A model generated the notes under the pieces. It ran no database searches, was not told the origin of the DNA, and saw nothing but the letters and a program-made list of their open reading frames with translations. Both the position numbers and the translations under genes were made by a program. Of a stretch of 35,281 bases of DNA, positions 1 to 35,281 are shown piece after piece; the first letter of the stretch is position 1, and each line of letters opens with the position of its first letter. This DNA comes from Sphingomonadales bacterium BRH_c42 (lineage in GTDB: Bacteria; Pseudomonadota; Alphaproteobacteria; Sphingomonadales; Sphingomonadaceae): NCBI GenBank assembly GCA_001516125.1, contig LOEX01000105.1, positions 1 through 35,281 of the forward strand. Direction: 5' to 3'.

Positions 1-396
1 GGAAAGGCCGATGAGCACCTCATCGGGCGTCGTCAGCACATCGCCGCCATCGACGAACCCGTCTGTGAGCCGCAGAACCTGCCCGAAGCGCGCCTCCAGC
101 TCCGGCGCGATCATGGCCACCTCGCCGGCGCGGCTGGGCGCACCGGGGTTGAGCAGGATCGCACCTTCCGCGAAGACCAGCGCCGGGTCCTCTACGAAAA
201 TCGAGTCGGGATAGGCTTCGATCGGCGCAAGGACTTCGACCTCGAGCCCGAGCTGCCGCAGCGCCGCGGCATAGGCCGCGTGTTCGCGCACGACATCTTC
301 ATAGGCGGGCCCGGCATGGTCGCCATCACGCAGGCCATGGGTAACCGATCTGCCCGGAGCACGGAGCAGCGCATGGGTGAAATCGAACGCGCCCAT
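1..396 (-). CDS. Dimethylargininase-like amidinotransferase-fold hydrolase (partial, N-terminal part)
   Basis: The first 132 codons of a minus-strand gene run off the left edge of the window. The translation begins MGAFDFTHALLRAPGR and has the segment PDSIFVEDPALVF (residues 63-75) and DGFVDGGDVL (residues 112-121), which are characteristic of the dimethylarginine dimethylaminohydrolase / arginine deiminase-like fold. Members hydrolyse N-methylated arginine or related amidino compounds. The catalytic His and Cys lie in the C-terminal half, which is outside the window, so the substrate cannot be fixed. The ATG at 396 follows the asd stop codon by two bases and is preceded by a purine-rich AAGAAGGGG stretch, so it is probably co-transcribed with asd. 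Citrullinase or another pentein-fold hydrolase is possible. Confidence 0.75.
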   Translation of the reverse strand, partial: MGAFDFTHALLRAPGRSVTHGLRDGDHAGPAYEDVVREHAAYAAALRQLGLEVEVLAPIEAYPDSIFVEDPALVFAEGAILLNPGAPSRAGEVAMIAPELEARFGQVLRLTDGFVDGGDVLTTPDEVLIGLS

Positions 397-398
397 GC

Positions 399-1424
399 TC
401 ACCCCTTCTTCAGATGCGTGCGCCCCAGAAGTTCTGCGATCTGCACCGCGTTGAGCGCGGCGCCCTTGCGCAGATTGTCGCTGACGCACCACAGGGTGAG
501 CCCATTCTCGACCGTCGGGTCCTCGCGCACGCGGCTGACATAAGTCGCACCGTCGCCCGCGCATTCGACGGGCGTGACGTATCCGCCGTCCTCGCGCTTG
601 TCGATCAGCATCACCCCGGGCGCCTCGCGCAGGATGTCCATCGCCTCGGCCGCCGAGATCTCGTTCTCGAATTCGATATTGACCGCCTCGGCATGGCCGA
701 CGAACACCGGCACGCGCACGCAGGTGGCATTGAGCTTGATCTTCGGATCGAGGATCTTCTTGGTCTCGACCACCATCTTCCACTCTTCCTTGGTCGAGCC
801 GTCATCCATGAACACATCGATATGCGGGATGACGTTGAATGCGATCTGCTTGGTGAATTTCCTCGCTTCGACCGGATCGCCGACAAAGATTGCCCGCGAT
901 TGCTCGAACAACTCGTCCATTCCGGCCTTACCCGCGCCCGATACCGACTGATAGGTCGAGACGACCACGCGCTTGATCCGCGCGGCATCGTGCAGCGGCT
1001 TCAATGCCACCACCAGCTGCGCGGTCGAGCAATTGGGATTGGCGATGATGTTCTTCTTCACATAACCGGCAATCGCTTCGGGGTTAACCTCGGGCACGAT
1101 CAACGGCACATCGGGGTCCATCCGCCAATAGGAGGAGTTGTCGATCACCACGCAGCCCGCCGCCGCTGCCTTGGGCGCATACTCTTTCGCCGGGCCACCG
1201 CCCGCGGAAAACAGCGCGATATCCCATCCGGCAAAGTCGAAATGTTCGATATTGCGGCACTTGAGCATGCGTCCGGTGTCGCCGAATTCCACTTCGGTTC
1301 CGGTCGAACGCGGGCTGGCAACCGCCGCCACCTCGTCGCAGGGAAAGGCGCGCTCGGCGAGAATCTGCATCATCTCGCGCCCAACATTGCCCGTCGCCCC
1401 GACAACGGCCACCCGGTAACCCAT
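399..1424 (-). CDS. asd: Aspartate-semialdehyde dehydrogenase
   Basis: This enzyme reduces beta-aspartyl phosphate to aspartate semialdehyde with NADPH, the branch point to lysine/diaminopimelate, threonine and methionine. The 341-residue protein has the normal length. It shows the N-terminal NADP-binding motif GATGNVGREM (residues 9-18), the active-site segment NPNCSTAQ with the nucleophile Cys132, and CVRVPVFVGHAE near residue 235. The ATG at 1424 is preceded by a good GGAGGAG ribosome binding site about 9 bases upstream. The gene ends 2 bases before the dimethylargininase-like gene. The call is firm. Confidence 0.97.
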   Translation of the reverse strand: MGYRVAVVGATGNVGREMMQILAERAFPCDEVAAVASPRSTGTEVEFGDTGRMLKCRNIEHFDFAGWDIALFSAGGGPAKEYAPKAAAAGCVVIDNSSYWRMDPDVPLIVPEVNPEAIAGYVKKNIIANPNCSTAQLVVALKPLHDAARIKRVVVSTYQSVSGAGKAGMDELFEQSRAIFVGDPVEARKFTKQIAFNVIPHIDVFMDDGSTKEEWKMVVETKKILDPKIKLNATCVRVPVFVGHAEAVNIEFENEISAAEAMDILREAPGVMLIDKREDGGYVTPVECAGDGATYVSRVREDPTVENGLTLWCVSDNLRKGAALNAVQIAELLGRTHLKKG

Positions 1425-1527
1425 GATTGTTCACTCCTCCAACGCAAGGAGGGCCGCGATACCGCTTTTGCGCTGCACTGCAAAACAATTCGGCTTGGGG
1501 GCGCTAAACTCCCACTCGGGCCGCCAC

Positions 1528-3759
1528 TTATTCAGGCGGGGTCACCCCACGGCGTTCGAGAAAGGTGAAGATCGTGTTCCACAGATGCGGCGACACTTTC
1601 TCTCCGCCCACGCGGTGGGTGAACCCGGGATAGAGCATCATCTCGAACGGAACATTGCCGCCCTGAAGTTTGGCGATGAGTTCGGACGAATTCTCGAACA
1701 CCACATTGTCGTCCGCCATGCCGTGGATCAGCAGCAGCGGATCGGTGATCTTCACCGCGTCCTCGATCGCGCCGGACTTTGCATAAGCCTCGCCCACCTC
1801 GCGCGGATCGCCCATGTAGCGTTCTGTGTAATGTGTATCGTAATGCTCCCAGCGCGTCACCGGCGCGCCCGCGATGCCCGCCGCGTACAGCCCCGGATCG
1901 GCCTCAAGCTGTTTCAGCGTCATATATCCGCCATAGGACCAGCCATAGATCGCTATCTTTGCCGGATCGACGAAATCGAGCGACTTGAGGTATTGCGCGC
2001 CTTCCCTTTGATCGGCCACTTCGGCTCCGCCCATCGCGCGCCAGATTGGCTGTTCGAAATCGACGCCGCGATTGGCCGAGCCGCGATTATCGATCTCGAA
2101 CCAGATATAGCCGCGATCGACCACCGCCTGCTGCAACGCCCCGTCCCAGCCGCCGGTCACCATCTGCGCCCCGGGGCCGCCGTAATGATTGAAGAACACC
2201 GGATATTTCTTGCCCGGTTCAATCGACGGCGTGACCATCTTCCAATGGAGTTCGGTCACCCCGTCCGCCGCCAGAATCGTGCCGAACTGCGCGGCGCGGT
2301 GGCTGGCAAGGTAGGGCGTATAGGGATGATCGGCACCGAGCGCGTTCTCCTCGATCCACGCCAGCCGCTTGCCCTTCGCGTCGGCCAGCCAGCTCTGCGG
2401 CGGCTGATCGTGCGAGGAACGGCTGACGAGCAGCGCCTTGCCGGCCTTGTCCATGCCTGCCCCATAGGTGAACCCGGGTTCGGTCAGGCGATCGACCTTG
2501 CGCGGATTGCCGAGATTGAAAGCATAGACATGCTGATCGAGCGGATTGTCCGCGCTCGTGCCGGTGAAGAAAACGCGGCCCGCATCCTCGTCGATACCGA
2601 CCAGCCTCGTGACCATCCACTTGCCGCGGGTCAGCTGGGTCCACTTGCCGCGCGCAAGCCTGTAAAGGTGGCCGAAGCCATCGCGCTCGCTCCACCAGAT
2701 CAGCGAGCCGTCCTTGAGGAAGCGGTAATCGTCGCCAAGGTTGATCCAGTAATTTTCGCGCGCCGCCTTTTCGGTGAAGAGCACCTCGCTCGCGCCCGTT
2801 GCGGGATCAACCTTGAGCATGTCGAGCACGGTCTGCGCGCGGTTCTGCCGCTGGACATATAGCGCGCTGCCATCAGGCGCCCAATCGACCCGGGCGAGAT
2901 AGATGTCGGAATCCGGCCCGAGATCGACCTTGATCCGGTTTCCTCCGTCGGGATCGGTCACGAACAACTCAATCACGGCATTGTCGGTGCCCGCGGCGGG
3001 ATAGCGCTGATCGAACACTTTGGTTCCCGTCGCGCCGATGGCCGCGCGGGTAACCACGCCGACCGGGCTCTCGTCGGTGCGCTGGACGGCGATGCGCCGG
3101 TCATCGGGCGACCACCAGAGACCGGTCAGCCGCGCCATTTCCTCCTGCGCGACGAATTCGGCCTCGCCCCAGCGGATCAGTTCGCCCTCCTTGGGAGTAA
3201 TCGGGGCAGCCTCACCGCCGACTTCGCCCACCCATAGTTGCCGCTCGCGCACGAACGAGACGAACTTCCCGGTTTCGCTCAGTTTCGGGTTGAGCTCGCT
3301 CTCCTCGGTGTCGGTCAGGCGCGTCACGCTGCCATCGAGCCGGGCGAGGTAAAGATCGCCGTCGAGCGGGACGAGCACGGATTTGCCGTCGCTCGCCCAT
3401 TGATAGGTGATAATGCCCTTGAGGCTTCCCACCCGCGCGCGTTCGCGCTGCATCTTCTCGTCTTCGCTGAGCTCGCGGCCCGAACCCAGCTTTTCGCTGT
3501 CAACCAGCATCCGCCATTCGCCGCTCTCGCGGTCATAACCCCACAGATCGTAGCGCTCGCGGTCATCGGGGCGATTGCGCAGCAGGGTGAGCCAGCGCCC
3601 GTCGGGCGAAAGCTTCGCCTGGCGCGGGCTCGATCCGTCGAGCGAGGGCGAAGCGAACACGCGTTCGAAGGTGAGTGCGGGGGTTTCGGCGGTCATCGGC
3701 CCCTCCGCAAAGGCAGGAGCGGCGGCAAGCAGAGCGGCAGCAAAAAGTAGGGAGCGCAT
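1528..3759 (-). CDS. Secreted S9 family dipeptidyl peptidase (DPP IV-like)
   Basis: The gene encodes a serine exopeptidase of about 743 residues, exported to the periplasm. I chose the ATG at 3759 because it gives a classic signal peptide (MRSLLFAAALLAAAPAFA) and because the longer reading frame would start inside an intergenic palindromic repeat. After the signal comes the beta-propeller domain of the DPP IV N-terminal type with repeated WSPDDRRI/WAPDGSALYV blades, then the alpha/beta-hydrolase domain. The nucleophile lies in GWSYGGYM, the catalytic Asp in GMADDNVVF and the His in FTHRVGG. The family removes Xaa-Pro or Xaa-Ala dipeptides from peptide N termini. It stands alone between asd and rplS. 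Exact specificity is unknown. Confidence 0.93.
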   Translation of the reverse strand: MRSLLFAAALLAAAPAFAEGPMTAETPALTFERVFASPSLDGSSPRQAKLSPDGRWLTLLRNRPDDRERYDLWGYDRESGEWRMLVDSEKLGSGRELSEDEKMQRERARVGSLKGIITYQWASDGKSVLVPLDGDLYLARLDGSVTRLTDTEESELNPKLSETGKFVSFVRERQLWVGEVGGEAAPITPKEGELIRWGEAEFVAQEEMARLTGLWWSPDDRRIAVQRTDESPVGVVTRAAIGATGTKVFDQRYPAAGTDNAVIELFVTDPDGGNRIKVDLGPDSDIYLARVDWAPDGSALYVQRQNRAQTVLDMLKVDPATGASEVLFTEKAARENYWINLGDDYRFLKDGSLIWWSERDGFGHLYRLARGKWTQLTRGKWMVTRLVGIDEDAGRVFFTGTSADNPLDQHVYAFNLGNPRKVDRLTEPGFTYGAGMDKAGKALLVSRSSHDQPPQSWLADAKGKRLAWIEENALGADHPYTPYLASHRAAQFGTILAADGVTELHWKMVTPSIEPGKKYPVFFNHYGGPGAQMVTGGWDGALQQAVVDRGYIWFEIDNRGSANRGVDFEQPIWRAMGGAEVADQREGAQYLKSLDFVDPAKIAIYGWSYGGYMTLKQLEADPGLYAAGIAGAPVTRWEHYDTHYTERYMGDPREVGEAYAKSGAIEDAVKITDPLLLIHGMADDNVVFENSSELIAKLQGGNVPFEMMLYPGFTHRVGGEKVSPHLWNTIFTFLERRGVTPPE

Positions 3760-3773
3760 TCCAATTCCAACCT

Positions 3774-3851
3774 CGTCATTGCGAGCGAAGCGAAGCAATC
3801 CAGCATTCTGCACTGGATTGCCGCGCAACCTATCGGTTGCTCGCAATGACG
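3774..3851. repeat. Intergenic palindromic repeat (MITE/REP-like), 78 bp
   Basis: The outer arms CGTCATTGCGAGC (3774-3786) and GCTCGCAATGACG (3839-3851) are perfect inverted repeats, and the inner arms GCAATCCAG (3795-3803) and CTGGATTGC (3813-3821) are also perfect inverted repeats. The whole can fold as a cruciform or long hairpin. Elements with this sequence are widespread between genes in many bacteria, including Sphingomonadales, and appear to be non-autonomous mobile palindromes (from memory). It lies between the S9 peptidase start and the rplS terminator. Confidence 0.85.
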
Positions 3852-3881
3852 ATTATTTGGCCTGATTGCAAAGCCCAAACG

Positions 3882-3910
3882 AAAAAGGGCGACCCCGCAG
3901 GGCCGCCCTT
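3882..3910 (-). terminator. Rho-independent terminator after rplS
   Basis: On the minus strand the sequence reads AAGGGCGGCCC, a TGCG loop, GGGTCGCCCTT, then a T run (TTTTTCG). It is a strong GC-rich hairpin followed by U residues, about 27 bases past the rplS stop. It ends the trmD-rplS transcript. Confidence 0.9.
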
Positions 3911-3936
3911 CAAATTATTTGCGCTGCGCCCTGGCC

Positions 3937-4305
3937 TCAAGCCTTGGGGGCGTTCTCGCGGCGCTCGGCGATGCGCGCGCTCTTGCCGGTGCGGCCGCGC
4001 AGGTAATAGAGCTTGGCCCGGCGCACCACGCCGCGGCGGACCACGGTGATGCTGTCGACGATCGGCGAATAGAGCGGAAATACGCGCTCCACGCCTTCGC
4101 CGAAGCTCATCTTGCGCACGGTGAAATTGCTGTTGATGCTGCGGTTTGAGCGGGCAATCACCACGCCTTCGTAATTCTGGATGCGTTCGCGGTTGCCTTC
4201 GACAACCTTGACGCCGACGCGCACGGTATCACCCGCACGGAATTCGGGAATCTGCTTCCCGGCCTTGGCGATTTCTTCCGCCTCGATCTGCTGGATCAGG
4301 TTCAC
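3937..4305 (-). CDS. rplS: 50S ribosomal protein L19
   Basis: L19 sits at the interface of the two ribosomal subunits. The protein is 122 residues when started at the GTG at 4305 (N terminus [12 protein letters not shown]), the family N terminus. Characteristic segments are [33 protein letters not shown] and [37 protein letters not shown]. Its GTG overlaps the trmD TGA by four bases (GTGA), so translation is probably coupled. The open frame extends 24 codons further upstream into trmD, but those codons do not look like L19. Confidence 0.97.
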
Positions 4306-5141
4306 TGGTCCAAGTCCTTCTTCTCTCGCCGCGCGCCAGAGGCAGGCTGGTCCCGAGCGCCACTGTAGCGCTCCCAAAGGTCCGGCCTGCGTAACCGTGT
4401 GTCATCTTCCGCCCGTTGTTTCCGCCAGGCGGCGATCTTCGCATGATCCCCCGATCGCAGCACTTCGGGGATCGTGCGCCCTTCCCATTCCTGAGGTCGG
4501 GTATATTGCGGATATTCGAGCAAACCCTGTTCGAAGGATTCATCGACCCCGCTTGAAGGCGCGCCCATTACGCCGGGAAGCAGGCGAATGCAAGCGTCAA
4601 GTATGGCGAGCACAGCGGGCTCTCCGCCCGACAGCACGATATCGCCGAGGCTGACCTGTTCGATATCGGGCCGTGCCTCGAACAGGCGCTCGTCAAACCC
4701 CTCGAACCGTCCGCACAGCAGGATCACGCCCGGCCCTGCCGCAAGCTCGCGGATACGCGCCTGCGTGATGGGTTTCCCGCGCGGCGTCATGGCGAGGATG
4801 GGGCGCTGAACTCCCCCTCGCTGGAGGGAGGGGGTCGGGGGGTGGGTGTTCGACTTCTCCGCTTCAGTACACCCATCCCCAACGCCTTCCCTCAAAGGAA
4901 GGGGCTTTGCCGTTACACTATCCAGCGCCGCGCCGAGCACATCGGCTTTCAGCACCATGCCCGCCCCGCCGCCTGCGGGCGTATCATCGACCGTGCGGTG
5001 TTTGTCCCTCGCGAAATCGCGAATCTGCACGGTTTCGCATGACCACCGCCCTTCCTCCAGCGCGCGCCCGGCAAGGCTGACACCCAGCGGACCGGGAAAC
5101 ATCTCTGGGTAGAGCGTGAGGATGGTCGCGGCGAAAGTCAT
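4302..5141 (-). CDS. trmD: tRNA (guanine37-N1)-methyltransferase, with a repeat-encoded insertion
   Basis: TrmD methylates G37 of tRNAs from S-adenosylmethionine and prevents +1 frameshifting; it is normally essential. The protein has 279 residues, longer than the usual 240-255. Family segments are [14 protein letters not shown] (52-64), [12 protein letters not shown], and the knotted SAM-binding region [27 protein letters not shown]. Residues about 78-111 (from [11 protein letters not shown] to PTPSLQRGG) have no counterpart in the family and are encoded by a palindromic repeat inserted in frame. The reading frame is intact, and the insertion falls in the linker between the trefoil strands, so function is probably kept. 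The ATG shares its A with the vapC stop codon (TGATG), so translation may depend on vapC translation. Confidence 0.95.
4811..4906. repeat. Palindromic repeat element inserted in frame in trmD
   Basis: Both ends form small hairpins: CCCCCTC with GGAGGGAGGGGG on the left (4812-4834) and CCTTCC with GGAAGG on the right. Between them, the GGGTGGGTGT side and the ACACCCATCCCC side pair with each other. The same layout of outer hairpins and inner GGGGTGGG/CCCACCCC arms occurs at 7921-8015, and a partial one at 5874-5938. This copy adds about 32 codons to trmD without a stop or frameshift. Confidence 0.8.
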
Positions 5142-5518
5142 CAGATTGTCCAGTTCTCGACCTTCAGGCCCGTCACATCGGCAAAGTCGGCTTCATTGTT
5201 GCTGATCACCGTTGCACCGATGCTCAGCGCGTGGGCGGCAAGAAGCCGGTCAAACCGCGCGCGCTTGAAAGGGAGCTGGGCATAGGCGCGCGCAGCCGCT
5301 TCATCGAACGGCAGGAGAGGGATTGCAGTGACAAATGCCTCGAGCACTTCGGGTGCGGGGGGCTTGCCGACATGTGTCCCATAGGCAACTTCGGCATAGC
5401 TGATTACCGAAATCGCGATTTCTCCCGCGGTAGTTTCAGCGATCCGCGCTTTCAGACGCTCATTGCCCAGGTCCATCGCATAGACGGCGCAGTTGGCGTC
5501 GATCAGATAGCGGATCAC
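5141..5518 (-). CDS. vapC: VapC-type PIN-domain toxin ribonuclease
   Basis: This 125-residue PIN-domain protein is the probable toxin of a type II toxin-antitoxin pair; VapC toxins cleave tRNA or rRNA. The acidic metal-binding residues are visible: Asp8 in [11 protein letters not shown], Glu in SYAEVAYG (about residue 43), Asp in [14 protein letters not shown] (about 90), and the C-terminal NNEADFADV. The GTG start at 5518 overlaps the vapB stop by four bases (GTGA). Its own TGA stop overlaps the trmD ATG. The domain call is firm; the RNA target is not known. Confidence 0.92.
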
Positions 5519-5793
5519 GCTTGTCCTGCCGCCTTGCGCGCCGCTTCGCGTGCAGCGATGGTGCTTGGGCGCTCTTCGAAGTCCTCGCGCGGCGCAAGCC
5601 TGATCCCGGGAGCTTTCCCCGCGAACCCGCTGATATCGATCTTTTTTGGTGTATCTTCGGGTTCCACGACGAATCCCGCCCGTTCCTCGCGCAGGACCAT
5701 GATCGAACCTTCTTTCAGCCCCAGCGCCTTGGGCAGCCGCAGCGCGAGCGAATTTCCCGACTTGAAAACCTTGGCGCGGTATTCCTTGCCCAT
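5515..5793 (-). CDS. vapB: VapB-type antitoxin, AbrB/SpoVT fold
   Basis: This 92-residue protein begins MGKEYRAKVFKSGNSLALRLPKALGLKEGS, the swapped-hairpin AbrB/MazE/SpoVT DNA-binding domain. The C-terminal part (IDISGFAGKAPGIRLAPREDFEERPS) would wrap around the VapC PIN domain. The ATG at 5793 has an AGGAGA ribosome binding site 7-8 bases upstream; the frame is open another 24 codons but those cover the operator palindrome. The family neutralises the toxin and represses its own promoter. Confidence 0.9.
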   Translation of the reverse strand: MGKEYRAKVFKSGNSLALRLPKALGLKEGSIMVLREERAGFVVEPEDTPKKIDISGFAGKAPGIRLAPREDFEERPSTIAAREAARKAAGQA

Positions 5794-5804
5794 AACGGTC
5801 TCCT

Positions 5805-5825
5805 GTATATACATAATGTATATAC
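5805..5825. promoter_or_regulatory. Operator palindrome before vapBC
   Basis: GTATATACAT, one central A, then ATGTATATAC is a perfect 10-1-10 inverted repeat, 11 bases upstream of the vapB ATG and overlapping its ribosome binding region. AbrB-fold antitoxins autorepress by binding such AT-rich palindromes, so this is the likely VapB(C) operator. No footprint is known to me. Confidence 0.8.
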
Positions 5826-5873
5826 TAACCGACGAAGTCACCGTCAATGACAAGCTTTTCCGCATCCCAAACG

Positions 5874-5938
5874 CCCCTCCCTCTTGCGTGAAGGGTACGG
5901 GTGAGCCTGGCTGGGCGCGTCATCGCTCCGCGCGCCCG
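5874..5938. repeat. Partial copy of the palindromic repeat family next to the trmD fragment
   Basis: The stretch contains CCCCTCC at 5874 and GGGCGCGTCATCGCT (5913-5927) followed by CGCGCGCCC. The latter block is almost identical to the centre of the rimM copy (GGGCGCGTCATCGCTTC ... CGCGCCC). The right half of the element is missing: after GCGCGCCC the sequence changes to the trmD 5' fragment. The gap between vapB and the fragment holds nothing else I can name. Confidence 0.65.
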
Positions 5939-6009
5939 GCAAGGCTGACGCCCAGCGACCCGGGAAATACCGCTGGATAGAGCGCCAGGACGGTGGCGGC
6001 AAAACTCAT
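5931..6009 (-). pseudogene. trmD: Displaced 5' fragment of trmD (first about 26 codons)
   Basis: Read on the minus strand from the ATG at 6009 it translates [27 protein letters not shown] and then hits a stop. The intact trmD begins [27 protein letters not shown]. The 79 bases correspond one to one with 5063-5141 without gaps, with about 13 mismatches by my count. The fragment ATG overlaps the LysR stop codon (ATGA). Thus the pre-insertion order was probably LysR gene directly coupled to trmD, and vapBC with another trmD 5' end now separates them. Confidence 0.88.
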
Positions 6010-6923
6010 TCGGGAACTTCCCATATCACTGCCGGCATATGCTTGCGCTCTTCGGCCAGTTCTTCATGCAGCCATTCGCGGAAGCGTTCGATCTTGCGCA
6101 CGCCAATCCTGCCCGCAGGATTTACGAGATAATGCGAGCTGAGCGACACGTAGAGCGTTGCAAACGGCTGCACCAGCCTGCCCGATTCGATGTCGGCGCG
6201 CCAGAAGATCGGCGAAAGCAAAGCAATGCCATAACCGCCCAGGATCGCGTTCGCTTCCTGTATCTGGCTGTCCATGACCACGCCGGGACGTGACGGCGGC
6301 GTAGCCTCCAGTCCGGCTGCAGCAAACCAGCTGTTCCACATCGGATCATTGGGGGCCAGCCGCTCGACCTGCAACAGATCCTCGGGCGCACGAATATTGT
6401 AATCAGCCAGAAACGCCGGAGAGCATATCGGCGAGAAGTGCTGTCGAAACAGGAAATCGGCTCGCAAACCGTCCCATTGCCCGCGGCCGGCTCGCAGCGC
6501 CACATCGATGTGACCACCGGCAAGGTCGACCAGTTCGTTCGACAACGAAAGCCGCACTGCAATGTCAGGATAGCGCAGCTGGAAGCGCCCGATGCGCGCT
6601 GATAGCCACGCGCCGCCGATCGATACGGATGCATTCACCGACAGGATTTCCGCGTCATCTTCACGCAGCGCATCAAATGCATCGGCAATCCCGGCAAACC
6701 CGCCGCTGATCGCCGGAAGCAACCGCTGACCCGCTTCGGACAACCTGACGCGGCCTTTCTCGCGCACGAACAGCAGCTTGCCGACCCGGTCTTCCAATTG
6801 GCGAATTTGATAGCTGACGGCCGCCTGAGTTAGCCCCAACTCCTCGGCCGCACGCGAAAAATTCTCGTGCCTGCCTGCCGCCTCGAAGGCGCGGACAGCG
6901 GTAAGAGGAGGGAGTCGATTCAT
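6006..6923 (-). CDS. LysR-family transcriptional regulator (GcvA-like)
   Basis: A 305-residue regulator with the standard length. The N-terminal winged helix-turn-helix is clear: LPPLTAVRAFEAAGRHENFSRAAEELGLTQAAVSYQIRQLEDRVGKLLFVREKGRVRLSEAG. This variant is typical of the GcvA/AmpR-like branch. A periplasmic-binding-protein-like effector domain follows (residues about 90-290). The ligand cannot be told from sequence. The start at 6923 lies only 5 bases from a palindrome (6929-6953) shared with the divergent small gene at 7028, the usual arrangement for a LysR protein controlling itself and its neighbour. The gene sits inside the normally uninterrupted rimM-trmD interval. Confidence 0.93.
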   Translation of the reverse strand: MNRLPPLTAVRAFEAAGRHENFSRAAEELGLTQAAVSYQIRQLEDRVGKLLFVREKGRVRLSEAGQRLLPAISGGFAGIADAFDALREDDAEILSVNASVSIGGAWLSARIGRFQLRYPDIAVRLSLSNELVDLAGGHIDVALRAGRGQWDGLRADFLFRQHFSPICSPAFLADYNIRAPEDLLQVERLAPNDPMWNSWFAAAGLEATPPSRPGVVMDSQIQEANAILGGYGIALLSPIFWRADIESGRLVQPFATLYVSLSSHYLVNPAGRIGVRKIERFREWLHEELAEERKHMPAVIWEVPE

Positions 6924-6928
6924 TCGGT

Positions 6929-6953
6929 TATCTATAAATTCAGCTTATAGATA
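6929..6953. promoter_or_regulatory. Putative LysR operator between divergent genes
   Basis: TATCTATAA, seven bases, then TTATAGATA: a perfect 9-7-9 inverted repeat of the T-N11-A kind that LysR regulators bind. It lies 5 bases upstream of the LysR start and 74 bases upstream of the small gene start at 7028. The AT-rich palindrome also resembles a -10 region reading toward the LysR gene, so binding would repress it. Confidence 0.75.
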
Positions 6954-7027
6954 TTGCCAGCGCTTTTGTTGGCTTGAGGCGCACGAATGGGGCATTTGGC
7001 ATCCATCACGAACCAAGGAGAATACCA

Positions 7028-7315
7028 ATGTTGGAAGCCCAGATTATCCGGAGGGACAGCGACCTGTTTGTCTGTCGCCCAATCGAGAACGAGGAAAGCC
7101 TGATCGAACAGCTCAAGCCCTATCTGACGTCCAGTGAAGTCAAATTGCTCGGCTTCGATCCGGCAAACGACGAAGGCCCCAGATATACTTATTTGCCTTC
7201 ATTCCTGACCGGACTTGGAGCAACTGCTTCGACCGCACTGCTCCTCAGCGTGGTCGGGTTCCTCGCGACGCTCGGCCTACCTGATGCAGTGGCCGTTGCT
7301 CCTGCGCTCGTATGA
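7028..7315 (+). CDS. Small protein of unknown function with a C-terminal hydrophobic segment
   Basis: I do not recognise this 95-residue protein. The ATG at 7028 has an excellent AAGGAG ribosome binding site 8 bases upstream (the frame is open further, without a site). The first 55 residues are polar and charged (MLEAQIIRRDSDLFVCRPIENEESLIEQLKPYL...). The last 40 are hydrophobic with one likely membrane helix (TASTALLLSVVGFLATLGL), ending in VAVAPALV. It is divergent from the LysR gene and shares its operator, so it is the likely regulated target. It might be a membrane-anchored small regulator or a peptide precursor; nothing proves either. Confidence 0.65.
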   Translation: MLEAQIIRRDSDLFVCRPIENEESLIEQLKPYLTSSEVKLLGFDPANDEGPRYTYLPSFLTGLGATASTALLLSVVGFLATLGLPDAVAVAPALV

Positions 7316-7340
7316 TCCCCATGTGCGAGCCAATGCCGTC

Positions 7341-7392
7341 GGGCCGAAGCTGACAGAGGTATCCCCCCACCCCTAAAAATCAGCTTCGGCCC
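7341..7392. terminator. Long inverted repeat, probable transcription terminator
   Basis: GGGCCGAAGCTGA (7341-7353) and TCAGCTTCGGCCC (7380-7392) are a perfect 13-bp inverted repeat with a 26-base loop. It lies between the small gene (plus strand) and the rimM stop (minus strand), convergent genes. There is no clear T run on either side, so it may act in both directions weakly or simply protect transcript ends. Confidence 0.6.
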
Positions 7393-7413
7393 TTCAGGCG
7401 CTTCCCACCGACT

Positions 7414-7971
7414 TCACCGATCCACAAATTCGCCGGAGATTGCCAGGCTCTCCGCATCCCAGCCGGGAACGGCCTGCACCGTCATCGGCACCATGAAGGT
7501 CTTGCCGTCCGGCTTTTGGATCTCGATGATGTCGGTGGCGCCGAAATTATGCACCGCGATTACCTTGCCCACCGCTTCGCCCACATCGGTAACAACCGCC
7601 AGCCCGATCAGGTCGGCGTGATAATACTCGCCCTCCTCAAGTGGTGGTAGCGCCAGGCGCGGGATCGTGAGCACGGTGCCGCGCAGTGCCTCAGCCTCGG
7701 CGCGGCTGCCTGCCTCGGCAAAGCGGGCAATCGCCCCGCCCTTGTTATCGCTGCGAATTTTCACAAGCGTCAGCGTACGCCCGCCTTCTCCGGCATTAAA
7801 GCTGGCGTGGGTCCGGAGGACATCGATCCCCCCGCCCAGCAGTTTCAGCCGGACTTCACCCGTCACGCCGTGCGCGCCGGTCACGGCGGCCAATTCGACA
7901 GGCTTATCGACGTCCAAAAGCCCCTCCCGTTCACGGGAGGGGTTTGGGGTGGGCCGGGCCGGGCGCGTCAT
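7414..7971 (-). CDS. rimM: Ribosome maturation factor RimM
   Basis: RimM assists maturation of the 30S head and binds S19. The body is typical: LAAVTGAHGVTGEVRLKLLGG, then the PRC-barrel part HADLIGLAVVTDVGEAVGKVIAVHNFGATDIIEIQ and MVPMTVQAVPGWD. The given ATG at 7971 yields 185 residues, but its first 17 codons lie inside a palindromic repeat and do not look like RimM. A TTG at 7917, preceded by GGGAGGGG, would give 167 residues starting just before DVDKPVELAAVTG and fits the family better. Upstream is rpsP, as in the conserved operon; downstream, trmD is displaced by 2.3 kb of inserted genes. Confidence 0.92.
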   Translation of the reverse strand: MTRPARPTPNPSREREGLLDVDKPVELAAVTGAHGVTGEVRLKLLGGGIDVLRTHASFNAGEGGRTLTLVKIRSDNKGGAIARFAEAGSRAEAEALRGTVLTIPRLALPPLEEGEYYHADLIGLAVVTDVGEAVGKVIAVHNFGATDIIEIQKPDGKTFMVPMTVQAVPGWDAESLAISGEFVDR

Positions 7972-8015
7972 CGCTTCACGCGCCCACCCCCAGCCCCTCC
8001 CGCAAGCGGGAGGGG
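7921..8015. repeat. Palindromic repeat element at the rpsP-rimM junction
   Basis: Each end is a hairpin: CCCCTCCCG/CGGGAGGGG (7921-7942) and CCCCTCCCG/CGGGAGGGG (7994-8015). Inside, GGGGTGGG pairs with CCCACCCC and GGGCGCG with CGCGCCC. It fills the space between the rpsP stop and the rimM body and includes the possible rimM ATG. The same family is found in trmD (4811-4906) and, truncated, at 5874-5938. Confidence 0.85.
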
Positions 8016-8025
8016 AGAGGGCGCA

Positions 8026-8610
8026 TTACTCGGCCTTCTCTTCGCCAGCTTCTTCGCCAACTTCTTCAGCTGCGGGAACTTCTTCAGCTGCAGGAGCCTC
8101 TTCAGCCGGAGCTTCCTCGGTCACTGCCTCTTCGGAAACCGCTTCTTCGACAGCCACTTCCTCGGCGGGAGTTTCCTCGGCGGGAGCTTCCTCGGCCACG
8201 ACTTCCTCAGCCGCAACCTCTTCAACCGGTGCCTTGGCTTCTTCCACGGCAGCCTTGGCTGCTTCCTCGGCGGCAGCCAGCTTGGCGGCCTTTTCCTCGG
8301 CGCGTTCCTTCGCGGCTTCGCCCGGCTCGCCCTTCTTGGGGTTGTTGCGCGGTGCGCGTTCGAGCACACCGGCGGCGTCGAGGAAGCGCAGGACGCGGTC
8401 CGAAGGCTGCGCGCCAACGCTCAGCCAATGACGCGCACGGTCTTCGGCGAGCTTGATGCGGGCCGGATCGTCCTTGGCCAGCATCGGATTGTAGGTGCCG
8501 ATCTGCTCCAGATACTTGCCGTCGCGCGCGCTGCGCGAATCCGACACCACGATGCGATAATAGGGGCGCTTCTTGGCGCCGCCGCGCGAAAGCCTGATTG
8601 CAACTGCCAT
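8026..8610 (-). CDS. rpsP: 30S ribosomal protein S16 with a long acidic Ala/Glu/Val tail
   Basis: S16 is a primary assembly protein of the 30S body. The first about 85 residues are canonical: [42 protein letters not shown], then [27 protein letters not shown]16 is usually 80-90 residues in bacteria, but here a further about 105 follow: a [20 protein letters not shown] part and then a low-complexity run of EEAPAEE/EEV units ending EEKAE. Long tails on S16 are known in this bacterial group (from memory). The ATG at 8610 has an AAAGG site. It heads the rpsP-rimM-(trmD-rplS) operon. Confidence 0.96.
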
Positions 8611-8643
8611 TTGATATTACCTTTCCAGTTTAATTGATTGAAA

Positions 8644-10119
8644 TCACTTCTTATTGAGCATGTCGCGAAGATCCTGCGGCAAGCTGTTCATATCCACCGA
8701 AGGCGCGCCGGAACCGCCGAGCCCCGGCATCCCGCCGGCAGGGCCGCCGCCCATCCCCGGCATGGCAGCGCCAAGGCCACCCTTTCCGAACAGGGCGCCA
8801 AGGCCCTTGAGCCCGCCCATCTTCCTGATCTGCTTCATCGCGCGCGACATTTCCTGATGCATCTTGAGCAGCTTGTTCACGTCCTGCACTTCGGTGCCGC
8901 TGCCCGATGCCACGCGCTTCTTGCGCTTGGCATTGAGCAGTTCGGGACGCGCGCGCTCTTTCGAGGTCATTGAGCCGATGATCGCGTCCATGTGCACCAG
9001 CACCTTGTCGTCCATTCCGCTTGCCGCAATCGCCTGCTTGGCCTTCTTCATGCCCGGCAGCATTCCCGCGAGCATTCCCAGCCCGCCCATCTGCTGCATC
9101 TGGCGCAGCTGCATGCGCAGGTCGTTGAGGTCGAACTGACCCTTGGCCATGCGCCTGGCCAGCGCCTCGGCATCTTCTTCCTTGATCGTCGCAGCGGCCT
9201 TTTCGACCAGGCTGACGACATCGCCCATGCCCAGAATACGGCCCGCGACGCGCGCGGGATCGAAGGCCTCGATCGCATCGAGCTTCTCGCCCGTGCCCGC
9301 GAACTTGATCGGCTTGCCGGTGACGTGGCGCATCGACAGCGCCGCGCCGCCGCGCGCATCGCCGTCCATCCGGGTGAGGATCACGCCGGTCAGCGGCACT
9401 TCGCCGCTGAAGCTCTGCGCCACATTGACCGCGTCCTGCCCCGTCAGGCTGTCAACCACCAGCAGCACTTCATGCGGCGATGAGATACGCGCGACCGCCT
9501 TCATCTCGGCCATCAGCGCGGCATCGACATGCAGCCGGCCCGCGGTGTCGAGCAGCAGCACGTCGATCGCCTGAAGCCTCGCCGCATCCATTGCGCGGCG
9601 AGCGATATCGACCGGTTGCTGCCCGGGAACGATCGGCAAAGTCGCCACATCGACCTGCTGGCCGAGCACCGCCAGCTGTTCCTGCGCGGCGGGCCTTTGC
9701 ACGTCGAGCGAGGCCATCAGCGCCTTCTTGCCGTGCTTTTCGCGGATCAACCGGGCGAGCTTGGCGGTAGTGGTGGTCTTGCCTGAACCTTGCAGGCCGA
9801 CCATCATGATCACCACGGGCGGGCGGGCGTTGAGATCAAGGCTGGGAACATCATCCCCGCCCAGCATCTCGACCAGCTCGTCATGGACGATCTTGACCAC
9901 CTGCTGACCCGGCGTGACCGAGCGCAGCACATCCTGGCCCACCGCCCGTTCTGTGACCGCATCGATGAAACGGCGGGCGACCGGCAGCGCGACATCGGCT
10001 TCGAGCAGCGCGATGCGCACTTCGCGCATAGCCTCGCGCACGTCCTCTTCCCTGAGCGCACCGCGGCCCTTGAGGCGATCGAAAACGCCGCCGAGCCGGT
10101 CAGACAGATTTTCAAACAT
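8644..10119 (-). CDS. ffh: Signal recognition particle protein (SRP54/Ffh)
   Basis: Ffh is the GTPase of the signal recognition particle; it binds 4.5S RNA and hydrophobic nascent signal sequences for co-translational membrane targeting. The ATG at 10119 gives 491 residues beginning MFENLSDRLGGVFDRL; the open frame extends 22 codons further, but these are not family-like. The N domain is followed by the GTPase motifs GLQGSGKTTTTAK (108-120), LDTAGRLHVD and TRMDGDARGG. The C-terminal M domain is Met- and Gly-rich (QLRQMQQMGGLGMLAGMLPGMKK, GAAMPGMGGGPAGGMPG). It ends just upstream of rpsP, the usual order in this group. Confidence 0.97.
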   Translation of the reverse strand: MFENLSDRLGGVFDRLKGRGALREEDVREAMREVRIALLEADVALPVARRFIDAVTERAVGQDVLRSVTPGQQVVKIVHDELVEMLGGDDVPSLDLNARPPVVIMMVGLQGSGKTTTTAKLARLIREKHGKKALMASLDVQRPAAQEQLAVLGQQVDVATLPIVPGQQPVDIARRAMDAARLQAIDVLLLDTAGRLHVDAALMAEMKAVARISSPHEVLLVVDSLTGQDAVNVAQSFSGEVPLTGVILTRMDGDARGGAALSMRHVTGKPIKFAGTGEKLDAIEAFDPARVAGRILGMGDVVSLVEKAAATIKEEDAEALARRMAKGQFDLNDLRMQLRQMQQMGGLGMLAGMLPGMKKAKQAIAASGMDDKVLVHMDAIIGSMTSKERARPELLNAKRKKRVASGSGTEVQDVNKLLKMHQEMSRAMKQIRKMGGLKGLGALFGKGGLGAAMPGMGGGPAGGMPGLGGSGAPSVDMNSLPQDLRDMLNKK

Positions 10120-10229
10120 CGCCGCATGCACTCCAGCTTGCGCCGGGAAAGTCCCGAAACGCGAAAAACGCCGGCGGACGAACACTCGTCAGCCAGCGCG
10201 CGGGGATTTCCCGAACTATCGTCTCTCGA

Positions 10230-10305
10230 TGGTGGAGCCTAGCGGGATCGAACCGCTGACCTCCTGCATGCCATGCAGGCGCTCTCCCAGCTGAGCTAAG
10301 GCCCC
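10230..10305 (-). tRNA. tRNA-Ala, anticodon GGC
   Basis: The minus-strand sequence folds as a complete cloverleaf of 76 bases: acceptor GGGGCCT with AGGCTCC, D arm GCTC/GAGC, anticodon stem CCTGC/GCAGG with loop ATGGCAT (anticodon GGC), T arm with GGTTCGATCCC. The 3' CCA is encoded. It reads GCC/GCU alanine codons. Confidence 0.97.
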
Positions 10306-10398
10306 GTACCATCAATATCAACGGGGCTTTGACACCCCGTTTCCTGCCCGTGAGCAAGGACGCAGCCCATTAAGAGCGCGCCCCCGCATTGGCAAGAT

Positions 10399-10734
10399 TT
10401 AATTGTCGTGCTCGTCGTCCTCGCCTGCGGCGGTGCTTACACCCAGATCGTCATCGCCGCCAAGATCGACGTCGTTGTCGGGCGAATCGCCATCGTCATC
10501 GATGTCCTCGATTTCCTCGAGTTCGTCATCGCCGCCAAGATCGGCATCGGCCTCGGCATCGGGCTTCTTGACAGCATCCTCGAACGGAACTGGCTGCTTC
10601 GATTTGAGCACGGGCTCAGGATACCACTGCTCACCGCATTCGATGCAGCTCACGGGCTCATCCTTGCCCAGATCGTAAAAGCGTTCCCCGCATTTGGGGC
10701 AGGAACGCTTGGTGCCCCATTCTGGCTTGGCCAT
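10399..10734 (-). CDS. FYDLN-acid family protein (TIGR02300)
   Basis: A 111-residue protein with a zinc-ribbon-like N terminus, MAKPEWGTKRSCPKCGERFYDLGKDEPVSCIECG: two CxxC pairs around the FYDLGKD segment that names the family. The remainder is a highly acidic tail (ADLGGDDELEEIEDIDDDGD...). The family is conserved in Alphaproteobacteria with unknown function. The ATG at 10734 has a GAGGA site 8 bases upstream and gives the family N terminus. It is divergent from aroA. Confidence 0.93.
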   Translation of the reverse strand: MAKPEWGTKRSCPKCGERFYDLGKDEPVSCIECGEQWYPEPVLKSKQPVPFEDAVKKPDAEADADLGGDDELEEIEDIDDDGDSPDNDVDLGGDDDLGVSTAAGEDDEHDN

Positions 10735-10893
10735 GGTAAAATCCTCAAATCCGCCCGCCGCGATGGCGGGCAAAAACGCAAAATATCAGGAATCGGACAG
10801 GTCCGGATGCAAAATCGCGCGCGCCTTGCCATAGGGCGACGGCACTGTCAAAAGCCCGCGCGCATTTGCAACGTTTTTCATCAGGGTCAAGCT

Positions 10894-12222
10894 TTGTCGA
10901 ACACTCCATCTCCCAGACGCTTCTGCAACAACGGGCCGCTCAAGGGCCGTTTGCGCATTCCGGGCGACAAGTCGATCAGCCACCGCGCGCTGATGTTCGC
11001 CGCGCTGGCCGTGGGGACAAGCGAGATTCGCGGGCTTCTCGAAGGCGAGGACGTGCTCGCCACCGCCGCTGCCATGCGCGCGATGGGGGCGAGCATTGCG
11101 CGCGGCGATGATGGGGTATGGCGCGTGCAGGGCGTGGGCGTAGGCGGACTGCTGCAACCCGAAGCTGCGCTGGATATGGGCAACAGCGGCACCTCCACCC
11201 GGCTGCTGATGGGCCTTGTCGCGAGCCACGGCATCAGCGCCTGCTTCACCGGCGATGCCAGTCTTTCCAGGCGGCCGATGGGCCGGGTGATCGAGCCACT
11301 TTCACAAATGGGCGCGAGTGTCGAGGCTAGCCCCGGCGGTACGCTGCCGCTGATGGTGCGCGGCGCGCTGCCCGCTGTCCCCATCGCCTATCGCCTGCCG
11401 GTGGCGAGCGCGCAGGTGAAAAGCGCGGTAATGCTTGCGGGGCTCAACACACCGGGCGTGACCACGGTGATCGAACCCGTCGCCACGCGCGACCATTCAG
11501 AGCGTATGCTCAAGGGCTTCGGCGCCGAATTATGGGTCGAGGAGGTCGGCGGCGAGCGCGTGATCCGCATTCGCGGCGAGGCCGACCTCAAGCCGCAGCA
11601 TATCGAGGTGCCCGGCGACCCGTCCTCAGGGGCGTTCTTCATCGTCGCCGCATTGGTGGTGCCGGGGAGCGACATCGTGATCGAGAACGTCGGGCTCAAC
11701 CCCACGCGCGCAGGCCTGATCGCAGTGCTGCGCCAGATGGGCGGAAGTATCGAGGAGCTGAACCGCCGCGAAGTGGGCGGCGAGCCGGTTGCGGACCTTC
11801 GCGTCAGGCACTCCGCCCTGACCGGCGTCGAGGTCGATCCGGCCATCGCGCCCAGCATGATCGACGAGTTTCCGGTCCTGTTCGTCGCCGCCGCGCTGGC
11901 ACAAGGGACCACCACCACCAGCGGCCTCGACGAACTGCGGGTCAAGGAGTCCGATCGCCTTTCCGCGATGGCCGCGGCGCTCACCGGCGCAGGCGCGCGG
12001 GTGGAGGAACGCGAGGACGGTCTCGTCATCACCGGCACCGGCGGCGAGCCACTGCGCGGCAGCGCCAACAACCGGGTCAAGACCCACCTCGATCACCGTA
12101 TCGCGATGAGCATGGCGATGGCGGGGCTCGCCAGCCGCGACGGCATCGAAGTTGACGACACGCGCCCGATCGCCACCAGCTTTCCCAATTTCATCGCTCT
12201 CATCGAAGGAACAAATGCATGA
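10894..12222 (+). CDS. aroA: 3-phosphoshikimate 1-carboxyvinyltransferase (EPSP synthase)
   Basis: The enzyme joins shikimate-3-phosphate and phosphoenolpyruvate in the sixth step of chorismate synthesis. Family signatures: RIPGDKSISHRALM, LDMGNSGTSTRLLMG, and ELRVKESDRLSAMA. The open frame extends far upstream across the divergent FYDLN gene, so it needs an internal start. The TTG at 10894 (SNTPSPRRFCNNGPLKG...) gives 442 residues, the usual length; no ATG/GTG lies between it and the conserved core. The stop overlaps the cmk ATG by four bases (ATGA). Confidence 0.95.
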   Translation: MSNTPSPRRFCNNGPLKGRLRIPGDKSISHRALMFAALAVGTSEIRGLLEGEDVLATAAAMRAMGASIARGDDGVWRVQGVGVGGLLQPEAALDMGNSGTSTRLLMGLVASHGISACFTGDASLSRRPMGRVIEPLSQMGASVEASPGGTLPLMVRGALPAVPIAYRLPVASAQVKSAVMLAGLNTPGVTTVIEPVATRDHSERMLKGFGAELWVEEVGGERVIRIRGEADLKPQHIEVPGDPSSGAFFIVAALVVPGSDIVIENVGLNPTRAGLIAVLRQMGGSIEELNRREVGGEPVADLRVRHSALTGVEVDPAIAPSMIDEFPVLFVAAALAQGTTTTSGLDELRVKESDRLSAMAAALTGAGARVEEREDGLVITGTGGEPLRGSANNRVKTHLDHRIAMSMAMAGLASRDGIEVDDTRPIATSFPNFIALIEGTNA

Positions 12223-12860
12223 TCATCGCCGTCGATGGCCCCACTGCCTCGGGCAAGGGCACGATCGCACAGGCGCTGGCCGCGCATTTCAAGCTGCCGC
12301 ACCTCGATACCGGGCTGCTCTATCGCGCGGTCGGTCGGCAGGTGGCGCTCAGCGCCGGCAATCCCGACGATCCGGCAGACTCGCTGGCCGCCTGCGCCTT
12401 TCCTGACTCGCTACTTGAAGACCCGGAGCTGCGCAGCGAAGAGAGCGGCGGGCTGGCCAGCCGCGTATCGATCCACCCCCAAGTGCGTCGGGCGCTGTTC
12501 GAGCGCCAGCGGACCTTTGCCACGCAGCCCGGCGGCGCGGTGCTCGACGGGCGCGACATCGGTACGGTGATCGCACCCGACGCCGATGTGAAGCTGTTCA
12601 TCACCGCCAGCGTACAGGCGCGCGCCAAGCGGCGCTGGCTCGAAATGACCGCCAAGGGGCCGGAGCGCGAGACAGACATTCCACTGGCCGAAATCGAGCG
12701 CGATATCGTCAAGCGCGATGACCGCGACATCAGCCGCGCCGATGCGCCGCTGAGGGCCGCGCGCGACGCGCTGGTGATCGACACTACCGAGATGAACCGC
12801 GAGCGCGCCATCGCCGAAGCGATAGAGGCGGCAAGAATGCACCTTGGGGGCAAGCGGTAG
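12219..12860 (+). CDS. cmk: Cytidylate kinase
   Basis: CMP kinase phosphorylates CMP and dCMP with ATP. The 213-residue protein has the P-loop GPTASGKG (residues 7-14), LDTGLLYRAVGR, and the DGRDIGTVIAPDADVKLFITAS segment of bacterial Cmk, followed by the LID-like RDDRDISRADAPL. It is coupled to aroA (ATGA overlap) and lies upstream of rpsA, a widely conserved order. Confidence 0.96.
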   Translation: MIIAVDGPTASGKGTIAQALAAHFKLPHLDTGLLYRAVGRQVALSAGNPDDPADSLAACAFPDSLLEDPELRSEESGGLASRVSIHPQVRRALFERQRTFATQPGGAVLDGRDIGTVIAPDADVKLFITASVQARAKRRWLEMTAKGPERETDIPLAEIERDIVKRDDRDISRADAPLRAARDALVIDTTEMNRERAIAEAIEAARMHLGGKR

Positions 12861-12862
12861 CG

Positions 12863-13486
12863 ATGGCAGGGGCAAACCGCCTGCTGATCGCCGTCAGCGT
12901 GGTCTGGACCGCCGGCCTCGTCCTGTCGGGCTGGCAGCCTTATGACCGTGCGACCTGGTGGATGGAGGTTGCGCCAGCGCTGATTGCGCTTCCGATCCTG
13001 TTGGCGAGCGCGCGGCGCTTCCCGCTGACCCGGCTCGCACTGGTGCTGATCGGCCTGCACGGCCTGGTGCTGATGCTGGGCGGCGCATATACATATGCGC
13101 GCGTGCCTATCGGCTTTGCCGTGCAGGACTGGCTCGATCTGGCACGCAACCCCTACGACCGGTTTGGCCATTTCATGCAGGGTTTCGTGCCGGCAATAGT
13201 GCTGCGCGAATTGCTGATACGGATCGGCGGCATTGCGCGCGGCGCGCTGCTTTCAGCACTGGTGCTCGCCTCGTGCCTAGCGATCAGCGCCAGTTACGAG
13301 CTGATCGAATTCGGCGCGGCCATGGCGCTGGGCCAGAATGCCGACGCATTCCTGGGAACGCAGGGCGATCCCTGGGATACGCAGTGGGACATGCTCCTGT
13401 GCCTGATTGGTGCGGCAAGCGCACTGATCCTGCTTGGCCATTGGCACGATCGCCAGCTGGCAAGCCTGAAGCGGCCGCGCGAGTGA
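12863..13486 (+). CDS. DUF2238 (YjdF-like) integral membrane protein
   Basis: A 207-residue membrane protein with about five or six hydrophobic segments. The family hallmark RNPYDRFGHFMQGFVPAIVLRELLIR is present near residues 93-118, as is a Glu in the SYELIEFGAAM helix and the C-terminal GDPWDTQWDMLLCLIGA. The function of the DUF2238 family is unknown. It starts two bases after the cmk stop, so it is in the aroA-cmk transcript. Confidence 0.9.
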   Translation: MAGANRLLIAVSVVWTAGLVLSGWQPYDRATWWMEVAPALIALPILLASARRFPLTRLALVLIGLHGLVLMLGGAYTYARVPIGFAVQDWLDLARNPYDRFGHFMQGFVPAIVLRELLIRIGGIARGALLSALVLASCLAISASYELIEFGAAMALGQNADAFLGTQGDPWDTQWDMLLCLIGAASALILLGHWHDRQLASLKRPRE

Positions 13487-13839
13487 CGGCCTTTCCTACC
13501 CGGAACCCGTCAGCCTAAATGGACGCATGTACCGTTCCTCCCCAAGCCGCCCAGACTGTATGCGCCAAGGGCTGATTTCTTCTTCAGGACCGTGTTCCAT
13601 GTGTTCCATCGCGTAGGACTTGAAGGCGCAATTGACTTGCCTTTGCGGCGGCTTTCGCCTAGGCGCGCGCACGTTCTCGCAATCCGTATCGATTGAAGGA
13701 ACCTTCGCGCAGGCATACGGCGGCGCGGAGATGTCGGCCTCTTGCCCCGCCAACCCTGGCAATGGTGCCCGGGAAGCGGTGAAAGACCCCGGAAAAACCG
13801 GTGGCCGGTAGCAAACAGATGAACAGGATATCCTGACCT
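13487..13839 (+). promoter_or_regulatory. Gene-free region with the rpsA promoter and leader
   Basis: I see no credible gene in this 353-base gap. A TTGACT at 13632-13637 with a poor candidate -10 about 18 bases downstream (CGCCTA at 13656) resembles a -35 element for rpsA. The remaining roughly 170 bases would be an untranslated leader; S1 mRNA leaders can be used for autoregulation in other bacteria, but no specific structure was established here. The promoter assignment is tentative. Confidence 0.4.
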
Positions 13840-15543
13840 ATGGCAACTACAGCCAACCCCACCCGCGCTGATTTTGAAGCGCTCCTCAACGAACAACTTG
13901 GCGGTGCAGGCGAAGACGGCTTTGAAGGCCGCGTCGTCAAGGGCACCGTGACCGCGATCGAAAATGGCTTTGCCATGATCGACGTCGGCCTCAAGAGCGA
14001 AGGCCGCATCCCGCTCAAGGAATTCGCCCGCAGCGAAGGCGACCATGGGCTGAGCGTCGGCAGCGAAGTCGAAGTCTTTGTCGATCGCGTGGAAAATGCC
14101 GATGGCGAAGCCATGCTCAGCCGTGACCGCGCCCGCCGCGAAGCCGCCTGGGACAAGCTCGAGAGCGAATTCGGTGAAGGCAAGCGCGTCGAAGGCCGCA
14201 TCTTCGGCCGGGTCAAGGGCGGCTTTACCGTCGATCTCGAAGGCGCCGTGGCATTTCTTCCGGGCAGCCAGGTCGATATCCGCCCCGTGCGCGACGTTGC
14301 CCCGCTGATGGACGTGCCGCAGCCGTTCCAGATCCTCAAGATGGACCGCCGCCGCGGCAATATCGTAGTCTCGCGCCGCGCGGTGCTCGAGGAAACCCGG
14401 GCCGAACAGCGCAGCGAACTGATCGACCAGCTGGCCGAGGGCCAGGTGATCGACGGTGTGGTCAAGAACATCACCGATTACGGTGCATTCGTCGACCTTG
14501 GCGGCATCGACGGCCTGCTTCACGTCACCGACATGAGCTACAAGCGGGTCAACCACCCCAGCGAAGTCATCAATATCGGTGACGTGGTGAAGGTGCAGAT
14601 CGTCCGCATCAACCCCGAAACGCAGCGCATTTCGTTGGGCATGAAGCAGCTTGAGAGCGATCCGTGGGAAGGCGTGGTGGCCAAGTATCCGATCGGTGCC
14701 AAGCTTACCGGTACGGTCACCAACATCACCGAATACGGCGCCTTCGTCGAAATCGAACCCGGCATCGAAGGCCTGGTCCACGTTTCCGAAATGAGCTGGA
14801 CCAAGAAGAACGTCCACCCCGGCAAGATCGTTTCGACCAGCCAGGAAGTCGCCGTCATGGTGCTCGAGATCGATTCCGAAAAGCGCCGCATTTCGCTCGG
14901 CCTCAAGCAGGCCCAGGGCAATCCGTGGGAAGAGTTCGCCGAAAAGCACCCGGTCGGCAGCGAAGTCGAAGGCGAAGTCAAGAACGCCACCGAATTCGGC
15001 CTGTTCATCGGCCTCGACGGCGATGTCGACGGCATGGTCCACATGTCGGATATCGCCTGGGGCATTTCGGGCGAAGACGCGCTGGCGCTGCACCGCAAGG
15101 GCGAGCAGGTCAGGGCAGTGGTGCTCGACGTCGATATCGACAAGGAGCGCATCAGCCTGGGCATGAAGCAGCTCGAAAAGGGCGCACCCAGTGCCGATGG
15201 CACCGGCAGCTCGCTGCGCAAGAACCAGACGGTCACGGTGACCGTGCTCGAAGTGCGCGACGGCGGGCTCGAGGTGCAGGTGGGCGATGATGGGGCGACC
15301 GGCTTCATCAAGCGCGCCGACCTTGGCCGCGACCGTGACGAGCAGCGCCCCGACCGCTTCCAGGTCGGCCAGAAGATCGACGCACTGGTCGTCGGCTTCG
15401 ACCGCTCGAAGAAGCCCAACTTCTCGATCAAGGCGCGTCAGATCGCCGAAGAGAAGGAAGCCGTGGCGCAGTTCGGATCGTCGGATTCGGGTGCATCGCT
15501 GGGCGATATCCTGGGCGAGGCGCTGAAGAAGAAGGACATCTGA
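13840..15543 (+). CDS. rpsA: 30S ribosomal protein S1
   Basis: S1 unwinds and docks mRNAs on the 30S subunit. The 567-residue protein has six S1 (OB-fold) repeats, seen as KGTVTAIENGFAMIDVGLKSEGRIP, EGRIFGRVKGGFTVDLEG, DGVVKNITDYGAFVDLGGIDGLLHVTDMSYKRV, TGTVTNITEYGAFVEIEPGIEGLVHVSEMSW, EGEVKNATEFGLFIGLDGDVDGMVHMSDIAW, and VTVLEVRDGGLEVQVGDDGATGFIKRADLG. Repeats 3 and 4 are the canonical RNA-binding ones. It has its own leader and a terminator right behind it. Confidence 0.98.
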   Translation: MATTANPTRADFEALLNEQLGGAGEDGFEGRVVKGTVTAIENGFAMIDVGLKSEGRIPLKEFARSEGDHGLSVGSEVEVFVDRVENADGEAMLSRDRARREAAWDKLESEFGEGKRVEGRIFGRVKGGFTVDLEGAVAFLPGSQVDIRPVRDVAPLMDVPQPFQILKMDRRRGNIVVSRRAVLEETRAEQRSELIDQLAEGQVIDGVVKNITDYGAFVDLGGIDGLLHVTDMSYKRVNHPSEVINIGDVVKVQIVRINPETQRISLGMKQLESDPWEGVVAKYPIGAKLTGTVTNITEYGAFVEIEPGIEGLVHVSEMSWTKKNVHPGKIVSTSQEVAVMVLEIDSEKRRISLGLKQAQGNPWEEFAEKHPVGSEVEGEVKNATEFGLFIGLDGDVDGMVHMSDIAWGISGEDALALHRKGEQVRAVVLDVDIDKERISLGMKQLEKGAPSADGTGSSLRKNQTVTVTVLEVRDGGLEVQVGDDGATGFIKRADLGRDRDEQRPDRFQVGQKIDALVVGFDRSKKPNFSIKARQIAEEKEAVAQFGSSDSGASLGDILGEALKKKDI

Positions 15544-15577
15544 TCCACCGGTTTCGATAACCAGCCGGAAAATCGCG

Positions 15578-15614
15578 AAGGCCCGCTTGCTCACCACGGC
15601 AGGCGGGCCTTTCC
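15578..15614 (+). terminator. Rho-independent terminator after rpsA
   Basis: AAGGCCCGC and GCGGGCCTT form a perfect 9-bp stem around a 16-base loop, followed by a short T-rich tail (TTCCTATT). It is 34 bases past the rpsA stop and upstream of gloB. Confidence 0.85.
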
Positions 15615-15643
15615 TATTCGGCCAGAAATGCTAGGGTCTGCCC

Positions 15644-16399
15644 ATGCTCGAGATTCATCAATTCGCCTGCCTGTCGGACAATTACGGTTACCTGATCCAC
15701 GATCCCGAAAGCGGTGCCACCGCTGCGATCGACACGCCCGATGCCAAGGTCTATCTTGATGAGGCGAGGCTCAAGGGCTGGAGGATCACGCAGATCTGGA
15801 ACACGCATTGGCATCCCGATCATGCGGGCGGCAATGTCGCGATCAAGGACGCCACCGGCTGCACCATCACCGCCCCGCAGGAGGTCGAGAGGATCAGCCC
15901 GGTCGACCGCGTAGTGGGGCATGGCGACACGGTGCAATTGGGGCGCTACAGCGCGCGCGTGATCGACGTCGGTGGGCACACCAATGGCCACATCGCCTAC
16001 CATTTCGCCGATGCGGGCGCGGCGTTTGTCGGTGACAGCGTGTTTGCGCTGGGCTGCGGGCGGATGTTCGAAGGCACTCCCGACCAGTTCTGGGCGAGCC
16101 TTGAGCGGATCAAGGCGCTGCCGGGTGAAACCACGCTCTACTGCGCGCATGAATACACCCAATCGAACGCGCGTTTCGCGCTCCATGCCGACCCCGACAA
16201 TACGGCGCTGAGGGCCTATGCGGCGGAAATCGACGACAAGCGGGCGCGCGGTGAGCCGACGGTGCCCATGGGCCTAGAGCGCGAGCTTGCCACCAATCCC
16301 TTCCTGCGCGCCGACGATCCGGCCATGCAGGCGCGTTGGGGCGGCGAAGTTCCGCACGAAACCTTTGCCGCGATCCGCGCCGCCAAGGACAATTTCTGA
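15644..16399 (+). CDS. gloB: Hydroxyacylglutathione hydrolase (glyoxalase II)
   Basis: Glyoxalase II hydrolyses S-lactoylglutathione to lactate and glutathione, finishing methylglyoxal detoxification. The 251-residue protein has the metallo-beta-lactamase motif THWHPDH (His55, His57, Asp59, His60), His112 in GGHTNGHIAYH, Asp131 in VGDSVF, and His in YCAHEYTQSN. The C-terminal substrate-binding helix segment ending RWGGEVPHETFAAIRAAKDNF is typical. The length matches the family. It is transcribed toward the ATP synthase operon. Confidence 0.96.
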   Translation: MLEIHQFACLSDNYGYLIHDPESGATAAIDTPDAKVYLDEARLKGWRITQIWNTHWHPDHAGGNVAIKDATGCTITAPQEVERISPVDRVVGHGDTVQLGRYSARVIDVGGHTNGHIAYHFADAGAAFVGDSVFALGCGRMFEGTPDQFWASLERIKALPGETTLYCAHEYTQSNARFALHADPDNTALRAYAAEIDDKRARGEPTVPMGLERELATNPFLRADDPAMQARWGGEVPHETFAAIRAAKDNF

Positions 16400-16415
16400 A
16401 GAGGTAGTATGGATA

Positions 16416-16435
16416 CGCTCGCTACCTTGCGAGCG
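16416..16435. terminator. Hairpin between convergent gloB and the atp operon
   Basis: CGCTCGC, TACCTT, GCGAGCG is a perfect 7-bp stem with a 6-base loop in the 46-base gap between the two convergent stop codons. There is no strong T run; it may terminate both transcripts. Confidence 0.5.
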
Positions 16436-16445
16436 CGCCGCGTCA

Positions 16446-16994
16446 TCAGATCGAAGCGATCACCTCGTCAGCCAGCTTGCGGTCCGCTTCGGCGGTGTGC
16501 CGCTCGGCAATAAGGCTGCGCGCAGCCTCTGCGGCAGCCATCGCCGCCTGCGCACGCACATCTTCCACCGCTTCACGTTCCGCAGCTGCGATCTTGTCCT
16601 CGGCCATCTTCTTGCGCCGCTCGACCATCGCCTTGCTGTCAGCTTCGGCCTTTTCGAGAATCGCATCAGCCTCGCGCTGGGCGTGCTCGATCATTGCCGC
16701 CGCGTGCGCAGAGCTGGCATCGCGCTGAGCCTTTGCATCCTTGAGCAATGCCTCTGCTTCTTCACGGATGGCCTGCGCTTCATCGAGCGACTTGCGCGTC
16801 TCGGCAATGCGGGCATCGAGTGCATCTGTCACCTTGCGGTGCGCCTTGAAGCGGAAGATCGCGATCAGGAAGAAGATCGTGATGCCGACATAGACCCAGC
16901 CTTCGGCGCCCAGACCCAGCAGTTCGGCACCGTGCCCGGCGGCTTCGGCCTGGCCAGCCGCGAGCAGTTCGAGAGTTCCGGTTTTTGCGCTCAT
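16446..16994 (-). CDS. atpF: ATP synthase F0 subunit b
   Basis: The peripheral stalk subunit, 182 residues. After a variable N terminus there is one membrane helix (EGWVYVGITIFFLIAIFRF), then a long charged coiled coil (KVTDALDARIAETRKSLDEAQAIREEAEALL ... ADRKLADEVIASI). It is the last gene of the F0 operon. With the preceding b' subunit it forms the heterodimeric stalk found in Alphaproteobacteria and cyanobacteria. Confidence 0.93.
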   Translation of the reverse strand: MSAKTGTLELLAAGQAEAAGHGAELLGLGAEGWVYVGITIFFLIAIFRFKAHRKVTDALDARIAETRKSLDEAQAIREEAEALLKDAKAQRDASSAHAAAMIEHAQREADAILEKAEADSKAMVERRKKMAEDKIAAAEREAVEDVRAQAAMAAAEAARSLIAERHTAEADRKLADEVIASI

Positions 16995-17004
16995 CGTCCA
17001 GATC

Positions 17005-17499
17005 CTAATTCACGCCGCCCAGGATCGCATCGACCCTGGCCAGGGCAGCCTTGCGACCCGGTGCATCGCCCGTCAACCTGGCCACGATCGCTTCCGCGCC
17101 CTCGGCAGCGATATCGCGTAGCGCGGCATTGGCTGCATTGCGCGCAGCACTGATCTGCTGCTCGGCCTCCGCCACCTTTGCTGACAAGCGCTTGTCGGCT
17201 GCTGCCAGGCGCTTTTTGGAAGCCTTCGCCGCCTCCAGCTTGGCTGCCGCCAGCTTGCCCCGTGCCTCTTCGCGGCTACGGTTGATTTCCGCCTGATATT
17301 CCTCGGCAACCCGGTCTGACATTTCCTTGGCTTCGCGCGCCGAGGCAAGATCGGCCGTAATCCGGTCCTCGCGCTCGTCCATCACCTTTGAAAGGCGCGG
17401 AAGCGTGGTCCGGATAATGCCGAAATATAGCACGGCAAACAGCGCCGTCAGCCAGAACAGCTGCGGCCAGAAAACATTGGCAAAATCGAATTGAGGCAT
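17005..17499 (-). CDS. ATP synthase F0 subunit b'
   Basis: A 164-residue second stator subunit. It begins MPQFDFANVFWPQLFWLTALFAVLYFGIIRTTLPRLSKVMDEREDRI, a membrane helix followed by the characteristic hinge of b/b' proteins, then a long Ala/Lys/Glu coiled coil with SREEARGKLAAAKLEAAKASKKRL. It ends 10 bases before atpF. Names in use include atpF2, atpG and atpX; I leave the symbol empty. Confidence 0.92.
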   Translation of the reverse strand: MPQFDFANVFWPQLFWLTALFAVLYFGIIRTTLPRLSKVMDEREDRITADLASAREAKEMSDRVAEEYQAEINRSREEARGKLAAAKLEAAKASKKRLAAADKRLSAKVAEAEQQISAARNAANAALRDIAAEGAEAIVARLTGDAPGRKAALARVDAILGGVN

Positions 17500-17521
17500 C
17501 GCGCTAATCCGCCAGGGATAA

Positions 17522-17544
17522 CCGACCGGCGCAAGTCCGGTCGG
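17522..17544. other. Intercistronic hairpin after atpE
   Basis: CCGACCGG, a 7-base loop, and CCGGTCGG form a perfect 8-bp stem just 11 bases past the atpE stop in the transcript, between atpE and the b' gene. A stable stem here could raise the relative level of subunit c (needed in about ten copies) by protecting the upstream mRNA. It lacks a T run, so it is not an obvious full terminator. Confidence 0.55.
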
Positions 17545-17555
17545 CCATCGTTAAA

Positions 17556-17783
17556 TCAGCTGAAGGCCAGCGCGAGCGCGACGACAGCGGCGATCAGGCC
17601 GAGCGCCTCGGTCACTGCGAAGCCGAAGATCAGCCTGCCGCCCATCTTGGCGTCAGCTTCGGGGTTGCGCAGCGCACCGTTGAGATAATTGCCGAAGATC
17701 GCGCCAACACCGATTGCGGCCAGACCCGCACCGATCGCGGCGAGACCGGCACCAATTACACGAGCCGATTCAACGTCCATCAT
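17556..17783 (-). CDS. atpE: ATP synthase F0 subunit c (proteolipid)
   Basis: The rotor-ring subunit, 75 residues, of two hydrophobic helices joined by the polar loop ALRNPEADAKM. The first helix has the GxGxG-rich packing motif (GAGLAAIGAGLAAIGVGAIFGN) and the second carries the ion-binding Glu59 (AVTEALGL). Nothing suggests a sodium-binding variant. Confidence 0.96.
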   Translation of the reverse strand: MMDVESARVIGAGLAAIGAGLAAIGVGAIFGNYLNGALRNPEADAKMGGRLIFGFAVTEALGLIAAVVALALAFS

Positions 17784-17810
17784 TCAAACCTTTCCTAGAA
17801 CAAACATCAC

Positions 17811-18560
17811 TCAGTGAAGATTGACCGCATCGTTGAGATAAAGCGATGCGAGCAAAGCGAAAACATAGGCCTGGACCACTGCGATCAGCAGTTCAAGCGC
17901 GGTAAGCGCAACATTGACCGCCAGTGGCAGCACCCCAAAGACATAGGGCAACGCGCCGAACGAGCCGAGCGTAACCACGAACGTGCCGAACACCTTGAGC
18001 AGCACATGCCCCGCGGTCATGTTGGCGAAAAGCCGGATAGCCAGCGTAAACGGGCGGGACAGGAAGCTCAGCACTTCGATCAGGAACACGAACAGGCCCA
18101 GCGCGATATTGGTGTCCTTGGGCCAGAACAGGCTGAAGAAGTGCAGTCCGTGCCGCCAGAAACCGACGATGCACACCACCGTGAAGACCAGAAAGGCCAG
18201 CCCCAGCGTCACCGAAATATGGCTGGTCGGAGTGAATGCCCCGACCCAGGGTAGCAGGCCCAGAAGGTTGCAGATCAGCACGAACATGAAGATCGCGAAG
18301 ATCAGCGGCGCATAGCGGCGCCCTTCGGGGCCGACATTCTCGTCAAGCATGTTCCTGACGAAATCATAGACATATTCGACCGCCGCCTGCCACCGGCCGG
18401 GAACCAGCTGCGGACGGGCAGTACCCACAAACATGAACACGCCGATCACGCCGATTGCGATCGCCATCCACAGCGAAGAATTGGTGAAGGACGCGTCATA
18501 GCCCGCCAACTCCAGTGGCTTGAGCGTGGCAATCTCGAACTGATGCATCGGCCCGGCCAT
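17811..18560 (-). CDS. atpB: ATP synthase F0 subunit a
   Basis: The stator proton-channel subunit, 249 residues from the ATG at 18560 (MAGPMHQFEIATLKPLEL). The open frame extends 29 more codons into atpI but lacks family similarity there, and an AAGGG site sits 6-7 bases before this ATG. The essential Arg176 is in LAIRLFANMTAGHVLL, and GGLLPW-like NLLGLLPWVGAFTPTSHISVT is conserved. It begins 10 bases after the atpI stop. Confidence 0.95.
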   Translation of the reverse strand: MAGPMHQFEIATLKPLELAGYDASFTNSSLWMAIAIGVIGVFMFVGTARPQLVPGRWQAAVEYVYDFVRNMLDENVGPEGRRYAPLIFAIFMFVLICNLLGLLPWVGAFTPTSHISVTLGLAFLVFTVVCIVGFWRHGLHFFSLFWPKDTNIALGLFVFLIEVLSFLSRPFTLAIRLFANMTAGHVLLKVFGTFVVTLGSFGALPYVFGVLPLAVNVALTALELLIAVVQAYVFALLASLYLNDAVNLH

Positions 18561-18570
18561 GCAGAAACCC

Positions 18571-18888
18571 TTATTCTTCCGGATCGTCTGGCAGTTCACC
18601 GCCAAACCGAGCCGATGCATGGAGTGCCCGCCGGACACCCGCAGCAAACCCTAATACGAGCATGGCAATCATCCCCCAAGGGGCTGTGCCAAGCCCGGCC
18701 CAATTGTCAATCGCCCAACCGATGAAGCCGCCAACCAGAATCACGCCGACAAACTCTATGCCGACGGCCCAGCCTTGCGTTTCGGTCTGGCCTTGCCCCC
18801 GGCTCAGCCCGCGATCGTGCTTCTCTTGCGCCTCGGCAATGCGGCGATCGAGATCATCGACGCCTTTGTGATCTTTGCTGTCGGACAA
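18571..18888 (-). CDS. atpI: ATP synthase assembly protein AtpI
   Basis: A small membrane protein of 105 residues that helps assemble the c ring and may carry Mg. The polar N terminus (DDLDRRIAEAQEKHDRG) is followed by two membrane helices, GWAVGIEFVGVILVGGFIGWAIDNW and APWGMIAMLVLGFAAGVR. The conserved G-WxxD pattern (FIGWAIDNW) of AtpI is present. It heads the F0 operon. Confidence 0.9.
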   Translation of the reverse strand: MSDSKDHKGVDDLDRRIAEAQEKHDRGLSRGQGQTETQGWAVGIEFVGVILVGGFIGWAIDNWAGLGTAPWGMIAMLVLGFAAGVRRALHASARFGGELPDDPEE

Positions 18889-18988
18889 GGGATGCGCCCT
18901 GCGGAATTGTCAACCAGTTGGAGCAATTGATGACGAAACTTGCGCGCCGCATCCTGCGCACGGGCGCGCACAGGCGAGGAGCGCCGCC

Positions 18989-19017
18989 CCCTTAGGCGGG
19001 GGGTAAGCTCAAGTCAA
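18989..19017 (-). promoter_or_regulatory. Possible promoter of the atp operon
   Basis: On the minus strand, TTGACT (19017-19012) is followed after 17 bases by TAAGGG (18994-18989), a weak -10. It lies about 100 bases upstream of atpI. A GC-rich hairpin (CCCCC TTAGGC GGGGG) overlaps the -10 side and might instead end the ydbL transcript. Other TTGACT elements occur before rpsA and imuA. Confidence 0.35.
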
Positions 19018-19059
19018 CCGGCTGCGCGGCGCAGGCCGCAGCGAAATTATGGGGTGCAA

Positions 19060-19467
19060 TCAGCCGCAGCGCGGATCGCGCACGGGAGGTTCCGCCGTGC
19101 GAGTGTGCCATGCGCCATCAGGTGCCTGATACTTCTCGCCCGGAACTGTCTTGAGGACCAGTTGGCAGCCGGCGGAAATCGCATATTCCTCCAGCGTTGC
19201 ATTGTTTTCCTGCGCTCTGGCGGCATAGACGGCCCGGCGTTTGATATTGATGTCATCCACCAGGCGCTTGAGATCGGGGGTCGTCGCGCCGACAATACCG
19301 AGATAGCCGTCCATCTTCTCGCCGATGTTGCCTGACGATCGCGCAGCGTCATAGGCAGGATCGCGCTGCGCCAGCAAGGGTGTGGCCAGACCGGCAGCGA
19401 GCATCACTGCCGCCGCGCCTGCCAGCATCACCTTGCGTCCCGCAATCATTCGTATGGCATTGTGCAT
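19060..19467 (-). CDS. ydbL: YdbL-like DUF1318 periplasmic protein
   Basis: A 135-residue exported protein with an N-terminal hydrophobic signal (MLAGAAAVMLAAGLATPLLAQ). The mature part has the DUF1318 pattern: ARSSGNIGEKMDGYLGIVG...LKRLVDDINIKRRAVYAARAQENNATLEEYA. Its ATG shares a base with the ynbE TGA (TGATG). In Escherichia coli ydbL follows ynbE and ydbH, and the three are thought to work together in moving phospholipid to the outer membrane; its exact role is unknown. Confidence 0.88.
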   Translation of the reverse strand: MHNAIRMIAGRKVMLAGAAAVMLAAGLATPLLAQRDPAYDAARSSGNIGEKMDGYLGIVGATTPDLKRLVDDINIKRRAVYAARAQENNATLEEYAISAGCQLVLKTVPGEKYQAPDGAWHTRTAEPPVRDPRCG

Positions 19468-19664
19468 CAGAAAATATCCTCATTCTCTTCGATCGTGCTG
19501 GCCGCATCTTCGGCCAGACGATAGATCACTTCCTGCCGGATGTTGATATTAAGCTCGATCACGATCGGCTCGTTTGGTGCATCGATGTTGATGCAACCAG
19601 CCAGCATGATCGCAGGCAATATCGCCAGTCCGGCACTCCTTGACCTCAAAACTGTCTCTCTCAT
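19467..19664 (-). CDS. ynbE: YnbE-like small lipoprotein
   Basis: A 65-residue lipoprotein with the lipobox LAGC (about residues 21-24) after a hydrophobic signal. The mature part, CINIDAPNEPIVIELNINIRQEVIYRLAEDA, matches the YnbE family, which is believed to extend the C-terminal end of the YdbH beta-groove at the outer membrane. The ATG overlaps the ydbH stop (ATGA) and the stop overlaps ydbL. Confidence 0.88.
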   Translation of the reverse strand: MRETVLRSRSAGLAILPAIMLAGCINIDAPNEPIVIELNINIRQEVIYRLAEDAASTIEENEDIF

Positions 19665-22600
19665 GGCATTTGCTCGCTTTCTTGCCGCTGAATGGCGGGT
19701 TCATCGCCTGGAACGGGTTCTTCTTTGTCGGGTCTGATAAATCGCGTGCCATCGCTGGTCAAAAGCCCCAGATCGCGCGGGTCGCGCAGGAAGCTGGGGT
19801 CATACAGCGATTTGAAGCTCGTCAGCAGCTGATGGAACTGCGCGCGTATATTGATCCGGAACTCGATCGGCAGTTTGGCGAGCTGCTTTGTGAAGATATT
19901 GCGCGATGCATCCTTCCCCTGCCTGACGCCGTCGAATTTCAGTTGTGTGATGATCTCGCCGGATAGCAGGCCGTTCATCACCACGGTCATTTTCCGGTAA
20001 TCGAGCGAGCGCAGGGTCTGGAATGCGTAATTGCCCATCGCCGAAAGATCCTCGTAAGTCAGCTCGCCGACATAGGAGAGATTGCCGCCCGGGGGCCTCG
20101 ATATCAGCTGTCCGTCTTCGATCCTGCCGTCGCCATTTTCATCGAATACCAGCGGAAACGATCCGTCGAAGGTGCCAGTGGCGCTGATGTTGCCCAGGTC
20201 CATCTGTTGCACGAACAGCGCGGCGTCCGCGCCGACGATCTCGATCACATAGCGCCGCTCCTCGGGCACCTTCAGATTGAGCTGGACAGGACGCAGGATC
20301 AGCGTTCCGCCTACGAAGGGCCAGATGCCATGCTTGAGACTGAGAAACTGCCCGTCGCGCAGTTCAAAGGTCAGCTCGCCATCGAACACTTCGATCCCGG
20401 GATTGATCGATGCGATCTTCAGCTTCTGATCCGGTGCAGTGGTCAGCGCCACCAGATCGCTGAAACGGACTGTGCCGGACACCCCGTTGACCGGGCCGAA
20501 CTCGGCTGCGAAATCGAAGTCATCCGTCGTGATCGAACCCGTACTGACAACGTCCGATCCGCGCCAGTCGATCCGCCCCGACCCGTTGAGCGTGCCATCA
20601 GCCAGTGCGACGATGCCTAGCGCAAGGCCGCTCAGGTCCGCGGGCTGCAACTGCGTGTCAAAACGCAGAGCGTCAACCGCAAGGCTGGCGTGACCGACCG
20701 CGCTCGCCAGGTCATGCTCGATAACCACTTCGGTCACGATTGTGTCGCTCGCCGGGTGGCGCAAGGCAGCGAGCGCCTCGATCCTGCCATCGGCGAATTC
20801 CAGCACCGCATCGCGAGCGACCAGCGGTTCGAAACGCGCGCTGCCCTGGCGATCGCTTACCCGGAACTGACCTTCGGCAACCGACAGGACACCATTGACG
20901 AAGCTCCAGCGCCCGCTCGCTTCGGAAATGTCCATCGGAACCGGGCCAAGTGCGAATTCGCCCGCCTGGAAATTGCCCGCCGCAAGGGCGCCAGGACTTG
21001 TCGCAACCTTGCCGAGCACGAAACGGCTGCGCGAATCGGCTGCGCCATAGGCAAGTTCGATGTCCTCGGCGGCGAACCCTGTGCGCGAGGAGAATCGTGC
21101 CGATTCGAACCTGATCCTGGCGGGTTCCCCTGCGAGTCTGCCCGCCCAGTCATGCGCATCCATGCGCGCGCTGAAGCGTGTGCCGCGCCGATCCAGCGCC
21201 AGGATCGGTGCCCTGCCGTTCGGGCATATCCGCGCTCGTGACCCTTCAAGCTCAAGTTCGCTGATCGTCAGGCGCGCAAAATGAAAGTCCGTGCACCGGC
21301 GCCACAGCCATGCACCCCCACGCGAATCCCAGCCCCCTGTGAGTGGGAACTCGGCGTCTTCGACCGAGCCAGTTGGGATCGCCCCGCTCGCCACCATCTT
21401 GCCGGTCAGGGCGAAATCGCCCTCATCCACCTGCGAAACGACGAGAACCGGCAAGGCAAGGCGCGAATTCCCGGACGCGTAAGGCTCCATTGCAAGGCGC
21501 AGTACCGGCATGCCGCCCGTAGCCCGCTGGATGCGGCCATTGATCTGCGGAAGATCCCTTCCTCCTGTCAGGAAATTGCCTGAAATCTGCTCGATCGAGC
21601 CGCCCTTCAGCGCCAACTGAAGCTGGGAAAGCGCCACTAGCTGAGCTCCGCTGCCGCCGCGCCATTCAGCGCGCGGCATCACCAGACTTACGGTTCCCTG
21701 CTTGCTGCGCAGGAGGAATTCGGCGTTGAGAGTGCTCCCCTTCGCTTCGCGGGCGATCGCGCCGCGAAACTTGCCCAGCAATGACTCGGCCAGTGTGCCG
21801 ACCGAGTTTGCCTGGGCCTGCCGCAAGGATTGATCGACGCCCCTGCCAAGCCGCAGCTCATTGCCGTGCAGCTTGCCGCTCGCCTCAATCCGGCCGGATT
21901 CGCCGCGCAGCGTGACCTCGCCGACGGCTCCCAGAGTGGTCAGCATAAGTTGCTGAAATTGCACCGATCTCGCGGCAAGGTCGAAACGGCTCGAAACGAT
22001 CCCGTCGGTTGCCCGCAAAGTCAGATCGCCGTTCAGCCCCTGCGAGCGGACCGTCCCTTGCGCGAGTTTGCCGGTCTTGACCGCGCCCTTGCCGGAGAGG
22101 CTGGACAGATCGCGCCCGACCTCCATCGCCAGCTGCATTTCGAGCGCATCGAGCGAAAATTCGCTTGCGGCACAGGCCACCCGTGCGAGGTGGAGCGGGC
22201 CGCGCAGGCTCGGCTTGCCGTCATCGACCGCGATCACGCCTGTCAGCCTTGCGGGTCCGGCGGTGCAATCCCCGTTCGTCCAACGGCTTCCGCTGGCGAC
22301 AAGACTGCCGCGAAAACCGTCATCAAGCCCGCCCGACCCGGCAGCTGCAAACAGCAACGGTCCGTAATCGGTCGCGATCCGGCCCTGCCCATCGACCAGC
22401 TTTAGATCGATGTCGGGCAGCTGCGGTGGTGCCTCGCGCTCGGCGAAGATCACCTTGTCGAGCGCGCCGAAGCTCAGGCCATCGGGGCCAATCTTTCCCT
22501 GCAAACGGGGCCGCACCAGTTTGAGGCTGGCGATCTGCGGCATGCCGATGCGGTATCGCAGCCTGAGCTCGACCAGTTCGATCGTCAGGTCGGGCCGGGC

Positions 22601-22858
22601 AGGATCGCCGACCACGACATTGCGCAAGACCTGCCGCCGCGGACCGATCGATACGACCTCATACCTTGCGGGAATTCCCAGGTCCGCGAGCTGGCCAGCG
22701 ATGAAATCATCCGCGATTCTCTCGCGCTCCATCCAGACCAGGGCGCCAACCACCAGCGCAAGCACGAACGCCGCCAGTTCAAGCCGCGCCCTGTTGCCCT
22801 GCGGCAGCTTGCGCACGAGCCAGGACTTTTCAGCAAATGATTCATCGGCTTGCGGCAT
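19661..22858 (-). CDS. ydbH: YdbH-like AsmA-family intermembrane lipid transport protein
   Basis: A 1065-residue protein with an N-terminal membrane anchor (LELAAFVLALVVGALVWMERER, about residues 26-47) and a long periplasmic beta-rich body. Tell-tale C-terminal parts are GVSGTVRFSDLVALTTAPDQKLKIASINPGIEVFDGELTFELRDG, RRYVIEIVGADAALFVQQMDL, ATGTFDGSFPLVFDENGDGRIEDGQLISRPPGGNLSYVGEL. TamB, YhdP and YdbH are partly redundant bridges for phospholipids from the inner to the outer membrane. The length is somewhat more than the E. coli protein (about 880). It is head-to-head with radC, with only about 40 bases between starts. Confidence 0.9.
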   Translation of the reverse strand: MPQADESFAEKSWLVRKLPQGNRARLELAAFVLALVVGALVWMERERIADDFIAGQLADLGIPARYEVVSIGPRRQVLRNVVVGDPARPDLTIELVELRLRYRIGMPQIASLKLVRPRLQGKIGPDGLSFGALDKVIFAEREAPPQLPDIDLKLVDGQGRIATDYGPLLFAAAGSGGLDDGFRGSLVASGSRWTNGDCTAGPARLTGVIAVDDGKPSLRGPLHLARVACAASEFSLDALEMQLAMEVGRDLSSLSGKGAVKTGKLAQGTVRSQGLNGDLTLRATDGIVSSRFDLAARSVQFQQLMLTTLGAVGEVTLRGESGRIEASGKLHGNELRLGRGVDQSLRQAQANSVGTLAESLLGKFRGAIAREAKGSTLNAEFLLRSKQGTVSLVMPRAEWRGGSGAQLVALSQLQLALKGGSIEQISGNFLTGGRDLPQINGRIQRATGGMPVLRLAMEPYASGNSRLALPVLVVSQVDEGDFALTGKMVASGAIPTGSVEDAEFPLTGGWDSRGGAWLWRRCTDFHFARLTISELELEGSRARICPNGRAPILALDRRGTRFSARMDAHDWAGRLAGEPARIRFESARFSSRTGFAAEDIELAYGAADSRSRFVLGKVATSPGALAAGNFQAGEFALGPVPMDISEASGRWSFVNGVLSVAEGQFRVSDRQGSARFEPLVARDAVLEFADGRIEALAALRHPASDTIVTEVVIEHDLASAVGHASLAVDALRFDTQLQPADLSGLALGIVALADGTLNGSGRIDWRGSDVVSTGSITTDDFDFAAEFGPVNGVSGTVRFSDLVALTTAPDQKLKIASINPGIEVFDGELTFELRDGQFLSLKHGIWPFVGGTLILRPVQLNLKVPEERRYVIEIVGADAALFVQQMDLGNISATGTFDGSFPLVFDENGDGRIEDGQLISRPPGGNLSYVGELTYEDLSAMGNYAFQTLRSLDYRKMTVVMNGLLSGEIITQLKFDGVRQGKDASRNIFTKQLAKLPIEFRINIRAQFHQLLTSFKSLYDPSFLRDPRDLGLLTSDGTRFIRPDKEEPVPGDEPAIQRQESEQMP

Positions 22859-22896
22859 TGCTGCTTTCTCTTGCGCGCATTGCCCTCAATGAGGCA

Positions 22897-23505
22897 ATGC
22901 AGCGATGGAGCCATTACTCGAGGGATAGCTTGCCACAAGCTGAAGACAAACAGGAAAAGCATGCGGGCACTGGCCACCGTGCACGCCTGCGCGAACGTCT
23001 GCTCGGCGGCGGGGCCGAAGCGTTGGCCGATTACGAAGTGCTCGAGTATCTGCTGTTTGCGGGCATTCGTCAGGGCGATACCAAGCCGTTGGCCAAGGCC
23101 CTCCTGGCGCGCTTTGGAACGCTGGCGGGCGTGCTCAATGCCGATCCCGCAGCCTTGCAGCAGGTCAAAGGCCTTGGCGAGACGAGCGCCGCCGCACTCA
23201 AGAGCGTGGCTGTTGCCGCGCGGCGGATGGCGCGATCGGAAATGATGGGCAAGCCGGTGCTGGGCAGCTGGCAGGCGCTGCTCGATTATCTGGCGATCGA
23301 CATGGCGCATCTCACGGTCGAGAGGGTGCGCATCCTCTATCTCGATACGCGCAACCGGCTGATGGACGATCACCATCTGGGCGACGGCTCGGTCGACGAG
23401 GCCGCGATCCATCCGCGAGAGGTGATTCGCCGGGCGATGGATCTGGGTGCCAGCGCGCTGATCCTGGTTCACAACCATCCCACTCGCTCAAATCGATCAC
23501 GTTAG
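22897..23505 (+). pseudogene. radC: radC truncated at its JAMM motif by the island
   Basis: RadC/UPF0758 proteins join a helix-hairpin-helix domain to a JAMM (MPN) metalloprotease-like domain. Here the start is intact: GHRARLRERLLGGGAEALADYEVLEYLLFAG, the hairpin LARFGTLAGVLNADPAALQQVKGLGETSAAALKSV, and the first JAMM half to DLGASALILVHNHP. Normal RadC continues with SGDP and the metal-binding Asp; here Thr-Arg-Ser-Asn-Arg-Ser-Arg and a stop follow at 23505. At about 202 residues it lacks the last 25-30 and the catalytic Asp. The ATG at 22897 has a poor site; a TTG at 22930 behind GAGGGA is the alternative. The missing 3' end is not found elsewhere in the window. Confidence 0.85.
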
Positions 23506-23534
23506 ATCACGCACAAGCACGCTGAATCACTAGG

Positions 23535-23548
23535 AAATTCGCGAATTT
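23535..23548. repeat. 14-bp perfect palindrome near the left island end
   Basis: AAATTCGCGAATTT is its own reverse complement. It lies between the radC truncation and the integrase in a 174-base stretch without a gene. It may be an operator for the integrase or part of the attachment region; there is no direct evidence. Confidence 0.5.
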
Positions 23549-23562
23549 TTGCCCTTGCGTAG

Positions 23563-23607
23563 TGGGGGCGGTTTTGTCAAATTGGGGGCGGTTTAAGGGG
23601 TAGGAAA
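23563..23607 (+). repeat. Direct repeats, candidate arm-type integrase sites (left end)
   Basis: TGGGGGCGGTTT occurs at 23563-23574 and again at 23583-23594, a 20-base period, followed by AAGGGGTAGGAAA. Short G-rich direct repeats between the attachment site and the integrase gene are typical arm-binding sites of tyrosine integrases. A similar sequence on the opposite strand is found at the other end of the island (34905-34882). Confidence 0.6.
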
Positions 23608-23679
23608 CGGCATTCCGCTCCCAGCAAGCGATCCCCGTTTCTCCTTGACCGATCCCAGTTGCGGGACAGGAGAAACGTG

Positions 23680-24933
23680 ATGCCAAGCCTGACCGATACC
23701 GCGATCCGACATGCGTTGAAGCGTGTCGAAGCGAGCCAGAAACAAGAAAACCTCGCCGATGGCGAAGGGCGCGGGACCGGGCGGCTCGTCCTCGTCCTGA
23801 AGCCAATGCCCAAACGCGTGACCGCCGACTGGATGGCGCAGCAATGGCGTGACGGCAAGCGCTCCAAGAAGAAGATCGGCGCCTACCCTTCCATGTCCCT
23901 CGCCGAGGCGCGCGAGATCTACAAGCGCGACTATGCCGACGTTATCCAGAAGGGCCGAAGCATCAGGATTGCGACGGACACCCGTCCCGGCACCGTCGCC
24001 GACCTTTTCGAAGGCTATGTCGCGTCGCTCAAAGCCGCAGGCAAGCCGTCATGGAAGGAGACGGAGAAGGGCCTGAACAAGGTCGCCGACACGCTTGGCC
24101 GCAATCGCCTCGCCCGCGAGATCGATCCCGAAGAGATCGTCGAGGTCATCCGACCAATCTACGACCGAGGCGCGCGGGCGATGGCCGACCATGTCCGTGG
24201 CTATCTCCACGCGGCCTATGGTTGGGGCATGAAGTCCGACAACGACTATCGGAACACTTCGCCGCGCCGCTTTCGAATTCCCTTCAATCCGGCCACGGGC
24301 ATTCCGACCGAACCTAAGGTCCAAGGTACGCGCTGGCTCGACGAGGACGAGTTCGTCCGGCTCTATCGCTGGCTGGAAAGCCCCGACACGCCCATCCACC
24401 CGCCCTACACCCGCGCCGTCCGACTTCTCATGCTGACCGGCCAGCGGGTCCAGGAAATCGCTCGCCTCCATATCGACCAATGGGATGCCAGGGAGCGGAT
24501 CATCGACTGGTCGAAAACCAAAAACCTTCAGCCGCATGCCGTCCCCGTTCCATCGCTTGCCGCCGAGTTGCTCCAATCCATCAACGTGAATGAATATGGC
24601 TGGTTCTTCCCCTCAGCGACGGACCCATCGAAGCCCGTCAGCCATGGCACGCTCTATTCGTTCATGTGGCGCCAGCGCGATCGCGGTGTGATTCCCTACG
24701 TGACGAACCGCGATCTCCGTCGCACCTTCAAGACGCTCGCCGGCAAGGCAGGTGTCTCCAAGGAAATCCGCGACCGTCTCCAGAACCACGCGCTTCAGGA
24801 CGTCAGCTCCAAGAACTACGACCGCTGGAACTACATGCCCGAGAAGCGCGCCGGCATGGCGAAGTGGGACAAGTTCGTTCGCGCGATGCTGGCGAAGAAG
24901 AAAGGCACCGGCGCCTTGAAGAAGGCAGCGTGA
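23680..24933 (+). CDS. Tyrosine recombinase / site-specific integrase
   Basis: This 417-residue integrase catalyses integration and excision of the island. An N-terminal arm-binding DUF4102-like part (SKKKIGAYPSMSLAEAREIYKRDYADVIQKG) is followed by a core-binding helical domain and the catalytic domain. Catalytic residues: Arg256 in LTGQRVQEIARL, Arg347 in RDLRRTF, His370 in LQNHAL, nucleophile Tyr380 in KNYDRWNY. The His usually found three residues before the second Arg (HxLRRT) is Arg344 here, apparently a subfamily trait rather than damage. The ATG at 23680 has AGGAGA 6 bases upstream; the frame opens seven codons earlier. The stop overlaps the next gene by four bases. Confidence 0.95.
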   Translation: MPSLTDTAIRHALKRVEASQKQENLADGEGRGTGRLVLVLKPMPKRVTADWMAQQWRDGKRSKKKIGAYPSMSLAEAREIYKRDYADVIQKGRSIRIATDTRPGTVADLFEGYVASLKAAGKPSWKETEKGLNKVADTLGRNRLAREIDPEEIVEVIRPIYDRGARAMADHVRGYLHAAYGWGMKSDNDYRNTSPRRFRIPFNPATGIPTEPKVQGTRWLDEDEFVRLYRWLESPDTPIHPPYTRAVRLLMLTGQRVQEIARLHIDQWDARERIIDWSKTKNLQPHAVPVPSLAAELLQSINVNEYGWFFPSATDPSKPVSHGTLYSFMWRQRDRGVIPYVTNRDLRRTFKTLAGKAGVSKEIRDRLQNHALQDVSSKNYDRWNYMPEKRAGMAKWDKFVRAMLAKKKGTGALKKAA

Positions 24934-25349
24934 GCGGTCGGATTCTTGTGTTGGCCGCCGCGACCGCCGCTCTCTGCTACACCGCCCCGGCCCACGCAGA
25001 TCCGTGCGAAGGCATCCTTCCGACGCGGGCGGGTGTCCAGTTCTCCGGCATCGTCCGATACGTGGGAGACGGCGACGGCCTCTGTGTCGGGCGAACGGCG
25101 GACCCCAATGAGTGGATTGAAGTCCGCCTCGCCGATTTCAATGCCCCGGAGCTACACACCCCCGGCGGTCCCGCTGCCAAGACGGCGCTCGAACACCTGG
25201 CCCTGCGGCGCGAGGTCATATGCACATCCGAGCGCGGGCGCAGCGGCCGTGTCCGCTCGTTCGACCGCGTTATCGCACGCTGCCGCATCGGTGTGGCCAG
25301 TCTTGGCGACCTGCTGCGCCAGGCCGGCGTAGCCGAGGGCGGCAACTGA
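24930..25349 (+). CDS. Exported staphylococcal-nuclease-like (SNase) protein
   Basis: A 139-residue protein starting at the GTG that overlaps the integrase stop (GTGA). The start gives a signal peptide, MSGRILVLAAATAALCYTAPAHA, with cleavage before DPCEG. The mature part follows the thermonuclease pattern: VRYVGDGDGLCV (metal-binding Asp), IEVRLADFNAPEL (catalytic Arg; the usual DAPE is NAPE), and RVRSFDRVIARCRI in place of YGRVLA. Loss of one acidic residue may lower activity. The family hydrolyses DNA and RNA in a calcium-dependent manner. It probably belongs with the integrase as an accessory gene. Confidence 0.78.
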   Translation: MSGRILVLAAATAALCYTAPAHADPCEGILPTRAGVQFSGIVRYVGDGDGLCVGRTADPNEWIEVRLADFNAPELHTPGGPAAKTALEHLALRREVICTSERGRSGRVRSFDRVIARCRIGVASLGDLLRQAGVAEGGN

Positions 25350-25392
25350 TGCGATCCAGCTCGCCATTGACTCCGCATAGCTTGGAGGCTAT

Positions 25393-25758
25393 ATGAGTTG
25401 GAACGTCAGACTGCATGATGCCTTCGAGGCAGAGTTTCTGGCTTTCGAGCGCGAGGTCCAGACCGAATTGCTGGCGGTCGCGAAGCTGCTAGGCGAATAC
25501 GGCCCTCAGCTGGGTCGGCCCTATGCTGACACGCTCAAAGGCTCGAAACACGCCAACATGAAGGAGATGCGTTTCTCGGCCGCCGATGGCGAATGGCGTG
25601 CTGCCTTCGCCTTCGATCCCGAACGGAAGGCCATCCTTCTCGTCGCGGGCGACAAATCGGGCGGCAGCCAGAAGCGCTTCTACAAGCAGCTTATCGCAAA
25701 GGCGGACAGCCGGTTTTCCGCACATCTGGAAAACCTGAAATTCGCAAAGAAGGACTGA
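25393..25758 (+). CDS. HigB/RelE-like toxin (Gp49 family, DUF891)
   Basis: A 121-residue protein of the phage-derived Gp49-like / HigB group of RelE-superfamily mRNA interferases. Typical segments are LLAVAKLLGEYGPQLGRPYADTLKGSKHANMKEMRFSAADGEWRAAFAFDPERKAILLVAGDKSGGSQKRFYKQLIAKAD. The residues KEMR, WRAAFAF and the FYKQLI helix are the family core. It lies 4 bases before an XRE antitoxin gene in the toxin-first order typical of hig-type pairs. Confidence 0.9.
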   Translation: MSWNVRLHDAFEAEFLAFEREVQTELLAVAKLLGEYGPQLGRPYADTLKGSKHANMKEMRFSAADGEWRAAFAFDPERKAILLVAGDKSGGSQKRFYKQLIAKADSRFSAHLENLKFAKKD

Positions 25759-25762
25759 TCCG

Positions 25763-26131
25763 ATGGGCCGGAGCCTGGACGAAATCATCGCTTCCCTACC
25801 CCGCGACCAGCAGGAGCAGATCGAGGCGCGCTACGAAGAGCTGAAGCAGGAGGTCGAGGGCCTTCGCGAGCTGCGGGAGATCGCCGGAAAAGCCCAGGCC
25901 GACATCGCGACGGCGCTGAACATCAAGCAGCCGTCGGTCTCAAAGATTGAGAAGCAGGCGGACATGTATCTCTCGACGCTTCGCGGTTATGTCGAGGCGA
26001 TAGGCGGAAAGCTGGAACTGACCGTGAAGCTGCCGGCTCGTCCGGCATTCACGATCAACCATCTCGGCGATGTCGCCGCGCCGGCCGGCAAGCCTACCGT
26101 TGCTCGGCGCAAGGCCGTTTGCTTGCGGTAG
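25763..26131 (+). CDS. HigA-like XRE-family antitoxin
   Basis: A 122-residue helix-turn-helix protein. An N-terminal helical part (LDEIIASLPRDQQEQIEARYEELKQEVEGLRELREIAGKAQADIA) leads into the HTH TALNIKQPSVSKIEKQADMYLSTLRGYVEAIGGKLELTVKLP, typical of antitoxins paired with Gp49-like toxins. It would neutralise the toxin and repress the operon. The C-terminal FTINHLGDVAAPAGKP is unusual and may be variable. Confidence 0.9.
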   Translation: MGRSLDEIIASLPRDQQEQIEARYEELKQEVEGLRELREIAGKAQADIATALNIKQPSVSKIEKQADMYLSTLRGYVEAIGGKLELTVKLPARPAFTINHLGDVAAPAGKPTVARRKAVCLR

Positions 26132-26155
26132 GAGCCCCGATGACGCGATTGTTCG

Positions 26156-26400
26156 ATGTTGATGGAGGAGAATCTTGATCGCGGCTCTATTAATCTCAGA
26201 GCAGCAGAATCCCGCCACGAGCAGCAGCTTCACGAGCTGATCGATCGATGTGGGCGACCTACGAGCCCTACGCCGATCCGGATTTTCCCCAAGGCTTTGC
26301 GCACGACGTCGATGGCCGCTTTTGGGAAATGTATCTTGGCTGCACGCTGCTCGAAGCGGGCCGCGCGCTGCTGCCTGTCGTCGAGTGTCCCGACCCGTCC
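26156..26400 (+). pseudogene. Remnant of a conserved hypothetical gene
   Basis: This 373-base gap between higA and the hamB stop holds broken coding sequence. One frame reads LRAAESRHEQQLHELIDR (26190-26250); another continues MWATYEPYADPDFPQGFAHDVDGRFWEMYLGCTLLEAGRALLPVVECPDP (26248-26400). Joined by a one- or two-base shift at a GATCGATCGATG run, these look like the N terminus of a larger protein of a family I remember only as a hypothetical one (YEPYADP...RFWEMYL...LLEAG). After ECPDP the similarity stops. The open frame past 26505 only shadows hamB. Confidence 0.5.
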
Positions 26401-26504
26401 AGCCTTCACACTCCATCATCTTGGCGACGCGGCTGCCGACGGTGCGCCCCGCATACCTCCATTGGCACGGCGGCGCAGGCACGCCTAACAGACAAGCAGA
26501 GGGA

Positions 26505-29500
26505 TCAACGGTGGGGCAGATACGGCTCGCCGATGACGAAGGATACGGCCACCCGAAGCTCAAATTGGAACAGGGCGGGGTTCCCGGGCCAATCGCCTGG
26601 CTTTGCGCTGCGCGCCACCTCATAACCGGCTGGGTCAAGCCAGACAATTGCATCTGCCTCCACGAGCGGCAATACGACTAGTCGCTGCTGCCGATAGGCC
26701 TCGAGGGGACGAACGCATTCCACTTCAATCGCTATCGTTGCGGTATCTATCCGCGCTGCGCGCGGGGGCTGCCTAGCTTCCACCCATTCACGGATCGTCC
26801 GAGGGTCCAGAAGCGCGTTGGCATCTTCTCCCGCCGGACGGCCTTCGTAATAGGCTTTCGCATCCAGTTCGGCCCTGGGTCGATCAACTGCATCGCCGCG
26901 CGCGAGCAGAAAGGCGGCCACGGGATCGAGAGTACCCCAACTGATAAGCTCTTTCAGCCAGAAGCCGATCCACGGCAAACCGCTCAGAGGCCAGTCAGCG
27001 ATTTCCAGCGCGCGAATGGGCTGTCCGTCGTCAGTCGTATCCAGCAGCAGGCCGATGACGCTGCCGAGCCCCCAAGTTCCGCGATAGATAAAATTGTTCG
27101 CTACAAAGGCGTACCAGTTAGTAACTTCATTCGGTCGAGGTTGTCGTGCCAGCGTCGACTTGGCCAACCACCAACGAAGCAACATGGGCCAGTCATCGAA
27201 ATTCTTCTTCCGACCGAGTTTCGTTTCTATCGCAAACACCGGAATTTCGGATAGAAATGCCAACACGTCGCGAATGAAGTCGAACTGCTCCTCAGCGGTC
27301 CACCGCGCGTAATCGCGGCCCTGCGAAAGTTTGACACGAATTTCTTCTGCGCGATCCAGCAACAGCTTTGCAGATCGCGGAGTCAGACTCGTCTTATATA
27401 AACGCCGGCGCTGATCGGCATCGGGATACTGTGCCTTGATCGCTCTGCCACGCGCCAACCAGATCGTCGCCAGATGTGCCTCACCATGCGAAGCCGCATG
27501 CGCATAGGTGCGTCGCCAAATTTTGGCCAACTCCGCTTCAAGCTCGGCAGCGTCGAGTTCGATACCTTTGAGTTCCTCGACCTCCTGAATCGCCGCGATC
27601 AGAAATGCGTCAAGTGAGTCGAGATAGTCATGGCTGGACGGCGGATATGCCGCCTGCTCAGTCACGGCCGTTTGCTCAAGCCAAGCGGCGAATTCCGCCT
27701 CGGTTGCCCCTCCCATCAATGCTTGCCATGCACGCTCGAGTTCGCGCAGCAAGTGTCCCAGCGGACTCGACGCCCGATCTTCCGGGATCAAATCGCCCAC
27801 CGCCGCGGTCGCGGCCTCTAGCTGGGCTACCAGGCTCTCGTATCCGTTCCACTGCCGGCTATAAGTTGGCACGATCCGCCCGAACCGTCTCTCGTAGGTG
27901 CGTTCAGGCAGGATGACGAGCGCACTGCCTTCTGTTGCGACACCTGGCCGCCCCGCGCGGCCGATCAGATTGCTGAACTCCTGCAACGGCAACTCGCCAT
28001 TACTTCTGAAGACGCTTGGGATCAGCAGGAAATTGACAGGTATGTTGACCCCTTCCGACAGGGTCGATGTAGCAATGATGACTCGGACATACCCGCGATC
28101 GATAACGGTCTTCAGCCGTCGGGCGAGAAGGCCCGGCATCTTGCCATGATGCACCACGATACCGCGCGCCAGCAGCCGATACTCGACGGAATCCGCAGTA
28201 AAATAGTCGATGGCAGTCGCTAAGCAGCGTGCCCAAATCTCGTTGCCCTCCTCAATCGCCCAATAATTGGGAAGTGCGATATCCTGCCATTTGTCCAGCA
28301 GATCGGCGCACGTCGCGGCAAAGGTGTCGATATTCTGTGTCAGCGAGATCAGGACCGACGGCGTTGAGCCGTCCGGCCGTTTTGCCGCCAGGTTGAGCGC
28401 GGCCCACAACGTGGGCGCGCGCATCCGAACCTCGGGTCCGTCTTCGGGGTTCATACCCCCAGGAACAGCGGGAAATGGATCCGGTACGAACGGCGAGTCA
28501 TCCCGCTTCTCGTCGTCAAACTTCAGCGAGTGCCCATCCATCAGACTGTAGCGGATCGCGAACTGGCCGGTTGGGCGCACTTCGAGACGCCCGAGCATCT
28601 GCCGTGTGCTCCGATAGGATGAGCTGGTGGGCATCGCGTCGGGCGCATCGGAAACCCAGCGGGCCAAGGCAGGCGCTGCCCGAGCCGCAACCGCAGACAG
28701 CGCGACAATGCGGAAATCGTGATCTTCCCGTGCACGCATCAGGCGTGTGCCAAGCTGCTCAAGCCGGAAAGCGCGAGATGTTCCATCACCCAGTCCAGTC
28801 AGCCGGGCTTCGTCCTGCTCAACCATATGGGCTTCATCAATGATGACCGTGCGAACCCGGCTGAGAAACAGAACGCCTAGATAGCGCAGGAGCGCATCAG
28901 CCTTCTCGAATGTGCAGATGACCACGGTCGGCTGATCAGTTTGAATCCAGGCATCGGTCGGCCCCCAATCGACGCCTCCATACAGGCCCGTAACCACAAT
29001 CGGCTCCGCCGCGATTCCGCGAAGATCCTCAGCGAGGCGGCCCTCTACCTCTGCTGCGAGTGCGCGGGATGGAACGAGGTAAAGAACGAGATTGCCGGCG
29101 GTGGCTCCGACGGGATGATCAGCGAACAGACCTTGGACCGCGCCAAGGGTCGCGACCGTGGTTTTTCCTGAGCCGGTTGGCGTACACAGCACGAACGAGC
29201 TGTTGTCGCGCAACTTCGCGATGCCCGCCGCCTGCGCAGGCCAGACAAGTGCCCGCTTGTTGGCAAACGCCGACCGCGCAAACTGAGTGAGAGCATCGCC
29301 GGCCGGGCCGCTCGACGTCAGGCGGAGTTTGTCGATCTGTGGCCAGAGGCAGGTTTCGATGAACCGTCGCGCGCTGGCAGCCGTCAACCGCGCCAGCAGA
29401 TAAGAATAGGGATCGCGGCTATGCAGGAAGCCCAAGGCGAGCGCTTCCAGCTTAACAACCGCGCGCTCGACCGGGACGTCGCCGCCCGTTCTAAGAAACG

Positions 29501-30068
29501 CGCAAATCGTTCCGATGCACATGACGGTATGCTGGACGGCCGCGACTTCGAGGTCATTGGCATCGATGCGACCATCGACCCGTAGCCCGCGATAGCTGCT
29601 CCAGAACGTCTGCGCCGCCTGGAAAGCAGCCGGGAAGTCTGCCCGAACGAACTGCCGGAGAATCTCTGAAAGGGGCTCACCCTCTGGGAGCCGTCGCAAA
29701 TGTCCCAACGCCATCGCCGGATAATCGGCCAACTGAAAGGCGGCCGCAGCCAACAAATGAAGTGGGGCGCCCGCCGGCTTTAGCTGGGATTGCGAAAGCC
29801 ATTCGATAATCTCTGCCGCGCGCTTGATCGAGGTGCGCCACGGTGAGGTAAGGTCCGCGCTCCGTTCCAGCCATCCACTTTCCAGCAGCAACATCGCCTC
29901 TTCGAGATACCCGGCGATGTCTCCTGAACCGAAACTCGCCAAACCATCACGGCCCATGTCGCGGCGTAGTCGTTGGCTGTAGAGTTTGGCTTGCCGCGCA
30001 GTCAGAGCCTGGCCCGCCAGATTCTCTCGGATCTCTCGTGCGATGGCGATCGTAGCTGCGCTCGTCAT
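26505..30068 (-). CDS. hamB: HamB: Ski2-like DEAH-box helicase of a Hachiman defence system
   Basis: An 1187-residue superfamily 2 helicase. About 280 N-terminal residues form a helical domain. Then come motif I CTPTGSGKTT (295-304), motif II IIDEAHMVEQDEAR (410-423), motif III ALSAV (456-460), motif V IIATSTLSEGVNIPVNFLL (664-682), and motif VI NLIGRAGRPG (700-709); these are in the Ski2/Mtr4-like style. The last 450 residues are helical with no known domain. Partner HamA lies directly upstream; hamB's ATG at 30068 is one base past the hamA stop. In studied Hachiman systems HamB translocates on DNA and controls the HamA nuclease, degrading DNA when the genome is damaged. The assignment rests on motifs plus the DUF1837 neighbour. 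Confidence 0.88.
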   Translation of the reverse strand: MTSAATIAIAREIRENLAGQALTARQAKLYSQRLRRDMGRDGLASFGSGDIAGYLEEAMLLLESGWLERSADLTSPWRTSIKRAAEIIEWLSQSQLKPAGAPLHLLAAAAFQLADYPAMALGHLRRLPEGEPLSEILRQFVRADFPAAFQAAQTFWSSYRGLRVDGRIDANDLEVAAVQHTVMCIGTICAFLRTGGDVPVERAVVKLEALALGFLHSRDPYSYLLARLTAASARRFIETCLWPQIDKLRLTSSGPAGDALTQFARSAFANKRALVWPAQAAGIAKLRDNSSFVLCTPTGSGKTTVATLGAVQGLFADHPVGATAGNLVLYLVPSRALAAEVEGRLAEDLRGIAAEPIVVTGLYGGVDWGPTDAWIQTDQPTVVICTFEKADALLRYLGVLFLSRVRTVIIDEAHMVEQDEARLTGLGDGTSRAFRLEQLGTRLMRAREDHDFRIVALSAVAARAAPALARWVSDAPDAMPTSSSYRSTRQMLGRLEVRPTGQFAIRYSLMDGHSLKFDDEKRDDSPFVPDPFPAVPGGMNPEDGPEVRMRAPTLWAALNLAAKRPDGSTPSVLISLTQNIDTFAATCADLLDKWQDIALPNYWAIEEGNEIWARCLATAIDYFTADSVEYRLLARGIVVHHGKMPGLLARRLKTVIDRGYVRVIIATSTLSEGVNIPVNFLLIPSVFRSNGELPLQEFSNLIGRAGRPGVATEGSALVILPERTYERRFGRIVPTYSRQWNGYESLVAQLEAATAAVGDLIPEDRASSPLGHLLRELERAWQALMGGATEAEFAAWLEQTAVTEQAAYPPSSHDYLDSLDAFLIAAIQEVEELKGIELDAAELEAELAKIWRRTYAHAASHGEAHLATIWLARGRAIKAQYPDADQRRRLYKTSLTPRSAKLLLDRAEEIRVKLSQGRDYARWTAEEQFDFIRDVLAFLSEIPVFAIETKLGRKKNFDDWPMLLRWWLAKSTLARQPRPNEVTNWYAFVANNFIYRGTWGLGSVIGLLLDTTDDGQPIRALEIADWPLSGLPWIGFWLKELISWGTLDPVAAFLLARGDAVDRPRAELDAKAYYEGRPAGEDANALLDPRTIREWVEARQPPRAARIDTATIAIEVECVRPLEAYRQQRLVVLPLVEADAIVWLDPAGYEVARSAKPGDWPGNPALFQFELRVAVSFVIGEPYLPHR

Positions 30069-30069
30069 C

Positions 30070-30984
30070 TCAAGCGCCCCGGTACAATATATCGACTACG
30101 GCATCTAAATTCTCGAACTGAAACTCCATCGCCTCAAGGTTGCGCTGTATCGTATAGGCGGAGTGAGGAGCTTCGGGCGGAAGCCATGCGATCCGTTCAG
30201 CGGGCACTTTGGGAGAATTACCGACAGCATAAGCAAGCCCATCGTGGCGAGCTGCCGTGCGGAAGCCGTCCCTGTAGAACTGAAGCAGCGCCTGTTGCCA
30301 GGCTTCGGCTTCAGGCGTGTGATATTCCGTCAGGAGATTGATCAGTTCGCGCACGCCACTGGGCCGGCTCCCGCCGACCATCAGCTTTTCGTGGGCGTCT
30401 TTCATGATGCCGGTATTACTGACCGCGAGGCATTTGGCCTCGAGCGTCAGAATGTCGGTAATCACGCCATTGGCGTCGACTCGAAACGCTAGGCCATCGT
30501 CGCCTGTTCGACCTGGACGCTTCTCTTTTTCAGCATCTGGTTCATGCACCTCGCCCGCCAGAAGGCGCTCATTGATCAGGTCCAAATGTTGAAATTCCTG
30601 ATCGTGAAAGCGGAAAAGCAGCGCTGGAACCATCCAATCGGCATGTCCAATTGCTCCAAAGTGCTCGACAGCGAGCACGCCAAGCGTTTCGCCAAGATAC
30701 CCCTGCAATGATATGCGATTGAGCATCGCAGGATAATGTGCGGCAGGATCATGCGCCGGGTCGTTGAAGGGCGACAAATCATCTTGGAAGCCAGATCGAA
30801 TCCGACAACGGGCGTCGTCCAACGCTTCCTGAACATAGGCGATCAGTTCAACGCGCAATGCGCCGAGGGCGCCGTGGACTTCCCGCCAAACCCGTAACCG
30901 GTAGCGTTGATGCGTTTGGGGGATGCCTTGATCGACCAACCAGGAATTAAGAGGAACAGGTGTCAGTCGACGAAATCGGATCAC
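30070..30984 (-). CDS. hamA: HamA: DUF1837 PD-(D/E)XK nuclease of a Hachiman defence system
   Basis: A 304-residue DUF1837 protein. Nuclease core residues are visible: Glu99 in QGYLGETLGVLAVEHFG, Asp162/Asp163 in RTGDDGLAFRVD, and the Glu-x-Lys pair Glu182-Lys184 in ILTLEAKCL. The following SNTGIMKDAHEKLMVGG...RELINLLTEY helix is also conserved in the family. In characterised systems HamA is the effector nuclease held by HamB. The GTG start at 30984 overlaps the UvrD-gene stop (GTGA), and the TGA stop is one base before hamB. Intact active-site residues argue for a working enzyme. Confidence 0.87.
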   Translation of the reverse strand: MIRFRRLTPVPLNSWLVDQGIPQTHQRYRLRVWREVHGALGALRVELIAYVQEALDDARCRIRSGFQDDLSPFNDPAHDPAAHYPAMLNRISLQGYLGETLGVLAVEHFGAIGHADWMVPALLFRFHDQEFQHLDLINERLLAGEVHEPDAEKEKRPGRTGDDGLAFRVDANGVITDILTLEAKCLAVSNTGIMKDAHEKLMVGGSRPSGVRELINLLTEYHTPEAEAWQQALLQFYRDGFRTAARHDGLAYAVGNSPKVPAERIAWLPPEAPHSAYTIQRNLEAMEFQFENLDAVVDILYRGA

Positions 30985-32744
30985 GCCTGCACCTCATCAG
31001 GCTGGCCGGGCAGTGCTACGACGTTTTCCGCACCGAACCATGCCGTCAGTTTCGCCATCGCGTTTGCTGTCAGGATCTGAGTGAAAAGCAGCGCTAAGCG
31101 CACCTTGGGCCGTGAGCAAGCGACGTAGAACAGATTCCGATTATTCTCGAAAAACTCCAACTTGTCGTTCGGTGGACCGGCGTCGATCCATTCGAGCATC
31201 TGGGCAAAATTATACTTGTTCCAGCCCCTACCGACGATCACGAGCACATTTTCAAACTCGGCGCCTTTCACGCCATGCTTCGTCGCGAACGGCGTATGGC
31301 CATCAATGAATTGATCGAGCGCTATAACTTCCGCGTACGGGACAGTCCGCAGCTTGCGAAGCTGCGTGACACGCCGCGCCTCTCCATCAACGGGCTCAGC
31401 ACCCGTTTCCGCTAGCCTTCCCTCGCGTTCCTCCACCGCTTCGGGGAGCTGCATGTGCGCCTGCGCAGCAATGAAATCGATCACCTCACCAATCGACCCT
31501 GAGAGCCGTAGCGCGATTAACGTCGCCATCGCATCAACCCATGCGACCTTGTCCAGGTGCTTGCGAATGCGCGGCATACCCGTGCCGAAGCAGTCGAACA
31601 TCTCGCCGTAACGCTTTGCTTCGAACGCCGCACAGGCCGGCTCGAGCTGGTCGGTCAGGAACTTGATATGGGGGTCATCTTTCTTCAGCCACGGGTCGTT
31701 GAATTGACCATAGATCGGCGGGATGCTCGCGTAGCCCTGTTCGCGCGCCAGCACGCTGTGGCTGAGCATGAGTATCTTGGTCTTCCCGACTGCGAAATCC
31801 CAGCCTTCGCCGCCGAGCCGTTGCTTGATGTGACTGAAATATGCTCGGGCCGCATCGGCACTGGTGTCGCCGGTCCAATGGCCTCCCTGTCCAGTACGCC
31901 TCACGCCCGGCCACGCATTGGTGTGGTAGACGCGCGCTTCGCCGGGCGCATCAGGGTCGCTCACCATCTGCGGCAGATCGGGGCGCATACGGTTTAGCAC
32001 CTGCACGATCGGGTTCGCCGATCGGAAGTTGGCGTTCTTGTCGATCACCACAAGCGCTGCGTGCTCAACGGAGCCGCACCCATCGCCATAGATCTTCTGC
32101 CAATGGTCGCCGAAAAGCCCGATTAATGGGCCTTCGCCATGATCGAGAAACCAGACCTTAAGGGCATCGACAAACGCTGCGTCGGTGTCCTGATATTCGT
32201 CGATCAGCAGCACCGGATAGCGCGCGGTCAGCACCGCGCGAAACTTGGGAAGCGCCATGGCCTGAATCATCAACGCCAGCACGTCCTCGTGCCGGATCGT
32301 GACCTGTTGCTCGCCGACACTGGGATAGCCAAGCTCATAGTGCACCCGACGCGCACCGATGCCGCCAGCGGGCTCCAGCCTCTCGGCCCAACTGGGCAAT
32401 TCGGGCACGAGCGCACGCAACGTCGTCTGGAAATCCTGTAGGATCGACCAGCAAAAGCCATGGACGGTTTCAGGCCGCACCGCCGGATGAGCTTCGATAC
32501 GCGAGATTATCTCGTCTTTGGCGACGTTAGTGTATGTGATGCAGCCAACCTGCTGGCGCTGGCGAAGTAGCTCTGTGCCGCGCCGGTCGATGAGACGGCG
32601 AAGCGCCTTGTCGAGCGAATAGGTTTTGCCCGCTCCGGCGCCCGCTTCCAGACGAAAGCTTCTCCCTTCGTCGAGGCATGCGAACATCCGTTCAAGCGCG
32701 ACGCGGCCGGCGGCGTCGGCGGGACTTTCGGCGCCATCAGCCAT
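30981..32744 (-). CDS. UvrD/PcrA-like superfamily 1 helicase (GajB-like)
   Basis: A 587-residue helicase counted from the ATG at 32744 (MADGAESPADAAGRV). The frame could start 7 codons earlier at 32765, inside the OLD gene. Motif I EAGAGAGKT (34-42), Ia CITYTNVAKDEI, motif II LIDEYQDTD (180-188), motif III GLFGDHWQKIYG (209-220), motif V HGVKGAEFENVLVI, and motif VI NLFYVACSRPKVRLAL are in order. It is shorter than UvrD (about 720) and similar in size to GajB of Gabija systems. It overlaps the OLD gene stop by 8 bases and the hamA start by 4, so it is a linked component. By analogy it may sense DNA ends and activate the OLD nuclease; its role with HamAB is unknown. Confidence 0.88.
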   Translation of the reverse strand: MADGAESPADAAGRVALERMFACLDEGRSFRLEAGAGAGKTYSLDKALRRLIDRRGTELLRQRQQVGCITYTNVAKDEIISRIEAHPAVRPETVHGFCWSILQDFQTTLRALVPELPSWAERLEPAGGIGARRVHYELGYPSVGEQQVTIRHEDVLALMIQAMALPKFRAVLTARYPVLLIDEYQDTDAAFVDALKVWFLDHGEGPLIGLFGDHWQKIYGDGCGSVEHAALVVIDKNANFRSANPIVQVLNRMRPDLPQMVSDPDAPGEARVYHTNAWPGVRRTGQGGHWTGDTSADAARAYFSHIKQRLGGEGWDFAVGKTKILMLSHSVLAREQGYASIPPIYGQFNDPWLKKDDPHIKFLTDQLEPACAAFEAKRYGEMFDCFGTGMPRIRKHLDKVAWVDAMATLIALRLSGSIGEVIDFIAAQAHMQLPEAVEEREGRLAETGAEPVDGEARRVTQLRKLRTVPYAEVIALDQFIDGHTPFATKHGVKGAEFENVLVIVGRGWNKYNFAQMLEWIDAGPPNDKLEFFENNRNLFYVACSRPKVRLALLFTQILTANAMAKLTAWFGAENVVALPGQPDEVQA

Positions 32745-34812
32745 TGTCGCCAACCTCAGCGACATTCACGGCGACGCCGGCCACTCCCGCAACGATCTCG
32801 ACAGCGACAGCGGGCGGCGGCTCCAAAGGCGCGGGGTTACCCTGGGCCAACCAGCGCAAGCCCTCCGAAATGTAGCGCGGCACATTCCAGTCCGTGTGTT
32901 CGATCGCGTGCTCCAATGCGAACGTCGACTTTTTCTGCTCGGCCGCGCGCTCATAGGCGAGTGCGGCGGCATCCCCATCGCCCAGTGGGAAGCGCTCGGG
33001 ATTTGCAAGAATGAACGCATCTTCAAAGCTACGTGCGCACGGCCCGCCGTCTGCCTCCGGGATCTGATAGGCAAGCCGGCGACTGTCAGCCATCTTGTCG
33101 GGCGACGTCTTCGCCAACAACGCAGCCGGCGACACTGCATTTCCGAACCAGGCTTTGATGCAGCCGTTGCTGGTGAACTGACCGTCCGCGACAGGAACCG
33201 CCACATGCTTCCCTTTGTCATTAGGCTTCACGGCGTCGATTTCGGTGATGATCAGCGCGCGCAACTCAAGGAAGGCGAGAAGATCGAAAAACCGGTGTGC
33301 ATAGGCACCGCCCACTTCCATCACCGTCAGATACTGGCTGCCGAGCTGCGGCTCACCGACGGCGGCCGTGTCGGTCTTACGGATCATCGCCGGAAGCAGG
33401 AGTCTCTCGGACGTGCCCTCAATCAGGACGGCCTTGTCCGCGAAGAACAGGTCGCAGCGCGTAAGGGTCAGGTATTGATGCAGAAACTCTCGATCAGGCG
33501 CTGGCGCGCTGCCCATGCCCTGTCGCAGATCCTTGACGACTGAACGACGGATGCCGTCGCCATCTCCGACAGACAGGAAATACCGCATCGCCTCGAAGCG
33601 GGCTTCGTTCGCCATGTGCGGCGAATGCGTGGTCACGACGAACTGCACTGGCCAAGGGCGGTTCTCGTTGAGCTGCGACACGAATGCGCTCGTGATCTGA
33701 TCGAGCTGCCGTATGAAAACTTCCTGCATCTGGGGGTGCAGGTGGGCCTCAGGCTCCTCAATGAAGACCAAATGCACCCCGGCCGCGGCCGGCGTAGCCT
33801 GGTACTCCCGGAAGAAGCGCAGCAGCTGCAAAAGCATGTAAACGAGATTGCGGACGCCCAAGCCATTATATGTCTCGGGAAGCGTGATGCCGTTTACGCC
33901 GACATAGCGGACCTTGGTGTGGTCATTCAGGAGCTTGTCGACATCGAAGCTGGTCTCCGTGACGAGTCCGGGATCCGCCAGACCCGGATAGCCGAAGAGA
34001 TCGAACGTAGGCAGCAACGAGGTCAGCTTCGCATTGAAGCCGGCGTGCAGATCACCCTGTATCTGCTCTACGGCCGCCTTCAGCTGTTCGGCGGTGGTGC
34101 GTTTCTCCGGATCCAGCGGATCGGTCAACGCTGACTGAAACAGCACCTCCACGACCTTGCCCAGCACATCACGTTCGCGATGCGTGTCGTCATCCAGCCC
34201 GCGCTGGGCGTTGATGAAGCCGCCGTGGATGAGCGTGGTAAGAGTTTTGGGTTCCAGGGCTTTCCGATTGGTAGGGTCGTTGGGATCCACGGCTTCGAGC
34301 GACGAGGCGTAGGCCGCCGGCAGACGGCTTCCAAGAGCGCGAAACAAACCGAGACGATCGGCGGCGACATCGTCGCCCGGCGCTACTATCCCCGCGAAAA
34401 GCGTTTCGACAGCTGTCGCTCGCGGTCCGAACGTAAGAACCAGACGAGCGTCCGAGCAATCGGGATTGAGATCGATGATGCACTCGCTGAGTGGTCCCAG
34501 ATCAGGAGCATCCACATCGTAGGCGATATCAAGCGTGATGGTGATCGATGGGAGGTGCGCTCGAACGTCGAGCTGCGCAGCGCCGCTGCGGAATGCATCG
34601 AAAGCGATCCAGAAGCACTCATGACATCCCAGAGAAAAATCCTCGAGCTTGAACGCCAAGGTCCGCTCGGAAAGGAGCCGCCGGAAAAGCTCTGCGATTG
34701 AGGTCTTGCCGCTGTTGTTGCGCCCGACGATGAGCGTCGTTCGCTCTTCCAGCCCTATCGCGACATGCCGCAGAAGCCTGAAGTTTTCGATCTCGACATG
34801 TTTGATTCGCAT
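32737..34812 (-). CDS. OLD-family ATPase with TOPRIM nuclease domain (GajA-like)
   Basis: A 691-residue OLD nuclease counted from the ATG at 34812 (MRIKHVEIENFRLLRHVAIGLEERTTLIVGRNNSGKTS). Walker A is GRNNSGKT (30-37), a signature-like GLGVRNLVYMLL at about 317-328, Walker B VFIEEPEAHLHP (349-360), and the H-loop TTHSPHM (394-400). The C-terminal TOPRIM domain has LIEGTSERLLLP (Glu465, Glu469) and IITEID (521-526), where the usual D-x-D is E-x-D. Family members nick or cut DNA when nucleotide is depleted. Paired with the UvrD-like gene this resembles Gabija, although GajA is nearer 580 residues. It is the first gene of the operon. Confidence 0.88.
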   Translation of the reverse strand: MRIKHVEIENFRLLRHVAIGLEERTTLIVGRNNSGKTSIAELFRRLLSERTLAFKLEDFSLGCHECFWIAFDAFRSGAAQLDVRAHLPSITITLDIAYDVDAPDLGPLSECIIDLNPDCSDARLVLTFGPRATAVETLFAGIVAPGDDVAADRLGLFRALGSRLPAAYASSLEAVDPNDPTNRKALEPKTLTTLIHGGFINAQRGLDDDTHRERDVLGKVVEVLFQSALTDPLDPEKRTTAEQLKAAVEQIQGDLHAGFNAKLTSLLPTFDLFGYPGLADPGLVTETSFDVDKLLNDHTKVRYVGVNGITLPETYNGLGVRNLVYMLLQLLRFFREYQATPAAAGVHLVFIEEPEAHLHPQMQEVFIRQLDQITSAFVSQLNENRPWPVQFVVTTHSPHMANEARFEAMRYFLSVGDGDGIRRSVVKDLRQGMGSAPAPDREFLHQYLTLTRCDLFFADKAVLIEGTSERLLLPAMIRKTDTAAVGEPQLGSQYLTVMEVGGAYAHRFFDLLAFLELRALIITEIDAVKPNDKGKHVAVPVADGQFTSNGCIKAWFGNAVSPAALLAKTSPDKMADSRRLAYQIPEADGGPCARSFEDAFILANPERFPLGDGDAAALAYERAAEQKKSTFALEHAIEHTDWNVPRYISEGLRWLAQGNPAPLEPPPAVAVEIVAGVAGVAVNVAEVGDNG

Positions 34813-34881
34813 CTCATTCCCACCCCCCAACTGTTTGTTACACTTTTCGCGACTATCCGGCCGCTAACAACTCTATTCTGC

Positions 34882-34905
34882 TTTCCGACACTTAAAACTG
34901 CCCCA
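34882..34905 (-). repeat. Inverted counterpart of the left-end repeat (right island end)
   Basis: Read on the minus strand from 34905, TGGGGCAGTTTTAAGTGTCGGAAA resembles the left-end TGGGGGCGGTTTAAGGGGTAGGAAA (23583-23607) with a few mismatches and two single-base gaps. Opposed orientations at the two ends fit integrase arm sites at both ends of an integrated element. The surrounding 34813-35028 contains no gene on either strand that I can support; it must hold the defence operon promoter. Confidence 0.5.
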
Positions 34906-34976
34906 TCCACGCCAAGCAGACTCGCTGAGTCAGCTGGTCATTCGCATCGACCCTTGACTCCTGCGTCGATTAAGAA

Positions 34977-34991
34977 GAACAAATAGAGAAC
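34977..34991. promoter_or_regulatory. LexA (SOS) box before imuA
   Basis: GAAC, seven bases AAATAGA, then GAAC: the alphaproteobacterial LexA site GTTC-N7-GTTC in reverse orientation. It is 37 bases upstream of the likely imuA start and about 165 bases upstream of the OLD gene on the other strand. imuA-imuB-dnaE2 cassettes are known LexA targets in this group. Confidence 0.8.
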
Positions 34992-35028
34992 ATGATGCCA
35001 AACCCGTTCCCGGAGGTCAACAAGCAGC

Positions 35029-35281
35029 TTGCGTCCCAAGCCCGCCATAGAGTCTTTGCGCGTGCAGATCGAAAAGATCGAAGGCAGAGGCCAGCGCGTG
35101 AAATCGGTGCTTCCCTTCGGAATTGCCGAGGTGGATTCGCGACTCCCCGGCGAAGGCCTGGCGCTCGGCGCGCTGCACGAGATCGCGGGCGGCGGTAACG
35201 GCGCGATAGACGGTGCCGCCGCCGCGCTCTTCGCCGCCGGGATTGCTGCGCGCACCAAGGGCAAAGTGCTGTGGTGCCTCA
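35029..35281 (+). CDS. imuA: ImuA, SOS mutagenesis RecA-like protein (partial, N-terminal)
   Basis: The first 84 codons of a gene that leaves the window. From the TTG at 35029: MRPKPAIESLRVQIEKIEGRG, then LPFGIAEVDSRLPGEGLALGALHEIAGGGNGAIDGAAAALFAAGIAARTKGKVLWCL, the ImuA (SulA/RecA-like) pattern in which LALGALHEI and the following loop correspond to the degenerate ATP site. A GGAGGT site 11 bases upstream supports the TTG; a TTG at 35056 and a GTG at 35062 are weaker options. ImuA acts with ImuB and DnaE2 in damage-induced translesion synthesis; these should follow to the right. The LexA box fits. Confidence 0.85.
   Translation, partial: MRPKPAIESLRVQIEKIEGRGQRVKSVLPFGIAEVDSRLPGEGLALGALHEIAGGGNGAIDGAAAALFAAGIAARTKGKVLWCL

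What the first reader, a model, noticed from the sequence alone, without database searches (positions are those of the whole stretch)
26505..34812. Four-gene, translationally coupled defence operon joining a Gabija-like and a Hachiman pair
OLD nuclease, UvrD helicase, HamA nuclease and HamB helicase follow each other on the minus strand with junctions of 8-base overlap, 4-base overlap (GTGA) and a 1-base gap. Gabija (OLD-type GajA + UvrD-type GajB) and Hachiman (HamA + HamB) are known as separate two-gene systems; here no promoter-sized gap exists between them. This suggests one machine with two nucleases and two helicases, perhaps with HamB and the UvrD protein as two different DNA-damage or replication sensors, or two layers in which the second backs up the first. 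I cannot exclude that such a composite has been reported under another name; I know of DUF1837-helicase neighbourhoods but no functional study of all four.
Basis: partly seen in the sequence, partly recalled or inferred. Interest (0 to 1): 0.85.

Follow-up and report, generated by a model that had tools for sequence, protein, structure and literature searches.

The report
Gabija and Hachiman in one operon
Two well-known bacterial anti-phage systems, normally separate two-gene units, sit side by side on a mobile island and a small deletion appears to have merged them into one four-gene operon; the parts are ordinary, the merger is a detail seen so far in this genome only.

Summary
The four genes and three junctions are as described (8-base overlap, GTGA, 1-base gap): a Gabija pair and a Hachiman pair. 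P0003, which no curated sequence model recognises, is a divergent HamA: its family profile and predicted fold find E. coli HamA, with E182/K184 on HamA's catalytic E138/K140. It is probably not one four-part machine. Of 17 related HamAB loci with at least 4 kb upstream, 1 has Gabija beside it (Bosea lathyri); of 17 other GajA loci in 396 genomes of the order, 17 have GajB and 0 have HamAB. The outer two junctions also occur in stand-alone pairs. Only the middle one is new: Bosea has a 212-base spacer with a leader shared by 5 of 6 stand-alone HamABs; the window lacks 210 bases between two CGTGAT repeats, so GajB's stop overlaps HamA's start. Both copies lie on related integrase islands cutting radC. 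Most likely: two independent defence layers, now co-expressed. The window's GajA has one private change, D524E, in its nuclease metal site. Interest is modest.

The parts
32737..34812 (-). gajA: OLD-family ATPase with TOPRIM nuclease domain
   Evidence: PADLOC GajA PDLC00063 949 bits; Pfam AAA_15 168 bits and OLD-like_TOPRIM 51 bits, both above cut-off; profile matches PDB GajA chains
33241..33243 (-). codon 524 of gajA (GAA, Glu): first position of the TOPRIM DxD motif, Asp in the 11 other GajA aligned
   Evidence: only private change among 95 columns invariant in 11 other GajA; aligns to BcGajA D432; codon read
30981..32744 (-). gajB: UvrD/SF1 helicase
   Evidence: PADLOC GajB PDLC00113 879 bits; Pfam UvrD-helicase 67 bits; 8-base overlap with gajA also in L004, L053, L054
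30979..30985 (-). gajB/hamA junction: site of the 210-base difference from Bosea; gajB stop TGA overlaps hamA start GTG
   Evidence: BLAST blocks to L004 stop at L004:8880 and restart at 9084; CGTGAT at both ends in L004
30070..30984 (-). hamA (divergent): PD-(D/E)xK nuclease, D163, E182, K184
   Evidence: no curated family hit; profile hits PDB HamA 8vx9_A E=3.8e-4; model pLDDT 80.6, Foldseek 8vx9_A E=3.4e-5, probability 1.00
26505..30068 (-). hamB: Ski2-like SF2 helicase
   Evidence: PADLOC HamB 184 bits; PDB HamB 8vx9_B E=3.3e-27
25763..26131 (+). higA-like HTH antitoxin of the island
   Evidence: Pfam HTH_37; 81% identical over residues 1-106 in L004
25393..25758 (+). higB-like (Gp49/DUF891) toxin of the island
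   Evidence: Pfam Gp49 74 bits; 77% identical in L004
23659..24933 (+). tyrosine integrase of the island
   Evidence: Pfam Phage_integrase and Arm-DNA-bind_3 above cut-off; 88% identical in L004
22837..23505 (+). radC, cut at the HNHP codons by the island
   Evidence: Pfam RadC positions 3-77 of 121; BLAST homology to radC of 13 relatives ends at 23480-23482 in 13 of 13

Best explanation
Two independent, separately mobile anti-phage systems, Gabija (GajA nuclease + GajB helicase) and a divergent Hachiman (HamA nuclease + HamB helicase), were stacked as cargo of one integrase island inserted in radC. In the window's lineage a deletion of 210 bases between two CGTGAT repeats, with the loss of gajB's older TAG stop, removed the leader in front of hamA and placed hamA in a 4-base overlap behind gajB, with GAGG 8-11 bases upstream of its start. 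Hachiman is therefore now probably expressed by read-through from Gabija. Function inferred from the families: GajAB is released to cut DNA when phage drains nucleotides; HamB patrols DNA and frees HamA when it meets damaged DNA. Together they would be two layers of DNA destruction from one transcript. Shown here: gene identities, predicted fold of HamA, junction differences, shared island, purifying selection. Inferred: direction of the change (deletion), co-expression, activity, two-layer action.
For: HamA lies directly upstream of HamB in 21 of 22 HamB loci (L022 is cut by a contig end), Gabija in 1 of 22; with at least 4 kb upstream, 1 of 17. GajB follows GajA in 17 of 17 other GajA loci of the order, HamA/HamB in 0 of 17. 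A Calothrix plasmid has HamA and HamB in one ORF. Window and L004 match in the same order from 23392 to 34883. The 60 bases before hamA are alike in L004 and 5 of 6 stand-alone HamABs tested (z 5.0-13.1 against L004) but not in the window (z 0.1). The 8-base and 1-base junctions occur in stand-alone pairs. dN/dS 0.043, 0.129, 0.054, 0.068 for gajA, gajB, hamA, hamB. Mechanisms: Hachiman PMC12278908 (passages); Gabija PMC10822852 (passages). Gabija and Hachiman each gave resistance on their own in S. thermophilus (as told in PMC12322248, passage).
Against: No expression data. A promoter-like site (9 of 12) lies inside gajB at the same place in window (31168-31140) and L004 (8691-8719), so hamAB may have a promoter within gajB; and the scan found no such site on the hamA strand inside the Bosea spacer, so the leader is not shown to hold a promoter. 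The polarity rests on the shared leader and one comparison genome. L005, a stand-alone HamAB, also lacks the leader (z -0.7). Only the 8 closest loci were tested for it. Searches by P0001/P0002 could miss very divergent Gabija neighbours. dS differs between genes (0.76, 0.27, 0.44, 0.44), so the stretch is a recombinant mosaic. D524E may weaken the Gabija layer.
Confidence: 0.75

Rival explanations
1. One four-protein machine: GajAB and HamAB physically assemble and share sensing and cutting.
For: Gapless operon; the four genes kept together and under purifying selection in two genomes.
Against: The pairs occur apart in 16 of 17 HamAB loci with upstream sequence and 17 of 17 other GajA loci of the order; Bosea has a 212-base spacer between the pairs. 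Each system alone gave resistance in S. thermophilus (as told in PMC12322248, passage).
Confidence: 0.05
2. Two layers with a selected regulatory link (a stronger form of the main reading, overlapping with it): the fusion was favoured because Hachiman, which can kill the cell, is safer or better timed when tied to Gabija's expression.
For: Leader loss plus a new overlap and a GAGG before the GTG; hamA and hamB constrained between window and L004.
Against: Seen in one genome only; a neutral deletion gives the same picture; a promoter-like site inside gajB; no expression data.
Confidence: 0.25
3. Decaying stack (may be true beside the main reading): the Gabija half is already weakened by D524E in the nuclease metal site and the fusion is an early step of decay.
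For: D524E is the only private change in 95 columns invariant in 11 other GajA, while L004 and L053 have none; it aligns to active-site D432 of BcGajA (PMC10822852, passages).
Against: gajA dN/dS 0.043 and no stop or frameshift; Glu can also bind metal (general knowledge); a base error in this draft assembly is possible.
Confidence: 0.15

Closest known systems
Gabija (GajAB)
   Same: OLD ATPase-TOPRIM GajA followed by UvrD GajB; PADLOC PDLC00063 and PDLC00113 with 949 and 879 bits; 8-base overlap as in L053 and L054
   Different: Followed without a gap by Hachiman; Glu instead of Asp at the first DxD position of GajA
Hachiman (HamAB; PDB 8vx9)
   Same: HamA with E182/K184 on HamA E138/K140 and the same predicted fold, followed by a Ski2-like HamB
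   Different: HamA is below all curated sequence models tried; the leader shared by 5 of 6 close stand-alone relatives is missing; it stands directly behind gajB
Stacked defence systems on integrative islands
   Same: Integrase, toxin-antitoxin pair and two defence systems beside a cut chromosomal gene
   Different: The two cargo systems have been joined into one operon, apparently by a short deletion

Membership tests
Gabija | GajA: OLD-type ATPase plus TOPRIM domain | tested here: met
Gabija | GajB: UvrD/SF1 helicase encoded next to gajA | tested here: met
   8-base overlap
Gabija | GajA TOPRIM metal-site residues | tested here: inconclusive
   Both Glu on BcGajA E379/E383 and the second Asp of DxD (D434) are kept; the Asp on D432 is Glu. 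D511, D513 and K541 of BcGajA were not covered by the alignment
Gabija | GajA4:GajB4 complex, inhibited by nucleotides | not testable with these tools
   needs protein
Hachiman | HamA nuclease with D-E(x)K motif | tested here: met
   D163, E182, K184 invariant in the 20 aligned sequences, P0003 and 19 relatives; E182/K184 on HamA E138/K140
Hachiman | HamA fold | tested here: met
   Foldseek 8vx9_A E=3.4e-5 and 8vxy_A E=3.6e-5, probability 1.00; third hit E=0.15
Hachiman | HamA recognised by curated HamA/DUF1837 sequence models | tested here: inconclusive
   P0003 itself: 0 hits; 14 of 20 aligned members match PADLOC HamA1 PDLC00159 at E<=1, best 2.3e-5; no DUF1837 family among the Pfam matches of the 20 at E<=1
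Hachiman | HamB Ski2-like helicase encoded next to hamA | tested here: met
   8vx9_B E=3.3e-27; HamA upstream in 21 of 22 HamB loci
Hachiman | HamA-HamB complex activated by damaged DNA | not testable with these tools
   needs protein or phage assay
A single four-gene Gabija-Hachiman system | The four genes recur together across independent genomes | tested here: not met
   1 of 17 HamAB loci, 0 of 17 other GajA loci of the order; window and Bosea share one related island

The most novel reading that the evidence does not exclude
The fused operon is a working two-stage device: a Gabija complex whose nuclease is damped (D524E) acts mainly as a nucleotide-hydrolysing and DNA-end-sensing stage, its translation sets the HamAB dose, and HamAB makes the killing cut. 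A new regulatory architecture would then have been made from two stand-alone systems by one 210-base deletion.
Probability: 0.07. Interest if true: 0.75.

Novelty: new member of a known kind. Interest (0 to 1): 0.36.

Why it matters
It gives a before-and-after pair (Bosea spacer, window overlap) for how two neighbouring defence systems can become one operon, so the question whether co-expression of stacked systems helps or harms can be tested with natural sequences. It also adds a HamA branch that the curated models tried here miss, so Hachiman loci of this kind may be under-counted.

Tried and rejected
Single four-part machine: not kept as the main reading because the pairs are found apart. 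HamA as an unrelated nuclease: rejected by profile and fold. Phage carriage: no HamA or HamB relative in viral contigs and no HamA in phages; viral contigs gave 4 GajB relatives, none with a HamA or HamB match in the fetched stretch.

Far end of the island: no match to the missing RadC C-terminus in the window, in L004 or in 19.9 kb beyond it; the printed listing was cut and shows the results of two queries in full and a third in part. No repeat longer than 14 bases between the integrase side and the window's right end. So the right boundary is unknown. No match to the imuA-like peptide in any locus held beyond two chance-level ones, so no empty radC-imuA site was seen.

Gabija elsewhere in the genomes of the 22 HamB loci: 4 of 22 match P0002, but only Bosea at 93%; the other 3 are weak UvrD-like matches, E 1.5e-5 to 4.2e-4. 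Wider searches: P0003 in 150 relatives, 1 of 150, own genome; P0003 in the genus of Bosea, 4 of 67, namely the L004 and L006 genomes and two distant HamA, the latter two beside a HamB and without P0001/P0002 matches in the 12 kb fetched; P0003 in the order of Bosea at E<=1e-8, 1 of 397, Bosea itself; P0002 in the class, 15 of 385, all except the own genome at 31-49% identity; HamB model PDLC00174 in the class at E<=1e-20, 6 of 385 with the own genome, but it also rings in 4 of 14 control genomes, so it is not specific; of the 5 other regions fetched, 1 (L109) has HamA and HamB, and 0 have a P0001 or P0002 match.

Promoter scans: one or two promoter-like and zero or one terminator-like sites per stretch; only the site shared inside gajB is of note and it is told against the main reading. 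Literature: no paper describing the four-gene order was seen in the listings of searches; only open-licence PMC papers are held, so this is weak evidence of absence. The gajA upstream alignment had an empty window row (slice error) and was not used. One search failed on a file name and was redone.
Full report
Observation. The four ORFs, their coordinates and the three junctions are as stated. PADLOC names three of them: GajA (949 bits), GajB (879 bits) and HamB (184 bits); Pfam agrees for GajA, GajB and the DEAD domain of HamB. The third protein, P0003, has no hit in PADLOC, Pfam or NCBIfam and none in the PDB by single sequence.

P0003 is HamA. P0003 and 19 relatives, 25-92% identical to it and each encoded just before (in Calothrix, fused to) a HamB-like helicase, share an invariant D163 and E182-A-K184. 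A profile of these 20 finds E. coli HamA 8vx9_A at E=3.8e-4; the next PDB sequence (E=0.16) is the same protein changed at E138 and K140, and these two positions fall on E182 and K184. Those residues are the ones mutated in the Hachiman paper (PMC12278908, passages). A model built from 14 rows (pLDDT 80.6) has 8vx9_A and 8vxy_A as its only Foldseek hits at E<=0.001, probability 1.00. 14 of the 20 reach PADLOC HamA1 weakly (best E 2.3e-5); P0003 does not. So this is a divergent HamA that the models tried here miss.

Where the two pairs occur. A scan of genome contigs with HamB gave 22 loci; the scan needs short exact peptide patterns, so it finds near relatives only. HamA precedes HamB in 21 of 22 (L022 is cut by a contig end); Gabija proteins are found in 1 of 22, Bosea lathyri L004. 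Five loci (L002, L003, L010, L014, L022) have little or no sequence upstream of hamA; of the 17 with at least 4 kb, 1 has Gabija. L007 and L008 have the same ORF coordinates upstream and are probably one DNA, which would leave 16. In the whole genomes of these 22, a close GajB occurs only in Bosea. In the other direction, GajA at E<=1e-50 occurs in 18 of 396 genomes of the window's order, the own genome included; I fetched the flanks of all 17 others, and 17 of 17 have GajB and 0 of 17 have a HamA or HamB match. These 17 are not all independent: five (L138-L142) have nearly the same scores. Plasmids: 9 records with HamA and 110 with GajB, 14 of these at 60% identity or more; none of the 9 is among the 60 GajB records listed. 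Six of the 9 HamA records were opened: a HamB follows in 6 of 6, fused to HamA in Calothrix, and there is no P0001 or P0002 match in the stretches fetched. Three of the 110 GajB records were opened, with no HamA or HamB match. Other neighbours of HamAB differ: Iet in L015 and SoFic in L005, an ABC-three-component system and AbiH in Nitrobacter.

The junctions. The 8-base gajA/gajB overlap is the same in L004 and in L053 and L054, which have no HamAB; the 1-base hamA/hamB gap is the same in L004, L005, L006, L007, L009, L012 and L051. They say nothing about a four-gene unit. The middle junction is different. In L004 gajB ends in TAG and hamA begins after 212 bases; the window aligns with L004 up to L004:8880 and again from 9084. 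L004 has CGTGAT just after gajB and again at the hamA start; the window has one copy, so 210 bases are missing. The 60 bases before hamA are alike in L004 and in 5 of 6 close stand-alone HamABs (L006, L007, L009, L012, L051; z 5.0-13.1 against L004, 200 shuffles each), not in L005 (z -0.7), and not in the window (z 0.1 against L004, 1.5 against L012); more distant loci were not tested. The simplest reading is that L004 keeps the older form and the window's line lost the leader. With gajB's TAG also gone, gajB now ends in the TGA of GTGA, and GAGG stands 8-11 bases before the new start (sequence). Against simple read-through: a promoter-like site lies inside gajB at the same place in both genomes (window 31168-31140, L004 8691-8719), and none was found on the hamA strand in the Bosea spacer.

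The island. Window and L004 match in the same order from 23392 to 34883, in four blocks; besides the missing 210 bases, the window has about 320 bases (26071-26387) without a counterpart, next to a partial second copy of the higA end. The shared stretch takes in a tyrosine integrase (88% identical), a higBA-like pair (77-81%) and the end of radC. RadC is cut at the HNHP codons in both; homology to radC of 13 relatives ends at 23480-23482 in 13 of 13. The other edge was not found. L002, 98% identical in HamB, shares about 130 bases after hamB with the window, but its contig begins inside hamA. The window is a whole contig of a 2.19-Mb draft genome, 78% complete. Its family is probably Sphingomonadaceae: two 'same family' contigs have the lengths of named Sphingomonas and Sphingobium plasmids, 127461 and 148801; this is inference.

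Selection and history. Window against L004: dN/dS 0.043 gajA, 0.129 gajB, 0.054 hamA, 0.068 hamB; dS 0.76, 0.27, 0.44, 0.44. All four are kept, but the dS spread points to recombination. HamB dS from the window is 0.07 to L002, 0.44 to L004 and 0.48-0.67 to seven others, so L004 is only slightly nearer than loci without Gabija. The shared island is the better evidence for a common origin of the four-gene neighbourhood. No tree was built.

A blemish in GajA. Among 12 GajA compared, the window has one private change in 95 columns otherwise invariant, D524E; L004 and L053 have none. A motif search shows Asp in 22 of 22 other loci where the motif was found, and no motif in 2 (L113, L146); some of the 22 are copies of one another. 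The position aligns with D432 of Bacillus cereus GajA, listed among TOPRIM active-site residues in PMC10822852 (passages). The codon is GAA at 33243-33241. It could weaken the nuclease, be tolerated, or be an error of a draft assembly.

How it most likely works. From published mechanisms (PMC10822852 and PMC12278908, passages only), Gabija cuts DNA when phage drains nucleotides, and Hachiman frees HamA when HamB meets damaged DNA. Two stimuli and two nucleases from one transcript make a two-layer defence, and coupling would make HamAB dose follow Gabija dose. None of this was tested here. PMC11514479 (passages) cloned Hachiman and Gabija pairs separately and reports resistance from Hachiman; PMC12322248 (12 of 34 passages) says both gave resistance alone and combines each with CRISPR; the passages seen do not describe Gabija plus Hachiman together.

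Verdict. The observation and the system names are right; the single-machine reading is not supported. Seven literature searches (listings) showed no report of the four-gene order, but the library holds open-licence papers only.

Noticed in passing
L056:6983-11686 (Calothrix sp. PCC 6303 plasmid): HamA and HamB are one annotated ORF of 1,567 codons, a natural fusion of the Hachiman pair.
   Followed up: partly
window 33241-33243: Private D524E in the DxD motif of GajA's TOPRIM domain.
   Followed up: partly
window 22837-24933 and L004:15003-17089: Related integrase islands inserted at the same HNHP codons of radC in two genomes, probably of different orders.
   Followed up: partly
window 26388-26495: A partial second copy of the higA 3' end lies just after hamB; L002 and L004 share this stretch.
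   Followed up: partly
window 35062-35280 (+): Start of an ORF that I recognise from memory as ImuA-like (mutagenesis cassette); no NCBIfam hit, one place in the genome.
   Followed up: partly
L007 and L008: Two metagenome bins named Phenylobacterium and Pseudolabrys show the same ORF coordinates around HamAB; probably one contig in two bins.
   Followed up: no
L002: HamB 98% identical to the window's in a bin named Rhodopila, which I recall as another order: very recent transfer or misbinning.
   Followed up: no
L094, L095 and hits H6, H9: Divergent HamA genes are annotated 'aminotransferase' in plasmid records; in L094 and L095 a helicase gene follows.
   Followed up: no
L138 (G920): GajA copy with an in-frame TAA although copies of nearly the same score in four other genomes show none.
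   Followed up: no
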